In this document: positions 1 to 64,000 of the stretch, one piece after another
Numbering within the stretch: position 1 is the stretch's first letter
Layout: every line of letters begins with the position of its first letter
Assembly: GCA_944325625.1 (NCBI GenBank)
Contig: CALVAP010000004.1
Coordinates: forward strand, 248,001-312,000
DNA: 64,000 nt
Source: Candidatus Gastranaerophilales bacterium
GTDB lineage: Bacteria; Cyanobacteriota; Vampirovibrionia; Gastranaerophilales; Gastranaerophilaceae
Direction of reading: 5' to 3'
Translations under genes and position numbers: made by a program
Notes under the pieces: model-generated
The model's input: only the letters and a program-made list of their open reading frames with translations
Databases searched by the model: none
What the model was told of the DNA's origin: nothing

Positions 1-876
1 TCTATCCTACAGCGTGAAGACATTAATACCGAATATACTTATAAAATATCTTATGTTATAACAATGCCCGGACTTATTCTTCCGGAAAAAATTGACGCAA
101 GAATTGTTTCCGATAACTCAACAACTAAACTCAAACTAGCCCCTCAAAGTAACATAAAATTATTTTTACCAAAAACAGACTCAAAATTTACTGTAATCGA
201 ACCAATGAGACTCTCCGACTTTATGGAACTTCAATATCGTTCCGCTGAAGCCTTGACAGAGACCAACCATAAAATAAGTGCAATTTTATCAGAAGACGTT
301 ATAAGAGATTTACAAAATACCGCCAAGAATCTTGAAGACCTTACGGTTCAAGCCAAATCAACTTTTGAAAAAGCTGAAATGCTCATTGAAACTTCAAGAA
401 AAGAAATTGAAACGACCATGACATCTGTTAACACTCTAACCGAAAAAGTAATTGTCATGACAGATAATATCAATAATATCGTTGGCGATAAACAATTCAA
501 AGAACAGCTTATGAGTACAACTGCTCACATAGAAAGACTTTCTGGAAATATTAACAAATTACTTGAAGACGAAAAAACAAAAGAGACTCTGGATAATATC
601 AATGCGATATCCAAAAATGTTAATGATATCTCAACTTTTGTAAACAATATGTCACAAGATGAAGCGTTTAAAAAGAGACTCACAACAACTGTTGATAACT
701 TTAATAATGCTCTTGTTCAGCTCGATACAACACTCACTACAATTAACACTATCACTGAAGATGACAAAAATCTGCTTAAACGAACAATAAACGATACATA
801 CGAAACAAGCAAAAACCTTAGAAAATTCTCTGAAAAACTTAATAAACACTTCCTGCTTTTCAGATTACTTTTTTAA
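1..876 (+). CDS. MCE/MlaD-like lipid transport protein, C-terminal part (5' end outside window)
   Basis: The frame is open from base 1, so the ATG at 64 is internal and the true start lies upstream. The visible part begins with beta-strand-like sequence (ITMPGLILPEKIDARIV), as at the end of an MCE domain. It continues as a long polar helix (about residues 75-280) rich in T, N, E and K, with repeated NIN, NINxL and NxIxxL patterns typical of the coiled-coil tail of MlaD-type substrate-binding proteins. These proteins hold phospholipids in the periplasm and work with an MlaEF-type ABC permease, which is not in view. The protein ends in a hydrophobic stretch (FLLFRLLF). lpxK follows after 14 bp on the same strand, which suggests an outer-membrane lipid operon. 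The family assignment rests on the tail and a fragment of the domain, so it is moderate. Confidence 0.55.
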   Translation, partial: SILQREDINTEYTYKISYVITMPGLILPEKIDARIVSDNSTTKLKLAPQSNIKLFLPKTDSKFTVIEPMRLSDFMELQYRSAEALTETNHKISAILSEDVIRDLQNTAKNLEDLTVQAKSTFEKAEMLIETSRKEIETTMTSVNTLTEKVIVMTDNINNIVGDKQFKEQLMSTTAHIERLSGNINKLLEDEKTKETLDNINAISKNVNDISTFVNNMSQDEAFKKRLTTTVDNFNNALVQLDTTLTTINTITEDDKNLLKRTINDTYETSKNLRKFSEKLNKHFLLFRLLF

Positions 877-890
877 AAATTTAAGATAAA

Positions 891-1940
891 ATGAAAACGT
901 TCTTTACAAAATTACATTATGAAAAAAAACCAAATATCATGCAAAAGACGCTTTTGACAATCTTGTCACCTGCGTCTTTCGCATATTATGTAATCAGCGA
1001 ACTAAGAAACAACCTTTATAAAAAAAATCTCCTAAAATCTTATTCACCAAAAATCCTAACAGTTTCAATAGGCAACCTGACAACAGGAGGAACGGGCAAA
1101 ACCCCAATAACCGCATCCATTGCAAACTATTTAAACCAAAAAGGTTACAAAACGGCAATTTTATCTCGCGGATATGGTTCAAAATTAAATCCCAAAAATG
1201 TTAATGTTATTTCCAATGGGGAAAAAATATTTTATAACGCAAATATTGGTGGAGATGAACCTGTTTGGCTCGCTCATAACTGTCCACAGAGCATTGTTCT
1301 AACTTCTTCTGATAGAATAAAAATCGCAAAGTTTGCCCAAGATATGGGCTGCAACGCACTAATTCTTGATGACGGATTTCAACATCAAAGATTAAACAGA
1401 AATATCAACATACTTGTTGCAGATAGTGAAAAAATGTTCGGAAACAAAAAGCTTTTACCCTGCGGTCCACTGCGCGAGAGCTTAAAAAACCTTTCCAGAG
1501 CTAATGCTTTTATTATCGTAAATAAAACCAATCAACCCACCAATAAAGAAATTTATAAAGACTTGCCATCTGAAATTTTAAAAATTGAGTGCAATTTTGT
1601 AACCGACAAAGTCTATGAAATTCATTCAAATCAATTACTGGATACGCAAACAAATCAAAGAGTTTTAGCCTTTAGTGCAATAGGACAACCGGAACAGTTT
1701 TATAATTTGATTAAAGAAAACGGGCTTGAACTTATTAAAACAATAAGCTTTCCCGATCATCATAGCTATTCTTTAAATGACATTGACAACATAATTTTCA
1801 CTGCTCAAAATCTACAAATCGATACCATAATCACTACAGAAAAAGATTCGGTTAAAATTCAAAACCTAACCAATCATCCTATTTTTGCATTAAAATTAAA
1901 AGCCAACTTTTCACCTGAAGCGATTTTTGCTAATCGTTAA
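891..1940 (+). CDS. lpxK: Tetraacyldisaccharide 4'-kinase (lipid A synthesis)
   Basis: LpxK phosphorylates the 4' position of the lipid A disaccharide at the inner face of the inner membrane, a late step of the Raetz pathway. The 349-residue length is normal for the family. An N-terminal hydrophobic segment (about 20-45, SPASFAYYVISEL) fits the membrane anchor. It is followed by the modified Walker A loop SIGNLTTGGTGKTP (about 63-76), then ILSRGYGSK and the ILDDGFQHQ motif (D and H conserved in LpxK). The last third contains FPDHHSYS and a TTEKDSVKI segment, also family hallmarks. It lies 14 bp after the MCE-like gene. Its TAA stop is shared with the opposite-strand gene through the tetranucleotide TTAA at 1937-1940. 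Its presence shows that the organism makes lipid A. Confidence 0.93.
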   Translation: MKTFFTKLHYEKKPNIMQKTLLTILSPASFAYYVISELRNNLYKKNLLKSYSPKILTVSIGNLTTGGTGKTPITASIANYLNQKGYKTAILSRGYGSKLNPKNVNVISNGEKIFYNANIGGDEPVWLAHNCPQSIVLTSSDRIKIAKFAQDMGCNALILDDGFQHQRLNRNINILVADSEKMFGNKKLLPCGPLRESLKNLSRANAFIIVNKTNQPTNKEIYKDLPSEILKIECNFVTDKVYEIHSNQLLDTQTNQRVLAFSAIGQPEQFYNLIKENGLELIKTISFPDHHSYSLNDIDNIIFTAQNLQIDTIITTEKDSVKIQNLTNHPIFALKLKANFSPEAIFANR

Positions 1941-4375
1941 GCAGCATTATTAGCCTTGTTTGCTTTTTTCTTTGCATCGGCTGAAACAACTTTCTTACCT
2001 GTTAACTCTGTCATAAATCTAAAATACTTACCCTTGATTCCGGGAGCGTTATTATTTTGGTATTCCAACTCATTAATTTCATCCCTTGACATTTTAACAA
2101 TTGGTTTACCGATAGATTTTCTCGTAAACACCTCACAAACAACAGTACAAGCCGCTGTCACCGCAGACATACCCATTAATGAAGCGTGATAGAACTTCCT
2201 AAACGTGTTGTTGAACAAATCTATAAACAATGTCTGATAGAATATACCGGTAATTCTTTGTTGAAAACGTTCTTTTGCTTTCAATGCTGCTCCGGCATTA
2301 TCTTCACCAAGTGATTTCATCATTACCATATTGTAATCATCTGCTATCAAGAACCACGTCGTTACTGTTGATGCAAACAACTTTGTCAACTTGCTCAACT
2401 CTGCATTACTGTAATCAGATTTTGTCATATTGTTGAAAGAAGAAATCATTCCCTGCTTAATATACTTTTCAAATGCCTCAGGTGAAAGTTTCTTTGCATT
2501 ATCTTGAAGGTCTATAATACTATTTGTAATCGTATCAAGTGGTTTTGATGATTTTTTTGCGCTTTCTTTGGTTATAAGATTAACCAAATTATTTACTATG
2601 GTAAATGGGAACTTCGCCGTTGCCCACATAAACTTGAATGGAGCTATCACAAAATCAACAGCCGGTTTAATTTTCTTATCGGTCTTTCCAAGTTTATATA
2701 CATCTTCAGAAGGCTTTGCAAAATCCTTGATATATTTGTTTAGATTTTCTTTTAGTGAACTTTGGGGAATTTTGTGTTTTTTGAGTAAGTCGGAATTTCT
2801 TTCAACAATAGCTTTAAAGTCAACATCATTAGATTTAAGCAGTTCTTGCAAAAGTTTTGAAACTGCTGAGATATCCTCATCTCTCGCTTGAACAAGCTTA
2901 CTATACCTTTCAGCAATCTCATTAAATCCCGCTGCTCTGAGTTTATTGGTCAGTTCTTGAAACTCAGTTTTAGGAATATAGAAGTCTTTTTTGACTATCT
3001 CGTTATATCTGTTTTTGAAATAGCCAAAGAAGGAATTAAAAGCCTTGTCAACCGAAGGAATTTTTCTGCCATACTTAACCCCAAAACCTATTCCAATCGA
3101 GGCTAGAATAGCATTCCTTATCATAGACATTGTCAAAAGACCGCCTTCTTTGTTATTTTTGGCATTTTCCTTATCTCTCTTTGCAGTAACTTTGCCAACA
3201 ATATCAGCCGTCTGTTCATATATAGAATTGTCCTTAACCGCATTAGCAACAGAAGATGAAAAAGCATTGAATGCTCCACCCTTAAATGCAGTAAAAGCCT
3301 TGTTATCTGACCTTGTAAATGCCACCGGCATCGGATAATATTTGTATATTAAATCCGTTTTATCTTTTTCATCTTTAATTTTGATGAGGTTCTGATCTTC
3401 AGCCATTTGTTTTGCTTTTTCTTTAGAGATAAATGTTATACTCTTTCCATTAGCAAGCCTTGAACTTGTTTCTGCAATCAATACCGGAATTGTGGAAGAA
3501 AGAGCCGTTCCTATAAGACTTGAGTTAACAAGCTTAGTCAGTCCACCTAGAATAACAAGCTGGATATACGCCGTAATACCTACCCTTGACAATTCTTGAT
3601 TGAAACGTTTGTCATACTCTTGCTTAGCCATATCCGGGTTGTCATCGCAAAATCTGGAAAGGTTATAAGCATCATTCGCCAAAAAGAATGCCGGAATAGC
3701 ACCCGATACAATTCTGTTTAACGAGCGTTCATGCACCGTATTATATTTTCCTGTTTTAGGATCTGAAAACTTTTGTGAATGCTCAAAAATCCAGTTATCA
3801 ATATCAGCACTTTTGCCCTTCATTTTTTTAGAAACTTGCTCAAAAAGTCCCATTACACCGTTAAACTCTTCTTCATTTAGCGCATTTTTCCTGCGTGAAG
3901 TTAGGAACTTTGACTCATAAATACTTTCAGATATTTTCTTTAGGAATGGAACCTTTTTCATAACATTTAACGCAAAATCTGCCAAATCAAAAGGCATCTG
4001 AACAAATGGATACGCAAGACTTTCTCCTACCAATCTTGGCACTGATTTTCTCACAAATTCTACTGATTCGCCATTTCTTATTATTCTATCCGAATGAGTA
4101 TCTAACAATAATTGATACCTTTTGGTAAAAGTATCGCCCAACACTGATGTAACCTTATTCAACACAGCTGTGGCATTTTCTACTTTTACGTTAGGTATAG
4201 AAAAACCTTTAAAGCTTAATTCTCTCGAATATCGGTTTAAAGGTTTTTTTAGTTGACTATTATTTTCAAATGAAGGGTCTAAATGAAAAGACAAATCGGG
4301 AATGGAATACTTCACCCTGGGCATTGGACCCGCTGGGTAAGGTTTATTTAACATATCCGTCTTCCTAATTTGCAT
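1937..4375 (-). CDS. Large lineage-specific protein with an internal duplication
   Basis: I do not recognise the 812-residue product. The start is supported by AAGGA just upstream of ATG 4375. The N-terminus is polar and Pro-rich, without a signal peptide, and carries LSFKGF at residues 53-58 (see the S-F-x-G finding). The protein contains two copies of one module, at about residues 120-320 and 575-767. In both cores a F-L-x-x-D-x-Y-N motif (231-238, 676-682) is followed by RF-x-Q, a hydrophobic stretch with SL-x-G, and E-x3-R-x3-GK-x-I, with identical 55-residue spacing from RF onward. A further hydrophobic segment lies near 418-436. The middle (460-560) is charged and helical. The C-terminus is Lys/Ala-rich. 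The hydrophobic segments suggest membrane association or membrane insertion. Convergent with lpxK; a separate transcript upstream of the hairpin at 4577-4616. Confidence 0.85.
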   Translation of the reverse strand: MQIRKTDMLNKPYPAGPMPRVKYSIPDLSFHLDPSFENNSQLKKPLNRYSRELSFKGFSIPNVKVENATAVLNKVTSVLGDTFTKRYQLLLDTHSDRIIRNGESVEFVRKSVPRLVGESLAYPFVQMPFDLADFALNVMKKVPFLKKISESIYESKFLTSRRKNALNEEEFNGVMGLFEQVSKKMKGKSADIDNWIFEHSQKFSDPKTGKYNTVHERSLNRIVSGAIPAFFLANDAYNLSRFCDDNPDMAKQEYDKRFNQELSRVGITAYIQLVILGGLTKLVNSSLIGTALSSTIPVLIAETSSRLANGKSITFISKEKAKQMAEDQNLIKIKDEKDKTDLIYKYYPMPVAFTRSDNKAFTAFKGGAFNAFSSSVANAVKDNSIYEQTADIVGKVTAKRDKENAKNNKEGGLLTMSMIRNAILASIGIGFGVKYGRKIPSVDKAFNSFFGYFKNRYNEIVKKDFYIPKTEFQELTNKLRAAGFNEIAERYSKLVQARDEDISAVSKLLQELLKSNDVDFKAIVERNSDLLKKHKIPQSSLKENLNKYIKDFAKPSEDVYKLGKTDKKIKPAVDFVIAPFKFMWATAKFPFTIVNNLVNLITKESAKKSSKPLDTITNSIIDLQDNAKKLSPEAFEKYIKQGMISSFNNMTKSDYSNAELSKLTKLFASTVTTWFLIADDYNMVMMKSLGEDNAGAALKAKERFQQRITGIFYQTLFIDLFNNTFRKFYHASLMGMSAVTAACTVVCEVFTRKSIGKPIVKMSRDEINELEYQNNNAPGIKGKYFRFMTELTGKKVVSADAKKKANKANNAA
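2075..2359 (-). repeat. Second copy of the duplicated core module (protein level)
   Basis: Encodes residues about 673-767 of the 812-residue protein. It aligns with residues 228-320 through FL-x2-D-x-YN, RF-x-Q, SL-x-G and E-x3-R-x3-GK. The repeat shows in the protein and not at the DNA level, so it is an old duplication. Confidence 0.6.
3416..3694 (-). repeat. First copy of the duplicated core module (protein level)
   Basis: Encodes residues about 228-320 (FFLANDAYN through GKSITFISKEK), the partner of the copy at 2075-2359. Weaker similarity extends upstream to about residue 120 (PFVQMPFDLADFAL versus VIAPFKFMWATAKFPF). Confidence 0.6.
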
Positions 4376-4576
4376 TTTTCCTTCTTTAATCGATTTTTGA
4401 AATCTATTAAATTTTCACTTTTCTTATTTACTCATGTTTTTTTGAAATAATCAAGCAAGAGTATATATTAACTTAATTAAATTTAATAAAGCTCAAACAC
4501 TGTTCTACTAAACATATAAAGCCGGTATTTAAAATTTTTTGTTAATAAAAAATCATATATTTACATGACTTTACAT

Positions 4577-4616
4577 AAAAAAAGACGCCCGCAAAATATC
4601 GCAGACGCCTTTTTTA
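4577..4616 (-). terminator. Rho-independent terminator after the rpoB-rpoC2 / exported-protein operon
   Basis: Read on the minus strand, AAAAAAGGCGTCTGC pairs with GCGGGCGTCTTTTTT across an 8-nt loop. This gives a 15-bp stem (three G-U pairs) ending in a U tract. The wobble pairs become A-C mismatches on the plus strand, so the structure points to minus-strand use. It lies 12 bp past the stop of the gene ending at 4629. Confidence 0.75.
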
Positions 4617-4628
4617 TTTTCGAAGTTA

Positions 4629-5102
4629 TTACTGTTTTTTCGCTCCCACAAGAATCGCCGTTTGGTAAGTATCCATTGATTCTTCCTTTATCTTATATTG
4701 TCCTGAAGAATCTTTGCCTATAACGAAATATGCGGGAAGTTTATAATCACTCAAAGATGGCTGCCTTCTGCAAGAAATTCTATAATCATTACCAACTTGA
4801 GTTATTATCCTATCTGTATAAAAGTTTTTGTAATTTCTTACTTTTGCCAATTTAGAGTTCATACGAAGCTGCTTCATATAAACACTTGTATCAGTTACAA
4901 CGCTTTCTCTTGTTCCGTCCTTCTTAATCACCACACGGATAATCTTCGCATTGGGTGAATAAAAAGACGGTAAATTCTCGCTGTAGCTGTTAGCTGCCTC
5001 AACATACCTGTTGAAAAAAGCAGCAACATCATCCTTTGGACCAGCAAATGATGCCGTTCCTGCAAAAATAAGAATAAATATAGCAAATAACTTTTTCAAC
5101 AT
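4629..5102 (-). CDS. Small exported protein, possible NTF2/SnoaL-like fold
   Basis: A protein of 157 residues with a clear Sec signal peptide: KK, then hydrophobic LFAIFILIFAG, and a likely cleavage after TASFA (residue 20), so the mature protein is periplasmic. The mature part starts with DDVAAFFNRYVEAANSYSENLPSFYSPNAKI. This is the helix-turn-strand pattern of NTF2-like (SnoaL/DUF4440-type) domains, where a helix with an F-x-x-Y-V-x-A-x-N pattern leads into a chain position for a small molecule. No catalytic residues can be named. It lies 17 bp downstream of rpoC2 and ends just before the terminator, so it is probably the last cistron of the RNA polymerase transcript. The fold assignment is inference. 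Confidence 0.75.
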   Translation of the reverse strand: MLKKLFAIFILIFAGTASFAGPKDDVAAFFNRYVEAANSYSENLPSFYSPNAKIIRVVIKKDGTRESVVTDTSVYMKQLRMNSKLAKVRNYKNFYTDRIITQVGNDYRISCRRQPSLSDYKLPAYFVIGKDSSGQYKIKEESMDTYQTAILVGAKKQ

Positions 5103-5119
5103 CTAGTTTTTCCTTTATT

Positions 5120-8100
5120 TTACTCGATTGTAAAATCCGGAGCTCCGAACATACCTTCGATTTCTTCGAGAATCGCAGATGGTTTTCTGGCTTGATTTTT
5201 AGCAGCCATAGCCCTTCTTTGCGCTTCTTTGTCTTTTTCTTCGTTAGCATTAGTTAAATGATAATATCCTGTACCAGCAGGTATCAATCTTCCAATAATA
5301 ACGTTTTCTTTCAAACCTCTTAGCAAATCTTTTTTGCCCTCTACCGCAGCTTCCGTAAGAATTCTTGTTGTTTCTTGGAACGATGCAGCTGAAATAAAGC
5401 TTTCTGTATTCAAAGAGGCTTTTGTAATACCGAGTAATACAGGCTCATAAGTAGCTACCTGCCCGCCGGTTTCTTCTACCGCCTTGTTTTCGTTTTCTAC
5501 TACTTGAGCTTCAACCAATTCTCCAGGTAAGAGCTTTGTATCACCTGATTCCACTACTCTAACCTTTTTGGTCATCTGTCTTACTATAATTTCAACGTGC
5601 TTATCAGCAATTTCAACACCTTGCGAACGATATACTCTTTGAACCTCATCTACAAGGTATTGTTGAGCTGCTTCTACACCGCATAGCCTTATTACGTCAT
5701 GCGGATTTAACGGTCCGCTTGTTAACGGTTGTCCAACTTTTATAGTCTGTTTGTCTTGAACTATTATGTTGGAGTCAATCGGGTATTTTATCTCTACTCG
5801 ACCGTTATCGTTTTTAATATACAATCTGGGTACATCGTCTTCAATCTCTATTTCGGCTACTCCATCCATCTCTGCCAAAATAGCTACTTCTTTCGGTTTT
5901 CTTCCTTCAAGAAGTTCTTCTACTCTCGGAAGACCTTGAACAATATCACCTGTTTTTTGTCTTTCGAATACTAATGTCGCAAGCATATCACCACGAAGTA
6001 CCAATGAATGATTATCAACCTGAAGCATTGTTCCCGGACTAATCAAATACGGACGTCCGACTCTTACTTTAATTGCTGATTTACCAACTTCTGTTACTAA
6101 ACCTGATACAGGAGATTGTTCTCCACCTGATGAAAGAACTGTGTCCATTCTCACAAACTCACCAACTTTTACTATTGGTTTTGATTTCAAAGTGATTTCA
6201 GTTTCGGAGTTATCTGCAATTAACAACAATCTTCTAAGCTCTTCGCTGTCTGACTTAATACTTGCAACTGCATCGTTTATTGCCAAAACTTGTGTCTTCG
6301 CAACAGGTGTTTTTGAATCTATCGTTTGACCGTTTTCAACCAAAAGTTCCGTTTGCATTGACGTCAATGTCTTTGCAGAACCTTCAATTTCACGACGAAC
6401 AATCAATGTTTCTAAAACTACAATTCTCAAATTATCGTTCTTGTCAAGCTCAACCATACCTTTTAGATGGCTCAAGTACCCTTGCATTTGCAAAACAAGA
6501 CTTGTTCTGGTTAATGTAGCACCGTCCAGATTTCTTACTCTTGAACCGTCTTTGTATTGTAGTTGAGTAACTGGAACTATATCTATCGCCTCATCTGTTG
6601 ATGCAAACTTAATAGATACATCCTTAGGCTCAATTCTGAATTTTTGTACCGGTCTGATAAGGATTTGAATAGGTTTGTTTGTAATCGACTCTTCATCCAA
6701 TCCAATAGCATCCAATTCTTCATCCAAATCATCTATTTCCAAATTATCACTTTCATTTTCCAATATGGTGACAATTGAAGTTTCTTTAGCTTTAATTTTG
6801 CCGGCAATTACAGTTCCTTTTTCTACAACTTCACCTTCTTCCACTTTCAATTCTGAAATTGAATCAAGCGTATGAAGTTCACCAGGACGAATAACTACTT
6901 CGTGAATAATATCGTTAAATTCCTTAATCTCAACAATACCGTCTATGTGAGTGTATAGGTCTTTAACAACTTCTGTACCGGCTGTGACATATGTTTGTGA
7001 TTCAACCATCTTCAAACTTGCATCTTTTGAAATTTGGTGAATTTCTTCCGGTATAAATACAATATCACCTGCTTGGGTAATTATTTGATTTTCATCAACT
7101 TCTACGTCTATGTATCTTATTTCACCAGAAGACTGAACTGCACACTCATCATCCACAAGCTCTGCTATTATCATTCCGTTTTCTACCGTAGTATCAACAG
7201 GAGATTTAACTATATATTTTTCTCCAGTCTTTTCTACTAACCAGAATTGTTCTTTTTTAGTATTTTCAAAGCTTGCATTCTCTGCTGTTAAAGAAGCTAT
7301 TACGATAGTAAGTTCTTTACCTTGCACAATTTTCTTAATCTTCTTGCCTTCAAATTTTGTATCTTCTATAACAAGGCTTTCTCCAACTCTAACTTCTCCG
7401 CCATGTTCTGATACAACATATGTTTCTGCAAGTTTTTCACCTGCTTTAACTTTTTGCTCGTCCTTTACAAGAACTTTTGAACCGGTAGGCAACGAATATA
7501 CATCGCCTCCCAAAATCCATACTATACCATTTTTGTTAGCTGTTCTTGAAATATTACCCTGACGATCTTTCTTTTCATCAGCTACAAAGTCTTCAAATAT
7601 AACCTCACCGCTCAAATCTGCATTAATATCTTTTGTAGCTTTCTCAGTCAAACGGCTTCCATCCCCTGATGATGCCGGTTCAAACTCGGCTATATGATCA
7701 CCTTTTTTAACTGTCGTACCTTCTGCTACATGCATTACTGCTCCTGCAGGTACGTGGAATTTTTCAGTTCTCTTTGCGGATTTAAGCTCTATATCTGTTT
7801 CTGCAAGAGTTACCTGTACAATATCACCATGACGTGTTCTTAACTCTTTTGTTCTGATTTTTGAAACAATTTCACCATCAAATGGAGCTATAATTTGCTT
7901 CATTGCACCAGAACCCTTAAATACACCACCTGTGTGGAACGTTCTCATTGTCAACTGTGTTCCGGGCTCACCAATTGATTGAGCTGCTATAATACCAATC
8001 GATTCTCCAATATCAACCATTTTTTGAGTTGTTAATGCCCAACCATAACATTTTTGGCATACGCCATATTCCAACTCGCAAGTCAATCCGGAACGAACTC

Positions 8101-8971
8101 TCAATGACTGAACGTCTAAGTCTTCAACAACTTTAACATCTTCTCTGTCCATTGTTGTATTTGCGGGGATTATTACGTTTCCTTTTTCATCTTTTATATC
8201 TTCTGCAATGGTTCTTCCCAAAAGTCTTTCTGCCAAAGGAACAACTACTTTTTCACCATCTGAGATAGCAGTCATTGTTATAGCTTTTTTAGTATGACAA
8301 TCCGCTTCTCTGATAATAACATCTTGTGCTACGTCTACAAGACGTCTTGTAAGATATCCTGAGTCGGCTGTTTTTAACGCTGTGTCTACAAGCCCTTTAC
8401 GTGCACCGTATGATGAAATAATATATTCTGTTACTGATAAGCCTTCTTTAAAGTTCGATTTAATCGGCAAGTCAATGATTTGTCCTTGCGCATCTGCCAT
8501 CAAGCCTCTCATACCTACAAGCTGTGATACCTGTGAAAGGTTACCTCTCGCTCCAGAGAATGCCATCATATAAACAGGATTTAGTTTATCAAAGTTCTTT
8601 ACCACTTGATCTGTCAGTTTCGCAGTCGTTTCAGACCAAGTGTCAATAACTTTTGTATATCTTTCTACTTCCGTAATCTCACCTTTTAAATAACGGTGAG
8701 TTGACTTATCTATTTCGGTTTGAGCTTCGTTTAACAGTTCTTGTTTTTCTGCCGGTACTGACAAGTCGCTTATTGAAATTGTTGTACCGGATTTTGTTGC
8801 AAATTTATACCCCAGGTTCTTAAGGTTATTAGCCAACGTTGCTGTTTTAGCTCCGCCGTATTCCAGATAAGCCTGCGTTAATAAGTCCTTTAGGGCTCCT
8901 TTATTCATAACTTTATTGATAAAATCCACGGATTTTTTCTTTGAAGTTTTTGGAACTAACGTATTGTTCAT
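5120..8971 (-). CDS. rpoC2: RNA polymerase beta-prime subunit, C-terminal part (RpoC2)
   Basis: This is the C-terminal half of beta-prime, which in the cyanobacterial lineage is a separate polypeptide. ATG 8971 (MNNTLVPK) is chosen because AGAGGG lies just upstream; an in-frame extension to 9028 would run through the rpoC1-rpoC2 hairpin and lacks a ribosome site. The 1283-residue product has the second zinc site (C in DCHTKK, then LTCELEYGVCQKCYG). It also has the trigger-loop segment IGEPGTQLTMRTFHTGG and the C-terminal IPAGTGYYH and EEIEGMFGAPDF segments. Between the trigger-loop halves sits a very long insertion of beta-rich repeats (GE..., VKKGD, VEKGTVIAGK patterns), as expected for the SI3 sandwich-barrel hybrid insert of cyanobacterial enzymes. 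Combined RpoC1 and RpoC2 length is about 1850 residues, well above E. coli RpoC. Confidence 0.97.
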   Translation of the reverse strand: MNNTLVPKTSKKKSVDFINKVMNKGALKDLLTQAYLEYGGAKTATLANNLKNLGYKFATKSGTTISISDLSVPAEKQELLNEAQTEIDKSTHRYLKGEITEVERYTKVIDTWSETTAKLTDQVVKNFDKLNPVYMMAFSGARGNLSQVSQLVGMRGLMADAQGQIIDLPIKSNFKEGLSVTEYIISSYGARKGLVDTALKTADSGYLTRRLVDVAQDVIIREADCHTKKAITMTAISDGEKVVVPLAERLLGRTIAEDIKDEKGNVIIPANTTMDREDVKVVEDLDVQSLRVRSGLTCELEYGVCQKCYGWALTTQKMVDIGESIGIIAAQSIGEPGTQLTMRTFHTGGVFKGSGAMKQIIAPFDGEIVSKIRTKELRTRHGDIVQVTLAETDIELKSAKRTEKFHVPAGAVMHVAEGTTVKKGDHIAEFEPASSGDGSRLTEKATKDINADLSGEVIFEDFVADEKKDRQGNISRTANKNGIVWILGGDVYSLPTGSKVLVKDEQKVKAGEKLAETYVVSEHGGEVRVGESLVIEDTKFEGKKIKKIVQGKELTIVIASLTAENASFENTKKEQFWLVEKTGEKYIVKSPVDTTVENGMIIAELVDDECAVQSSGEIRYIDVEVDENQIITQAGDIVFIPEEIHQISKDASLKMVESQTYVTAGTEVVKDLYTHIDGIVEIKEFNDIIHEVVIRPGELHTLDSISELKVEEGEVVEKGTVIAGKIKAKETSIVTILENESDNLEIDDLDEELDAIGLDEESITNKPIQILIRPVQKFRIEPKDVSIKFASTDEAIDIVPVTQLQYKDGSRVRNLDGATLTRTSLVLQMQGYLSHLKGMVELDKNDNLRIVVLETLIVRREIEGSAKTLTSMQTELLVENGQTIDSKTPVAKTQVLAINDAVASIKSDSEELRRLLLIADNSETEITLKSKPIVKVGEFVRMDTVLSSGGEQSPVSGLVTEVGKSAIKVRVGRPYLISPGTMLQVDNHSLVLRGDMLATLVFERQKTGDIVQGLPRVEELLEGRKPKEVAILAEMDGVAEIEIEDDVPRLYIKNDNGRVEIKYPIDSNIIVQDKQTIKVGQPLTSGPLNPHDVIRLCGVEAAQQYLVDEVQRVYRSQGVEIADKHVEIIVRQMTKKVRVVESGDTKLLPGELVEAQVVENENKAVEETGGQVATYEPVLLGITKASLNTESFISAASFQETTRILTEAAVEGKKDLLRGLKENVIIGRLIPAGTGYYHLTNANEEKDKEAQRRAMAAKNQARKPSAILEEIEGMFGAPDFTIE

Positions 8972-9012
8972 TATTATATTTCCCTCTTTATTAATTGTTC
9001 TTGGCAAATATC

Positions 9013-9044
9013 TTAAGCGAAAAGTCAAATGACTTTTCGCTTAA
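9013..9044 (-). other. Perfect 15-bp hairpin between rpoC1 and rpoC2
   Basis: Arms 9013-9027 (ttaagcgaaaagtca) and 9030-9044 are exact reverse complements around a 2-nt centre. The element begins 2 nt after the rpoC1 stop and ends 41 nt before the rpoC2 ATG. No U tract follows on the minus strand, so a full terminator is unlikely. An RNA processing, pausing or mRNA-stability site is more plausible. Confidence 0.7.
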
Positions 9045-9046
9045 TC

Positions 9047-10762
9047 TTATGCTGATAAAATTGATGCTCTTACTGTTTCATTGAATAAAATTCTACCTAC
9101 TGTAGTTTCTATTCTTTCACCTTTTTCATCTCTTACTATAATTTTATCGTGCAGCTTGATTACTCCTGATTCCAATGCACTTATGGCATCTTCGAATGAG
9201 AAATAATAACCTTTTATAGGTGCTGTAGGATCCTTGATAATTGTCAAATAATACATACCAAGTACCATGTCCTGTGAAGGAGTAATAATCGGTTTTCCTG
9301 TCGCAGGTGCAAGAATGTTATTCGTTGCAAGCATCAACATTCTTGCTTCAGTTTGAGCCTCAATTGATAATGGTACGTGAACAGCCATTTGGTCACCATC
9401 AAAGTCTGCGTTAAATGCTGTACATACCAACGGATGAAGTTGGATTGCTCTTCCTTCTACCAAAATAGGTTCAAATGCTTGAATACCAAGCCTGTGAAGC
9501 GTAGGAGCACGGTTCAACATTACCGGATGTCCTTCAATCACTTCTTCTAATATATCCCATACTATAGGTTCTGAGCGTTCAATTTTTTTCTTAGCTGATT
9601 TTATATTTTGAACATGCCCTCTTTCTATTAACTTGTTCACTACAAAAGGTTTGAAAAGTTCAATAGCCATTTCTTTAGGCAAACCGCATTGGTTAAGTGC
9701 CAACTGAGGACCTACAACGATTACCGAACGACCTGAGTAGTCTACACGTTTACCTAACAAGTTTTGACGGAATCGACCTTGTTTACCTTCTATAATATTT
9801 GATAACGATTTTAATGGTCTGTTGTTTGGTCCAACTACTGTTCTACCTCTTCTTCCGTTATCAATAAGAGCATCCACAGCTTCTTGCAGCATACGTTTTT
9901 CGTTTCTTACAATAATTTCTGGAGCGCCCATTTCCAACAATCTCAACAAACGATTGTTTCTGTTTATAACTCTTCTATACAAATCATTCAGGTCAGATGT
10001 TGCAAAACGTCCACCATCCAATTGAACCATTGGTCTTAGGTCCGGAGGCGTTACAGGCAATACATCCATTACCATCCAAGTCGGTTCTGTATTGCTTTCT
10101 ATCAATGCCTCAATCAATCTTAATCTCTTAATCAATTTTGCTTTCTTTTGAACCGAACCACCTGCTTGTGCCAACTCTGCTCTTATTTCGTCAGCAAGCT
10201 CTGTCATGTTAATTTCACCAAGCAATTCCTTAATTGCTTCAGCTCCAATTCCAACTTTTAAAGTGCTTTCTTCGTTTTCAAGTATAAAGTCTTCATACTC
10301 TTCTTCGCTTAAAAGCTGTAACTTTTTAAATTGAGAATCTCCGGCATCTAAAACAACATAATTATTGAAATAGATAACCTGTTCCAGATCTTTAAGTGTC
10401 ATATCCAAAAGTAAACCGAGATATGATGGAATACCTTTCAAAAACCATATATGAGAAACAGGAGCGGCAAGCTTTATGTGTCCCATTCTATGTCTTCTTA
10501 CCTTCGAATCCGTTACCTCAACACCACAGCGTTCGCAGATGATTCCTTTGTGTCTCACTCTTTTGTACTTACCGCAGTAACATTCCCAGTCTTTAGATGG
10601 TCCAAAAATCCTTTCACAGAACAAACCATCTCTTTCTGGTTTTAATGTACGGTAGTTTATAGTTTCCGGCTTTGTTACTTCACCATAAGACCACTTCATC
10701 ACTCTTTCAGGTGACGCAATGCTTATTCGAATGTAATCAAAGTAATCTATACTTGTAGACAA
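9047..10762 (-). CDS. rpoC1: RNA polymerase gamma subunit (N-terminal part of beta-prime, RpoC1)
   Basis: A protein of 571 residues equal to the N-terminal half of bacterial beta-prime. It has the clamp zinc finger ([20 protein letters not shown]), the [25 protein letters not shown] segment, [21 protein letters not shown] and the catalytic [16 protein letters not shown] loop with its three Mg-binding aspartates. It stops shortly after the catalytic loop, at [11 protein letters not shown], which is the usual cyanobacterial split region. At 571 residues it is shorter than the roughly 620 I expect from photosynthetic cyanobacteria. Cotranscribed between rpoB and rpoC2. Both halves are intact with their own starts, so the split is genuine and not a recent frameshift. 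Confidence 0.97.
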
Positions 10763-10793
10763 TGTCTTATCTCCTTTATTAATTATTCTTTAA

Positions 10794-13700
10794 TTAGTCT
10801 TTAAATGTTGTTGGCGTTTCAAAGAAGTTAATATTTAACAACTCTGAATCCATATCCGATAGCACCCTCTTTGGCGCAGATCTTCTTAAATCATCGGTAT
10901 CAGACATAAGATCAACCTCTTGACCGTCTTTCTTGGATACTGTTATATCCAAACCGATACTTTGAAGTTCTCTAACCAAAACCTTAAATGATTCAGGAAT
11001 GCCCGGTCTTGGAATATTATCACCTTTAACTATTGCTTCGTAAGCACGCGAACGTCCGTTTACATCGTCAGACTTAATTGTAAGCATTTCTTGAAGAGTG
11101 TACGCTGCACCATAAGCTTCAAGTGCCCAAACTTCCATCTCTCCAAATCTTTGTCCGCCAAATTGTGCCTTACCGCCCAACGGTTGTTGCGTTACAAGTG
11201 AATATGGCCCTGTAGAACGTGCGTGTATCTTATCGTCAACAAGGTGAACAAGTTTCAATATGTATGAAACACCAACAGCTACAGGCCTTTCAAACGGTTC
11301 ACCCGTTCTACCATCATACAAAGTAACTTTACCGTCTTCTTGAACCCAGTCACAACCTGATTCCTTAATACCTCTAACAAGTTCTGCATGCGTCGCTATT
11401 TCAGACTGATTCTTTCCATACATTTCATCAAACGGCGGTGCTTCATAGTATTCCTTTGTCAAGTATGATGCCAGACCAAGCAAACATTCATATGTTTGTC
11501 CAACGTTCATACGGGAAGGAACACCCAATGGGTTAAGTACTATATCTACCGGCGTTCCATCAGGCAAGAATGGCATGTCTTCTTTCGGCAATATTCTCGA
11601 TACAATACCTTTGTTACCATGACGACCTGAAAGTTTATCACCAACAGATACCTTACGTTTTTGAGCTATATACACCCTTATTACCGTATTTGCTCCAGGT
11701 GGCAATTCGTCACCTTTTTCACGGTCAAATACTTTTACGTCAACAACTCTTCCACCTTCACCATGCGGTACTCTCAATGAGTTGTCTTTTACATCTCTCG
11801 CTTTTTCCGCAAATATTGCTCTCAATAGCTTTTCTTCCGGCGGATGCTCAGATTCACCTTTTGGAGTAATTTTTCCAACAAGAATATCATCTGCATAAAC
11901 CCTGGCACCAATTCGAACAATTCCTCTTTCATCCAAATGTCTCAAAGCTTCTTCTGATACGTTTGGAACCTCTCGAGTTATTTCTTCAGGTCCGAGTTTT
12001 GTTTGACGTGCATCTATCTCCAACTTCTCAATGTGAACTGATGTGAATATATCATCATGAACACATCTTTCAGATAAAAGAATAGCATCCTCGAAGTTAT
12101 ATCCTTCCCAAGGCATATACGCTACCAATACGTTTTTACCCAACGAAAGCTCTCCACAGTTTGTAGATGCACCATCTGCTATTACATCACCTGCTTTAAC
12201 CTTATCTCCTTCTCTTACAAGCGGTTTTTGGTTAATACAAGTGTCTTGGTTACTTCTTACATATTTCATCAAGGTATGTTTTACAACTTTACCTTCTTTA
12301 GTTTCTACGAAAATTTCTTCGCCGACTACTTTTACTACGGTTCCGTCTACTTTTGAAACCATAACCATTCCTGAGTCCTTTGCAGCTCTGGCTTCAAGAC
12401 CTGTTCCAACTACCGGTCTTTGAGTTATCAACAATGGTACTGCTTGACGTTGCATGTTCGAACCCATCAACGCACGGTTAGCATCGTCGTGCTCTATAAA
12501 CGGTATCAAAGACGTTGCAACCGAGATAATCTGTATCGGAGAAACCCCAACGTAGTCAACCCTCTTTGATTCGCCCATGGTAAATTCTGAACGATAACGT
12601 ACCGGAACATACTCCGATTTGATTTTTCTGTTTTTATCTAACTCAACATCAGAAGGTGCTACACGATAGTTTTCTTCTTCATCGGCTGTCAAATATACTA
12701 CTTCGTCTGTTACAACCCCATCTTTTACCACAAAGTATGGTGTTTCGATGAAGCCGTAATCATTCACTCTTGCGTGAGTAGCCAATGAACCTATCAAACC
12801 GGCGTTAGGTCCTTCAGGAGTTTCAACCGGACAAATTCTACCATAATGCGATGGGTGAATATCACGTACAGCAAAACCTGCACGCTCTCTCACCAAACCT
12901 CCCGGTCCCAATGCTGAAATACGACGTTTGTGTGTCAACTCAGCAAGCGGGTTTGTTTGGTCCATGAACTGTGATAATTGTGATGAACCGAAAAACTCTT
13001 TCAATGAAGCCACCAAAGGCTTTGTATTCAAAAGATTTAACGGCGTCAACGTATCAGAGTCTTGAAGCGTCATTCTCTCTTTTACTATTCTTTCAATTCT
13101 CGAAAGACCGACTCTGAATTGGTTTTGTAACAATTCACCTACTGAACGAATCCTTCTGTTTCCTAAGTGGTCTATATCATCTACAGAACCTTCGTCATAT
13201 GTTAAATTAATTAAATATTCTATCGATGCTACAATATCTTGAACTGAAAGCGTTCTTTGTGTTTCCGGCACATTCAAACCTAACTTTTTGTTCAATTTGT
13301 AACGTCCGACTCTTCCGATATCGTATTTCTTTTCATCAAAGAATCTTGCTTCGATGATAGAACGTCCGCCGGCAGCTGATGCAGGATCACCAGGACGAAG
13401 CTTCTTATAAACTTCTATTAGTGCATCATCCGTCGTTTCTGCTGTATCTTTTTCTAATGTCTTTTTAAGAAAATCAAAGTGCGTAAACACCGTCTCCATT
13501 TCCATTGGTGTAATTCCCAATGCTTTTAACAGTGTTGTTGCAAGTATTTTTCTGTTTTTATCTATCTTTACGTATATTAAATCGTTAGAATCTGTTTCTA
13601 TCTTTAACCATGCACCTCTGTTCGGTATCAACGTTGCATTGTACAAACGCTTACCTGTCGGAGATACTTCACGCTTGAAATATACACCGGGAGAACGGAC

Positions 13701-14105
13701 AATCTGAGATACGATTACACGTTCAGCTCCGTTTACTATAAACGTACCTTTGTCTGTCATTGTCGGTATATCACCAATGTAGACTTCCTGTTCTTTTATT
13801 TCACCCGTATCACGGTTTACCAAACGAACCATGACTCTTAATTGCTTAGCGTAAGTTGCATCATGGATACGTGCTTCTTCTATTGTGTATTTCGGATTGT
13901 CAAACGTGTAGTTCGGCAAGAAATGAAGTTCCAATCTTCCTGTATAGTCCTTAATCGGAGAATATGAAAGAAACTCCTCTTTCAACCCTTCTTTAAGAAA
14001 CCATTCAAAAGATTTCTTTTGAACTTCAATCAAATCAGGTAAATCTGCCAATCTGGTGTTTGGAATACCCATTGGCGTAACTCTTTTAGCGTATTTTGTC
14101 GACAT
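10794..14105 (-). CDS. rpoB: RNA polymerase beta subunit
   Basis: A protein of 1103 residues, the compact size seen in the cyanobacterial lineage (E. coli RpoB has about 1340). The rifampicin region reads [23 protein letters not shown], with the D, H and S residues of sensitive enzymes unchanged. The strongly conserved [63 protein letters not shown] and [27 protein letters not shown] segments all appear in order. The start has AAGAGGTG 4 nt upstream. The gene heads the rpoB-rpoC1-rpoC2 transcript. The ribosomal genes rplK/A/J/L that commonly precede rpoB are not here; a promoter at 14185-14212 serves it directly. Confidence 0.98.
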
Positions 14106-14184
14106 TATTCACCTCTTATATTGTGGTTTAACGTTATTAAATTCTAACTATGTGCATAATTATTACATTTTACACTGTTATAAA

Positions 14185-14212
14185 ATTCTACCGCATAAAC
14201 CATGCCAGTCAA
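14185..14212 (-). promoter_or_regulatory. Sigma-70-type promoter for rpoB operon
   Basis: On the minus strand TTGACT, a 16-bp spacer and TAGAAT are found. Transcription would start near 14178, about 73 nt before the rpoB ATG, with nothing else between. Each hexamer differs from consensus by one base. Confidence 0.55.
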
Positions 14213-14361
14213 GGGAATTGAATTTTTTTATGTCAATTACCTACACAAAAATTTACATTTGTGCTCAAAAAGCTTGACAACCCTTCAATGAGTTACATGT
14301 TCAGCCTTTTGATATATTTTTTATACTTATTTTCTTATGTCTTACTTCCTTCTTCCATATA

Positions 14362-14400
14362 AAAAAACAGCTCATTTTAATATTTAATAAGCTGTTTTTT
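14362..14400 (-). terminator. Intrinsic terminator after the 161-residue unknown gene
   Basis: A perfect 11-bp inverted repeat, AAAAAACAGCT / AGCTGTTTTTT, with a 17-nt loop. It lies 31 bp past the stop at 14432 and isolates that gene from rpoB. The symmetric A and T tracts would also let it work on the plus strand. Confidence 0.75.
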
Positions 14401-14431
14401 AGAAGTCAACAATCCGAATTATTATTAATGT

Positions 14432-14917
14432 CTATTTTTTTGATATATTTTTTTGTCCCTTGGATATTTCTGCAAAATCAACATTTTTAATCTTAGCCCC
14501 GAATTCTCGAGTAAATCCTTCCACGTTCTCTATTAGCTCACCTAATATTCCATATGCTTTACGAGTCTCGCCTTCTGACCCCGCTCTTAAATCAGAAAAC
14601 ATCTTAACTGCCTCAATATCTTCTTTCCCTGTTACAATATATAAGGGCTGGTCTTGGTTTTCAGATAAAAATCTCGGCATCTTGCCTTTATAACGCTCTA
14701 GACACCTTTTTGTATCGCCATATCCTTTTTCCACTATCTCTTTTATAATCTTAGGAAATTTTGGTGAGCCTACAAACATCACTACATCTGATGAAATTGA
14801 CTTTGCGTATGGCTCTATTACATCTTTGACTACATCTTGTCCTGCTTTTGAAAATGCTTTTGGCGGAACCATTACTCTTTGTATACTTCCAAATGATACG
14901 TTGTTTTGCACTTGCAT
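14432..14917 (-). CDS. Unknown small protein with N-terminal SFGS motif
   Basis: I do not recognise this 161-residue protein. The start is well supported: AAAAGGAG lies 8-9 nt before ATG 14917. There is no signal peptide or membrane segment. Residues 8-11 read SFGS, within a short polar leader (MQVQNNVSFGSIQRV). The rest alternates strands and helices (SSDVVMFVGSPKFPKIIKEIV; QPLYIVTGKEDIEAVKMFSDL), which resembles a small alpha/beta domain. The C-terminus is basic (KGQKNISKK). It is monocistronic: it has its own -10 and its own terminator. The leader resembles those of the proteins at 1937-4375 and 54579-55604. Confidence 0.75.
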   Translation of the reverse strand: MQVQNNVSFGSIQRVMVPPKAFSKAGQDVVKDVIEPYAKSISSDVVMFVGSPKFPKIIKEIVEKGYGDTKRCLERYKGKMPRFLSENQDQPLYIVTGKEDIEAVKMFSDLRAGSEGETRKAYGILGELIENVEGFTREFGAKIKNVDFAEISKGQKNISKK

Positions 14918-14966
14918 TGTGTTTTCTCCTTTTTATTATTTTTTAATTTATTTTGCCTTTTCGTAC

Positions 14967-14972
14967 ATTATA
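14967..14972 (-). promoter_or_regulatory. Candidate -10 box for the 161-residue gene
   Basis: A perfect TATAAT on the minus strand, about 50 bp before the ATG. No convincing -35 hexamer is visible at normal spacing, so it is only a candidate. Confidence 0.35.
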
Positions 14973-14991
14973 AAACCCGTAAAAATTAAAT

Positions 14992-15020
14992 TTGCTAGTT
15001 AAATTATACTTTTTTATTAG
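14992..15020 (+). promoter_or_regulatory. Weak candidate promoter for the Hcp-like gene
   Basis: TTGCTA, a 17-bp spacer and TATTAG lie about 60 bp before the ATG at 15082. Both hexamers are two mismatches from consensus in a very AT-rich region. Confidence 0.25.
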
Positions 15021-15081
15021 ACTTTTTTCTCTTACATTATCTTTACCCTGCATTTAAAATGGCAAAAAAGGAAGATTAATT

Positions 15082-16668
15082 ATGTATAACTTTTTCAACT
15101 TAGAGTTCCCGACAGCTATGGAATGTCTAAACTCGGGAAAACTTTCCATTGACCCCCGTAATATTGCTTTAAGCGAAACATTTATCTATGAAACTCGCCA
15201 GCTTACATATTATATACTAAAAATAAAAGAATTAGGTTATGAGAACCTTTCTATGGTTGAATCTGTTATCGACACTCTTTCTTCGGTCAATTTTGGGTTC
15301 GAATACCAACAAAAGGACATCGAAAATCTCCTTTCAGATCTCCATGCCAAAAGAAATGAAGTCGTTGACTTTTATGAGGCACTATGTCGTCAAAAAAACC
15401 TTGACTGCCAACTTCTTCACTCAGCCCAACCGAGCAATGATGATATTTCTCTCATAAAAGCTATTATGAGAGGAGAGAAACAATCCATAAAGAAAAATAC
15501 TCAAATTTCCAGCTGCAAAAAAAATCTCTATCAAATAATGATTATGCTGGCTAAATCTGCGTCCAGCAATATTATGAAACTGGCGGATTACGACGTTGAA
15601 TGCATTTATGAAAGATATCAGGTTTTGGAATTTATCAATGCTTTAAACTTCCTTAATTTTAGAGAAGAAAAAATTGCAAAAAAAATTATCAAATTTGCTC
15701 AAACCAACTATGACCTTAATCTTTTGTTAAATGAAAAATACAAAGAAAAATATTCATCACCTTCTCTTTCTTCAGTAACCTTTAATAGAGTTAAGGGAAA
15801 AGCTGTTCTCATATCCGGAGACAATCTAAATGACCTTGACTTACTTCTCAAGGCCACCGAAGGTACCGGTATAAATGTTTACACCCACGACTTAATGCTT
15901 CTTGCATTCCAATATCCTTATTTCAGAAGATTTCCTCACCTAATAGCTCAATACCAACACAAAGAACGGGATTTTCAACTCGATTTTTCGGAATTTCCAG
16001 GACCTATCCTATTAACTAAAGATTATACAAATAAAATTAATCCTATCTATAGAGGTAATATTTTCTCTACTGATTTTATTTCAGGAATCGGCATCACAAA
16101 AATTAAAAATTATGACTTTGCCCCGCTAATAAAGTCAGCAAATAACATGCAAGGCTTTTCTCAATCAGAAAACAGACTGAGTATTAAAATCGGATATAAT
16201 CTTGATGATATATACAATAAAATGGACAATATCCTAAACAAATTCAACGAAAATCAATATAACGACATATATATTGTAGGTCTGTTGAATTACGGTAATA
16301 ATTCGAGTGAATTTTTTGAAACTCTTTATGAAAAAATTGGACCCGAAAATTATATTATATCTCTAGCATACGATAAAAAAGCCGACAATATTTTTCATAT
16401 TAAATCATATTTTGATTTTTCACTCGTTTACAAACTCCTTGAACAAATAAAAAATAAAATTAACACTGATAAAAACACAATAAAAATAGTGCTAACCCAA
16501 TGTACAAACGCAACTTTGACAAACCTGTTTATATTGAAAAAACTGGGGATAGAAGATATCTACATAACATGCTGCAACGTAAACACCCTAAATCCATCTA
16601 TTATGGATTGTTTGGTTAAACAATTTAACGTAAAACAGCTGCAAGAAGATAAAAACTTTGAACTATAA
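15082..16668 (+). CDS. Hybrid-cluster-protein (Hcp) homologue lacking nearly all metal ligands
   Basis: The 528-residue product follows Hcp/hydroxylamine reductase end to end (family about 540-550). Matching blocks are TLSSVNFGFE (family TLTNVNFD), GKAVLISGDNLNDLDLLLKATEGTGINVYTH (given here in parts: ISGDNLNDL, EGTGINVYTH), FPHLIAQY, FPGPILLT and the C-terminal KKLGIEDIYIT. The ligands are gone. N3 and N6 replace two of the four N-terminal Cys, L21 replaces the fourth, and only C15 is kept. D247 stands at the hybrid-cluster His, L271 at Glu, Y315 at the first Cys, L401/L402 at the persulfide Cys, Y430 and F444 at the next two Cys, and T475 and A477 at the last Glu and Lys. So it should hold neither the [4Fe-4S] nor the hybrid cluster. 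The reading frame is intact with AAGGAAG before ATG. Function unknown: a structural or binding role is inferred. Alignment was done from memory of E. coli and Desulfovibrio Hcp. Confidence 0.8.
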   Translation: MYNFFNLEFPTAMECLNSGKLSIDPRNIALSETFIYETRQLTYYILKIKELGYENLSMVESVIDTLSSVNFGFEYQQKDIENLLSDLHAKRNEVVDFYEALCRQKNLDCQLLHSAQPSNDDISLIKAIMRGEKQSIKKNTQISSCKKNLYQIMIMLAKSASSNIMKLADYDVECIYERYQVLEFINALNFLNFREEKIAKKIIKFAQTNYDLNLLLNEKYKEKYSSPSLSSVTFNRVKGKAVLISGDNLNDLDLLLKATEGTGINVYTHDLMLLAFQYPYFRRFPHLIAQYQHKERDFQLDFSEFPGPILLTKDYTNKINPIYRGNIFSTDFISGIGITKIKNYDFAPLIKSANNMQGFSQSENRLSIKIGYNLDDIYNKMDNILNKFNENQYNDIYIVGLLNYGNNSSEFFETLYEKIGPENYIISLAYDKKADNIFHIKSYFDFSLVYKLLEQIKNKINTDKNTIKIVLTQCTNATLTNLFILKKLGIEDIYITCCNVNTLNPSIMDCLVKQFNVKQLQEDKNFEL

Positions 16669-16680
16669 TCCCAAATTCAG

Positions 16681-18126
16681 TTACTTTGAACAAATTTCGC
16701 GATAAACATTCATATATTTTTGTGCGCTCTTTTCCCAAGTAAAATCAGCCTTCATTGCGCTTTGGCGCATAGCATTAAATGTATATTTATCCTGAAAAAC
16801 GCACTGTGCACGCTTAATTGCCTCAAGCATATCCCATCCGTTGTAGCCATAGAACTTAAAACCTGTAGAATCATTTAACGGATATCCGACAATTGTGTCT
16901 TCTAATCCGCCAGTTGCTCTCGCTATCGGTAAACAACCGTATCTCATGGCTATTAGTTGTGATAATCCGCAAGGCTCAAACTTAGATGGCATTAAGAAGA
17001 AATCAGACCCGCCATAAATCTTATTTGCCCAATCCGGCTTGTAATCTACCATTGCTCTTATGTTCCAAGAGTTATTTGATAACCATATCATTAAATTTTC
17101 ATATCCGTATTCACCGGTACCAAGGATAATATACTGAGCATTAACTTTTTGAAGCTCCCACTGCATATCTCTGATAAGGTCAATACCTTTTTGATATACC
17201 AATCTCGAAACCATACCAATCAAAGGAGTATTAGGGCAATATGGCATTCCAAACTTTTCTACTATTTCTTTTTTACAGGCTTCTTTTCCTGTCATATCAG
17301 ATAAATCATAATTTTTCACCAAATTCTTGTCTGTTTTGGGATTAAACTCCGTATAATCTATGCCGTTTGTTATCCCCATAACCTTCCAAGCATTATCCCT
17401 CAGAGTATAATCCATTCCCTCTCCAAATTCTTCACCCATTATCTCTTGAGCATACTTTTCTGAAACTGCTATTATCTTATCCGAACAATATATCGCCCCT
17501 TTGACCCAGTTAACTTTTCCATAATGCTCTACACAATGGTCATTGTATACATTGTCCCAACGCATATTCGCAAAATCTATTATTTTAGGATCACAGGCAC
17601 CTTGATATGCAAGATTATGAATTGAAAATACCGTCTTTGTATCTTTGTAAAAATCATCATACTTGTAATTATTCTTTATATAAACTGGAATCATAGCAGT
17701 ATGCCAGTCATTTGCGTGTATGACATCTGCCCTAAAATTCAAAAGCTTTGCATATTCAAGAACTGCTAATGAAAATGCAACATAACGTTGTTGTTCATAC
17801 ATTGTATCTACCCACTGAGGATATACGCAGTTAAAACAGGAATAATATTTTGGATTATCTACAAAAAATACATTTATTTTCGTTCCGGGCAGTTTACACA
17901 TTTTTAGCTTAAATATATGTTCAGTATTCCTCATAGAAATCTTGAGCGACGAGTTTTCTAACTCTTTTATTCCATATTTTTCTTGATTAATGGAACCATA
18001 CAAAGGAGTAAAAATACAAATCTCTGCATCTTTTTCCAATGCTTTTGGTAAACTGCCAACTACATCTGCCAACCCTCCAACTTTAGAAAATGGTGCTACT
18101 TCAGCTGATGCAAATAATATCTTCAT
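16681..18126 (-). CDS. glgA: Glycogen synthase (ADP-glucose type)
   Basis: A GT5-family glycogen/starch synthase of 481 residues that extends alpha-1,4-glucan chains from ADP-glucose. The N-terminal KVGGLADVVGSLPKAL (K15-V-G-G-L) binds the ADP-glucose. VIHANDWHTA, VFSIHNLAYQG and the C-terminal domain motif FEPCGLSQLIAMRYGCLPI with the family Glu follow in order, and RATGGLEDTI is present. It lies 42 bp after ruvA in the bioB-ruvA-glgA direction. The linkage of biotin, recombination and glycogen genes looks incidental. glgC, glgB and glgP are not in view, so the glycogen pathway must be completed elsewhere. Confidence 0.95.
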   Translation of the reverse strand: MKILFASAEVAPFSKVGGLADVVGSLPKALEKDAEICIFTPLYGSINQEKYGIKELENSSLKISMRNTEHIFKLKMCKLPGTKINVFFVDNPKYYSCFNCVYPQWVDTMYEQQRYVAFSLAVLEYAKLLNFRADVIHANDWHTAMIPVYIKNNYKYDDFYKDTKTVFSIHNLAYQGACDPKIIDFANMRWDNVYNDHCVEHYGKVNWVKGAIYCSDKIIAVSEKYAQEIMGEEFGEGMDYTLRDNAWKVMGITNGIDYTEFNPKTDKNLVKNYDLSDMTGKEACKKEIVEKFGMPYCPNTPLIGMVSRLVYQKGIDLIRDMQWELQKVNAQYIILGTGEYGYENLMIWLSNNSWNIRAMVDYKPDWANKIYGGSDFFLMPSKFEPCGLSQLIAMRYGCLPIARATGGLEDTIVGYPLNDSTGFKFYGYNGWDMLEAIKRAQCVFQDKYTFNAMRQSAMKADFTWEKSAQKYMNVYREICSK

Positions 18127-18168
18127 TTCTTGCTCCTATATGAGATTATCCCTAAACTAATTTTAAAT

Positions 18169-18795
18169 CTATTGCGCTAAATATGTCAAAGCTTGTTTCA
18201 AAATTTCTTCAGAATTAAGTTTATCTTTCGACCTCGCTACAGCCGATTTAATCGCCGGTTTTATTTCTTCTATGGTGTATCCCAAAGAAAGAAGAACAGC
18301 TTGTGCGTCGGATACATCTTCCTTGTTTATATCTTGTGCATTGATATCTGAAATATCCACCGGCATTTTTTCCTGCCAATTAATTAATTTATCTTTTAAT
18401 TCAAGAATTATTTTTTGTGCCATTTTTTGCCCCACGCCTTTTGCTCTGGAAAGGGCTTTGGCATCTTCTTTTATAACGGTTGCAATAAGCTCACAACCCG
18501 AAAATTCATCCAACAGAACAAGTGCAACCTTAACCCCTACACCTGAAACACTCTGTAGTATATTGAATAAATCCCTGTCTTCCTTACTCGCAAAACCGCA
18601 CAAACCCATAAAATCTTCTCTGTGCGTCAAAGAAACATATATCTTACATTCGTCATTGAGCTCCCCTAATTCTCTTAAGGCTCTTTTATTCACCTCTATA
18701 AGATATCCTATACTATTGCACTCCAACGTAACAAAATTGCCCTTAGGTGTGTTTTGATGTTTCTGAACAAGAGTACCTTTTATGTAATCATACAT
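18169..18795 (-). CDS. ruvA: Holliday junction helicase subunit RuvA
   Basis: RuvA (208 residues) binds Holliday junctions as a tetramer and loads the RuvB motor for branch migration. The N-terminal OB-like barrel starts MYDYIKGTLVQK. The central helix-hairpin-helix pair reads VSGVGVKVALVLL and AKGVGQKMAQKIILELKDK. The C-terminal domain (about 155-208, DAQAVLLSLGYTIEEIKPAI) is the RuvB-binding part. The length is normal. Its start overlaps the bioB 3' end by 8 bp, indicating translational coupling. ruvB and ruvC are not in this window. Confidence 0.95.
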   Translation of the reverse strand: MYDYIKGTLVQKHQNTPKGNFVTLECNSIGYLIEVNKRALRELGELNDECKIYVSLTHREDFMGLCGFASKEDRDLFNILQSVSGVGVKVALVLLDEFSGCELIATVIKEDAKALSRAKGVGQKMAQKIILELKDKLINWQEKMPVDISDINAQDINKEDVSDAQAVLLSLGYTIEEIKPAIKSAVARSKDKLNSEEILKQALTYLAQ

Positions 18796-19708
18796 GTGTG
18801 ATTGTTTTTCCCAACTTTTGTACTGTCTTTATATCTTCTTTGGGTTCTATTCCAATAGTAGTAAGATAATTGCCTATTAAAATCCCCTCTACACAATACT
18901 TTAGCGCAAGCTCACGATTTTGGGGACTAAGTCTTATTTTTCGTCCACCTGCAAATCTTATAATCGATTTTGGATTTGCTATTTTGAATATTGCAAGCGT
19001 CCTGAGTATATTTTCTTCGTCAATTTTGTCCCAATAATTTTCAAACGGTGTTCCTTCAATCGGAGTTAAAAAGTTAACAGGAATACTATCCGGTTTAATC
19101 TCTGCCAACTCCAAAGCCATTTCAACCCGCTGTTCAATTGTCTCTCCCATACCTATAATAACACCGCAACAAAGCTCCATTCCATACTTCTTAACCAACT
19201 TTGTCGTTTTTATCCTATCCTCATAAGTATGCGTAGTACAAATTTCGGGATGATATGATTTACAAGTATTAATGTTGTGATGAAATCTTTTAAGTCCTGC
19301 TTCTTTTAACTTTTTTGCCTGTTCTTCATTCAAGATTCCTATACTTGCACAACTTTTAAGTCCGCTGATTTCATTTATAACTTTTATCATATCAAGCATT
19401 GTATCAAAATCACTTTCATCAGGGGTTTTGCCCGATGTTACTATCGCAAAATGGCTTGCTTGATTTTCTTTTGCATGCATTGCTGCGTTGCGAACTTGCT
19501 CCAACGATACTAGCGGATGAGTTTCTATATCTGTTCTGTAATGAGAACTCTGAGCACAATATTTGCAGTTCTGCGAACACTTGCCTGTCCTTGCACTAAT
19601 TAAAGAACAAAAATCAACCTTCTCTGTAGTATATTTCGACGCTTCCTTCAGTAATAACTCTAAATCAGAGTTGTATAATTCCAATAGTTTATTTTTTGTT
19701 ATTTCCAT
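18788..19708 (-). CDS. bioB: Biotin synthase (radical SAM)
   Basis: BioB inserts sulfur into dethiobiotin using a radical-SAM [4Fe-4S] cluster and a sacrificial [2Fe-2S] cluster. The motif GKCSQNCKYCAQSSHY carries the C-x3-C-x2-C triad. KSCASIGILNEEQAKKLKEAG, HHNINTC, CCGVIIGMGE and PVNFLTPIEGTPF all fit BioB. ATG 19708 (MEITKNKLLEL) is chosen over an in-frame TTG at 19729: neither has a clear Shine-Dalgarno, and the extension FYNYYI is unlike the family. It is divergent from the TPR gene at 19752, so promoters must share the 43-bp gap. No other bio gene is nearby. Confidence 0.94.
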   Translation of the reverse strand: MEITKNKLLELYNSDLELLLKEASKYTTEKVDFCSLISARTGKCSQNCKYCAQSSHYRTDIETHPLVSLEQVRNAAMHAKENQASHFAIVTSGKTPDESDFDTMLDMIKVINEISGLKSCASIGILNEEQAKKLKEAGLKRFHHNINTCKSYHPEICTTHTYEDRIKTTKLVKKYGMELCCGVIIGMGETIEQRVEMALELAEIKPDSIPVNFLTPIEGTPFENYWDKIDEENILRTLAIFKIANPKSIIRFAGGRKIRLSPQNRELALKYCVEGILIGNYLTTIGIEPKEDIKTVQKLGKTITHV

Positions 19709-19751
19709 AATATAATAATTGTAGAACAAAAGTGATTTTTTTAAAAGTTTT

Positions 19752-20789
19752 ATGAGTGAATATAAATTAAAAGAATATTTATTAACAATAGAAGAAGCTT
19801 GGCTTCAGTTTAAGGAAAAATTTCTGCAAAAAAAAGAAGACCTTGCGGAAATTTTGAGTGAAAGCATGTTTGTAAGCGGATACGAAAACCTTTTTGCTGA
19901 AGGAATGAGAACGTATTTAAAAAAACGATATAAAAGAGCAATATACTACTTTGAAAAAGCCAGCAAAGAAAAACGGGATAACTTTAATTGTTTGTACAAC
20001 CTTGCTCTTTCTTATCAAGCAGATGGCAACTTTAATAGTGCTATTAACTGTTATCAGGAAGCACTTAAGCAGAAGTCAAATGATTACGATACCATTTACA
20101 ACTTAGGACTATGCTATTTGAATGAACATCAAGGCGAACCCGCTGAAAAATATCTTAAAATTGCATTAGATAAAGACAAAACTAATGCTGAGGTAAAAAT
20201 GAGCTATATTCTTGCTCTCATTGAATGCGGCAGAATTGATGATGCCATTGAATGTACAATAGAAGTTGTTAAATCTAACAAAACATACCTCGATTACACC
20301 CTCACTGTTGCGAAACAAATCGAAGAAATGAGCTTTGGTGAAAAGGACAATGAAACTATAAGCAAAGTCATAAAACTTCTTAACAGTTATTTAAAAATCA
20401 ATGACCAAAATAGTACAGCACACCTTCAGACTTCTATTTGCTACGGTAAAATAGGCAACTGGGATATGGCGCTCAAACACAGTTTATTAGCATTGGAGTT
20501 AGATCCAAAATCATTCAAAACTAACAATCATACGGCCCTTGTGTTGTATTGCAGCCATAATTACGAAGAAGCTCTTAAATATTATGAGAAAGCTCTATTC
20601 CTAAACCCTATAAAAAACTTTGATACTCACTATAACATAGCTCTTACATACGAAAAACTGGGGCAACATGAGAATCTGATGCAAAAAGCTAATTATATCC
20701 TGAAACACTTCAAGAAGCATCCGCAAATAAATGCAGTTAGAAATTTGATTAAAAATAACCAGGAAGAAAAATCAACTAAGAAAATTTAA
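19752..20789 (+). CDS. Cytoplasmic TPR-repeat protein
   Basis: A protein of 345 residues without signal peptide. From about residue 50 it consists of tetratricopeptide repeats with the usual A-x-x-Y-x-x-A pattern: YKRAIYYFEKAS, FNSAINCYQEALKQ, YNLGLCYLNEHQGEPAEKYLKIAL, WDMALKHSLLALEL and YEEALKYYEKALFL. The first 50 residues are charged and helical. TPR arrays are protein-binding scaffolds, and no enzymatic domain is visible. The last 14 bp overlap the 3' end of the opposite-strand gene at 20776. The second TPR protein of the window (27782) is membrane-anchored and not closely similar. Confidence 0.85.
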   Translation: MSEYKLKEYLLTIEEAWLQFKEKFLQKKEDLAEILSESMFVSGYENLFAEGMRTYLKKRYKRAIYYFEKASKEKRDNFNCLYNLALSYQADGNFNSAINCYQEALKQKSNDYDTIYNLGLCYLNEHQGEPAEKYLKIALDKDKTNAEVKMSYILALIECGRIDDAIECTIEVVKSNKTYLDYTLTVAKQIEEMSFGEKDNETISKVIKLLNSYLKINDQNSTAHLQTSICYGKIGNWDMALKHSLLALELDPKSFKTNNHTALVLYCSHNYEEALKYYEKALFLNPIKNFDTHYNIALTYEKLGQHENLMQKANYILKHFKKHPQINAVRNLIKNNQEEKSTKKI

Positions 20790-21021
20790 TATCTTTAAAT
20801 GGGTTTTTATCACTTTCATCAAATTTCATCTTACTGTTTTTCACGACATAACCACACTTTGAACAAGCAAGAACCCTCTTTGTACTATCAATCGGCATAA
20901 AGACATGATGACAGGTTGATGCGTCCTCAATTTCCTCTGCAGTCAACTCAGGTTCTACATAGGTTTTATCTTTTGTTTTGCGTTTTGATTTGAGTTTATT
21001 TATAAGTTCGAAAATATACAA
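20776..21021 (-). CDS. Small zinc-ribbon-like protein (TTG start)
   Basis: An 81-residue protein with a basic N-terminal half (KLKSKRKTKDK), an acidic patch (EPELTAEEIEDA) and a Cys/His cluster: CHHVF about 16 residues before LACSKCGYVVKN. This is the C-x2-C plus C-H layout of a zinc ribbon. The only possible start is the TTG at 21021. It abuts the TAA of the M20 peptidase gene (TAATTG), so translation is probably coupled to that gene. Its 3' end overlaps the TPR gene by 14 bp. A zinc-binding or nucleic-acid role is inference only. Confidence 0.65.
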   Translation of the reverse strand: MYIFELINKLKSKRKTKDKTYVEPELTAEEIEDASTCHHVFMPIDSTKRVLACSKCGYVVKNSKMKFDESDKNPFKDIKFS

Positions 21022-22233
21022 TTACTTATTCCCGTTTAAAACATAGAATATATTTTTCAAAAACTCAGCACCTTTTTCCATAGAAGCGGCATCCAGTTTT
21101 TCATCAGAAGAATGCATATTATAAACATCAGCTGCACCGACAAGATAAGGTTTGAACTGTTCACCAAGAGAATTTTTCTTATTGGCATAAACATGCGTTT
21201 CAGCTCCGGCATGGAAAGACGACACCTCCAGTTTAATATCCGCTTTTTGAGCGGCAATTTGGGCAACTTCTATCATTGTATTATCATCAACCCTTTCAAA
21301 CGGTTTAAGATGTTCTTTAAATTCAACTTGAATTTGTGCTAAATCTTTATATTTTTTATTATATTTTTTGACAACCTGTTCAATTTCATGTCTTAATTTT
21401 TGCTCAGCCTTGACATCTGAACTACGTATCGAATAAACAGCATAAGCATCAGTATTTATAATGTTGTCCATAGCGTTTTGTGCCAACTCCAAAGAATATT
21501 TTGCACCGGAATTTTCAGACTTAATATTTTTAACCCCGCCTGCAACAACAGCTCCAGCATTCAAGGAGGTTATAGTCCCCGTTTTATCCTTTTTATAAAC
21601 GCCATGCGGAAGTTTTGTTATAAGTTCTGAGATTAAGTTAACCGCATTAATTCTGTCTTTTTCATGGATATCCATGCCCGAATGCCCGCCTTTCAAGGTT
21701 TTTACGGATAGGAGCATTTTTGTATATCCTGCACCGGAGACCTCAAGTTTTCCCAGCTTATCCGAATCCAAAACAAGTACATATTGGGAATTTAAAGTAT
21801 CAAATTCCACATTATTAATACCCGACATTCCCTGCTCTTCATCTTTTGTGAAAACAATTTCCAAACCGCCGTGAGCAAGGTTTGTATCTTCTTTCACGGT
21901 TTTGGCAAGCCAAATTGCTTGTGAAACTCCAGCTTTGTCATCTGCTCCAAGTGTTCTTGTTTTATCAGTTTCAATATATTTCCCATCTTCGCTGTAAACT
22001 ATATTAACAGGGCTTGCATCACCTACAACATCCATGTGTGCTGAAAGCAATAATGATTTCTTTTTACTGTCCGTTGCCGGAATTCTTGCATAAACATTAC
22101 CATAACTATCTTGTCTTGTTTCTATATTCAACTCTTGAAATGTCTGTACAATTTTTTGTGCCACAGCATGCTCCTGCAATGACGGTGATGGTATTTTTGC
22201 CAACATACAAAACAAACAAATTAAACTTTCCAT
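21022..22233 (-). CDS. M20-family metallopeptidase (PepT-like)
   Basis: A zinc exopeptidase of the M20 family, about 403 residues from ATG 22233. This start is chosen because GGAAGG lies 7 nt upstream; the longer frame to 22302 has no ribosome site and overlaps the upstream gene. The full metal set is present: the His and Asp of SAHMDVV, the Asp of LGADDKAG, the Glu pair of TKDEEQG, the Asp of LVLDSDKLG and the His of YNMHSSDE. The dimerisation segment (GGHSGMDIH to about FHAGAETHVYANK) is intact. It resembles peptidase T-like enzymes that trim short peptides. The family is certain; the tripeptidase specificity is not. It sits between two tiny Cys-rich proteins in one transcription unit. Confidence 0.9.
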   Translation of the reverse strand: MESLICLFCMLAKIPSPSLQEHAVAQKIVQTFQELNIETRQDSYGNVYARIPATDSKKKSLLLSAHMDVVGDASPVNIVYSEDGKYIETDKTRTLGADDKAGVSQAIWLAKTVKEDTNLAHGGLEIVFTKDEEQGMSGINNVEFDTLNSQYVLVLDSDKLGKLEVSGAGYTKMLLSVKTLKGGHSGMDIHEKDRINAVNLISELITKLPHGVYKKDKTGTITSLNAGAVVAGGVKNIKSENSGAKYSLELAQNAMDNIINTDAYAVYSIRSSDVKAEQKLRHEIEQVVKKYNKKYKDLAQIQVEFKEHLKPFERVDDNTMIEVAQIAAQKADIKLEVSSFHAGAETHVYANKKNSLGEQFKPYLVGAADVYNMHSSDEKLDAASMEKGAEFLKNIFYVLNGNK

Positions 22234-22249
22234 AATATTACCTTCCAAA

Positions 22250-22429
22250 CTACCTGGCTCTAAAAAATCTTCTATTAGTTCCACCCTCTCCAACGGGCAC
22301 ATGAACTCTCCTCAAACATTTTGGGCAACACCCTTCATAAGCTGTGCCCTCTTTGTTTTTGTAAACCCTGCCATAAACATTACAGCATTCAAAAAATATT
22401 CCTAAAAACTTTCTTTTTGGCAGCACCAT
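22250..22429 (-). CDS. Tiny conserved-looking Cys-rich protein
   Basis: A 59-residue protein starting at ATG 22429, with GAAAGG 7-8 nt upstream; a TTG at 22444 is rejected because that site would then lie inside the gene. The sequence FFECCNVYGRVYKN, then GCCPKCLRRVHVPVGEGGTNRRFFRA, has a CC, a CCPKC and a terminal RRFFRA. I recall similar tiny proteins with F-E-C-C and G-G-T-x-x-R-F-F-R-A, but I cannot name the family. A structural zinc site is likely. It lies 16 bp before the M20 peptidase start and is the first gene of that unit; the divergent glycosyltransferase starts 45 bp away. Confidence 0.7.
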   Translation of the reverse strand: MVLPKRKFLGIFFECCNVYGRVYKNKEGTAYEGCCPKCLRRVHVPVGEGGTNRRFFRAR

Positions 22430-22474
22430 TGTTAAGCCTTTCAAGTTCCTATAGTTTTATAGTACAATTTTTGT

Positions 22475-23338
22475 ATGAAAACATCAATCATTATGACGAG
22501 TTACAATTATCAAGATTACATCTCTCAAGCTATTGAAAGTGTAATAAATCAAACCCTTAACGACTGGGAACTTATTGTAGTTGATGACGGTTCTTCAGAC
22601 AAATCTTTAGACATTATCAAAAAATATTGCCAAAAAGATGAAAGAATAAAACTCCTAACCCACCCGAACCACTCTAACCTCGGTATAAAAAAATCACTAC
22701 TTCTGGGAATTAATTCTGCTAAATATGATTGGATAGCTATTCTTGAGAGTGATGATTATTGGAGTGCAAATTACCTCGAAGAAAAAGCCAAAATGGTAAA
22801 AAAATATCCTCAATGTAATTTTATTTACAACGATATCGAGTGTTTTGGTGATGAAAAACGAATAAAGGCTTTTGCACCATATCTTGAAAAACTCCAAAAA
22901 ATTTGGCAAAGTAATGAGTTTATGGACGTATTTGATGAATTTGCAACAGATAATATTGTCCCTACTTTTTCTTGCGTAATGTGCAAAAAAAGTGAGTTTT
23001 TAAAATGCAACACAAATACTCCATCTGCTCCTGTGATAGACTACTGGCTATGGTGGCAAATCGCAGAAAACAACAAATTTTGTTTTATTAATAAAAAATT
23101 AACCCACTGGAGACTCCACCCCAAAAGCTATCTTAGCAAAGAAGCAAAAACACTTAAACACCACGTCCAAAGAAGCCTGTTTTTGCCAAAACTTACAAAA
23201 ATATTTAAACGGAAACCAAACTTTCCACCACTTTATGATTTGGAACAATATCCTGCTATATCAGTACCTTGGTATATTTATAAGTACATTATGCGAAAAA
23301 GACCTCAATTTATTAAAGATTTATTTAAAACACGTTGA
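22475..23338 (+). CDS. Family 2 glycosyltransferase
   Basis: A 287-residue GT-A-fold transferase. The N-terminus has SIIMTSYNYQDYISQAIESVINQTLNDWELIVVDDGSSDKS in the canonical GT2 layout (nucleotide-binding SYN..., VVDDGSSD), and ILESDDYW is the DXD-type metal site. WLWWQIAENNKFCF and THWRLHPKSYL resemble the acceptor-side and active-site loop of GT2 enzymes. Substrate is unknown; a surface polysaccharide or protein-glycosylation role fits the neighbours. Its last 18 bp overlap the opposite-strand gene at 23321. Confidence 0.88.
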   Translation: MKTSIIMTSYNYQDYISQAIESVINQTLNDWELIVVDDGSSDKSLDIIKKYCQKDERIKLLTHPNHSNLGIKKSLLLGINSAKYDWIAILESDDYWSANYLEEKAKMVKKYPQCNFIYNDIECFGDEKRIKAFAPYLEKLQKIWQSNEFMDVFDEFATDNIVPTFSCVMCKKSEFLKCNTNTPSAPVIDYWLWWQIAENNKFCFINKKLTHWRLHPKSYLSKEAKTLKHHVQRSLFLPKLTKIFKRKPNFPPLYDLEQYPAISVPWYIYKYIMRKRPQFIKDLFKTR

Positions 23339-23998
23339 ATTTATACGTTTAATCTTGTGCTTTTTCTTGATGTACAAAACACTTTCCTTAAAATCTTCTC
23401 CATAGCTACCTCTGCTCAAATGCAGACAATCAAACTGTATAACTCTGCTCAAAATACCGTTTTTCTTGGCAGTTATACACAAATCTTCAACGTACATATG
23501 AAATTTCAAATTCTCATCAAAGCGCAACCGAGCAGCTTTTATGAGTGAAGAGTGGATAATACAGCAACAACAATCCAACGTATTAACCTCTGGATGGGAT
23601 GCAACTTTGTGACCAACTCGCCTTTTCCCCTCACCCTCATATATTTGTCCAAGCATACAACGTCTTAAAACCCTAAATATAAATTCCGGTTTTATTTGCA
23701 GAAAAAATACAGGAAACAAAATACCAATAACACCATAAATACAGTTTTTGTCGAGTTTTTGAAGTTTTTCAATTGGATTCTCGTTAAAAATAAAATCCTG
23801 ATGCATAAATATAACCCAAAAGTCATCTTCAGGTTTTATTCTTTCCATAAAAGAATTATAACACTCGCTTATTCCTGCATTTTTAACAGAATTGTTAAAA
23901 ACACAAACATCAGCTTCGCTTAAAAACTCATTATTTTTAATACACCTCTCAAAAAGTTCAAAATTATTTACGACAGTAACAACTTTCAGTTCGCGCAT
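23321..23998 (-). CDS. Putative glycosyltransferase-like protein
   Basis: A 225-residue protein of the GT2-like group that resembles PF13712-type proteins. It has no canonical VVDDGSSD. Instead the order is LKVVTVVNNFELFERCI, CVFNNSVKNAGISECYNSFME, WVIFMHQDFIF (a substituted D-x-D position), GVIGILFP, LDCCCCIIHSSLI and FHMYVEDLCITAKKNG, ending with DCLHLSRGSYG. The run of four Cys (CCCC) is unusual. It is convergent with the GT2 gene (18-bp overlap) and lies 6 bp after mscS. It ranks below the gene at 22475 in certainty. Confidence 0.65.
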   Translation of the reverse strand: MRELKVVTVVNNFELFERCIKNNEFLSEADVCVFNNSVKNAGISECYNSFMERIKPEDDFWVIFMHQDFIFNENPIEKLQKLDKNCIYGVIGILFPVFFLQIKPEFIFRVLRRCMLGQIYEGEGKRRVGHKVASHPEVNTLDCCCCIIHSSLIKAARLRFDENLKFHMYVEDLCITAKKNGILSRVIQFDCLHLSRGSYGEDFKESVLYIKKKHKIKRINSTCFK

Positions 23999-24004
23999 TG
24001 TGAA

Positions 24005-24874
24005 TTATTCGCCCTTTACAAGATGCAATTCTCTTTGAGGGAAAGGAATTTCAATACCTTCTTTGTCAAATGCTGTTTTTAAAAGTTTATTGTACTCCCG
24101 CTCAATAAACCACTGGTGTATAGGGTTGGTTTTGATGGTAGCACGAATAACTATCGCACTGTCAGCAAACTTATCAAGTCCTAATATTTCCATATCAGAC
24201 AGTATATAATGTTTGTATTTTTCATCGTTTCTCATACCATCGGCAACAGACTTCATCACCTGCATAACTTTATCAACATCTGAATTATACGCAACGCCTA
24301 TATCAAAAAGCGGGCAAGCAAACTCTCTTGTCTTATTGGTAATAACATTAATCATACCGTTACGAATATAATGAACATGACCTTTCATGTTCCTAATTAT
24401 AACCATTTTAAGCGTAACTTTTTCAACAGTACCGTTGAAATTATCAATAGTAACAATATCACCAACACGTACTTGCCCTTCAAGCAGAATAAAAATTCCC
24501 ATAATGATATCTTCAACAAATCTTCTGGAAGCAAACCCGACAGCTACTCCCACAACCCCTGCCGCCGTCAAAAGCGGACGAATATCTATATTGTATCTGG
24601 CCAGAAAATTTAAAACTATAATTACTACAACTACACCATTAGCAATAGATTTAACAAGATTTTTGATTGTAGCAACCTGTTTTTTATATTCATGGTCTTT
24701 TCTTACATTTAACAGCCTCACAAACATCTTATCAACAAGAGAGTTAACGACCTTCATAAGCCCAATTGCAATTAGGATATAAACAGAAAGCACAAACAAA
24801 TTAATTAAACATCCATGTAAAAAATCAAGTATTTGCTCCAATGTATAAAATTTAATCCCTAATATTCTTTTCAT
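24005..24874 (-). CDS. MscS-family mechanosensitive channel
   Basis: A small-conductance mechanosensitive channel of 289 residues. It has three membrane helices: about 15-45, 70-90 and the pore helix with VGVAVGFASRRFVEDIIMGIFILLEGQVRVGD. This last segment is the MscS signature, with alternating Gly/Ala before the beta domain (VGDIVTIDNFNGTVEKVTLKMVIIRNMKG). The C-terminal alpha/beta vestibule domain follows. It releases osmolytes upon hypo-osmotic shock. The gene overlaps the upstream CMP-sugar synthetase gene by 4 bp (ATGA-type), so it is translationally coupled to it. Confidence 0.92.
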   Translation of the reverse strand: MKRILGIKFYTLEQILDFLHGCLINLFVLSVYILIAIGLMKVVNSLVDKMFVRLLNVRKDHEYKKQVATIKNLVKSIANGVVVVIIVLNFLARYNIDIRPLLTAAGVVGVAVGFASRRFVEDIIMGIFILLEGQVRVGDIVTIDNFNGTVEKVTLKMVIIRNMKGHVHYIRNGMINVITNKTREFACPLFDIGVAYNSDVDKVMQVMKSVADGMRNDEKYKHYILSDMEILGLDKFADSAIVIRATIKTNPIHQWFIEREYNKLLKTAFDKEGIEIPFPQRELHLVKGE

Positions 24875-25545
24875 AACAACCTCTCTGCTGTTTCAAAATC
24901 TTCTAATGTATCAATATCAACCGAACTGTCAACAACATGCAAAATCGGACACTCACCAATAAAATCCTTAACACGCTTTAAAACATCTGTTTTGACTATG
25001 TAAGTTTCTCCGGTTTCGCACATAAGATCAAAATGTTTGTCCAAATCTTGTCTGCGAGGGCGATTTCTATAATCATATAGTCCGGTAATTGTACCATCAT
25101 GATTTTGTCGCCAAAGAGCATGTGTTAGTCCTATTTTTTTAGCCGAAAAAACTGAATCACATTGAGGATTATTAAGGAAAAGTTCAATTGCCTCGTCAAG
25201 TTTTTTTGCATCCCTAAGTGGACAAGTAGCCTGCAAAAGCACAACTACATCGGGTTTGTAACCTTGTTTTTCAAGCTGTTCAACAACATGAAGAAGAACA
25301 GGTGCAGTTTTTGTCTCATCTTGAGCAAGCTCCAAAGGTCTTTTAAGAACTTGTGCATTATATTCTCTTGCTACGGCTGCAATTTTTTCATCTTCTGTTG
25401 ACAAAATTACACGATTAACATACTTCGAGTCCAAAGCTGCTTTTATCGTGTAATATATCAAGGGTTTTCCCTTAAGCAACTTAATGTTTTTCTTAGGGAT
25501 ACCTTTTGACCCACCCCGCGCAGGAATTATCGCCAAAATTTCCAT
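24871..25545 (-). CDS. Acylneuraminate-type cytidylyltransferase (CMP-sugar synthetase)
   Basis: A 224-residue NeuA/PseF/LegF-type enzyme that would activate a nonulosonic acid (sialic, legionaminic or pseudaminic) with CTP. The signature IPARGGSKGIPKKNI at the N-terminus binds CTP. ILSTEDEKIAAVA, QATCPLRDAKKLDEAIELF and RRQDLDKHFDLMCETGETYIVK follow, as expected for the family. No synthase (NeuB/PseI/LegI) is in view, so the sugar cannot be named from context. Members of this family supply sugars for flagellin or lipopolysaccharide glycosylation; both systems are present in this organism. Confidence 0.82.
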   Translation of the reverse strand: MEILAIIPARGGSKGIPKKNIKLLKGKPLIYYTIKAALDSKYVNRVILSTEDEKIAAVAREYNAQVLKRPLELAQDETKTAPVLLHVVEQLEKQGYKPDVVVLLQATCPLRDAKKLDEAIELFLNNPQCDSVFSAKKIGLTHALWRQNHDGTITGLYDYRNRPRRQDLDKHFDLMCETGETYIVKTDVLKRVKDFIGECPILHVVDSSVDIDTLEDFETAERLL

Positions 25546-25552
25546 TTAAGTG

Positions 25553-25741
25553 TTAATCCAAAATTTGATCTAATATCTTAGCATTGGATTTTGCTTTTTC
25601 AACATTTGTAATTCTTGAGCGTCTTATATATGAGCGCAAAGCTTCTCTTATGAGTTCGCTTCTGGAGCGTTGTTCTCCGTCCGCAACCGAATCTACTTTG
25701 TTCAAAAATTCATCAGGCATTGAAATCAGAATACGAGCCAT
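25553..25741 (-). CDS. Ribbon-helix-helix DNA-binding protein
   Basis: A 62-residue protein from ATG 25741, chosen because GGAG precedes it; the longer frame to 25828 has no such site. Residues 2-10 (ARILISMPD) form the beta strand, and the two helices (EFLNKVDSVAD, RSRSELIREALRSYIRR) are the CopG/MetJ-Arc type. Such proteins bind DNA as dimers, often as antitoxins, but no toxin gene lies beside it; it sits 7 bp before the CMP-sugar gene. Autoregulation or regulation of the neighbouring sugar/MscS genes is an inference. Confidence 0.75.
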   Translation of the reverse strand: MARILISMPDEFLNKVDSVADGEQRSRSELIREALRSYIRRSRITNVEKAKSNAKILDQILD

Positions 25742-25955
25742 TTTTATTTCTCCATCTTTCTTGTTCAACTCAAACATTATAGCATAAAAAGATATGTTTT
25801 CTATATACTTTTTGCATGTTTTTAACAATAATTAATCATAATAATTGACCCCAAAACTAAAAAACTCGTAAATAAACCAATTAAATGATTTTATAACAAC
25901 GTAAATGGTATTTAATATTATACGTATAGTACTAATTTTATAAGCTGGAGTAAAA

Positions 25956-26720
25956 ATGGATTTAACCTCAATACTAGGATTTATAATAGGAACAGCGATG
26001 TTGCTTGGAGGACAAGCACTTGAGGGCGGAAATATCGGGCAGTTAATGCAAATAACTGCCGCAATGATTGTTCTTGGAGGAACTTGCGGTGCCGTAATCA
26101 TAAGTTTTCCTGCCAAACAACTTGGTGATGCGTTTATGTATCTTAGGGATGTTTACGGGTCTTTAAAAGTAGACTTCGATGAAATTATTGCTGAAATAAT
26201 CAGATATGCTACAAAAGCACGAAGAGAAGGGATTATTGCCTTGGAAAAAGATGCTCAAGACGCATCAGACACTCTTTTGCAACTCGGATTAGAGTCTGTT
26301 GCAGATGGCGTTGACCCGTCATTGGTTAAAGAAATGCTAGAAACACAATTTGCTCAGCTTGAAGCAAGAGTTGCAGGGGGCGCTAAAGTATGGGAATCTG
26401 CCGGTGCTTATTCACCTACATTCGGTATCATAGGTGCTGTTATGGGACTCATTCAAGTTATGCAAAATCTTTCCGACCCGACAAAACTTGGTGCCGGTAT
26501 TGCAGTTGCTTTTGTTGCAACTATTTACGGTCTGTTTGCTGCTAACCTTGTTTTTATACCGTTTAGCACTAAGATTAAAACTAAATATGCTAAAGTATTT
26601 ACAAAAAAAGAAATTATTATTGAGGGGATTCTATCCATTCAAGCCGGCGAAAGTCCTGCTTTGATTGAAAGAAAACTCAATGCATACGTACTTGACAAAC
26701 ATATTAATACTGCGGATTAA
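25956..26720 (+). CDS. motA: Flagellar motor stator protein MotA
   Basis: The 254-residue inner-membrane stator subunit that with MotB forms the ion channel driving flagellar rotation. Helices at about 5-25 and 33-50 (LGGTCGAVIISFP), the cytoplasmic loop with the MotA signature (RREGIIALE) and two C-terminal helices (GIIGAVMGLIQVMQ, AVAFVATIYGLFAANLVFIPF) are present. The start has CTGGAG before ATG. It is the first gene of motA-motB-TPR-GGDEF, with a 5-bp gap to motB. The gap before it (25742-25955) shows no clear sigma-28 box. Confidence 0.95.
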   Translation: MDLTSILGFIIGTAMLLGGQALEGGNIGQLMQITAAMIVLGGTCGAVIISFPAKQLGDAFMYLRDVYGSLKVDFDEIIAEIIRYATKARREGIIALEKDAQDASDTLLQLGLESVADGVDPSLVKEMLETQFAQLEARVAGGAKVWESAGAYSPTFGIIGAVMGLIQVMQNLSDPTKLGAGIAVAFVATIYGLFAANLVFIPFSTKIKTKYAKVFTKKEIIIEGILSIQAGESPALIERKLNAYVLDKHINTAD

Positions 26721-26725
26721 TCTCT

Positions 26726-27775
26726 ATGGGAAGAAAACCAAAACCTGAAGAACATGAAAATCTTGAACGTTGGCTCGTTTCTTATGCCGACTTTATAACA
26801 CTGCTTTTTGCAACATTTGTTGTCTTGTATGCACTTTCACAAGTGGACATAAGCGCTTTTAGTAAGTTGGAAGAAGCATTAAAAATGGCGTTTGAAGCTC
26901 CAAGTATTATGCAAGGCAGCCAAGGTATTATGAGTGACTCGGGTGATAATATGCTCGATAAAACCAGTGCTGACTCCGTAATTTCATCTTTAATGATGGA
27001 GTATTTGAGTCCCAAATATGAAGAAGAAGCATATGAAGATATAAAAAAAGAAATTGAAGAACTTTCAAAAACTAAAGAACTTGAAGGGGTAAGTGCTAAA
27101 ATTGACGAACGAGGACTGGTTATAAAACTCGATGACTCAAATATTCTATTCAAATCAGCATCAGCTAAACTTGAACCATCTGCTAAAGAAAAACTTGATA
27201 AGGTCGGACTTTTAATTGCACAAAAGTTCCTTATGCACTCTATTCGTGTTGAAGGAAATACTGATAATTTACCGTTTTCAAACAATGTCTATCCTTCTAA
27301 CTGGGAACTATCAAGTGCTCGGGCATGTTCTATAGTCAGGTATTTAATCGACAGGTTTAAACTTCATCCGGATTTATTCACTCCCGTAGGCTTTAGCTCT
27401 ACAAGACCAATAGCAGATAACAACACCTCAAAAGGCAGAGCTCAAAACCGAAGGGTTGAAATAGTTGTATTAAGGAATAAATTCAAAAATAATGAAAGCG
27501 CTCAAAATACAATTTTAAAAATGAATAAAGAAGAACAAACCAAATATCGTAACGAACACATAAAAGCACTTAATAAGGTTAAAGGCATTTCAGACGCTGC
27601 GTTAAAACTTACCGGGGATGATGAAGAAGCAGCTAAGAATGTTTTAATATTAAAAGATATTTATTCCTCAGAAACTAAGAGAATAAATACCGTAAGGTAT
27701 ATTCAACAATCAAAAACAACAGATACAACACCAGAAAACTCAACTTCAGACGGCGTTGAATCGAAATCGGAATAA
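26726..27775 (+). CDS. motB: Flagellar motor stator protein MotB
   Basis: A 349-residue stator subunit. The single N-terminal membrane helix carries the proton- or ion-binding aspartate in the YADFITLLFATFVVLYALS segment (D22). The C-terminal OmpA-like peptidoglycan-binding domain (VEGNTDNLPFSNNVYPSNWELSSARA given in parts: GNTDNLPF, NWELSSARA; then GRAQNRRVEIVV) anchors the stator to the wall. The linker is long. A C-terminal extension beyond the OmpA fold (about 255-349, charged) is unlike the standard short MotB tail. Five bp after motA. Confidence 0.94.
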   Translation: MGRKPKPEEHENLERWLVSYADFITLLFATFVVLYALSQVDISAFSKLEEALKMAFEAPSIMQGSQGIMSDSGDNMLDKTSADSVISSLMMEYLSPKYEEEAYEDIKKEIEELSKTKELEGVSAKIDERGLVIKLDDSNILFKSASAKLEPSAKEKLDKVGLLIAQKFLMHSIRVEGNTDNLPFSNNVYPSNWELSSARACSIVRYLIDRFKLHPDLFTPVGFSSTRPIADNNTSKGRAQNRRVEIVVLRNKFKNNESAQNTILKMNKEEQTKYRNEHIKALNKVKGISDAALKLTGDDEEAAKNVLILKDIYSSETKRINTVRYIQQSKTTDTTPENSTSDGVESKSE

Positions 27776-27781
27776 GTCAAA

Positions 27782-28855
27782 ATGAATTTCATAAAAAATT
27801 TGTTTAAAAAAACAGCCACGAAAATAACAGCACTAGGGCTCGTTGTGTTGTTTATTCTCAGCATTTTTGTTTTTTGGGGTTGGTATGAAAAACAAATAAA
27901 CAAAGTTAGAGGAATGTATTATGTTTACAAAGGGGACAAAGCATACAAAAAACATAAACTTCAAAAAGCAATAAACAACTATAATAAAGGTCTTAGACTA
28001 TACCCCGAACATGCAAAAGCACGTTGTAATTTAGGCAATATCTATGTTATGTTTGAAGATTTTTATTCCGCAACTGACTCCTACAGTGAAGCTTTAAAGC
28101 ACAAACCCAACTTCATCGTATGCAGAATGAATTTGGGTATTGTTGAAGCAGAAAAATTGGCTAATTATGACAAGGCAATTAGAGAATACGACACAATAAT
28201 AAAGTCACGACCAAGAATAATTCAAATTCCTTTTATTTACAGCAACTGGAAAAGTACAAAACAAAATCGTGCAATTGCCAGTTACAATAAAGGTCTTGCC
28301 TATCGTGGAAAATCGCTTTATGTAGGTGAAAAATCTTTTGTCTCAAAGCAATATCTTGAAAAAGCCGAAGCTGCATACAAATTTGCACTTAAAACACTCA
28401 AGAAAAGTTATGATACTCACTATAACCTTGCGCTTACAAATCAACTTATCGGAGATTACAGAGAAGCCGGATTAGAATATTGTAAAGCAATTAATATTGA
28501 ACCTATGAATTTTGAAGCCCACTATAATCTCGCAATACTTTTAAAACAACTTGGTCACTATAAAGAATCCTTGATTGAATTTGAAAAAGCAGGTATGCTG
28601 TTAGATGCCAAGGGTGATGTTATAAAAACAAGACATGTCTATGATGTATTAAACGAAGTTAATCAAAAATTGGTATATATCGGTGAGTATGAGTTTTTAA
28701 AAGACAGAACCGAGAGCTATCTTCCAACAAAAGAAGTAGTTTTGCATAAAGGAAAAGTTGTTGTTGACAGACACGATAAACACAAACTTCTTCGCTATAT
28801 GAAAGATTGCCCTTCGAAACAATTATTTAAGGATTATGAAATTGATGAAGACTAA
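27782..28855 (+). CDS. Membrane-anchored TPR protein in the mot operon
   Basis: A protein of 357 residues with one N-terminal membrane helix (about 15-37, TALGLVVLFILSIFVFWGWY) and then TPR units: LQKAINNYNKGLRLYPEHAKA, YSATDSYSEALKHKPN, YDTHYNLALTNQLIGDYREAG and NFEAHYNLAILLKQLGHYKESL. The topology (short N-term, single helix, soluble TPR domain) suggests a scaffold at the membrane surface. It lies 6 bp after motB and overlaps the diguanylate cyclase gene by 20 bp, so it may connect stator function to signalling. That link is inferred from operon position only. Confidence 0.85.
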   Translation: MNFIKNLFKKTATKITALGLVVLFILSIFVFWGWYEKQINKVRGMYYVYKGDKAYKKHKLQKAINNYNKGLRLYPEHAKARCNLGNIYVMFEDFYSATDSYSEALKHKPNFIVCRMNLGIVEAEKLANYDKAIREYDTIIKSRPRIIQIPFIYSNWKSTKQNRAIASYNKGLAYRGKSLYVGEKSFVSKQYLEKAEAAYKFALKTLKKSYDTHYNLALTNQLIGDYREAGLEYCKAINIEPMNFEAHYNLAILLKQLGHYKESLIEFEKAGMLLDAKGDVIKTRHVYDVLNEVNQKLVYIGEYEFLKDRTESYLPTKEVVLHKGKVVVDRHDKHKLLRYMKDCPSKQLFKDYEIDED

Positions 28856-30314
28856 CCAACTTGATTTTTTATGGGATATATCAAAATCACTATCAGACAG
28901 CTATGATGCAGAAAAAATTGTTTGCTCGATACAGACCTGTCTGAAAAAATATATTAATTGTGAAAAAGCTGAAGTCTTAATCTGGGATAAAAATACAAAC
29001 ACTGTTAAAAATTTCTCGAAAAATTGGATAACTATAAATTCTGAAAAACAAGACTACTATATTCAACAGATTCTCAACACCTTTGAGCTGCTAAAAAATG
29101 CCATTATATACAACGATAATGTCTATAGTCTCATAACCGGCGAAAAAACGAGCTTATCCATAAGAAAAATTAAGAATAACAGCTCAATAAAAATATATCT
29201 TCCACTGATAAGAAAAGAAGAAGTTTTTGGTTTTGTAGAACTGGACGTTACCAAAGAAAAAGAAAAAATCTCACCTGATTTACTAAAAACTTTTGGTGTT
29301 CTTGTATATCAGCTTTCCTCAAGCATATTGAATAATATTTTGAATAACAAAATGCAAGTCAATGCAAATTTTCATAGTGCCATGAAAAATATTGCCAAAA
29401 TAATAGAAAGCCAATACGAGTTAAGATACATTATTCCGCTGATAGGGGAAATGATTGATCGTTTTGTAGCAAGCCACTTGATATATATATTTCTATACAA
29501 TGAAAAAGAAGGCTTTACTCTACTATGGCCAAATGCTTGCAACGAAAAACACATATTTGACCTTTTAAAAAATATAAATAAAAATAGCGACTACTTAGTA
29601 ACCGAGGACAAAAAAACGGGTATTTTTCCACTAATTCAAGAGAAAAATCTACTTGGCGCAATCGTTGCTTACAGTAATATTGATGTCCTATCACACAACG
29701 ATATTCAATATCTTCAACAGTTATCAAATCAATCCTCAATAACTATCCAACATGCAAACATATATGGCGAAACCCTCAAACATGCAACCTTAGATGCCCT
29801 CACAGGATTAAATAATCGTCGTCAATTTGACGTTCGCTTAGGACAAGAAATTTCAACCGCTAAACGTAAAAAACACCCGCTATGCTGTATTATGATAGAC
29901 GTTGATTACTTCAAAAAGGTAAATGATACATACGGACATATCGCAGGAGATTGTGTCTTAAAACAAGTTGGAAAAATCATTCCTCAAGAACTTCGAGAAT
30001 ACGATATCGCCGCAAGATACGGTGGTGAGGAATTCTCCATATTGCTTCCTTACACAAGTATTCAAGAAGCATTCGCAGTAGCTCAGCGTCTTAGAAAAAC
30101 CGTAGAAGAAACCGAAATGGATATCTCAGAAGCTAAAATACCAAATATCAAAAAAATTAAGGTAACCGCATCTTTTGGTGTTAGTGAATATATCCCCTCT
30201 ATCAAAGAGCCAAAAGAATTATTTAAAATGGCAGATTCCGCCTTATATGAAGCAAAAGAACGCGGAAGAAACAGAGTAATAGTCTATTCTCCAATAAAAA
30301 ACAGTTCTACTTAG
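28836..30314 (+). CDS. Two-GAF diguanylate cyclase
   Basis: A 492-residue soluble c-di-GMP synthase. Two GAF-like domains lie at about 15-165 and 185-305, and a GGDEF domain at about 315-485. The active site is GGEEF (396-400). An inhibitory site R387-E-Y-D390 precedes it, so product inhibition is expected. DALTGLNNRRQFD and MIDVDYFKKVNDTYGH are intact. There is no membrane segment, so signals are cytoplasmic. The start codon overlaps the preceding TPR gene by 20 bp; an alternative ATG lies 9 bp later. Position in the motA operon suggests control of motility, since c-di-GMP usually favours sessile life. Confidence 0.92.
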   Translation: MKLMKTNQLDFLWDISKSLSDSYDAEKIVCSIQTCLKKYINCEKAEVLIWDKNTNTVKNFSKNWITINSEKQDYYIQQILNTFELLKNAIIYNDNVYSLITGEKTSLSIRKIKNNSSIKIYLPLIRKEEVFGFVELDVTKEKEKISPDLLKTFGVLVYQLSSSILNNILNNKMQVNANFHSAMKNIAKIIESQYELRYIIPLIGEMIDRFVASHLIYIFLYNEKEGFTLLWPNACNEKHIFDLLKNINKNSDYLVTEDKKTGIFPLIQEKNLLGAIVAYSNIDVLSHNDIQYLQQLSNQSSITIQHANIYGETLKHATLDALTGLNNRRQFDVRLGQEISTAKRKKHPLCCIMIDVDYFKKVNDTYGHIAGDCVLKQVGKIIPQELREYDIAARYGGEEFSILLPYTSIQEAFAVAQRLRKTVEETEMDISEAKIPNIKKIKVTASFGVSEYIPSIKEPKELFKMADSALYEAKERGRNRVIVYSPIKNSST

Positions 30315-30321
30315 AACTATT
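30296..30321 (-). terminator. Intrinsic terminator overlapping both stop codons
   Basis: On the minus strand AATAGTTCT / AGAACTGTT (9 bp with one G-U, 4-nt loop) is followed by TTTT. The stop codons of both convergent genes (mutS and the diguanylate cyclase) lie inside the hairpin. Confidence 0.55.
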
Positions 30322-32899
30322 CTTCCCTGCTAAAAACGAGGCTCAACTGAGGGGCACCTTGAGAAGATTGTTTTGATGATTTTCCTTTTGATAAATCTTT
30401 GGACAAATCTTTTTGCATTCTATGCATTATTTTTTCCGCATTGTCAACAACACTCTTAGGTAATCCTGCCATTTTTGCCACCTGAATACCATAACTTTTT
30501 GAAGCCGAACCCTCAACAACTTTTCTCAAGAACACAATCTCACCGTCATTCTCCGAAATCGTAACTCGATAATTTTTTATAGACGGATATGATTGGGGCA
30601 TAACATTAAGCTCATGATAGTGCGTTGCAAAAATAGTTCTTGCCTTAATTTTTTGACTTATATATTCCGCAACACTCCAGGCAATTGCAACACCATCATA
30701 CGTACTTGTTCCCCGCCCTATTTCATCCAAAAGAATAAGACTTCTTTCGGATGCCGAATTTAGGATATAAGCAGTTTCATTCATCTCAACCATAAATGTA
30801 GACTGCCCCAAAGAAAGGTCATCAACCGCCCCGACACGTGTAAATATCTTATCCACCAAACCAACTCTGGCATATTGAGCGGGAACATAACTTCCTATTT
30901 GAGCTAAAAGAACTATCAATGCCTGCTGTCTCATATAAGTTGACTTACCTGCCATATTAGGTCCCGTCAGAATCATAAACTCTGCCGTATCACCGTATTC
31001 GTCGCCACCTATAAGTTTTAAATCATTTGGTACATATTCTCCCAATGGCAGAATTTTCTCAACAACCGGATGACGGCCATTTTTTATGCATAACTCATTT
31101 ACATCCGTAATTTCCGGCTTAACATAATTACTTTCAACCGCATTTATTGCAAAGGCGAGCAATACATCAACTCGTGCTATACGCTGTGCAATTTCACGAA
31201 TTTCATCAACAAACTCTTTAGAATACTCCCTTAAATCACAGAATATTTTATATTCTAAATCTACTGATTTTGTTTGTGCTGAAAGCACTTCATCTTCATG
31301 TTTTTTCAGTTCATCGGTAATAAAACGCTCACCGGAAGAAAGGGTCTGTTTTCTAATATAATTTGCAGGAACCTGCGAAAGATTGGAATTTGTAACTTCT
31401 ATAAAATATCCGAATATTCTGCTATAACCAACCTTAAGATTTTTTATGCCGGTTCTTTCCTTTTCTTTTTCCTCAAAATCAGCCAACCATTCTTTGCCGT
31501 TTTTCAAAAGTCCTCTTAAATAATCCAGCTCACTGTTGACACCCTCTTTAATTAAATTTCCTTCCTTAATCGTAATCGGAGCTTCATCAAGAATAGTTTT
31601 ATCTATAATTTGAGCAAAATCAACAATTTTTTCAACATTATCACATATTTTGAAATACTTAGACGTAATACTATTTAAGGCGGATTCAAATTCCGGCAGC
31701 AGTAACAAAGTATTTTTTAGAGATACAAAATCTCTGGGATTAATCGAATTATTACCTGAACGAGTAGCGAGTCGCTGAATATCCGTAACTCTTTCCAACA
31801 AACCCGAAAGTTCCAATCGCAAATCAGGACTTTGAATTAGAATTTCAACTGCCTCTTGGCGCATTTGAATTTCATCAATACTCTTCAATGGTTGCGAAAT
31901 CCATTTTTTAAGCAAACGAGCGCCCATATTAGTCTTAGTTTTATCAATTGCCCATAACAAAGACCCAAACTTCTTTTTCTCACGAACGGTTTCTAAAAGT
32001 TCCAGATTTCTCCTTGTTCCTGCATCCATAAGCACAAATTCCGACATATCATATGCATCAATATTCGAAATTTTGGGCATGTTTTCTCTTTGAGTGTTAA
32101 GCAAATACTGTATAATCGCACCAACCGCACAAAATCCAGACTTATACTGTTCGAACGGTAATGCTTCAATACTGTGAATTCGTAAAATATCGGTTATATT
32201 TATCTTTGCCCTATTTTCATCAAAGAAATTGGAGGCAACACAGGAACAATTGTACACGTTAGTAATTTCATCGGGCAAATCAACCTTCTGTTCACGAACA
32301 ATTTGAAATGGCAAAAGGGTCTGTTGAACTGCCGGTGCAATAATTTCAGCAGGTTTAATCCTTGCCAGTTCAGCTAGAATTTGGGGATACACACTTTGCG
32401 TCACCTTAAACTCACCTGTAGATATATCTACATATGCAAGTCCCCACTTATCTGATTTTTTATCCTCATATATAGCTGCGAGATAATTATTTGAATTAGA
32501 CTTTAAAAGATTATCCTCTATAAGTGTACCCGCGGTTATTACCCTGACAACATCACGTCTTACAATCCCTTTTGCTGATGAGGGGTCTTCAAGTTGTTCA
32601 CATATAGCTATTTTATAACCTGACTCTAAAAGTTTTGGCAAATAATTTTCAATAGCCTTAGCCGGAATCCCTGCCATAGGAACTTTCCCCAATCCGCCGC
32701 CATCACGAGCCGTAAGGGTTAACTCCAAATCTTTTGAAACAGTTATGGCATCTTCCATAAAACACTCATAAAAATCACCCAATCTATACAATAAAATTGC
32801 ATCCTGCTGTTTAAGTTTTACCGCCAGATACTGACGCATCATCGGTGATGCCTTTTCTAAATCGACTTCATAACTGTTCATGTAATTTATTTCTGCCAT
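30317..32899 (-). CDS. mutS: DNA mismatch repair protein MutS
   Basis: The 860-residue MutS1 ATPase. The mismatch-binding F-x-E lies in YRLGDFYECF near the N-terminus. The connector and lever domains are followed by Walker A GPNMAGKSTYMRQ, the Walker B region (LILLDEIGRGTSTYDG) and ATHYHEL. The length is normal (E. coli 853). The C-terminus is Lys/Ser/Gln-rich. It is convergent with the GGDEF gene with a 2-bp gap. mutL is not in this window. A MutS2 is encoded at 37690, as in many non-proteobacterial genomes. Confidence 0.97.
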   Translation of the reverse strand: MAEINYMNSYEVDLEKASPMMRQYLAVKLKQQDAILLYRLGDFYECFMEDAITVSKDLELTLTARDGGGLGKVPMAGIPAKAIENYLPKLLESGYKIAICEQLEDPSSAKGIVRRDVVRVITAGTLIEDNLLKSNSNNYLAAIYEDKKSDKWGLAYVDISTGEFKVTQSVYPQILAELARIKPAEIIAPAVQQTLLPFQIVREQKVDLPDEITNVYNCSCVASNFFDENRAKINITDILRIHSIEALPFEQYKSGFCAVGAIIQYLLNTQRENMPKISNIDAYDMSEFVLMDAGTRRNLELLETVREKKKFGSLLWAIDKTKTNMGARLLKKWISQPLKSIDEIQMRQEAVEILIQSPDLRLELSGLLERVTDIQRLATRSGNNSINPRDFVSLKNTLLLLPEFESALNSITSKYFKICDNVEKIVDFAQIIDKTILDEAPITIKEGNLIKEGVNSELDYLRGLLKNGKEWLADFEEKEKERTGIKNLKVGYSRIFGYFIEVTNSNLSQVPANYIRKQTLSSGERFITDELKKHEDEVLSAQTKSVDLEYKIFCDLREYSKEFVDEIREIAQRIARVDVLLAFAINAVESNYVKPEITDVNELCIKNGRHPVVEKILPLGEYVPNDLKLIGGDEYGDTAEFMILTGPNMAGKSTYMRQQALIVLLAQIGSYVPAQYARVGLVDKIFTRVGAVDDLSLGQSTFMVEMNETAYILNSASERSLILLDEIGRGTSTYDGVAIAWSVAEYISQKIKARTIFATHYHELNVMPQSYPSIKNYRVTISENDGEIVFLRKVVEGSASKSYGIQVAKMAGLPKSVVDNAEKIMHRMQKDLSKDLSKGKSSKQSSQGAPQLSLVFSREE

Positions 32900-32968
32900 A
32901 AAATTTGCTCCTTACAATAATTTATTATAAAATTACGATATAAGCAATTTTTATTGAGGATTTTTAAG

Positions 32969-33574
32969 ATGGGCTGTATTACAAATATTATAAAAATTAT
33001 AATCCTTGCTCTTGCAATCATAGGCTTTAAAGCTATCGGAGGAATGGAGTTTTTCCAAGGAAAATTTGATTTTAAATTCTTCGAAAAACCTTCACAAGAA
33101 AAACTTCAAGAAAAAGCTTCTAAAATTGCTGACTTAACTAACATAAATGACGAATATCAAATTGACCGAACTGCCAATATCATGGGCTATAAAACTGTAA
33201 TTGCAGAACATAGCGGAAGCGGACAAAAAATGATTATCATAGATTCTGGTAAGAAAACACCACTCACAAAAGAAGATTTTCAAACCAAAGAAGTTGATAC
33301 AAAACTCAAAGATTTAGCCTCAAAAATTCAATATCAATTCATAAGAATAGAAGACCTTGAAATCACACAAAGAGGCAATATAAATGCGCTGGGACAACAA
33401 GTTCCTTATGTTAAATTCAAAGCCCAAACAGTGAATCTTCCATTCGCCGAAATACAAGGCATAATAGGGGCTACTACTGATAAAAACGGAAAAAATAAAA
33501 TGATTTTGGCAATAAACGACAGCAAAAAATATTCTCAAATAATTACTCAAGAATTCTTTAAAGATGCAAAATAA
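32969..33574 (+). CDS. Unknown protein with N-terminal membrane segment
   Basis: A 201-residue protein from ATG 32969, supported by GAGGA 8 nt upstream; a TTG at 32954 is less likely. The first 25 residues (MGCITNIIKIIILALAIIGFKAIGG) form one hydrophobic helix with a Cys at position 3, not a lipobox. The rest is a soluble, charged domain (IDRTANIMGYKTVIAEHSGSGQKMIIIDSG; LGQQVPYVKFKAQTVNLPFAEIQGIIG) of beta-rich character. I do not recognise a family. It overlaps the ribD start by 11 bp, so the two are cotranscribed; a link to riboflavin is not evident from the sequence. Confidence 0.75.
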   Translation: MGCITNIIKIIILALAIIGFKAIGGMEFFQGKFDFKFFEKPSQEKLQEKASKIADLTNINDEYQIDRTANIMGYKTVIAEHSGSGQKMIIIDSGKKTPLTKEDFQTKEVDTKLKDLASKIQYQFIRIEDLEITQRGNINALGQQVPYVKFKAQTVNLPFAEIQGIIGATTDKNGKNKMILAINDSKKYSQIITQEFFKDAK

Positions 33575-34661
33575 CGAACTAAAACTCTATAAAAAATACA
33601 TGAGAAAATGTCTTTCGTTGGCAAAAAAAGGCGCAGGCAAAACCGCTCCTAATCCGATGGTAGGGGCAGTAATTTTAGATAAAAACTTAAAATTTGTAAG
33701 CGAAGGGTACCACAAAAAATACGGCGAAGCTCATGCCGAAGTCAACGCAATAAATGCCGCAAAAGCAAAAAATTCCGACATAAAAGACGGAACTATTATA
33801 ATAAGTTTGGAACCTTGTTCTCACTTTGGCAAAACTCCGCCCTGCGCGGATTTAATTATAAAAAGCGGACTAAAAACTGTTGTTGCCGGATGCTTAGACC
33901 CCAACAAAAAAGTATCAGGTCAAGGAATAAAAAAGTGCACTGAAGCAGGAATAAAAACCGTCGTTGGAATTATGGAAGAAGACTGCAAAAAGTTAAATGA
34001 AGTTTTCTTCAAAAACCAAACCCAAAACTTACCGTTTATTGCAATAAAAACAGCAGCAACACTGGACGGAAAAGTAGCAACAAAAACAGGTTCTTCAAAA
34101 TGGATTACCGGTGAAAAATCCCGCCAATATGTACAAAAATTACGCAATAATTACGATGCAATTCTAACCTCATCTTCAACAATTATTGCGGATAATCCGT
34201 CTTTAAATTGTCGAATGAGAAACGGAAAAAATCCAATTCGAATCGTAATAGACAGCAAACTGAAAACTAACCCTAAAAGCAAAGTATACAATAATGACGG
34301 AACAAAAGTTATTATAGCCACAACAATAAAAGACAACAAAAAATATCCTCCAAACGTTGAAATAATTACATTTAAAAAAAGTAATGACCATGTTAATTTA
34401 ACAAAACTTGTTGAAACACTCTACCAAATTGGAATAAACTCTATACTTATTGAAGCCGGAGGAAAGCTAAACGGTGCTTTTTTCAAAGAAAATCTTGTTG
34501 ATAAGTTGATTCTTTTTTCTGCCCCAAAAATTATTGGAGATAATAACGCAAAGTCATTCATTGAAGGATTTGATATAAAAGAAATAAATGAAACAAAAAA
34601 ACTAAAACTCATTTCTGTTAAAAGAATTGGCGAAGATATTGTAAGTGAATTTTACACATAA
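33564..34661 (+). CDS. ribD: Riboflavin deaminase/reductase
   Basis: A bifunctional 365-residue enzyme of flavin synthesis: deamination of diaminohydroxyphosphoribosylaminopyrimidine followed by reduction of the ribosyl chain. The N-terminal cytidine-deaminase fold has the zinc site HAEVNAI and EPCSHFGKTPPCADLII. The C-terminal reductase domain (from about 150) begins LPFIAIKTAATLDGKVA with GSSKWITG and ends ILIEAGGKLNGAFF. No ribBA, ribE or ribH adjoin it and no FMN riboswitch is visible upstream, so regulation differs from the standard rib operon. Confidence 0.95.
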   Translation: MQNNELKLYKKYMRKCLSLAKKGAGKTAPNPMVGAVILDKNLKFVSEGYHKKYGEAHAEVNAINAAKAKNSDIKDGTIIISLEPCSHFGKTPPCADLIIKSGLKTVVAGCLDPNKKVSGQGIKKCTEAGIKTVVGIMEEDCKKLNEVFFKNQTQNLPFIAIKTAATLDGKVATKTGSSKWITGEKSRQYVQKLRNNYDAILTSSSTIIADNPSLNCRMRNGKNPIRIVIDSKLKTNPKSKVYNNDGTKVIIATTIKDNKKYPPNVEIITFKKSNDHVNLTKLVETLYQIGINSILIEAGGKLNGAFFKENLVDKLILFSAPKIIGDNNAKSFIEGFDIKEINETKKLKLISVKRIGEDIVSEFYT

Positions 34662-34683
34662 AAAACGGGGAAATAGCTCCCCG
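34660..34683 (-). terminator. Intrinsic terminator after the 707-residue gene
   Basis: On the minus strand CGGGGA / TCCCCG (6 bp, 6-nt loop) is followed directly by TTTTTT. It lies 20 bp past the stop at 34704. The plus-strand side lacks an equal T tract, so it serves the minus-strand gene. Confidence 0.75.
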
Positions 34684-34703
34684 AATATCGTTAATTTTTG
34701 GTT

Positions 34704-36827
34704 TTATTGTAAAAGACCCTTTTTCTTGTTTGCATTTTCTTGTGATGCTTGAGCACCTTGTGCATTTTGCTCATTACCTTGTTGAACATTACCATTTTGG
34801 TTATTGCCTTGAGCATTTTGAGCATTAGCCGCATCTTTTGCTTCACCTCTGCTGTTTGCAAAAGCTTGAAGCGCACTAAAACTTGAAAATCCGCCAAAAC
34901 CGTTAACCGCAGCCGAACCTGTAACCGGCGCACCTGTTGCAGAATTATTGGAAGATGATGAGCTTGAGAGCGAGCCTGCTGTGTTCACCCCATATGATTG
35001 AATATCTACCGAAGAAGCATCTCCTGTTTGCGCAAGTTGGTTAGCAGCATCTACTGCAGTTATAAGTCTTGATTGTCCTGATGAAGCATTTGATTGGGCT
35101 GTTTGCGCTTTTTGCGAAGCTTCTTGTGCTATTTGCGCTTGAGCTGATTTTTGTGTTGTTAAGTTTGATTTTTGTGCTTGCAAAGATGAAACTTCTGCCT
35201 GAGCTTGCGCAGCTTGTTGTTTATAGCTATCTGATGAAGAACTCATATTCTGAGCCATAGTTTGAAAAGCACCTGATTTTGCAGTTGCCGAAGCAGCTTG
35301 AGACGATGCCGTTGACATTTTTTCTTTGGCCGATGCTGCATTCTCCTGACCTTTCTGAGCCATTGCCTGACCGGCAACAGATGTTGCAATACCTGATGCT
35401 TTGATTGCAATACCACTAGCTGACGTACATTGACCTGAAATATCAATAGAAATTCCCAGTGCATTTAAAGCCACACCAGCTGCCTTCGTAAAAGGATTTG
35501 TCATCATCGCTTTACCGGTTGCCTGCTTTGTTTTACCATCTGTTTGCAATCCTTTACCCGTAGTATCTGTAGTAACCCCAAGAGATTGAGTTACTTGACC
35601 GGCTACGTTCATTGTATATCCCGCTACTGTTTGTGCTTGTGCTCTATTATATGAACCCTTAGCTTTCTTTTCCGTATCTTTATATTTTGAGGCTGCGTTT
35701 GCTGCAGAATCAGATAATTCTAAAAAGGTTGATTGTTTTGATGCTGCTTCTTGCGCCAATTGTTCTGCGCTTTCTGCTTTAGCTTGAGCTAACTGCATAT
35801 TAGAATCAACAACGCCTTCTTGTTCACCAAGCATTGAAACTGACTGACTTGCACTTTCTGCTTGTGCCGAGAAAGATGCCGCCTCTGCGTTGCTCTTTTC
35901 CACTTGTTGCTGTGCATCATTTTTTTCTGCATTTATCGCTTCGAATTTTTGTGATACTGCTTCAACTTGCTCATCTTTATTTTTTTGCTCATTTGCTTGT
36001 TTATCTGTTTCATCTTTTTGTACTTTTTCTATTGCCTCTGCTTGCTGAGATTCAATATCTTCCACCACTACTCCCTCAACAGATTGAGTATCCGGCTCGT
36101 TTGCTGACTGTGGCTGTGTTGGCATAGACTCCGCTTCTTCATCAACCATTTGCGTTGAAAGAGTTTCATCTTCATCAGACTCTTCTGCCGGTGCAAAAAT
36201 ATTATCTGCAGTAGTCATCTCTTTATCTGTTGTCTTTAGTTCTTTGGATACTTTCTTTTCAGTGTTATTTGCCTGCGATTCATAGTTTTTGTTCTCAGTC
36301 TCTGCTTTATCTTCATTTTTTCCGGCTTTCGATTTTGTTCCTTCAGCACTTGCCTTTTCATCACCGGAATTGCTACCGTTAACACCACTTACTTTTGCAA
36401 CTTCTACAGCTCTTTCTGCTTTAAATTGCTTTATCTGCTCATCTGAAACATTATTACGAACCTCTTTCGCTCCAGCAGCTGCTTTCGCTAAAGAAGCACT
36501 TATATTTTTAGATGCAAATGCCTGCGTACCATACTCAGATACATTGTTTACATTTTCCAATACATCCTTGTTGTTATCTACAGAACGTTTTCCAAAAATA
36601 CTGTTATTCATTGAAAGACGATTATAACCGTTTTGCACATCTGAACGGTACATTTCGCCTGCACGAACGCTCATTTTTTGAGCTTTTTCAAGCTCTAGCG
36701 GATTTTTATCCCAAATACTACCTGATATTTTTGAAGACGAAGACCCTGTCGAAGATACATTATCAGTCGTCTCCGTTTTCTTCATCTGTTGTATTTTTTG
36801 AATAATCTGTTCTTTAATTCCGCCCAT
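34704..36827 (-). CDS. Large low-complexity coiled-coil protein with a glycine-heptad array
   Basis: I do not recognise this 707-residue protein. It has no signal peptide and no strong membrane helix. It starts with a short amphipathic helix (MGGIKEQIIQKIQQMKK). Then come a Ser/Asn-rich part, an acidic stretch (about 210-260), an E/Q/A coiled coil (260-400), the glycine array (403-499), another Ala/Ser/Gln coiled coil (500-590), a Ser/Asn linker and a Gln/Asn/Ala-rich tail ending KKKGLLQ. Glycine occurs every 7 residues at 403, 410, 417, 424, 431, 438 and again at 451, 458, 465, 472, 479, 486, 493, as in a Gly-zipper of a helical hairpin. The composition (A, S, Q, N, no Trp beyond the N-term) resembles secreted or surface structural proteins, but export is unproven. 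Weak SD (AGGA). Confidence 0.8.
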   Translation of the reverse strand: MGGIKEQIIQKIQQMKKTETTDNVSSTGSSSSKISGSIWDKNPLELEKAQKMSVRAGEMYRSDVQNGYNRLSMNNSIFGKRSVDNNKDVLENVNNVSEYGTQAFASKNISASLAKAAAGAKEVRNNVSDEQIKQFKAERAVEVAKVSGVNGSNSGDEKASAEGTKSKAGKNEDKAETENKNYESQANNTEKKVSKELKTTDKEMTTADNIFAPAEESDEDETLSTQMVDEEAESMPTQPQSANEPDTQSVEGVVVEDIESQQAEAIEKVQKDETDKQANEQKNKDEQVEAVSQKFEAINAEKNDAQQQVEKSNAEAASFSAQAESASQSVSMLGEQEGVVDSNMQLAQAKAESAEQLAQEAASKQSTFLELSDSAANAASKYKDTEKKAKGSYNRAQAQTVAGYTMNVAGQVTQSLGVTTDTTGKGLQTDGKTKQATGKAMMTNPFTKAAGVALNALGISIDISGQCTSASGIAIKASGIATSVAGQAMAQKGQENAASAKEKMSTASSQAASATAKSGAFQTMAQNMSSSSDSYKQQAAQAQAEVSSLQAQKSNLTTQKSAQAQIAQEASQKAQTAQSNASSGQSRLITAVDAANQLAQTGDASSVDIQSYGVNTAGSLSSSSSSNNSATGAPVTGSAAVNGFGGFSSFSALQAFANSRGEAKDAANAQNAQGNNQNGNVQQGNEQNAQGAQASQENANKKKGLLQ
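35331..35621 (-). repeat. Glycine-heptad repeat array (protein level)
   Basis: Codes for residues 403-499: 13 heptads each starting with Gly (six, then a 13-residue step, then seven). Hydrophobic or small residues occupy the positions around the Gly. Examples: GQVTQSL, GVTTDTT, GISIDIS, GQCTSAS, GIAIKAS. The DNA is not a tandem repeat, so the pattern is kept by selection on the protein. Confidence 0.75.
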
Positions 36828-36961
36828 ATTTTGTGTTATCCTGTATATTATTCTTCTCTATATATAAATAAACACAAATATCGAATATATATTGCAATAT
36901 TTATTAAGTATATAAAGTATTATTTACAAATATTTACAATTTCATAAACAAAAGGGCTATA

Positions 36962-37693
36962 ATGCAACAATATCAAAATTTAATACAAAACGAGGAAGAA
37001 AAAAAGAGTATATACCGCAACATCTTTTTGAATGTTAACGAGGCATTTTTATTAAAATTCAATGAAGCAAAAAGACCTCTTTCTTGCAGCAAATGTCGTC
37101 GTGAAAATTGTACTCCGCCTAAAAATCCAACCGAGAAACTCCATAAAGATTGCATTTATAGATTTTGGCAAGAACATTGTTTAAACAAGCTGGAAAAAGA
37201 AATTTCAAAAAGTATTTACGAGAAAATTCAAGAAATTAATGCTTTAAAAAACAAATATCATTGCAACAGATGCGCGGCATGCTGTAAACTTGCCTCAAGT
37301 GAATTTTCTTATGAAGAACTTAAACAAAAAGCACAAAAAGGCGATATATTTGCAAAACAGTTTACGTCCATATTTATTCCCTATAAAAATAAAGAAGATG
37401 CAAGACCATTCTATCCGGAATTTTTTGACCTATTGGAAAGTAAATATAAAAATAATGATAAAATATACTTTTATTACTGCCCAAAACTTTCAAAAGATAA
37501 TCTTTGCACCGATTATGAAAACCGACCCGACATATGTAGAGATTTTCCCAGCAATCCTCTTGTTATATTCCCAAAAGATTGCGGATATAGAAAATGGCAA
37601 GATGAAGTTGATGTTCTGGCACTGACACTCCATGCTATGATTAAAATTACAGAGTTTTACAAAACCAAAATCGCGGAAGCTCTGCAAGATTAA
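36962..37693 (+). CDS. YkgJ-like cysteine-cluster protein
   Basis: A 243-residue protein of the YkgJ/zinc- or iron-chelating family (PF03692). The core is CNRCAACCKLA (about residues 101-111), followed by CPKLSKDNLCTDYENRPDICRDFPSNP. Together this gives the C-x2-C-x2-CC and C-x7-C-x8-C spacing of the family. The N-terminus has another cluster (SCSKCRRENCTPPK). The molecular function of this family is unsettled; metal or Fe-S binding is expected. SD AAGGG precedes the ATG. Its TAA stop shares TTAA (37690-37693) with mutS2. Divergent from the glycine-heptad gene across a 134-bp gap containing the palindrome ATATTGCAATAT (36889-36900). Confidence 0.82.
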   Translation: MQQYQNLIQNEEEKKSIYRNIFLNVNEAFLLKFNEAKRPLSCSKCRRENCTPPKNPTEKLHKDCIYRFWQEHCLNKLEKEISKSIYEKIQEINALKNKYHCNRCAACCKLASSEFSYEELKQKAQKGDIFAKQFTSIFIPYKNKEDARPFYPEFFDLLESKYKNNDKIYFYYCPKLSKDNLCTDYENRPDICRDFPSNPLVIFPKDCGYRKWQDEVDVLALTLHAMIKITEFYKTKIAEALQD

Positions 37694-40062
37694 TTTATGT
37701 CAATAACAGTTACCCCATCTCCGCCTTCTGCTTGCTCTCCAACACGATATTTACAAACATATGGAGAACTTGAGATATAATCTCTTAAAACAGTTTTCAA
37801 AGCACCTGTTCCATGCCCGTGAATAATATAAACTGGAGTTAGATTAGCAAGACTTGCCTTATCTAAATACGCCTCCAACTCATCGAGTGCTTCTTCAACT
37901 CTGTAACCTCTTAAATCCAATGTTTGTGACATTTCCAAACGGTCAAAATTGAATTTTTTAGTCGGTGAAGCATAAGATGAAGGTTTAACAATTTTTTTTA
38001 TTATATTCGCGTCGTATAGGGCTAACTTGGCAGGTTTAACCTTTGTTTTAATCAACCCCATTTGGATTTGAATATTACCATTTTTATCAGGAAGGGCAAG
38101 AATTTCTGCTTTTTGGTCAAACCCTCTTACGATAACTTTATCTCCTATTTTTAATTGAGCCAAATCTAGTTTTTGATATTTTTGTGAAACATCATCCATA
38201 TCGTCTGCAAATTCTTGGTGCGCTTGGTGTTCTAACTCCGCCAAACGAGCATAAGCACGTCTTGCAACTTTTTCAGACTTTTCTTGTCTAAGCTCATCCA
38301 GAATTGCTTTGATTTCTTTTCTGGCGTGATTAATTCTGGCCTCATATTTTTTCTTATAAACATCAATATTTTTTTTCTTTTGTTTTTTTATCTCTTCAAC
38401 TTTTTCTTTATACTCTTGTTTAAGTTCTCCCGCAGATATTTCGAGTTTTTTTGCCTCTTGAGCGGAGTGTGATAACGTTTGTTGAGTTTGCTGTAACTCT
38501 TGAAGCACTTCTGCTGTTATGTCTTTTTGCGTATAATGTATTTTTCGTGCTTTTTCAACTATTGATGTTGGCAACCCTAAATTTTGTGAAATATTAATAG
38601 CATTACTTGCGCCTGGAATATCCATTAGGAGTTTATATGTAGGGGAAAGAGTTTGCGTATTAAATTCAACAGATGCATTTTTGAACCCATTTTTCATAAT
38701 AGCAAGAGATTTTAATTCGCCATAATGGGTTGTACAAATAACAAAAGCACCCCTATCGCATAAATATTCCAATACTGCTTGCGCTATTGATGCTCCCTCC
38801 TGAGGATCCGTACCTGCAGATATTTCATCCAACAAAATCAAGCTTTTTTCGTCTGCATTGTTAACTATATTGATTATATTTTTCATATGAGAAGAAAATG
38901 TTGAAAGACTTTGCACAATACTTTGTTCATCTCCTATATCTGCAAAAATCTTATCAAACAGAAAGATTTCTGCCTCATAACAGGGAACATGCATTCCCGC
39001 TTTTGCCATTAAAATTATTAATCCTATTGTTTTTAAAAGAACAGTCTTTCCACCTGTATTGGAACCGGTTATTACAAGACAACTCTTTTCCTTATCCAAA
39101 TAAAAATCATTTTCGACCACTTCTTGAGTTACACTCATTAAAACAGGATTTTTCAAACCTTTAAGGTTAATAATTTTATCCTTCAATATTTTGGGGCAAG
39201 CAAAATCGTTTTTTAATGAATAACGTGCTTTGGCGAATATAAAATCTAACTCTACAAGATTTTCCAAATTAGCAAGAATTATCTCGGAAGATGAAGCGAC
39301 AAACACCGATAATTCAGAAAGTATACGCTCTATTTCTGCCAAAATAGCAACTTTCACCTCTCGGATTTTATTATTAAACGGTACAATCTGTTTAGGCTCA
39401 ATAAAAAATGTCTGACCCGATGCGGATGTATCATGAACAATTCCACCAACTTTATTTTTGCACTCTGCTTTCACTTGAAAAACAATTCTATCTTCTCTTT
39501 TTGTCCACAAAGTATCCTGTAAGTTATTGGTAAAAGCAGAACTGCTCAAAAGTTTTGAAACTTCCATTTTCAGATTTTGTTCAGAATCCCTCAACGACAT
39601 TCTTAATGACTTTAATTTTTCCGAAGCATCATCTCTTACATTCATTTCCGCATCAAAAGTATTAAAAATCTTATCTTCCAACTCTTTTTGAGGTAATAAA
39701 ATATCAATAAATTTAGAAAGAGAAGCCCCCAAAGAATTATTTCTCGTCAAATATGAATTCACAAGACGAGTTGTTCTAAGCACTTTTGCAATATTAAAAA
39801 GTTCGTCAGCAGAAACCGTCAAGCCTTTTTTGGCTTCCACAACCGAATTTTTTATATCCAAGATATCCTCAAACGGCGGCTCTAAAAATTGATTTAAAAG
39901 ATATCTTGCCTCTGTTGTCAGTGCCAGCTCATTAGCAATTTTATCTTCCGAAGAATATACCTGAGCCGTTTTACAACGATTTTTTCCAAGTTCACTCGTT
40001 GCAAAGTCACTGAGAAAATCTAAGACTTTATCAAATTCCAATAATTGATACGCTTTTTCCAT
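37690..40062 (-). CDS. mutS2: MutS2 endonuclease/ATPase
   Basis: A 790-residue MutS2, which lacks the mismatch-binding domain of MutS1 and has roles in recombination control or ribosome rescue. Walker A is GSNTGGKTVLLKTIG and Walker B is ILLDEISAGTDPQEG, followed by TTHYGELK. A long coiled coil (about 515-620) and a KOW-like part (IGDKVIVRGF) follow. The C-terminal Smr domain (LDLRGYRVEEALDELEAYL, IIHGHGTGALK) is complete. Convergent with the YkgJ-like gene through a shared TTAA. Confidence 0.96.
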   Translation of the reverse strand: MEKAYQLLEFDKVLDFLSDFATSELGKNRCKTAQVYSSEDKIANELALTTEARYLLNQFLEPPFEDILDIKNSVVEAKKGLTVSADELFNIAKVLRTTRLVNSYLTRNNSLGASLSKFIDILLPQKELEDKIFNTFDAEMNVRDDASEKLKSLRMSLRDSEQNLKMEVSKLLSSSAFTNNLQDTLWTKREDRIVFQVKAECKNKVGGIVHDTSASGQTFFIEPKQIVPFNNKIREVKVAILAEIERILSELSVFVASSSEIILANLENLVELDFIFAKARYSLKNDFACPKILKDKIINLKGLKNPVLMSVTQEVVENDFYLDKEKSCLVITGSNTGGKTVLLKTIGLIILMAKAGMHVPCYEAEIFLFDKIFADIGDEQSIVQSLSTFSSHMKNIINIVNNADEKSLILLDEISAGTDPQEGASIAQAVLEYLCDRGAFVICTTHYGELKSLAIMKNGFKNASVEFNTQTLSPTYKLLMDIPGASNAINISQNLGLPTSIVEKARKIHYTQKDITAEVLQELQQTQQTLSHSAQEAKKLEISAGELKQEYKEKVEEIKKQKKKNIDVYKKKYEARINHARKEIKAILDELRQEKSEKVARRAYARLAELEHQAHQEFADDMDDVSQKYQKLDLAQLKIGDKVIVRGFDQKAEILALPDKNGNIQIQMGLIKTKVKPAKLALYDANIIKKIVKPSSYASPTKKFNFDRLEMSQTLDLRGYRVEEALDELEAYLDKASLANLTPVYIIHGHGTGALKTVLRDYISSSPYVCKYRVGEQAEGGDGVTVIDIN

Positions 40063-40130
40063 AAAATTATTATAACAAAATCATAGAAATAGATTACACA
40101 AATTGGAAAAAATAGTGCTATACTTAAAAC

Positions 40131-40751
40131 ATGTTTAGAAGAAAATGCAAAATAACATTCATAAGACATGGTTCAACAATCTATTCTGACGAAAATCGTT
40201 TGAACGATAACCTTAACTACCCACCCCTGAGTGAAGTTGGAAAAATAGAAGCAGACAAAATTGCCAAATGGATTGAAAAACGTTCACCTAAAGTTGACAA
40301 AATTTATACAAGTTCAGATATACAATCAATTCAGACGTGCAAACTCGTCTCACAAGAATACAAAAAAGATTTTGAAATTGTAGACAATCTCTACTCCAGA
40401 AGGACGGGCAAATGGAACGGATTGACTTTCGAACAAATTGAAAAGCAATATCCGGAAGAACTCAAACAATATCACGAAAACCGTGCAAATTATTGGACAG
40501 AAAATGGAGAAACAAATACTCAACTGCAGCAGCGAGTAAGAAACTCCGTAGCCGAGCTTATAGCTCAAAATATTGGAAACAGAATAATTATCGTAACAAA
40601 CGGAGATGTAATTCAAGCCGAAATTTGCTCAGCACTCAATATCCCGATTGAGAATATGGGAAGAATATACATTCCTTGCGGTTCTGCATCTCAGCTGAGT
40701 TATTTTGACAGCTGGACAAGTCTTGTCTACTGCGGACACTTTCCGCTTTAA
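40131..40751 (+). CDS. Histidine phosphatase (phosphoglycerate mutase-like) family protein
   Basis: A 206-residue protein of histidine phosphatase branch 1. The catalytic loop is FIRHGSTIYSDENRLND (RHG with phospho-His). The SSD(I)QSIQTC element and NLYSRRTGKWNGLTFEQIEKQYPEEL carry the acid/base Glu region, and IVTNGDVIQAEI stands in place of the usual VSHG-x second His (N here), which is unusual. It may be a cofactor-dependent phosphatase of small sugars or nucleotides; no substrate can be named. It heads a plus-strand run (rsgA, ispA). Confidence 0.85.
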   Translation: MFRRKCKITFIRHGSTIYSDENRLNDNLNYPPLSEVGKIEADKIAKWIEKRSPKVDKIYTSSDIQSIQTCKLVSQEYKKDFEIVDNLYSRRTGKWNGLTFEQIEKQYPEELKQYHENRANYWTENGETNTQLQQRVRNSVAELIAQNIGNRIIIVTNGDVIQAEICSALNIPIENMGRIYIPCGSASQLSYFDSWTSLVYCGHFPL

Positions 40752-40789
40752 CAGTGGCTAAATATCTAAACACGTGATATTATAAATCT

Positions 40790-41821
40790 ATGAAAAAGAT
40801 TGCCCAAGTATTTAAAATTCATAGTGACTTCTATTATGTAAACTTTGAAGGCACAGTTGTTGAGTGCAAACTCAAAGATACCTTGAAAAAACAAAAACAA
40901 GACGTCGTCGTGGGTGATTTTGTATGTCTTGAAGAACTTAACCTGACATCAAGACAAGCTTTTATTTCTCAAATTCAAGAAAGAAAAAGCTTTATGCCAA
41001 GACCTAAAGTCGCTAACATTGAACAGGTTATTATTGTCAGCGCAATAAAAGAACCTGAGTTGGACTTAAACCAACTTGACAGATATTTGTGTCTTTGTGA
41101 GCATCTCAAATTGAGTCCGGTTCTATGTTTTAACAAATGTGACTTATCCCAAAATCTCGATAAATTGGAAAATATTTTCTCCATTTATGAAAAATTAGGC
41201 TACAAAATCATTCTAACCTCAGCTAAAGATAAATTTGGAATAAAAGAATTTGAAAAAATACTCGAAGGAAAAATTTCCGCACTATGTGGTTTGTCCGGAG
41301 TCGGCAAATCAACACTCATTAACGTTATCAATCCGGAATTACACTTAAAAACAAAAAAAATAAGTGAAAAAACAAATCGTGGTACACATACAACAAGGCA
41401 TTGCGAAATAATACCGCTTAAGCTTTCTAATGGAAAAACCGCAAATATTATTGATACTCCGGGCTTTAGCTATCTTCGGTTCGATTTTATCCTTCCTCAA
41501 AATATTGATGAACTTTTCCCCGAAATGACAGAACTTAAAAATAAATGTAAGTTCAATGATTGTTTGCATATAACAGAGGTTGGCTGCAACATCCTAAATA
41601 ACATGGATAAAATTGCTCAATCAAGATATGAAAGTTATCTAAACTTCGTTGAAGAAGCAAAGGAATACAAAGAAAAATTGACATATCAAGGTCATAAACA
41701 GGAACAAAACTTTAAAATTCTTAATGATAAAAAAGTTGCAAAAATAAACACAAAACACAGAGAAAAAAGCCGTAATGTAGAAAAACAGGAAATAAAAACG
41801 AAAGAAGATAAAAATGAATAA
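40790..41821 (+). CDS. rsgA: Ribosome small-subunit GTPase RsgA
   Basis: A 343-residue circularly permuted GTPase that helps late 30S assembly. An OB-fold precedes the G domain; G4 NKCD, G1 GLSGVGKSTLIN and G3 DTPGF appear in permuted order (G4-G1-G3). The C-terminal zinc motif CKFNDCLHITEVGC is present. A Lys/Glu-rich tail of about 45 residues after the zinc domain is an extension and may bind rRNA. It overlaps ispA by 8 bp. Confidence 0.95.
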   Translation: MKKIAQVFKIHSDFYYVNFEGTVVECKLKDTLKKQKQDVVVGDFVCLEELNLTSRQAFISQIQERKSFMPRPKVANIEQVIIVSAIKEPELDLNQLDRYLCLCEHLKLSPVLCFNKCDLSQNLDKLENIFSIYEKLGYKIILTSAKDKFGIKEFEKILEGKISALCGLSGVGKSTLINVINPELHLKTKKISEKTNRGTHTTRHCEIIPLKLSNGKTANIIDTPGFSYLRFDFILPQNIDELFPEMTELKNKCKFNDCLHITEVGCNILNNMDKIAQSRYESYLNFVEEAKEYKEKLTYQGHKQEQNFKILNDKKVAKINTKHREKSRNVEKQEIKTKEDKNE

Positions 41822-42689
41822 AAAATTGCAGAACTACAAAGAACTTATAACAAAAAAACTTGATGAATATATTCCAAAAGGTTATCCAAAATCAATTTTT
41901 GAATCCATGAGATACTCTGTTCTATCCGACGGAAAAAGAATACGCCCGATTTTGGCAATAGAAGTTTTTAAGCTTTTTTCGGAAAATATAGAAGAAATAA
42001 TACCAACGGCTTGTGCAATAGAAATGCTACATGCTCAAAGTCTTATACACGACGATTTACCTTGCATGGATAATGATGATTTCAGACGCGGAAAACCGAC
42101 AAACCATAAAATTTTTGGCGAAGCAATAGCAACTTTGGCGGGAGATGCGCTCTTAAGCTTTGCGCCTCAAATCATTATACAAAAAACACCCTCAAGCGTC
42201 CCTAAAGACAAAATATTAAGAATACTCGATGAGTTTCTACAAACTGCCGGTGCTTACGGTATTATAGCCGGACAAGTAGTTGATATTGAATCTGAAGGTA
42301 AAGAAGTAGATAAAGCAACACTAAATTTTATTCATAAACACAAAACAGCAGACATGTTCAAACTACCCGTAAGAGCAGGAGCAATACTAGGTGGGGCAAC
42401 CGAAGAACAAATAGAAGAACTAACTATATTTGCCAAAAAAATCGGTCTGGCATTTCAAATTGCTGACGATATTTTGGATGAAACGTCTACACTTGAAACA
42501 CTTGGAAAAACTCCGGGAAAAGACAAAATTGCAGGCAAAGCTACCTATCCAACTATTTACGGATTTAATGAAGCCAAAAAGACTTTACACTCGCTAATTG
42601 AGCAAAGCTGTGCTATAATTGAGAAAAGTAACTATAAATCAGACTTATTGATTTATATAACTAAATTAATTGAAACAAGGATAAGATAA
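41814..42689 (+). CDS. ispA: Short-chain polyprenyl diphosphate synthase (farnesyl/geranylgeranyl)
   Basis: A 291-residue isoprenoid chain elongase. The first aspartate-rich motif is DDLPCMDND followed by DFRRGKPTNHK, with the two-residue insertion of type II bacterial FPP synthases. The second is DDILDET with GKTPGKDKIAGKATYP. It condenses IPP with allylic diphosphates for quinone and undecaprenyl synthesis. Whether the product is C15 or C20 cannot be set by eye. AAGAAG precedes the start within rsgA; the DUF212 gene follows with no gap. Confidence 0.9.
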   Translation: MNKKLQNYKELITKKLDEYIPKGYPKSIFESMRYSVLSDGKRIRPILAIEVFKLFSENIEEIIPTACAIEMLHAQSLIHDDLPCMDNDDFRRGKPTNHKIFGEAIATLAGDALLSFAPQIIIQKTPSSVPKDKILRILDEFLQTAGAYGIIAGQVVDIESEGKEVDKATLNFIHKHKTADMFKLPVRAGAILGGATEEQIEELTIFAKKIGLAFQIADDILDETSTLETLGKTPGKDKIAGKATYPTIYGFNEAKKTLHSLIEQSCAIIEKSNYKSDLLIYITKLIETRIR

Positions 42690-43142
42690 ATGATTTACAA
42701 CACCGGTCTTGAAGTACTATTTAACGGTATTTTGGCAGCAATAATTGCTCAAGTATTAAAGTTAATAGGGTATTTAATAAGATATCGCCAGTTTAATTTC
42801 AAAATTCTCACAACAACAGGGGGAATGCCAAGCTCACACTCTGCAGGCGTTATAGGGATGGCAGTTACTGCAGGTCTAATAGATGGTTATACTTCGGTTA
42901 CATTTGCAATCGCTATGGGATACTCTTTGGTTGTAATGTACGACGCTGCAGGTGTTCGACGTGCGGCTGGCAAAATTGCAACTGTACTCAACCGTATAAA
43001 AGAAGATATATACGCCCATAAACCTGAACTTATCGGGGACAAACTTAAAGAACTTCTCGGTCATACTCCATTTGAAGTTTTCGTCGGGGCTATACTTGGG
43101 GCAGCTATTGCCTATTTAAATCACTATTATTTTCTTGTTTAA
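42690..43142 (+). CDS. Divergent PAP2-family membrane protein (DUF212)
   Basis: A 150-residue membrane protein with TTGGMPSSHSAGVIGMA, the hallmark of the DUF212/divergent PAP2 family (cf. the phosphatase S-G-H motif), and DAAGVRRAAGKIATVLN. Four hydrophobic segments are visible (5-25, 45-65, 70-90, 125-148). It is adjacent to ispA with no gap (TAAATG), so a role in lipid or isoprenoid phosphate metabolism is suggested but not shown. Family members in plants and cyanobacteria are annotated as acid-phosphatase/vanadium-dependent haloperoxidase related. Confidence 0.9.
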   Translation: MIYNTGLEVLFNGILAAIIAQVLKLIGYLIRYRQFNFKILTTTGGMPSSHSAGVIGMAVTAGLIDGYTSVTFAIAMGYSLVVMYDAAGVRRAAGKIATVLNRIKEDIYAHKPELIGDKLKELLGHTPFEVFVGAILGAAIAYLNHYYFLV

Positions 43143-43183
43143 TTATCTTAATACAACAAATCCGATAGCCGCTTAGGAAGAGT

Positions 43184-44857
43184 ATGCAGAACATAAAATT
43201 TTTCGACAATCAAACAACTCCCGTCATAGTTCTTGATTATAACAAGGATGTGGTCTATACAAACAACTCTTTCAAAAAGATTTTTGGCAACATAAAAACT
43301 CTACAAAAATTTGCAAGAAGGTTTTTCTTTGAAGTGTGTCTATTAAATTCGGAGAATATTGAAAATCATAATCCAATTATGTTCGCACTTGATTCCAAAG
43401 AATCGTTTTTTGCACAGACTGTTTATCAAACAAATAAAAATGAATATTTGAACTTTGATATTCATTCATACGTAACTTCCAAACTAATCGTAATAACATT
43501 TAACAACACTACAGCTCAAAACCGATACGAAACTCTGCTTAAAAATTTTGAATCACTAAAAAAAGACTACACAGAAATACTTAAAGAAAATACTAAATAC
43601 TCAGAAATACAACAAAAAGCACAATCTCAAGCAATAAAAATGGCGCTTCTAAACAGATTTGCAAACATAATAAGAGAGTCCGTAGATATAAATAAAATAA
43701 TAAACTCTGCACTTAGTGAACTGTGTAATTTAACTGGCGGATTTAAAGCATATTTTGCTGAAAATCACGACAAAAATTATAAAATAAAAATAATATACCC
43801 GTCAAAATATAATTCAGAAAACGGAAAAAATATAAGCTTTGATGACTCTGTAAACAGAGCAATTACCGCAAAGAGTTCTCACACCGCACGCTGCCTTAAA
43901 GAATACAACGAAAGTAAAGAACGATTTAAAACAGCCACAGATAGGATTATTATCCCCATTTTTCATCAATCGAATTTGCTCGGTATTATAGTAATTTTGT
44001 CATACCAAAACATAAGTCTAACGCACGAAGATGATGTTCTAAAAGCCATCTCACTTCAACTTGCAAATGCACTTGTGCAGGCCTCTTTATTCGAGCAAAT
44101 TAACACTCAAAATATCCAACTCGAAAAAGCATTAAAAGAACTCAAAGATACTCAAATACAGCTTATCAACTCAGAAAAAATGGCATCACTTGGTCAACTC
44201 ACCGCCGGCGTTGCACATGAAATAAATACACCACTTGCCTCCATTAACTCAAATAACTCTATTGCTGAACGATTAATCAAAAAAATAGAAACGAATGATA
44301 AAAATCAACCCCTAATTGATACCTTTAAAGAATTAAATAATCTGGATAGAGAGGCTATCAAACGTATAAGTAAAATTGTTGTTTCCCTAAAACAATTTGT
44401 CAGACTTGATGAAGCTGAACTTCAAGAAGCAGAAATAAATAAAGAATTGGATTTGACACTTGATTTAATCAGACACGAAACAAAAAATAAAATTGACATA
44501 GTAAAAAATTATACAAAAATAAGACCCATAAAGTGTTACCCCAATATGCTAAATCAAGTTTTTATGAATCTGCTTATAAACGCATGCCACAGCATCGAAA
44601 CAAAAGGAACAATAACAATTTCAACAATAGATAACGGAGTTGACTTAATTATAAAAATAAAAGACGACGGATGCGGAATTCCAGAAGAAAATAAAGACAA
44701 AATTTTCCAAGCGGGATTTACCTCAAAAGGAGTAGGTGTCGGCACAGGGCTTGGACTAGCTATAACAAAAGAAATTATCAACAAACACAATGGAACTATA
44801 ACCTTTACATCAAAACAAAATGAAGGTACTGAATTTGTCGTTAATATTCCATATTAA
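43184..44857 (+). CDS. Soluble sensor histidine kinase (PAS-GAF-HisKA-HATPase)
   Basis: A 557-residue cytoplasmic kinase. A PAS-like domain (about 8-110; PVIVLDYNKDVVYTNNSF), a coiled coil (110-150), a GAF-like domain (155-300) and a second coiled coil (305-330) lead to the phosphorylated His in MASLGQLTAGVAHEINTPLASI (H345). The ATPase has NLLINACHSIE (N box), DDGCGIPEE (G1) and GLGLAITKEII (G2). No response regulator is adjacent; the stop shares TTAA with fliI on the other strand. So the partner is unknown, and the next RR (52408) has its own kinase. Confidence 0.93.
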   Translation: MQNIKFFDNQTTPVIVLDYNKDVVYTNNSFKKIFGNIKTLQKFARRFFFEVCLLNSENIENHNPIMFALDSKESFFAQTVYQTNKNEYLNFDIHSYVTSKLIVITFNNTTAQNRYETLLKNFESLKKDYTEILKENTKYSEIQQKAQSQAIKMALLNRFANIIRESVDINKIINSALSELCNLTGGFKAYFAENHDKNYKIKIIYPSKYNSENGKNISFDDSVNRAITAKSSHTARCLKEYNESKERFKTATDRIIIPIFHQSNLLGIIVILSYQNISLTHEDDVLKAISLQLANALVQASLFEQINTQNIQLEKALKELKDTQIQLINSEKMASLGQLTAGVAHEINTPLASINSNNSIAERLIKKIETNDKNQPLIDTFKELNNLDREAIKRISKIVVSLKQFVRLDEAELQEAEINKELDLTLDLIRHETKNKIDIVKNYTKIRPIKCYPNMLNQVFMNLLINACHSIETKGTITISTIDNGVDLIIKIKDDGCGIPEENKDKIFQAGFTSKGVGVGTGLGLAITKEIINKHNGTITFTSKQNEGTEFVVNIPY

Positions 44858-46167
44858 GCATGCTCTGCAAGTTTAAGCAAAGCTGATACCGTATCTTCAT
44901 ACTTCATAGGTTCATCAACTGCCTGACGCAAAAAGAAGTTTATACTGTCCATAAGAGCTATAGCCCTATCCGTAACAGCATCAGACCCTTTAACATAAGC
45001 ACCAATATTAATTAAATCCTCATTCTTGCGATATGCAGCAAGTAAAGTACGAATCTTACCCGCAGCTGCTCTATGCTCAGGAGTTACAACATCATTCATA
45101 ACCCGAGAAACACTTTGTAAAACATCTACTGCAGGATAATGGTTTTTATGCGCCAACTCTCTTGAAAGCATTATGTGCCCGTCAAGAATACTTCTTGCCG
45201 TATCAGAAATAGGCTCGTTAAAATCATCGCCTTCAACAAGCACCGTATAAAGCCCCGTAATAGTCCCTTTGTCATTACTACCTGCGCGCTCCAGTAATTT
45301 GGGCATAAGCGCAAAGACAGAAGGCGTATATCCCCTTGTAGCGGGCGGCTCACCAACTGCCAAGCCGACTTCTCTTTGTGCCATAGCTATTCGGGTTACA
45401 CTATCCAACATAAATAAAACATCTTTGCCTTGATCTCTAAAATACTCAGCTATTGCCATAGCTACAAAAGCTGCTTTTATTTTTACCAAAGAAGGCTGTT
45501 CGCTTGTCGCCGCAATGACTATAGAGCGCTTCATCCCTTCTGCACCCAAAGTTGTTTCTATAAACTCACGAACTTCTCTTCCACGCTCGCCTATCAATGC
45601 AATTACGTTTAGATCAGCACTTGTGTTTTTTGCCATCATCGCAAGTGTAGTTGACTTTCCTACACCTGAACCGGCAAAAATCCCGACACGCTGACCTTTT
45701 CCTATCGTATTAAATCCATCTATCGACCTTATTCCCAATGATAGCGGTTCTCTAATCAATGAACGTTTCAATGGATTAATGGCCTCAGCCTGTGTTGAAT
45801 ATAAAGACTGAGAATTTATAGCTCCGAGATTATCAATTGGTCTGCCAAGCCCATCCAACACTCTGCCCAAAAGTTGTGTACCAACTTGTATCTTCATAGA
45901 CGAGCCTGTATTAATAACGCTTGCCCCTGGCCTTAATCCATCCATTGCTCCAAGCGGCATAAGCAAAATTCGTCCCTCTTTGAACCCGACTATCTCTGCC
46001 GAAACTCTCTCATCCGTATTAGCTAGAGAGATATAGCACAAATCACCGATACTTCCCTCAGGGCCATCCGCTTCTATTATAAGCCCTATTATCTGAAGAA
46101 CTTTACCGAGTTTGCGCATCGTATTTGTCTTATTAACTATTTCTTTGTATCGACCTAGATTAATCAT
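44854..46167 (-). CDS. fliI: Flagellar export ATPase FliI
   Basis: The 437-residue F1-beta-like ATPase of the flagellar type III export apparatus. Walker A is GIFAGSGVGKSTTLAMMAKN, Walker B DVLFMLDSVTRIAMAQREVGLAVGEPPATRGYTPSVF (parts: FMLDSVTR, GEPPATRGY), and the family segment LLERAGSNDKGTITGLYTVLVEGDD is present. The C-terminus is shorter than usual but complete. It overlaps fliH by 8 bp and is the last visible gene of the cluster; fliJ is not found next to it. Confidence 0.96.
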   Translation of the reverse strand: MINLGRYKEIVNKTNTMRKLGKVLQIIGLIIEADGPEGSIGDLCYISLANTDERVSAEIVGFKEGRILLMPLGAMDGLRPGASVINTGSSMKIQVGTQLLGRVLDGLGRPIDNLGAINSQSLYSTQAEAINPLKRSLIREPLSLGIRSIDGFNTIGKGQRVGIFAGSGVGKSTTLAMMAKNTSADLNVIALIGERGREVREFIETTLGAEGMKRSIVIAATSEQPSLVKIKAAFVAMAIAEYFRDQGKDVLFMLDSVTRIAMAQREVGLAVGEPPATRGYTPSVFALMPKLLERAGSNDKGTITGLYTVLVEGDDFNEPISDTARSILDGHIMLSRELAHKNHYPAVDVLQSVSRVMNDVVTPEHRAAAGKIRTLLAAYRKNEDLINIGAYVKGSDAVTDRAIALMDSINFFLRQAVDEPMKYEDTVSALLKLAEHA

Positions 46168-46933
46168 TCTGCCTATTCTCTACTTCGGCAACAAGTTTAC
46201 TTTCATCTGCTGTTTGCAACTCTTCAAGAAGCTTTTGCGCTATCACATCTATTTGAGAAGAAATTCGATTATCTACCCTTGAATTAACGGACTCAACTAT
46301 CGTACCATCCTCTGATACACTGGCATCTTCAACTATCTTTATTGACTTTAAAGATAAGATTTCTGTTTTTAGTTGTTCAGAAATCTCATAAATTTTTTGT
46401 GCCATATTTGGATTTACGAATATTCTTACTTCTTCTTTTTCTTTTAGCTCATTAATAGCGGCTTTTGTTATATTATACAAAATCTCTTTGTCAACATTAA
46501 GTGCCTTCTTGCAAACACTGCCTGATATCGCAACCACAAGCTCTACTATATCATTATGGGCTGATTTTATAATTCGTTTTTTTATTTCAAACTCAGAATG
46601 CGCAAACTTATCAACATTTAAAACAATCTGTGCCAAATCATTACGAACTGCTTGTTGAGCTTCTTCATAACCTTTTTGGTAACCCTGCTGTTTTGCTGTC
46701 TGCGTAATTTTCTCTACTTGAGAATTAGCTTGTGAAACAGCATCATCAAAATGTTTTTTTGCTTTACTTTGAGCATCAGAAATAATTGCTTGAGCTTGCT
46801 GCCTTGCCTTATCAATAATCTCATTTGCAATATTTTTTGCATTAACAAGCGCCTGTGCTCTCATCTGCTCATCACTTACACCCAGCACATAGGACGACCC
46901 GACATTAACTTTTTCACTATCTATTCTACTCAA
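46160..46933 (-). CDS. fliH: Flagellar export protein FliH
   Basis: A 257-residue regulator of the FliI ATPase. The N-terminal helix has small/A-Q-rich repeats (IIDKARQQAQAIISDAQSKA, GYQKGYEEAQQAV). The FliH C-terminal domain follows (LVVAISGSVCKKALNVDKEILYNITKAA; EEVRIFVNPNM; KIVEDASVSEDGTIVES). The G-x3-G-like pattern is weak. It overlaps fliG by 8 bp and fliI by 8 bp. Confidence 0.88.
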   Translation of the reverse strand: MSRIDSEKVNVGSSYVLGVSDEQMRAQALVNAKNIANEIIDKARQQAQAIISDAQSKAKKHFDDAVSQANSQVEKITQTAKQQGYQKGYEEAQQAVRNDLAQIVLNVDKFAHSEFEIKKRIIKSAHNDIVELVVAISGSVCKKALNVDKEILYNITKAAINELKEKEEVRIFVNPNMAQKIYEISEQLKTEILSLKSIKIVEDASVSEDGTIVESVNSRVDNRISSQIDVIAQKLLEELQTADESKLVAEVENRQND

Positions 46934-47957
46934 TTAATTCGTCCTCTTGAGATTCTCTGACAATAAATATCTCACCTGCAGCCTCAAGAGCTCTAATTAT
47001 GCCGACAATCTTAGATTGAACCTCCTGAACACTCTTGGCTCTAACAGGTCCCATATACTCCATATCTTCTTGCAACATGGCTTGTGCTCGCTCAGACATA
47101 TTCCGCATAATTTTGTCTTTAATATCATCCTTAGCACCCTTAAGCGACATCGCAAGATCCTTTGTATCAACTTCTCGAAGTACGCGTTGTATATCTCTGT
47201 CCTCAATTTTAATTATATCTTCAAATACAAACATCAACTCTCTTACTTCTTCTGCCAACTCAGGATTTTCTACTTCCAAAAGCTCGATAACATTTCTCTC
47301 GGTAGCACGGTCAGCTCTATTCAAAATACTAGCCAACGCAGAAACACCACCGGTCTTGGAAAAGTCTTGTACCACCAATGATGAAAACTTACTTTCAACA
47401 ATCTTTTCTACTTCTGCAAGAATTTCTGGATTAGTTGTATTCATATCAGCTATTTTCACCGCCACTGCAGACTGAACATTCGGAGGTAAATAGTTAAGTA
47501 CTTTTGCTGAATGCTCAGGCTTCAAATATGCTAATATCAACGCTATAAGCTGCGGGTTTTCATTCTGAAAAGATGTTGCAAGCTGCGAAGGATCCGCATC
47601 ATTAAAAAATTGAAACGGATTGGTGTTCATCAACGTTACAAGTCTATCAAGAATACTACTTGCTTTATCAGGACCGTATGCTTTTTCCAACAGGGTTTGA
47701 GCATAATTCATCCCTCCCGATTGCAAGTAATCACTTGCCAAAAAAATTGTGTGAAACTCCTCTAATATACCATTTAATATATCCGTTGGTATTTTGTTTA
47801 AACTTGCAATATCAAATGTTATTTGTTCCAAAAGTTCTTCATCTGTAATATTTTTCATAATTTCAGACGCAGTGCTGGGGCCCAGAGCTATCAAAAGCGC
47901 CGCAACCTTCTGAGTCGGAGTCATATAATCAAAATTTACTGTTTGTGGTTGTGTCAT
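46926..47957 (-). CDS. fliG: Flagellar motor switch protein FliG
   Basis: A 343-residue C-ring protein that transmits torque from MotA. Segments TPTQKVAALLIALGPSTASEIM (N domain), EHSAKVLNYLPPNVQSAVAVKIADM (middle EHPQ-like region; here EHSA), the KFSSLVVQDFSKTGGVSALASILN part and the C-terminal helix with VFEDIIKIEDRDIQRVLREVDTKDLAMSLKGA and RNMSERAQAMLQEDMEYMGPV are all conserved. It lies 2 bp after fliF. Confidence 0.95.
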   Translation of the reverse strand: MTQPQTVNFDYMTPTQKVAALLIALGPSTASEIMKNITDEELLEQITFDIASLNKIPTDILNGILEEFHTIFLASDYLQSGGMNYAQTLLEKAYGPDKASSILDRLVTLMNTNPFQFFNDADPSQLATSFQNENPQLIALILAYLKPEHSAKVLNYLPPNVQSAVAVKIADMNTTNPEILAEVEKIVESKFSSLVVQDFSKTGGVSALASILNRADRATERNVIELLEVENPELAEEVRELMFVFEDIIKIEDRDIQRVLREVDTKDLAMSLKGAKDDIKDKIMRNMSERAQAMLQEDMEYMGPVRAKSVQEVQSKIVGIIRALEAAGEIFIVRESQEDELIE

Positions 47958-47959
47958 TT

Positions 47960-49528
47960 TTAATCCCTAATATAAGAAATCAATAATCTCGTTGCTTCTG
48001 CTGTATCGTTTAAAATCGTTTCGTTTAAATCATTCTTAATACGTTCTAACTCAGGGTCAAGCTTTGCTTCTAACTGCGGCAAAGACTCTATGTCCGCCAA
48101 ATCACCCAATTCATCCTTAATACTTGGATAATGTTCATATTCCGCGCCACCTTCATCTGCTGAAGAATAACCGCCAATAGAAGATGCAATTCCTCGGAAT
48201 AAAGACTTGAACGTAAAAATAGCTGCCAATCCCAAGACTAATATTACTAGCATTGGTGCAATTTCATTAAGCCATATTTTTAAAGCCGATGCTGATTTTA
48301 TTTCTTTTGCCGCTGCTTCTCTTTCTGCTTTTTCTTCTGCCAAACCTGAGAACTGTAAGCTTGAAACAGTTACCGCATCACCTCTATTTATATCCAGACC
48401 ACTTGCTGTTACCACCAAGTCATTGAGTTCTTGTTTTTCTTGAGTTGTAAGAATTTTATTAACAGCTACAGCGATTGTCATCCTTTTTATCGAGCCGGGA
48501 GCATAAATTACCTGTTTTATCTCCTTTGATACGCTGTAATTTGCAAGATTTTTTTGCTTTGTATAATTAAGATTTTTCCTTTGCGCATTTTCGCTTAATG
48601 CTGTATTTGTTGCAGCATTAGGATTGTCATATATTTCATTTTCACTCTGTTGGGAGGTTAATACACCCTCCGCCTTGCCTTCTACCGGGATATAACTTTC
48701 TATTGTAGATTTTGCAGTATTAAAGTCTATATCCGCACTAACTTGAACAGATACATTACCCTTACCTACAATTTTTTCCAAAACGGTTTGAACTTTCTTT
48801 GCCGTTTGGTTTTCTACGTTTGCTTTATAAGATTCTATATCACTGGAATTTCTTCCTACCTCATCAGTTAAGCTGTTTCCGCTTTGATCTGTCAAGAAAA
48901 CTCTCTCGGGCGTTAATCTTGGTACTGCGTATGCAACAAGATTTTTTATCGCCTTTACCTGCTCAGTCTTTATCCTATACCCCGGCTCCAATATCAAAAT
49001 TACCGACGCACTGGGCGCTTCATCTTTATCCGTAAATACCGAACGTTCGGGCTCTGCTATTTGCACTCTTGCTTTTGCTATACCATTAATTCTCTCTATT
49101 GAACGTGTAAGTTCGCCTTGGAATATTCTCTGTTTTGTTAGTTGATTTTTGAAATCAGTTGAACCCAGCTGCAAGTCGTCTAAAAGTTCAAAACCGTGCT
49201 CTCTGTCTTGGATTAAATCATTCTCCGCAACATATAGCCTTAAGTCATCTTGCATATTTGACGGAACAAGCACAGCTTTCTTATCTTTACTTATTTTTAC
49301 GGGATATCCGCTCTTTTTTAAGCTTTCCGATACTGAAACCGCATCTCCCTCGCTTAAATCCGAATACAACACAGCCCAATTGGGTTCTGTTGATTTTATT
49401 AACAAAAATGTTACCGCAACAAGGGTAATAGCCACTAAAGCACTAATCCCGAACTTTTGCCCTATATCAAGCCCGCTCCATAAGCGCTTTATATCCTCAA
49501 ATATCATTTTGAAATAATTATTTCCCAA
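47960..49528 (-). CDS. fliF: Flagellar MS-ring protein FliF
   Basis: A 522-residue MS-ring subunit. TTG 49528 is preferred because AAGGGA lies 7 nt upstream, whereas ATG 49507 has no ribosome site; either is possible. An N-terminal membrane helix (about 29-46), the RBM-type domains (NWAVLYSDLSEGDAVSV; GSTDFKNQLTKQRIFQGELTRSIERINGIAKARVQIAEPERSVF in parts), the ring-building repeats, a C-terminal membrane helix (about 420-440) and the FliG-binding tail (KNDLNETILNDTAEATRLLISYIRD) are present. Its promoter candidate is at 49558-49585. Confidence 0.95.
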   Translation of the reverse strand: MGNNYFKMIFEDIKRLWSGLDIGQKFGISALVAITLVAVTFLLIKSTEPNWAVLYSDLSEGDAVSVSESLKKSGYPVKISKDKKAVLVPSNMQDDLRLYVAENDLIQDREHGFELLDDLQLGSTDFKNQLTKQRIFQGELTRSIERINGIAKARVQIAEPERSVFTDKDEAPSASVILILEPGYRIKTEQVKAIKNLVAYAVPRLTPERVFLTDQSGNSLTDEVGRNSSDIESYKANVENQTAKKVQTVLEKIVGKGNVSVQVSADIDFNTAKSTIESYIPVEGKAEGVLTSQQSENEIYDNPNAATNTALSENAQRKNLNYTKQKNLANYSVSKEIKQVIYAPGSIKRMTIAVAVNKILTTQEKQELNDLVVTASGLDINRGDAVTVSSLQFSGLAEEKAEREAAAKEIKSASALKIWLNEIAPMLVILVLGLAAIFTFKSLFRGIASSIGGYSSADEGGAEYEHYPSIKDELGDLADIESLPQLEAKLDPELERIKNDLNETILNDTAEATRLLISYIRD

Positions 49529-49557
49529 GACTATATCCCTTATTTCTTTCTATTAAT

Positions 49558-49585
49558 AATATAACTCATTTTTTTTGGGGTTCAA
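49558..49585 (-). promoter_or_regulatory. Candidate internal promoter for fliF-fliG-fliH-fliI
   Basis: TTGAAC, a 16-bp spacer and TATATT on the minus strand, in the 96-bp gap between fliE and fliF. Transcription would start near 49551. A nearby inverted repeat (AAACTC/GAGTTT, about 49603-49625) lacks a U tract and could be an operator or attenuator. Confidence 0.4.
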
Positions 49586-49624
49586 CTATGTAAAGATTGC
49601 TTAAACTCTTGACTCATTTGAGTT

Positions 49625-50128
49625 TTAAATTTTAACATTATACAATTCATTATACGCTGTAATGATTTTATTTCTTAGTTGTAACCCCATTTGCATTGAC
49701 AGATTTGCCTTTTCTGCCGCTATCATTACTTCGTGTACACTTATGTCTTCTCCCGCTGCAAGTGCTTCAACAGCGCTTTCTGCTTCTACTTGCTTTTGGT
49801 TTATATTTTTTATTCCATCTGCAAAACTTTCACCAAAATGGTTCAGAGTTTTTTGGACTTCACTCTTCGGTTCAACTACATTTTGTTGTAACGACATATC
49901 AAGATTTGGAATATTTACATTCCCTGCATTTATTTCAATTCCGGCTCTTAGTGGTTGGGACATATTCATTTGGATTTCTTGATTTTTTTGATTTAATATG
50001 TTTTCAAAATCAGACACACTAACTTGCTCAAAGCCTTTATCTATGTTCTGAAGCTGTTGAGCAAATACTTTATTAAAATCTGTTATCGAATTTTGTCCTA
50101 AAATATTATTCCCTAAACCTTGAACCAT
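49625..50128 (-). CDS. fliE: Flagellar hook-basal body protein FliE (long form)
   Basis: The C-terminal half matches FliE, the rod adapter between MS-ring and rod: NHFGESFADGIKNINQKQVEAESAVEALAAGEDISVHEVMIAAEKANLSMQMGLQLRNKIITAYNELYNV (seen in parts such as EDISVHEVMIAAEKANLSMQ). Usual FliE is about 100-110 residues; here 167. The extra N-terminal 60-90 residues (FAQQLQNIDKGFEQVSVSDFENILNQKN; NAGNVNIPNLDMSLQQ) have no counterpart I recognise. The order flgB-flgC-fliE is the standard one. Confidence 0.9.
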   Translation of the reverse strand: MVQGLGNNILGQNSITDFNKVFAQQLQNIDKGFEQVSVSDFENILNQKNQEIQMNMSQPLRAGIEINAGNVNIPNLDMSLQQNVVEPKSEVQKTLNHFGESFADGIKNINQKQVEAESAVEALAAGEDISVHEVMIAAEKANLSMQMGLQLRNKIITAYNELYNVKI

Positions 50129-50142
50129 TTAATTCTTCGCTC

Positions 50143-50646
50143 CTATATTTTCAACGCCGCATTAAACATTGACTTGGTAGTTTCTGCTGCAGCTGCGTTT
50201 GCTTCGTATGCCCTAGAGGCTGAAATCATCCCCACCATTTCTTCAACTACATTTACATTCGGTAATGTTACATATCCGTCTACATCAGCATCTGGATGAG
50301 AGGGATCATAAACCACTTTAAACGGGTCTTTCGACTCTGCTATCTCAGCTACTGCTACTCCTTGCGAGAGATTTTTTTCATCAAAAGATATTCCTCCGCT
50401 TAATATCATTTGTCCTTGATTTTGGGAAAACCTTGCTTCATGCTTCCCATTAGGAAATGCCGGTTCTGAAAGTAATTTATCCTTGTATATTGCTTTAAAT
50501 GTTACATCTTTTTTTACATAAACTCCGGGTGAACCATCCGGATTTCTTGTCGTATTTATATTTGCTACGTTACTTGATATTGTATCCATCTTCAATCTTT
50601 GGGCGTACATCCCTGATGATGAAACATCAAATACATTAAAACTCAT
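50143..50646 (-). CDS. flgC: Flagellar rod protein FlgC
   Basis: A 167-residue proximal rod protein. N-terminal VFDVSSSGMYAQRLKMDTISSNVANINTTRNPDG is the rod/hook D0 motif, and LPNVNVVEEMVGMISASRAYEANAAAAETTKSMFNAALKI the C-terminal D0 (in parts: VEEMVGMISASRAYEAN). A slight length excess over the usual 134-150 residues lies in the middle domain. It follows flgB by 6 bp. Confidence 0.95.
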   Translation of the reverse strand: MSFNVFDVSSSGMYAQRLKMDTISSNVANINTTRNPDGSPGVYVKKDVTFKAIYKDKLLSEPAFPNGKHEARFSQNQGQMILSGGISFDEKNLSQGVAVAEIAESKDPFKVVYDPSHPDADVDGYVTLPNVNVVEEMVGMISASRAYEANAAAAETTKSMFNAALKI

Positions 50647-50652
50647 CTGTTA

Positions 50653-51108
50653 TTACCCCCCACTTTTTATAACATTGGTAAGATTTTCAAACATTTTACC
50701 TTCCAATGTCGACAATGTATTGTACTGGATTCCGACTTTTGCCATATCCATCATCTCGGCTTCTATATTCACATTGTTCCCCGTTTCCGGATTTAGCGCC
50801 GAGTAATCTCTTATTATTTCCGGTTTGTACCCCTCAAAGCTGTTTTGTGTTAGTATCTTTAGGTCTTTTACAGGCATAACCGTATCCAAACTGTTGTGCG
50901 CATAGTATGCACTATTTATCGCTTTTATTTCTTTTTTTATATCATCCTTCTTTAGCATCTCTTGTAATTGGTCTTCGAATACTACATCTCTTCGTTGATA
51001 ATCAGGCGTCATCACGTTTGCAGTATTTGATGCTATTGCTTGTTGCCTTTGGATTAAACCATCCAATGCAAGCTTTGTTACATCCATTGCTCTTGTCGTT
51101 AAATCCAT
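50653..51108 (-). CDS. flgB: Flagellar rod protein FlgB
   Basis: A 151-residue proximal rod protein. ALDGLIQRQQAIASNTANVMTPDYQRRDVVFED is the N-terminal rod motif, and NVNIEAEMMDMAKVGIQYNTLSTLEGKMFENL the C-terminal one. The start directly abuts the stop of the histidine kinase gene (51109), so the kinase, flgB and flgC are one unit. Confidence 0.94.
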   Translation of the reverse strand: MDLTTRAMDVTKLALDGLIQRQQAIASNTANVMTPDYQRRDVVFEDQLQEMLKKDDIKKEIKAINSAYYAHNSLDTVMPVKDLKILTQNSFEGYKPEIIRDYSALNPETGNNVNIEAEMMDMAKVGIQYNTLSTLEGKMFENLTNVIKSGG

Positions 51109-52377
51109 TTAAACCTCTTCTCCTTCTTCTGCCTGATTTAATATCACCTCAAACACCGTCGAATCATCATCCGACTTTACAAGAATTAAATCCCCTCCCA
51201 TTAATTGCATTGACGTCCTTGAAATCTGTAACCCCAGACCGGAACCTCCATCTTTGTGTTTAGTTGTGAACCCTTCTTCGAATATCTGTTTTTGCAATGT
51301 ATAGGGAATGGCTTCTCCATTATTTTCTATAAATACACCTACTGTTTTGTCCGTATTTTTTTCAATACTTACCTTTAACTTACCATTTTCTTTAAGAGCA
51401 TATATCGCATTATTTATTATATTTAATAACACCCCTAACACTTTTGCTTCATCAGCTAAAACTACCAAATCTTTCAAATCTGCTTCTACTTTTATATTTT
51501 TCTTCGCTAATGCCGGTTCCGACAACTCAAGTGCCATTTCAACCATATTTTTGGTGCTCAGCTTTTCTTGTTGCAGTTCAGTGCTACCTTTTAGGTCATC
51601 TAACAATAAATTTATCGTTCTTGTCGATTTTTCTATTATTTCTTTTGCGTTAATTATTTTCTCTGCAGATTCAATATCAGTCTTGAGTGCTTTGTCCAGC
51701 CTCTTTTCTATAATCTTCGAATGTAAATCTATAACTGATAAATTATTCCTTATCTCATGAATAATCTTTCTTACCTCTGTTGTGAGTACAGGTTTTTCGA
51801 TTTCTGTAGAAATTGATTGGGCTGTTATATGCGTTTCCATATCAGCTTCACTCAAGCAATCTACAACTTTATGCAACGCTTCACACATCAACTCATTTTG
51901 ACGTCTTTCCAGTGAATACGGCTCAACGTCCGGCATAAAATCTATCCGAGAATTATCTATAACCAATTTTAATATGTCTTGGATTATTCTTGAATTCAAA
52001 TAAAAATTGATGTTAGTATACCCTTCCACTTCAGAAGCGCCATAATCCCATACCAATGCCGCACAATACCTTGGTGCAAGAACTATTGCAAACTCTGTAC
52101 TCTCCCAAATATCATCTTGTGCTACATTTACTATTTCGGCTCCCATGTCCGAATAAAAATAAACGCCGGCTTTTGAATAATCCAGTCTTTTTAGTAATCC
52201 ATCCAGCCCTTTTGTATCAAATAATCTTACAAGTACAACTCCATCCGAATTACTCTCTATTACAGGCTCAACTATCGAGCGGAGCAAACTTTTTACGGTT
52301 TGCTCACTCGCTTGTTTCATTTCGTTATTAAATATAAACTCCCTTAGAAGGTTCTTTCTCGGTTTGAACTTTTTCAT
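51109..52377 (-). CDS. Soluble histidine kinase at the head of the flagellar operon
   Basis: A 422-residue kinase without membrane helices. The N-terminal 190 residues form a globular sensory part (DGVVLVRLFDTKGLDGLL, GVYFYSDMGAEIVNVAQDDIWESTEFAIVLAPRYCAALVWDY in parts). This resembles the DICT-type sensory domain described from cyanobacteria, but I hold this loosely. The phospho-acceptor is in KIIHEIRNNLSVI (H207). The ATPase has IINNAIYAL (N box) and GGSGLGLQISRTSM (G2). It is followed by flgB with no gap, and preceded by the response regulator gene (30-bp gap), so RR-HK-flgBC-fliE is the probable operon. Confidence 0.88.
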   Translation of the reverse strand: MKKFKPRKNLLREFIFNNEMKQASEQTVKSLLRSIVEPVIESNSDGVVLVRLFDTKGLDGLLKRLDYSKAGVYFYSDMGAEIVNVAQDDIWESTEFAIVLAPRYCAALVWDYGASEVEGYTNINFYLNSRIIQDILKLVIDNSRIDFMPDVEPYSLERRQNELMCEALHKVVDCLSEADMETHITAQSISTEIEKPVLTTEVRKIIHEIRNNLSVIDLHSKIIEKRLDKALKTDIESAEKIINAKEIIEKSTRTINLLLDDLKGSTELQQEKLSTKNMVEMALELSEPALAKKNIKVEADLKDLVVLADEAKVLGVLLNIINNAIYALKENGKLKVSIEKNTDKTVGVFIENNGEAIPYTLQKQIFEEGFTTKHKDGGSGLGLQISRTSMQLMGGDLILVKSDDDSTVFEVILNQAEEGEEV

Positions 52378-52407
52378 ATCCCTTTTCTTTCAGCTATTGC
52401 GATTCCC

Positions 52408-53118
52408 CTATATCGCAACTTTCATTCTTCTTCTGTTGCTAAAGCCATTGTTCAACGCGTACAATACAGCTTGCGTTCTATCATTAACCTGTAATTTTTG
52501 GAAAATATTGTTTACGTGCGTTTTTACAGTGGTCTCAGATATAAATAATTGGCTTGCTACACCTTTGTATGTTACACCTTGTGTCAAAAGCTCCAACACT
52601 TCTTCTTCTCTCGCTGTTAAATATGTAAGAAGATTATCTTCGTCTGAAACTTCGTTTGCTTCTTCTTTGAATGATTTTTGGAAATAATCGAAAAATCTTG
52701 ACGATAAAGCTGAAGGCAAATATATCTTTCCGTTTGCTACTTCTTCTATCGCATAAATCAATTGCGCTGATGCCATAGTTTTTAGAATATATCCCTTTGC
52801 CCCTATTTTCATTGCTCGGAAAATCAAATCCGGATCATCATATCCTGTTAACGCAATAACTTTTACTCCAAGCTCTAACTTTTCTATCTCTTGCATTGCC
52901 GATAACCCATCTTTTTCCGGCATATTAATGTCCATTAAAACTATGTCCGGTCGATACTTCTTTACCAAAGATATTCCTACATTAGCATTTGTTGACGTTG
53001 CAATTACATCAAAATTGCTCTCCATGTTGATGAGCTCTTTAATTCCTGACAGATGATCAAAATTATCATCTATAAGCATTATTCTCGCTTTTTTCTTAAA
53101 TTCTCCGATTCTTCTCAT
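52408..53118 (-). CDS. NarL/LuxR-type response regulator
   Basis: A 236-residue regulator. The receiver domain has acidic pocket D17/D18 and phospho-acceptor D63 (DIVLMDINMPEKDG). ALTGYDD and the KGYILK Lys are conserved. The C-terminal HTH reads LTAREEEVLELLTQGVTYKGVASQLFISETTVKTHVNNIFQKLQV (in parts: TAREEEVLELL, ISETTVKTHVNNIF). It starts ATG 53118 with GGGGGAG upstream. It is the first gene of the flagellar operon and likely acts with the kinase encoded immediately downstream; autoregulation of the divergent gap is a natural hypothesis. Confidence 0.92.
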   Translation of the reverse strand: MRRIGEFKKKARIMLIDDNFDHLSGIKELINMESNFDVIATSTNANVGISLVKKYRPDIVLMDINMPEKDGLSAMQEIEKLELGVKVIALTGYDDPDLIFRAMKIGAKGYILKTMASAQLIYAIEEVANGKIYLPSALSSRFFDYFQKSFKEEANEVSDEDNLLTYLTAREEEVLELLTQGVTYKGVASQLFISETTVKTHVNNIFQKLQVNDRTQAVLYALNNGFSNRRRMKVAI

Positions 53119-53287
53119 TTACTCCCCCTAAAATTTATTAACTACTTTGAAACTAAAATCGTGTTTTCACACTATGTATATTACCTCCGTTTGTATGAGT
53201 ATCTCATCAATACTTGGGTCTAATTTATGCAGTTTTAGGGTTTATTTAACGGTCTAATCCCTTTGGTCTACTTAGCCTACAATTACA

Positions 53288-53315
53288 CATCTATGTAGCA
53301 TTTACAGGTTGTCAA
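53288..53315 (-). promoter_or_regulatory. Candidate promoter for the response regulator / flagellar operon
   Basis: TTGACA, a 16-bp spacer and TAGATG on the minus strand. The -35 is perfect, the -10 weak, so an activator may be needed. The leader to ATG 53118 would be about 165 nt. No sigma-28 or sigma-54 signature was seen. Confidence 0.3.
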
Positions 53316-53363
53316 CAGCCCTAATCCATACATAGTAGTCTTTTCAGCTTAGTATGAAAAAAA

Positions 53364-53417
53364 TATCCTCCCTTGCTTAAAAGAATATCATCCTCCAAGA
53401 TGATAATTATCCTCTCC
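53364..53417 (+). promoter_or_regulatory. Three direct repeats (TATC-M-TC-Y-Y) phased at 22 bp
   Basis: TATCCTCCC at 53364, TATCATCCT at 53386 and TATCCTCTC at 53408. The spacing is exactly 22 bp twice, that is two helical turns, so all three lie on one face of the DNA. A candidate -10 (TATAGT, 53426-53431) follows for the plus-strand gene, so the last repeat covers its -35 position. This is the layout of an activator-bound promoter. Confidence 0.45.
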
Positions 53418-53457
53418 ACATAATGTATAGTCTTTATTAACAAAGGGGACATCGGAT

Positions 53458-53754
53458 ATGAACACCATCTACGCTAAGGATTTGTTTAGTAACGAAAATA
53501 TTCTGAATAATTTAAACTTCTCTGATAATGAAAAAATTACTCTCGATTTTTCTCATATCAACGATTTTAACCTCAATGACCTCTATGCGCTTTTAAACTT
53601 GCAAAAACTCGCCCTATTCAATAATACTAAACTTCAAATAAAAAATACTACTCCTAACGTCGACAAGGTTCTGTTTGAAACCGGAATTTATAAGACCTTT
53701 AGCGGATTTAACACCAATCCTATTCTGGCTACTAAGAGGCTTAGTTTTTCATAA
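53458..53754 (+). CDS. STAS-domain-like protein without the phospho-serine motif
   Basis: A 98-residue protein resembling anti-sigma factor antagonists: KITLDFSHINDFNLNDLYALLNLQKLA, then KLQIKNTTPNVDKVLFETGIYKTF parallels the family order (VILDLS..., D-S-S-G-L-x-x-L, KLVLVN-x-x-P, V-x-x-x-L-x-x-x-G-L). The conserved D-S-[ST]-G loop is replaced by NLND, so the usual phosphorylatable Ser is absent. AAGGGG precedes ATG. The stop overlaps rsmI start (TAATG). It is divergent from the flagellar operon and preceded by the 22-bp repeats. Confidence 0.65.
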   Translation: MNTIYAKDLFSNENILNNLNFSDNEKITLDFSHINDFNLNDLYALLNLQKLALFNNTKLQIKNTTPNVDKVLFETGIYKTFSGFNTNPILATKRLSFS

Positions 53755-54575
53755 TGAGCGGAATTTTATATGCAATTTCAACGCCTATCGGAAACCTCGA
53801 TGATATTACTCAGCGCGCATTGAAAACACTTAATTCCGTCGACTACATTCTTTGCGAGGACACACGCGTTAGCTCAAAACTGCTTTCCAAATTCGATATA
53901 AAATCCAAACTTATCCCATATCACAAGTTCAATGAAAAAGAATTATTACACAATGTAATTAATGACCTTGAAAATAATCTAAATATCGCTTTAATCTCTG
54001 ATGCAGGAACTCCTTGTATCTCTGATCCGGGTCGTGTACTTGTTAATGCTCTATTCGATAAAAGCATCAAAGTTGTCCCTGTTTGCGGACCTTGCGCTAT
54101 TTCAACGTTGCTTTCAGCTGCGCCTAAAAATAATGAAGAATTCGCTTTTGTCGGGTTTATCCCAAGGAACTCTAATGAACAAAAGGAGTTATTCGAAAAA
54201 TACTCAAATATCGATACGGTTTTCTATGAGTCACCTAATAGAATTCTTAAAACTCTTCAAAATATTAAAAACTTCCGCGGGGCAAATGCTAAAATTACTA
54301 TGGGACGCGAATTAACCAAAATCTATGAAGAAATCAAATATTCTACTGTTAACGGACTTATAGAACATTTTTCAGAACGTCCGCCTAAAGGCGAGTTTGT
54401 AATTCTTCTCTATAAAGCAGAAACAAATAGCGAAGAAGATATAAATATTGATAAAAAAATAAAACTTCTATCACAAAAAGGGTTTTCAGCTAAAGATATC
54501 TCTATTATAATCTCAACTCTATTCAACATGAACAAAAATGCTATTTACAAAAAGCTCACAGAAAATAAACTATAA
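53754..54575 (+). CDS. rsmI: 16S rRNA 2'-O-ribose C1402 methyltransferase RsmI
   Basis: A 273-residue SAM-dependent methyltransferase of the tetrapyrrole methylase fold. The N-terminus LYAISTPIGNLDDITQRALKTL, CEDTRVSSKLL, SDAGTPCISDPG, AFVGFIPR and the FYESPNRILKTL motif are diagnostic. RsmI modifies C1402 of 16S rRNA together with RsmH. It starts at ATG 53754, overlapping the stop of the STAS-like gene by 1 bp, so it is translationally coupled to it. Confidence 0.95.
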   Translation: MSGILYAISTPIGNLDDITQRALKTLNSVDYILCEDTRVSSKLLSKFDIKSKLIPYHKFNEKELLHNVINDLENNLNIALISDAGTPCISDPGRVLVNALFDKSIKVVPVCGPCAISTLLSAAPKNNEEFAFVGFIPRNSNEQKELFEKYSNIDTVFYESPNRILKTLQNIKNFRGANAKITMGRELTKIYEEIKYSTVNGLIEHFSERPPKGEFVILLYKAETNSEEDINIDKKIKLLSQKGFSAKDISIIISTLFNMNKNAIYKKLTENKL

Positions 54576-54578
54576 ATG

Positions 54579-55604
54579 CTATTTCACTTTTTGCCATACC
54601 GTCGGAAACAAAAATCTTCTTCCTAAAAACTCAACAGCCGAATAATGTATTGGACTAAATCTGTCACCTTCCTCTAATGCCTCAACTAGTGGGGATTTTT
54701 TCATAAACATAACATTACCGCTCGCCATGTATTTATCATGAAAAAATTTGCTCTGGGCAAACCTTACCGTCTTCTCAACAGGAGCATTCAAATCCGCAAC
54801 AAATATATTATCCTTAAAGTGCTCCCCAATCGCAAATACTCCTTTTTTGTCCAACTTATCATATATTTTTCTTACTAAACTCTGTGCAGCTTCTCTTTTG
54901 TCCACAGAACTTGCTAAATTAATCTTATATTGCAATGCTTCTAATATTTTATTATTACATAAATGATAAAATGCATTCCTAAAAAGTATCGCACCAACAG
55001 GCCGTTGAGTTTCTATATGATCTAGAGAACGAATATCTCCTTTTCTATATTCTATTGCCGAAGCATGCTCATCTTTCACTCGAAAATACTTCTCTGTGAA
55101 CTCTGGATTTCTATCTCTAAAATTAAAATATGCAGTTGATTTGTTTATCGCAATATTTGGCGACTCTACAGGCTCCATTACAGAAAAGAATAAATCTCTC
55201 AACTTGGCTTTTTTCGCCACAGCATGATTGTCTAATATAAATGAATCAAAACATCCTGAAAATACACTGTGTATTCCTGCTCTTGCATGTGCTATTGCTT
55301 CTGGACTTATATCAAATGCTCTTATAAAATATTTTGCTCTATCTTTTAGCTGTGAAAATATTGAAATTGCCTCCTCTCCGTTAGAACAAGCAAAATCTAA
55401 TATCTCCGCGCCTTTAGGAAAATTTCTTTCAACAGCTCTTATTACCGACAAAAGTGCATCATTCTCCCTGTAAAACATGCTATCCAACGTGCATCTTGCA
55501 ACACTGTCATATCTCAAAAAACTTCCAAAACTTGGGCTTTTTTTACGATGAGAAATGTTGATTGCCTTATTTTTTCCAGAATTTTCTAACGGTAATATTT
55601 GCAT
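54579..55604 (-). CDS. Orphan CheR-like methyltransferase with N-terminal SFGS motif
   Basis: A 341-residue protein from ATG 55604 (GGATGG upstream); the longer frame to 55622 has no ribosome site. The SAM-binding motif is EILDFACSNGEEAISIF, followed by AFDISPEAIAHARAGIHSVFSG and FRNAFYHL. This matches CheR (family: ACSTGEE..., DIS...A...G-x-Y, FRN). The CheR N-terminal helical domain is replaced by a short polar leader that contains KKSPSFGSFLRYDS (SFGS at residues 25-28). The first helices of CheR therefore are lacking and no CheB or receptor is nearby, so the substrate is unlikely to be a standard chemoreceptor. Convergent with rsmI (3-bp gap). Confidence 0.75.
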   Translation of the reverse strand: MQILPLENSGKNKAINISHRKKSPSFGSFLRYDSVARCTLDSMFYRENDALLSVIRAVERNFPKGAEILDFACSNGEEAISIFSQLKDRAKYFIRAFDISPEAIAHARAGIHSVFSGCFDSFILDNHAVAKKAKLRDLFFSVMEPVESPNIAINKSTAYFNFRDRNPEFTEKYFRVKDEHASAIEYRKGDIRSLDHIETQRPVGAILFRNAFYHLCNNKILEALQYKINLASSVDKREAAQSLVRKIYDKLDKKGVFAIGEHFKDNIFVADLNAPVEKTVRFAQSKFFHDKYMASGNVMFMKKSPLVEALEEGDRFSPIHYSAVEFLGRRFLFPTVWQKVK

Positions 55605-55681
55605 CACAACCATCCAATTCATTAATTACTATGAATATTATTTTTTGCATTTATTCCCATATTTATTTACAATTCTTATAA

Positions 55682-55716
55682 ATAATGCGCCGACCTAGTT
55701 AAGGTCGGCGCATTAT
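55682..55716 (-). terminator. Strong inverted repeat after groEL
   Basis: Perfect 15-bp arms (ataatgcgccgacct / reverse complement) around a 5-nt loop, 24 bp past the groEL stop. The minus-strand exit is ATTATTTATAAG, T-rich but not a pure tract. An intrinsic terminator for groES-groEL is the simplest reading. Confidence 0.6.
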
Positions 55717-55740
55717 AAATCACTTTGCAGAATTTTGAAT

Positions 55741-57420
<1,680 letters not shown>

Positions 57421-57711
57421 TTAATTTTCCAATACACCTAATACATCTTTAACAGAAAGAATTTTGAGCATTTCGTCATTCAACTTAACATCTGTTCCTG
57501 CATATTTAGCAAATAGAACAATGTCACCAACTTTAACTTCCATTTCTTCTCTTTTTCCGTCTTCAAGAGTTTTGCCAGGTCCTACAGCAACTACTTCACC
57601 CTTTTGAGGCTTCTCTTTTGCTGAATCGGGAATAAATATTCCGCCAGATGTTTGCTCTGTATCATCAATAACTTTGATTACTAATCTGTCTGAAAGTGGT
57701 CTAATTGCCAT
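57421..57711 (-). CDS. groS: Co-chaperonin GroES
   Basis: A 96-residue heptameric lid of GroEL. IRPLSDRLVIKVIDDTEQTSGGIFIPDSAKEKPQKGEVVAVGPG contains the mobile loop (EQTSGGIFIPD), and VKVGDIVLFAKYAGTDVKL the beta-barrel end. AAGGAG precedes ATG 57711. There is no CIRCE element upstream; a different palindrome lies at 57736-57768. Confidence 0.97.
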   Translation of the reverse strand: MAIRPLSDRLVIKVIDDTEQTSGGIFIPDSAKEKPQKGEVVAVGPGKTLEDGKREEMEVKVGDIVLFAKYAGTDVKLNDEMLKILSVKDVLGVLEN

Positions 57712-57735
57712 GATTAATCTCCTTATAAATCTGCA

Positions 57736-57768
57736 TAATTCGTTACTATCTTTTTATACAACGAATTA
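57736..57768 (-). promoter_or_regulatory. Palindromic operator candidate upstream of groES
   Basis: 9-bp half-sites TAATTCGTT (57736-57744) and AACGAATTA (57760-57768) with a 15-bp spacer that contains TATAAAAAGA on the minus strand, a -10-like element. The half-sites differ from CIRCE (TTAGCACTC-N9-GAGTGCTAA) in sequence and spacing. Either an unknown repressor site or an RNA hairpin in the leader. Confidence 0.45.
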
Positions 57769-57843
57769 CCTCTTTTTTACAGAAAATTAATGAAAAATTA
57801 ATTATCTTAATTTTTTTTTGTTAATAAACTAGACCTAATCAAT

Positions 57844-58476
57844 TTATTCCGAAACTTTAACGCAGGTAAGCATAGAAATAGAGCGAGGACGATTTTCATC
57901 CGCCGTCGGTACAACTCGAGAGGAATCAAACCAGACCGTCGTTGTTGTACTTCCACCCGATTTAATACTTTCTTTCAGTCCAGTTCCACTATAAAAAACT
58001 CCTTGAGCCACTATATTCCATGCACCAAACCCACCGCGTATATTTCTTGAGGCGTCTGAAAGCAATGTTCCTGGTTTATTTTTATCTGTTGACACACTAA
58101 TGGGACGGAATAGTCCGTTTACGCTATCTGATTGCGTCTGGTTTATACAATTTCCATTAGAATCTTCGCCTTTTTTGTCACATATGTTATATGAACCTGA
58201 TACTCTAAAATATCGTCCATTATACTTTTCATCAACTTGTCGCCAACCTTCGGGACAAGTTGAAGTATAATCCGCATCAAAGAACATTACCATTCCGGGG
58301 ACAAAACCTTTTTGTTTTTCCAGTTCTTCTATTCTATTAATCAAATTACCTATTTGAAGATTATTAGTTGCTGTATTTTTTGTAGAGCGTGATATTAGGG
58401 GAGCAGACATAGCTAAAGCAATGCTAACTAACATGAGAACCACCATAGCCTCTGCTATCGAGAATGCTTTTTTCAT
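57844..58476 (-). CDS. Type IV pilin-like protein with phage tail-collar-like head
   Basis: A 210-residue protein. The N-terminus MKKAFSIAEAMVVLMLVSIALAMSAPLIS is a prepilin helix: basic residues, then a hydrophobic helix with a Glu at +5 (cleavage expected before F5). The stem (35-58) is a polar helix. The head has PGMVMFF, CPEGWRQVDEKYNGRYFRVSG (about 74-94) and the C-terminal NRPRSISMLTCVKVS. Phage tail-collar/fibre tips show the same order: P-x-G-x-V, P-x-G-W-x-x-x-x-G, G-R-F-x-R, and RP-x-N-x-x-x-x-x-x-x-I. Four Cys (74, 99, 110, 205) suggest disulfides. SD GGAG/AAGGG is close to ATG 58476. The pilin part is strong, the collar resemblance moderate. Confidence 0.75.
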   Translation of the reverse strand: MKKAFSIAEAMVVLMLVSIALAMSAPLISRSTKNTATNNLQIGNLINRIEELEKQKGFVPGMVMFFDADYTSTCPEGWRQVDEKYNGRYFRVSGSYNICDKKGEDSNGNCINQTQSDSVNGLFRPISVSTDKNKPGTLLSDASRNIRGGFGAWNIVAQGVFYSGTGLKESIKSGGSTTTTVWFDSSRVVPTADENRPRSISMLTCVKVSE

Positions 58477-58544
58477 CCCTTATTCTCCATTATACTATCT
58501 CTCAATAATACCAAACCCTTATTTTAACGTCAATGCATATAACT

Positions 58545-58961
58545 TCACCTAATCTGAAAAGGACATTTTGTACAATGCGCTTTGGGATGAAGTTGCAAAT
58601 TATCTTCCAAGTCATACATCTGAGCTATTCTTGTTATAAGCTTTGAGCCACAAACAGGACAAATGCATTCAGCACCTTCTCCTGCCAAAATTTTTATTTT
58701 TAAATCTTCTATGTATTTCGCGTCTGTAACAAGAGATACATCTACCGTTTTTTCATACTTCTTTATTTCTGCAGACTCCAACTTCAATCCCTTAGCAAGT
58801 TTCTGTCTTATCGATGTTGCCAAAAATAACTCATTCCCACTCTCTATATCTTCTATCATCTTAAGTGAGATATTACTTTTTTTAGACAATCCCGTCTGAG
58901 ATAGCCCTATATTCTCCCGCCTTTCACTTACAAATTGGGCCAGCGACTTTCCTTCATCCAT
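58545..58961 (-). CDS. XRE-type HTH protein with C-terminal zinc ribbon
   Basis: A 138-residue protein. The N-terminal HTH (about 5-60, LAQFVSERRENIGLSQTGLSKKSNISLKMIEDIESG in parts: RRENIGLSQTGLSKKS) is of the Cro/C1 class. The C-terminal half has CICPVCGSKLITR and, 24 residues later, HCTKCPFQIR, forming a zinc ribbon of two C-x2-C pairs. It is likely a transcription regulator. The ATG lies 2 bp after the ABC transporter gene, so it is coupled to it; the pilin-like gene follows after 68 bp. Confidence 0.82.
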   Translation of the reverse strand: MDEGKSLAQFVSERRENIGLSQTGLSKKSNISLKMIEDIESGNELFLATSIRQKLAKGLKLESAEIKKYEKTVDVSLVTDAKYIEDLKIKILAGEGAECICPVCGSKLITRIAQMYDLEDNLQLHPKAHCTKCPFQIR

Positions 58962-58963
58962 AT

Positions 58964-60775
58964 TTATGCCTCTACTGCATCTTGCTTACGAAATTGCATT
59001 TCGTATAAATGCCTATACTGTCCGTTTTCTATCTGCATTAACTCCTCATGCGTTCCCAACTCAACAAGCTCTCCATCATTTATAAGCGCAATTCTATTTG
59101 CATTTTTTATTGTTGACAATCTGTGCGCTATTACAAAAACCGTTTTATTCTGCATTAAATTATCCAAAGCCTTTTGTACAATCTCTTCCGATTGATTATC
59201 CAAGGCTGATGTCGCTTCATCCAGAATTACTATTGGAGTATTTTTAATCATCGCTCTTGCAATTGCAACCCTTTGACGTTGTCCGCCTGATAGGCTTGTC
59301 CCTCTTTCTCCTATTTGGGTATCTATTCCATCAGGTAAACTGTCTAAAAATTCTCCCAAATGTGCAAGTTCCACTACCTGTTTCAATTCCTCTTCAGTTG
59401 CTTTAGGGTTTCCAAGTAAAATGTTTTCTCTTATAGTCCCTGAAAACAAAAAGTTATCCTGAAATACAACTGCAATATGAGAACGCAATGATTCCAGTTT
59501 TATCTTTCTTACGTCTGTCCCATCAATCATCAACATGCCTGAGTTTACATCGTAAAATCTCGGAATAAGATTAACTAAAGTTGTCTTTCCTCCACCGGAA
59601 TTGCCAACTATTGCTATTGTTTCATTTTTTCTCACATTCAGGTTAATATGTTTTAGTACACTATGTCCTTGTACATATTCAAAACTTACATCATTAAAAC
59701 ATACGCCATCTTTTACTTCATCCAACTCAATCGCATCATCAGCATCTTTGATTTCAGGTTGCAAATCAAACAACTCAAATACCCTACCCATAGCCACAAA
59801 CACTGTTTGCAGGTCCGTTAATGTATTTCCAAAACTTTTTATCGGCTTATACAAAAGCAGCAACGAAGTAACAAATGAAGTCAAAGCTCCCATTGTCATC
59901 GTCCCGTTCAAGATAAGACTTGTTCCATACCAAAGAACAAAAGCTATACCAAATGATGCTATTAGATACATTATAGGCGACATCCAGCCAACCCTTTTAG
60001 TCAATGACATAGTTAAATCAAACGAATCTTGTAATCTCGCATTGAAAATGGAAATCTGTCTTTGTTGCAAACCATATGCACACATAACTTTATTTCCCTG
60101 ATATGTTTCATTAAAGTTTGTTGTAAGATTACCACCCACTACCATTGTTTCATTAGAAACACTTTTGATTTTTTTTCTTATTAAAAGGACAGGCAATATT
60201 GCTACACACAAGACAACAACTCCAACAACTGCCAAACGCCAAGAACTGTACAACATTACACAAACAAGCGCAAGTGCACCAAAACCGTTTGTAAACAAGT
60301 CTTTAAGCTTTTCCACTATCCCCTTTGATGCCGTATCAGGGTCACTGACAAACCTCGTCAGTGTTATACCCGAAGAGTTGTCATCAAAAAATCTTGTATC
60401 CATCTCTACAAGTTTTTTAAATAAATCTTTCTTCACCGCCATTGTAATTTTTTGGCTTACCCAAGCAGTTAAATATGCATTTACATATTTCAATACGCCC
60501 TGAAGCCCTGCAAACATAACAATACCAAAAGGTATAAAAGGAGCTATATCAAATGGGCAAACCCAACCATGGATTACAAGCGGATTTTTATTAACAACAT
60601 TATCTATATATGGTCTTAATGCCAACGCAACTACACCGTCAAGCATTCCTACAGGAATCGCCACCAGAACACTTAGAATGGCTCTAAACATAAATGGCTT
60701 TATATACTTATATATTCTCGATACTAACCAAGAATATCTAAACGCATTCTGTGCTTGTGTATCTTTTAACTTCAT
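58964..60775 (-). CDS. ABC exporter, half-transporter (MsbA-like)
   Basis: A 603-residue fused membrane/ATPase half-transporter. Six membrane helices occupy about 28-325 and the NBD about 360-595. Motifs: Walker A GNSGGGKTTLVNLIPR, Q-loop VFQDNFLFSGTIREN, signature LSGGQRQRVAIARAM, Walker B TPIVILDEATSALD and H-loop VIAHRLSTI. The type matches lipid/lipid-A flippases of the MsbA group; the substrate is not provable from sequence. It lies downstream of the rhamnose cluster (70-bp gap to rfbA), so a surface-glycan or lipid-linked substrate fits. SD GAGGAG precedes ATG. Confidence 0.92.
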   Translation of the reverse strand: MKLKDTQAQNAFRYSWLVSRIYKYIKPFMFRAILSVLVAIPVGMLDGVVALALRPYIDNVVNKNPLVIHGWVCPFDIAPFIPFGIVMFAGLQGVLKYVNAYLTAWVSQKITMAVKKDLFKKLVEMDTRFFDDNSSGITLTRFVSDPDTASKGIVEKLKDLFTNGFGALALVCVMLYSSWRLAVVGVVVLCVAILPVLLIRKKIKSVSNETMVVGGNLTTNFNETYQGNKVMCAYGLQQRQISIFNARLQDSFDLTMSLTKRVGWMSPIMYLIASFGIAFVLWYGTSLILNGTMTMGALTSFVTSLLLLYKPIKSFGNTLTDLQTVFVAMGRVFELFDLQPEIKDADDAIELDEVKDGVCFNDVSFEYVQGHSVLKHINLNVRKNETIAIVGNSGGGKTTLVNLIPRFYDVNSGMLMIDGTDVRKIKLESLRSHIAVVFQDNFLFSGTIRENILLGNPKATEEELKQVVELAHLGEFLDSLPDGIDTQIGERGTSLSGGQRQRVAIARAMIKNTPIVILDEATSALDNQSEEIVQKALDNLMQNKTVFVIAHRLSTIKNANRIALINDGELVELGTHEELMQIENGQYRHLYEMQFRKQDAVEA

Positions 60776-60845
60776 TAAAAACTCCTCGCTGGCTATTCAT
60801 AATAATTATTCTATCATGAATATTATTTCTCTCGAATGTTTTACT

Positions 60846-61718
60846 CTATTCGATTATGTTCATTATATATTGGAAGTACTCACTTGCCTTGTATTGCATC
60901 GCTCTTTCTTTTATCTCTTGTACACCTAAAAATCCAAGACGATAAGCTATTTCTTCAAGACAAGCTATTTTTACCCCCTGGTTCTCCTCTATTGTTTGAA
61001 CATATTGAGAAGCCTGCAATAATGATTGATGCGTTCCTGTATCTAACCATGCAAATCCCCTACCTAACAACTCTACACTCAAATTCCCCTCTTTTAAGTA
61101 TATATTGTTCAAATCCGTTATCTCAAGTTCACCGCGTTTCGATGGCTTCAAAGATTTTGCCTTTTCAATGACGTTATTATCATAAAAATATAGACCAGTT
61201 ACCGCATAATTTGATTTGGGGTTTTGAGGTTTTTCTTCTATTGAAAGAGCCTTTCCTTCCTTATCAAATTCTACAACGCCATACCTGTGAGGGTCTTTGA
61301 CATGATACCCAAAAACAGTTGCGCCACCTTCCTTTGATACTTTTTTTACTACATTTGATAATGTATGAGAAAAACCTCGACCGTAAAATATGTTATCACC
61401 CAATACCATTGCCACAGAGTCTTTACCTATGAATTCTTCAGCCAATATAAATGCCTGTGCTAATCCTTGAGGCTTTGGTTGAACTTTGTAGCTAAACTTT
61501 AACCCAAATTGGCTTCCATCACCTAACAATTTTTCAAAATTAGGCAAATCCTGCGGTGTTGAAATTATTAATATATCCCTTATCCCTGCAAGCATTAGAA
61601 CTGAAATAGGGTGATATATCATCGGCTTATCAAAAACAGGCAAAAGCTGCTTTGACACAACCATTGTCGAAGGATAAAGACGGGTCCCTGCGCCGCCTGC
61701 AAGTATTATTCCTTTCAT
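60846..61718 (-). CDS. rfbA: Glucose-1-phosphate thymidylyltransferase
   Basis: RfbA converts glucose-1-phosphate and dTTP to dTDP-glucose, first step of dTDP-L-rhamnose synthesis. [18 protein letters not shown] is the nucleotide-binding N-terminus. [32 protein letters not shown] and [11 protein letters not shown] are family signatures. The start at 61718 is chosen over 61736 and 61721 because AGGAG fits best. It ends the visible rfbC-rfbB-rfbD-rfbA order. The start overlaps or touches rfbD (stop 61729). Confidence 0.95.
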
Positions 61719-61728
61719 CATTTTTCTC

Positions 61729-62556
61729 CTATTCACACCTTAACTCCAAATAATCACTTAAGGCAAGCTTCCAATCACGACAAATACCTTCATTCGCCAT
61801 TACACTGTAGAAAGGTCTTTTCGCAGGTCGCGGGTATTCTTGCGTCCTGCAGGCAGTTATATTTGCATCTATTCCCGATTGCTTGAATATTTCCTTTGCA
61901 AATCCATACCAAGTAACACTTCCGCTTCCACATATATGATATGTTCCATAAGGTTTCTGCAAGCTTATCAGTTTCAATAGCCCATTTGCTAATTCTACAG
62001 TCCAAGTTGGACAACCTTTCTGATCATCTACAACCTTTAATGCAACACCTTCTTTTGCCTTGTTTATCATAGTTTCTACAAAATTATGTCCATGATGCCC
62101 GTACAGCCAGCTGGTTCTCGCTATGTAATACTTCTCACAATATTTTTTTACAAATTCTTCTCCTTTATACTTCGTATAACCGTAGTGATTTATAGGATTA
62201 ACCTCATCTGTCGGCAAATACGGTTCTTTTTTCTCTCCGTCAAATACATAATCCGTTGAAATATATATCATCAAACAGTCGTTCTTGGCACATGCTTTCG
62301 CTACATTTTCTGTTCCGAGTTCATTTATCTTGGCAGCTACTTCTTTTTCTTCTTCTGCCTTATCAACATTTGTATATGCGGCAGCGTGGATTACAACGTC
62401 AGGTTTTATTGTTGCAATTGCAACGGACACGGATTCTTCATCTGTTATGTCTAATGTGTCCTTATCTGTTTCATACACAAAACAACCAACATCTTCCAAT
62501 ATAGGACATAAATCTTGTCCTAACATACCATTTGCCCCTGTCACAAGAACTTTCAT
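61729..62556 (-). CDS. rfbD: dTDP-4-dehydrorhamnose reductase
   Basis: A 275-residue SDR enzyme performing the last step (NAD(P)H-dependent) of dTDP-L-rhamnose synthesis. N-terminal Rossmann [12 protein letters not shown], the [16 protein letters not shown] segment, STDYVFDG and the Y-x3-K motif (YGYTKYKGE) are all present. It overlaps rfbB by 4 bp. Confidence 0.95.
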
Positions 62557-63533
62557 TTAACTAATTCCTTTTTCTCTTCTATCGACTTAATCCAATCTTG
62601 ATTATTCAAATACCAAGCAATCGTAAGTTTTATACCTTCTTCAAAAGTTAAAGACGGTTCCCAGCCCAACTGCTCTTGTATTTTGGTATTATCTATTGCA
62701 TATCTTCTGTCATGTCCAAGCCTGTCTTGAACATACTCAATAGAGCTTTCGTCTTTCCCCATTGTATCTAATATAATTTTTGTAATCTCAATGTTAGTTT
62801 TTTCATTATGCCCGCCTATATTATAGACCTCACCTTCTTTGCCTTTATGGAGAACCACATCTATAGCCTGACAATGATCATAAACATATAACCAATCACG
62901 AACATTCATTCCATCCCCATATACCGGAACTTTCTGCCCTTTTAGAAGTCTTGAAATAAAATATGGTATAAGCTTTTCGGGATATTGGTATGGTCCGTAG
63001 TTGTTTGAACATCTCGTATTCAAAACAGGCATTTTATAGGTTTCAAAATACGAACGTACCAACAAATCCGCTCCGGCTTTTGAGGCTGAATACGGCGAAT
63101 TTGGTGCTAACGGTGTCGTTTCGGTAAAATATCCTTCTGCACCCAATGTTCCATATACTTCATCCGTAGATACTTGCAAAAACCTCTGAATATTATGTTC
63201 TCGCGCCGACTGTAACAAATTCAGCGTACCTTGTATATTCGTTTCTACAAATATCTCAGGCCCGATTATTGACCTGTCTACATGGCTTTCCGCTGCAAAA
63301 TTTACTATTGCATCAACCTCTTCACATATCTCTCTTACTACATTTTTATCACATATATTTCCAAGTACAAATGAATAGTTAGGATTTGACTTTACATCAT
63401 CTAAGTTTGAAATATTCCCCGCATAAGTAAGACAGTCTAAATTAACAATTTTGTATTGAGGATGTTTGTTTAGCATATGCCTGATAAAACAGCTGCCAAT
63501 GAACCCCGCACCACCTGTAACCAATATATTCAT
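62553..63533 (-). CDS. rfbB: dTDP-glucose 4,6-dehydratase
   Basis: A 326-residue SDR enzyme, second step of the pathway. VTGGAGFIGSCFIRHML is the NAD-binding motif, followed by NLDCLTYAGN, FAAESHVDRSI, STDEVYG and YSASKAGADLLVRSY (catalytic Y-x3-K). RCSNNYGPYQYPEKLIP and VRDWLYVYDHC complete the signature. It overlaps rfbC by 4 bp and rfbD by 4 bp, so the three are translationally coupled. Confidence 0.96.
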   Translation of the reverse strand: MNILVTGGAGFIGSCFIRHMLNKHPQYKIVNLDCLTYAGNISNLDDVKSNPNYSFVLGNICDKNVVREICEEVDAIVNFAAESHVDRSIIGPEIFVETNIQGTLNLLQSAREHNIQRFLQVSTDEVYGTLGAEGYFTETTPLAPNSPYSASKAGADLLVRSYFETYKMPVLNTRCSNNYGPYQYPEKLIPYFISRLLKGQKVPVYGDGMNVRDWLYVYDHCQAIDVVLHKGKEGEVYNIGGHNEKTNIEITKIILDTMGKDESSIEYVQDRLGHDRRYAIDNTKIQEQLGWEPSLTFEEGIKLTIAWYLNNQDWIKSIEEKKELVK

Positions 63534-64000
63534 AAAATCTCCTTATAATCTATATCTTTTAAAAAAGGTTGATTTTTATCCTTTTCACTGAGAATAGGAG
63601 CAAAATCGATACCCCAATCTACTTCTATATCAGAATCATTCCACCTTACTCCTCTGTCACATTCCTTGGAATATTCAGAGCTTGCCTTATAAATCAACTC
63701 GGCCTCTTCCGATAAGACAACAAAACCATGTGCAAATCCCTTAGGAATATAAAGCATATTCTTGTTTTCCTCGCTTAAATAAACTCCAACCCATTTTGAA
63801 AATGTTTCAGAATTTTTCCTTAAATCAACAGCAACATCAAAAATCTTTCCTCTTACACATCTTACCAACTTTGCTTGCGCATATGGTTCTGCTTGATAGT
63901 GCAACCCTCTAAGTACACCCTTTGAAGACTTTGAATGATTATCCTGACAAAATTCTACATCTATACCGTTTTTGACAAAATCAGATTTTTTGTAAGTTTC
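63530..64000 (-). CDS. rfbC: dTDP-4-dehydrorhamnose 3,5-epimerase (5' end outside window)
   Basis: The frame stays open through base 64000, so the gene runs past the window edge; the ATG at 63904 is internal. The visible part has the family DNHSKSSKGVLRGLHYQ stretch with the catalytic His, then AKLVRCVRGKIFDVAVDLRKNSETFSKWVGV (in parts: RCVRGKIFDV) and LYIPKGFAHGFVVLSE. This epimerase catalyses step three. About 157 residues of the usual 180 are seen. It is the first gene of the rhamnose cluster visible here. Confidence 0.94.
   Translation of the reverse strand, partial: ETYKKSDFVKNGIDVEFCQDNHSKSSKGVLRGLHYQAEPYAQAKLVRCVRGKIFDVAVDLRKNSETFSKWVGVYLSEENKNMLYIPKGFAHGFVVLSEEAELIYKASSEYSKECDRGVRWNDSDIEVDWGIDFAPILSEKDKNQPFLKDIDYKEIL

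Follow-up and report, generated by a model that had tools for sequence, protein, structure and literature searches.

The gene at positions 15082 to 16668 raises the question of whether a protein that follows the hybrid cluster protein (Hcp) family from end to end, yet has parted with nearly all of the residues that hold its metal centres, is still an Hcp, and, if it is something else, what it is kept for. The gene lies within the window, by which we mean the whole 64,000-nucleotide stretch of a Candidatus Gastranaerophilales genome that was analyzed.

A divergent hcp homolog in the window

The frame on the plus strand is complete, with 528 codons and an ATG start. The first-pass annotation had described an open frame with a good ribosome site, and both hold: the frame is open at these coordinates, and a Shine-Dalgarno-like sequence precedes it at a spacing of six bases. 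The mirrored frame on the opposite strand carries stops throughout, and the six-frame ORF list contains no second long frame across the gene.

15068..15075, plus strand: Shine-Dalgarno-like AAGGAAGA, 6 nt 5' of the ATG (printed sequence)
15082..16668, plus strand: divergent Hcp paralog (pseudo-Hcp), 528 aa (Pfam, NCBIfam and PDB homology, ligand table and clade)

Homology to Hcp over the full length, as first proposed, is borne out far above chance level by sequence searches of Pfam, NCBIfam and the PDB. The protein exceeds the gathering score of PF03063 (Prismane) with 69.4 bits (E 3.3e-19; cut-off 27), aligns to TIGR01703 between residues 15 and 522 of its 528 (171.3 bits), and matches the PDB Hcp entry 7de4 with an E value of 2e-30. 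Its TIGR01703 score lies below the equivalog cut-off of 360.8 bits, so that it is not called as Hcp; among the core-clade copies listed, the others reach about 130-245 bits. Judged in this way, the protein is by descent a member of the Prismane/CODH superfamily, but its score and its ligand set place it outside the Hcp enzymes. AlphaFold models built from two-sequence alignments were weak (pLDDT 42 and 52). The Foldseek list for the whole model was led by Hcp, but at a TM of 0.27 and an rmsd of 21, too poor a fit to bear on the fold, and the best matches to the C-terminal domain of a fragment model were Hcp chains with Z of 7.3-8.6, at the edge of the range of unrelated Rossmann folds.

The neighbors of the gene in the window are glgA and a gene for a 161-aa hypothetical protein (start MQVQNNVSFGS; 14432-14917, minus strand), which has no Pfam or NCBIfam matches and which also adjoins the stripped hcp in one further member of the window's genus (L098). 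At 5120-10762 on the minus strand, rpoC is divided between genes with products of 571 aa and 1302 aa, a layout (rpoC1/rpoC2) known from Cyanobacteria; this split and the small genome size are consistent with the assignment to Gastranaerophilales. In family f7 and in the window's genus the stripped hcp lies next to rpoB/rpoC, and in 15 representative genomes next to rpsL-rpsG; the loci concerned are L063, L066, L070, L073 and others, together with L119, L120 and L123. These neighborhoods suggest an ancient place for the stripped gene in the rpo-str gene cluster.

Loss of the metal-centre residues

We aligned 233 distinct Hcp-type proteins from the same family, order and class with MAFFT and scored 12 metal-centre columns, which in Desulfovibrio vulgaris numbering are C3, C6, C15 and C21, then H244, E268, C312, C406, C434, C459 and E494, together with K496. 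The window protein reads N3, N6, C15 and L21, then D247, L271, Y315, L402, Y430, Y443, T475 and A477, and C15 is the one canonical residue of the 12 that is left. The N-terminal four-cysteine [4Fe-4S] motif is therefore incomplete, and the seven hybrid-cluster ligands (His, Glu, four Cys, Glu) are replaced by D, L, Y, L, Y, Y and T. The 233-sequence alignment confirms the first-pass list of substitutions, in which only C15 remained, with a refinement at two positions: the counterpart of C406 is L402, and that of C459, in the shrunken loop, is Y443 rather than F444.

15088..15099, plus strand: N3 and N6, replacing the cubane ligands C3 and C6 (codons 3 to 6; alignment)
15124..15126, plus strand: C15, sole remaining cluster ligand, present in 90% of the clade (alignment)
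15142..15144, plus strand: L21, where the clade has C21 in 90% (ligand table, alignment)
15820..15822, plus strand: D247 for H244 (alignment)
15892..15894, plus strand: L271 for E268 (alignment)
16024..16026, plus strand: Y315 for C312 (alignment)
16285..16287, plus strand: L402 for the persulfide ligand C406 (alignment)
16369..16410, plus strand: Y430 to Y443, the C434-C459 positions, with the loop reduced from 24 to 12 residues across the core clade (spacing analysis)
16504..16512, plus strand: T475 and A477 for E494 and K496 (alignment)

Ligand counts over the 233 aligned proteins are bimodal, with 62 canonical proteins retaining 11-12 of the 12 residues and 171 divergent ones retaining 0-7; all 12 are present in 61 of the 62 canonical Hcp, which were drawn from this order and class. 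In the core clade, 12 residues instead of the usual 24 separate the positions of C434 and C459, meaning that half of the ligand loop has been lost. C15 and C21 are both kept in about 90% of the clade (147 of 166 core copies) and are lost as a pair in 15 core copies. The window's genus is a rare case with C15 alone, and L21 is a genus-level change that the first-pass annotation did not see. The pseudo-Hcp no longer has the hybrid-cluster ligands, lacks two or more of the four cubane ligands, and is presumably cluster-free.

Distribution and selection

In a mixture-model tree the divergent proteins all lie beyond one fully supported branch (SH-aLRT 100); the divergent set comprises 171 sequences and the core clade 166. 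They are limited to three families of the order, namely the window's family (f1, probably Gastranaerophilaceae) and its sister families f6 and f7; neither the class's remaining orders nor a sample of the phylum contained any. A scan of viral contigs yielded no additional relatives, and one of genome contigs yielded a single relative. Within f1, 182 of 191 genomes carry an Hcp-type gene (157 of the 160 high-quality ones), and an open divergent copy is almost always among them; G055, which has a canonical gene only, is an exception. Canonical Hcp above the cut-off is patchy, present in only 72 of the 191, so that the stripped paralog is the core gene of the family and the real enzyme is accessory. 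The orthologs with similar ligand loss that the first-pass annotation had advised looking for thus form one clade, near-universal in f1. The second, canonical hcp for which it also advised a search is absent from the window's own genome (1.70 Mb, 99.7% complete), in which pseudo-hcp is the sole Hcp-type gene, and is present in other genomes, in which a canonical gene exists alongside the stripped copy.

Pairwise dN/dS has a median of 0.071 in the clade and is 0.08 in canonical Hcp, in agreement with the expectation of a value well below 1; between the window gene and its nearest relative dN is 0.071, with dS saturated near 2.8. The pseudo-Hcp is kept under purifying selection and shows no decay, and the proposal that it is a maintained form stands on this selection together with its monophyly, its near-universal presence in f1 and its coexistence with canonical hcp in other genomes.

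Part-way forms occur in the sister families. L123, an f7 protein, retains every N-terminal cysteine ligand and three of those of the hybrid cluster, and L119 and L120 have fewer ligands than L123. All keep the longer ligand loop and lack the pair of new cysteines described below (C474/C498), L123 having a cysteine at 498 alone. Ligand loss therefore preceded both the loss of the loop and the gain of the pair. Tandem stripped genes were also found, three consecutive in G011 and two each in G015, where the ends overlap, and G051; the tandem loci are L071:6953-11815 (plus strand), L075:416-3685 (plus strand) and L019.

New cysteines and an upstream glutaredoxin gene

In addition to losing ligands, the clade has acquired conserved residues of its own, including Y44, R324, G325 and G337, and 141 of the 166 core copies carry Asp or Asn at position 475. 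The cysteine columns that reach at least 50% in the clade are 15, 21, 102, 474 and 498 only.

15385..15387, plus strand: C102, clade-conserved cysteine (93%; alignment)
16501..16503, plus strand: C474, new cysteine immediately before the E494 position (alignment)
16573..16575, plus strand: C498, new cysteine in the loop equivalent to GPTLPAF of canonical Hcp (alignment)

C474 is found in 98% and C498 in 96% of the core clade, each against 0% of canonical Hcp. Core copies have both (159) or neither (4), and none has a single one. On the tree the two cysteines were gained together once and lost together twice; two independent losses are too few for a tree-based test of co-loss to reach significance. 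Few as they are, these events are suggestive. In both weak models C474 and C498 each directly follow the end of a strand, and a single helix connects the two strands; a beta-alpha-beta arrangement of this kind would put the two cysteines at one edge of the sheet.

The second feature of the clade is its upstream neighbor. A glutaredoxin gene lies immediately upstream on the same strand in 95 of the 164 core copies for which the upstream sequence was long enough, spread over 17 of 35 genera and usually with a gap of 0-27 bp or an overlap, as against 0 of 62 canonical hcp genes and 0 of 5 intermediates. The adjacent glutaredoxins are of two types, split with 100/100 support and found on different branches of the pseudo-Hcp tree, from which we conclude that the pairing has two or more separate origins. 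One or two glutaredoxins per genome score above the cut-off, and often there is none besides the adjacent one. All 14 genomes tested contain a glutathione-synthetase domain. The window's genus has no adjacent glutaredoxin, and the Grx3-type gene of the window genome lies elsewhere, beside unrelated genes. L029 and L030 have lost both C474 and C498 and have a glutaredoxin adjacent, and the pair is therefore not essential to the association. The operon glutaredoxins are mostly of the CPYC type, with CPYS, a monothiol active site, in 14 of 95 (e.g. L074, L090, L137 and L068); the CPYS sequences suggest exchange of the glutathione type.

Comparison with known Hcp classes

With class I/II Hcp (TIGR01703; D. 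vulgaris 1e1d and E. coli 7de4) the window protein shares homology over the full length and the sequence blocks VYTH and FPG, as well as, by prediction, an extended helical region at the N terminus and a Rossmann-like domain at the C terminus. It differs in the replacement of 11 of 12 metal-centre residues, the halved C459 loop, the presence of C102, C474 and C498 and a score under the family cut-off; the gene partner is Hcr in the one case and glutaredoxin in the other. The hcr gene adjacent to class II genes is missing here, and elsewhere the neighbors of pseudo-hcp are glutaredoxin or unrelated genes. As a rule, class I and III hcp genes are solitary (PMC10210160).

Class III Hcp (Mm HCP, 7e0l) shares with pseudo-Hcp the superfamily and the C-terminal domain. 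A stretch of about 100 residues is absent from its middle region, and its cluster ligands are all in place, as they are in all three classes (PMC10502027), whereas pseudo-Hcp has the middle region and has lost the ligands; the C15-to-H244 spacing in the clade is 231, equal to that of the long canonical forms. Most of the canonical Hcp sampled (L036-L062 and other f1 loci) are about 45 residues shorter in this interval (median 186 versus 231), with all ligands retained despite the shortening. The Ni,Fe-CO dehydrogenases of the Prismane superfamily share the fold family, and some groups have single substituted ligands (PMC6344411); there, one or a few ligands are changed, whereas in pseudo-Hcp nearly the whole set is gone.

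What the stripped protein may do

We give an even chance to the reading that pseudo-Hcp is a demetallated, neofunctionalized Hcp paralog, a redox or nitrosative-stress protein that works through its cysteines. C474 and C498, predicted at the ends of neighboring beta-strands, would face the old hybrid-cluster pocket and could make up a thiol/disulfide pair, redox-active or open to glutathionylation, which glutaredoxin and glutathione would keep reduced. The protein might then serve as a thiol switch, or handle disulfides or S-nitrosothiols, in place of metal-based reduction of NO or hydroxylamine. It is the combination of new paired cysteines with a glutaredoxin operon that favors cysteine redox chemistry over a scaffold or sensor. 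A wider claim, which we advance with somewhat less assurance, is that one family may have turned the Hcp/CODH fold into a metal-free, cysteine-based protein with a disulfide-capable pair at the old site, and placed it under glutaredoxin control twice independently.

Against these readings stand the absence of an adjacent glutaredoxin gene in the window's genus, its presence in L029 and L030 without C474 and C498, and the C15/C21 pair, which 90% of the clade still has and which might bind part of a cluster. The CODH D-cluster is bound by two cysteines per subunit and bridges the dimer, and glutaredoxins are able to carry [2Fe-2S] clusters. C15/C21, or C474, the Asp or Asn at 475 and C498, or both groups, might accordingly form a rebuilt metal site that binds a new Fe-S or Zn centre, with the cluster delivered by glutaredoxin. 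The joint retention of C15 and C21, the frequency of Asp or Asn at 475 and the carrier capacity of glutaredoxins agree with such a site, which we nevertheless regard as unlikely. The window protein has L21, T475 and A477; the operon glutaredoxins are mostly CPYC and some CPYS, not the CGFS cluster-carrier type; and the two cysteine groups are lost independently, 14 copies without both C15 and C21 keeping C102, C474 and C498, which makes a single four-cysteine metal site improbable.

The first-pass annotation had offered instead a metal-free scaffold or sensor; on such a view we would take the cysteines to be structural and the link to glutaredoxin to be indirect. Catalytic residues are all lost while the predicted fold and many clade-specific residues are retained, and half of the genera have no operon partner, as this idea would have it, but it leaves aside the recruitment of two separate glutaredoxin lineages as the upstream partner and the rise of a new cysteine pair at the old active site, and we consider it doubtful.

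An ordinary Hcp with ligands merely shifted in the alignment is very improbable: some cysteines do remain in the window protein, but the bimodal counts, the 12-residue cut in the ligand loop of the core clade and the short list of conserved cysteine columns led us to reject it. A decaying relic of a lost Hcp, to which the missing ligands and the patchiness of canonical hcp in the same family might point, is ruled out by purifying selection (dN/dS about 0.07), by near-universal retention of open divergent copies and by newly conserved residues, and is scarcely credible.

Implications for the Hcp family

The physiological job of Hcp has been argued over for decades. Our search of the literature, which covered open-licence papers, found no description of a ligand-free Hcp branch. 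A presumably cluster-free branch that is under selection, and that in some genomes sits beside canonical copies, separates a role of the protein body from a role of the metal. It also provides a clear case of a complex metalloenzyme becoming what is probably a thiol protein, and the sister families have part-way forms. For genome annotation, the stripped proteins of this lineage should not carry the product name hydroxylamine reductase.
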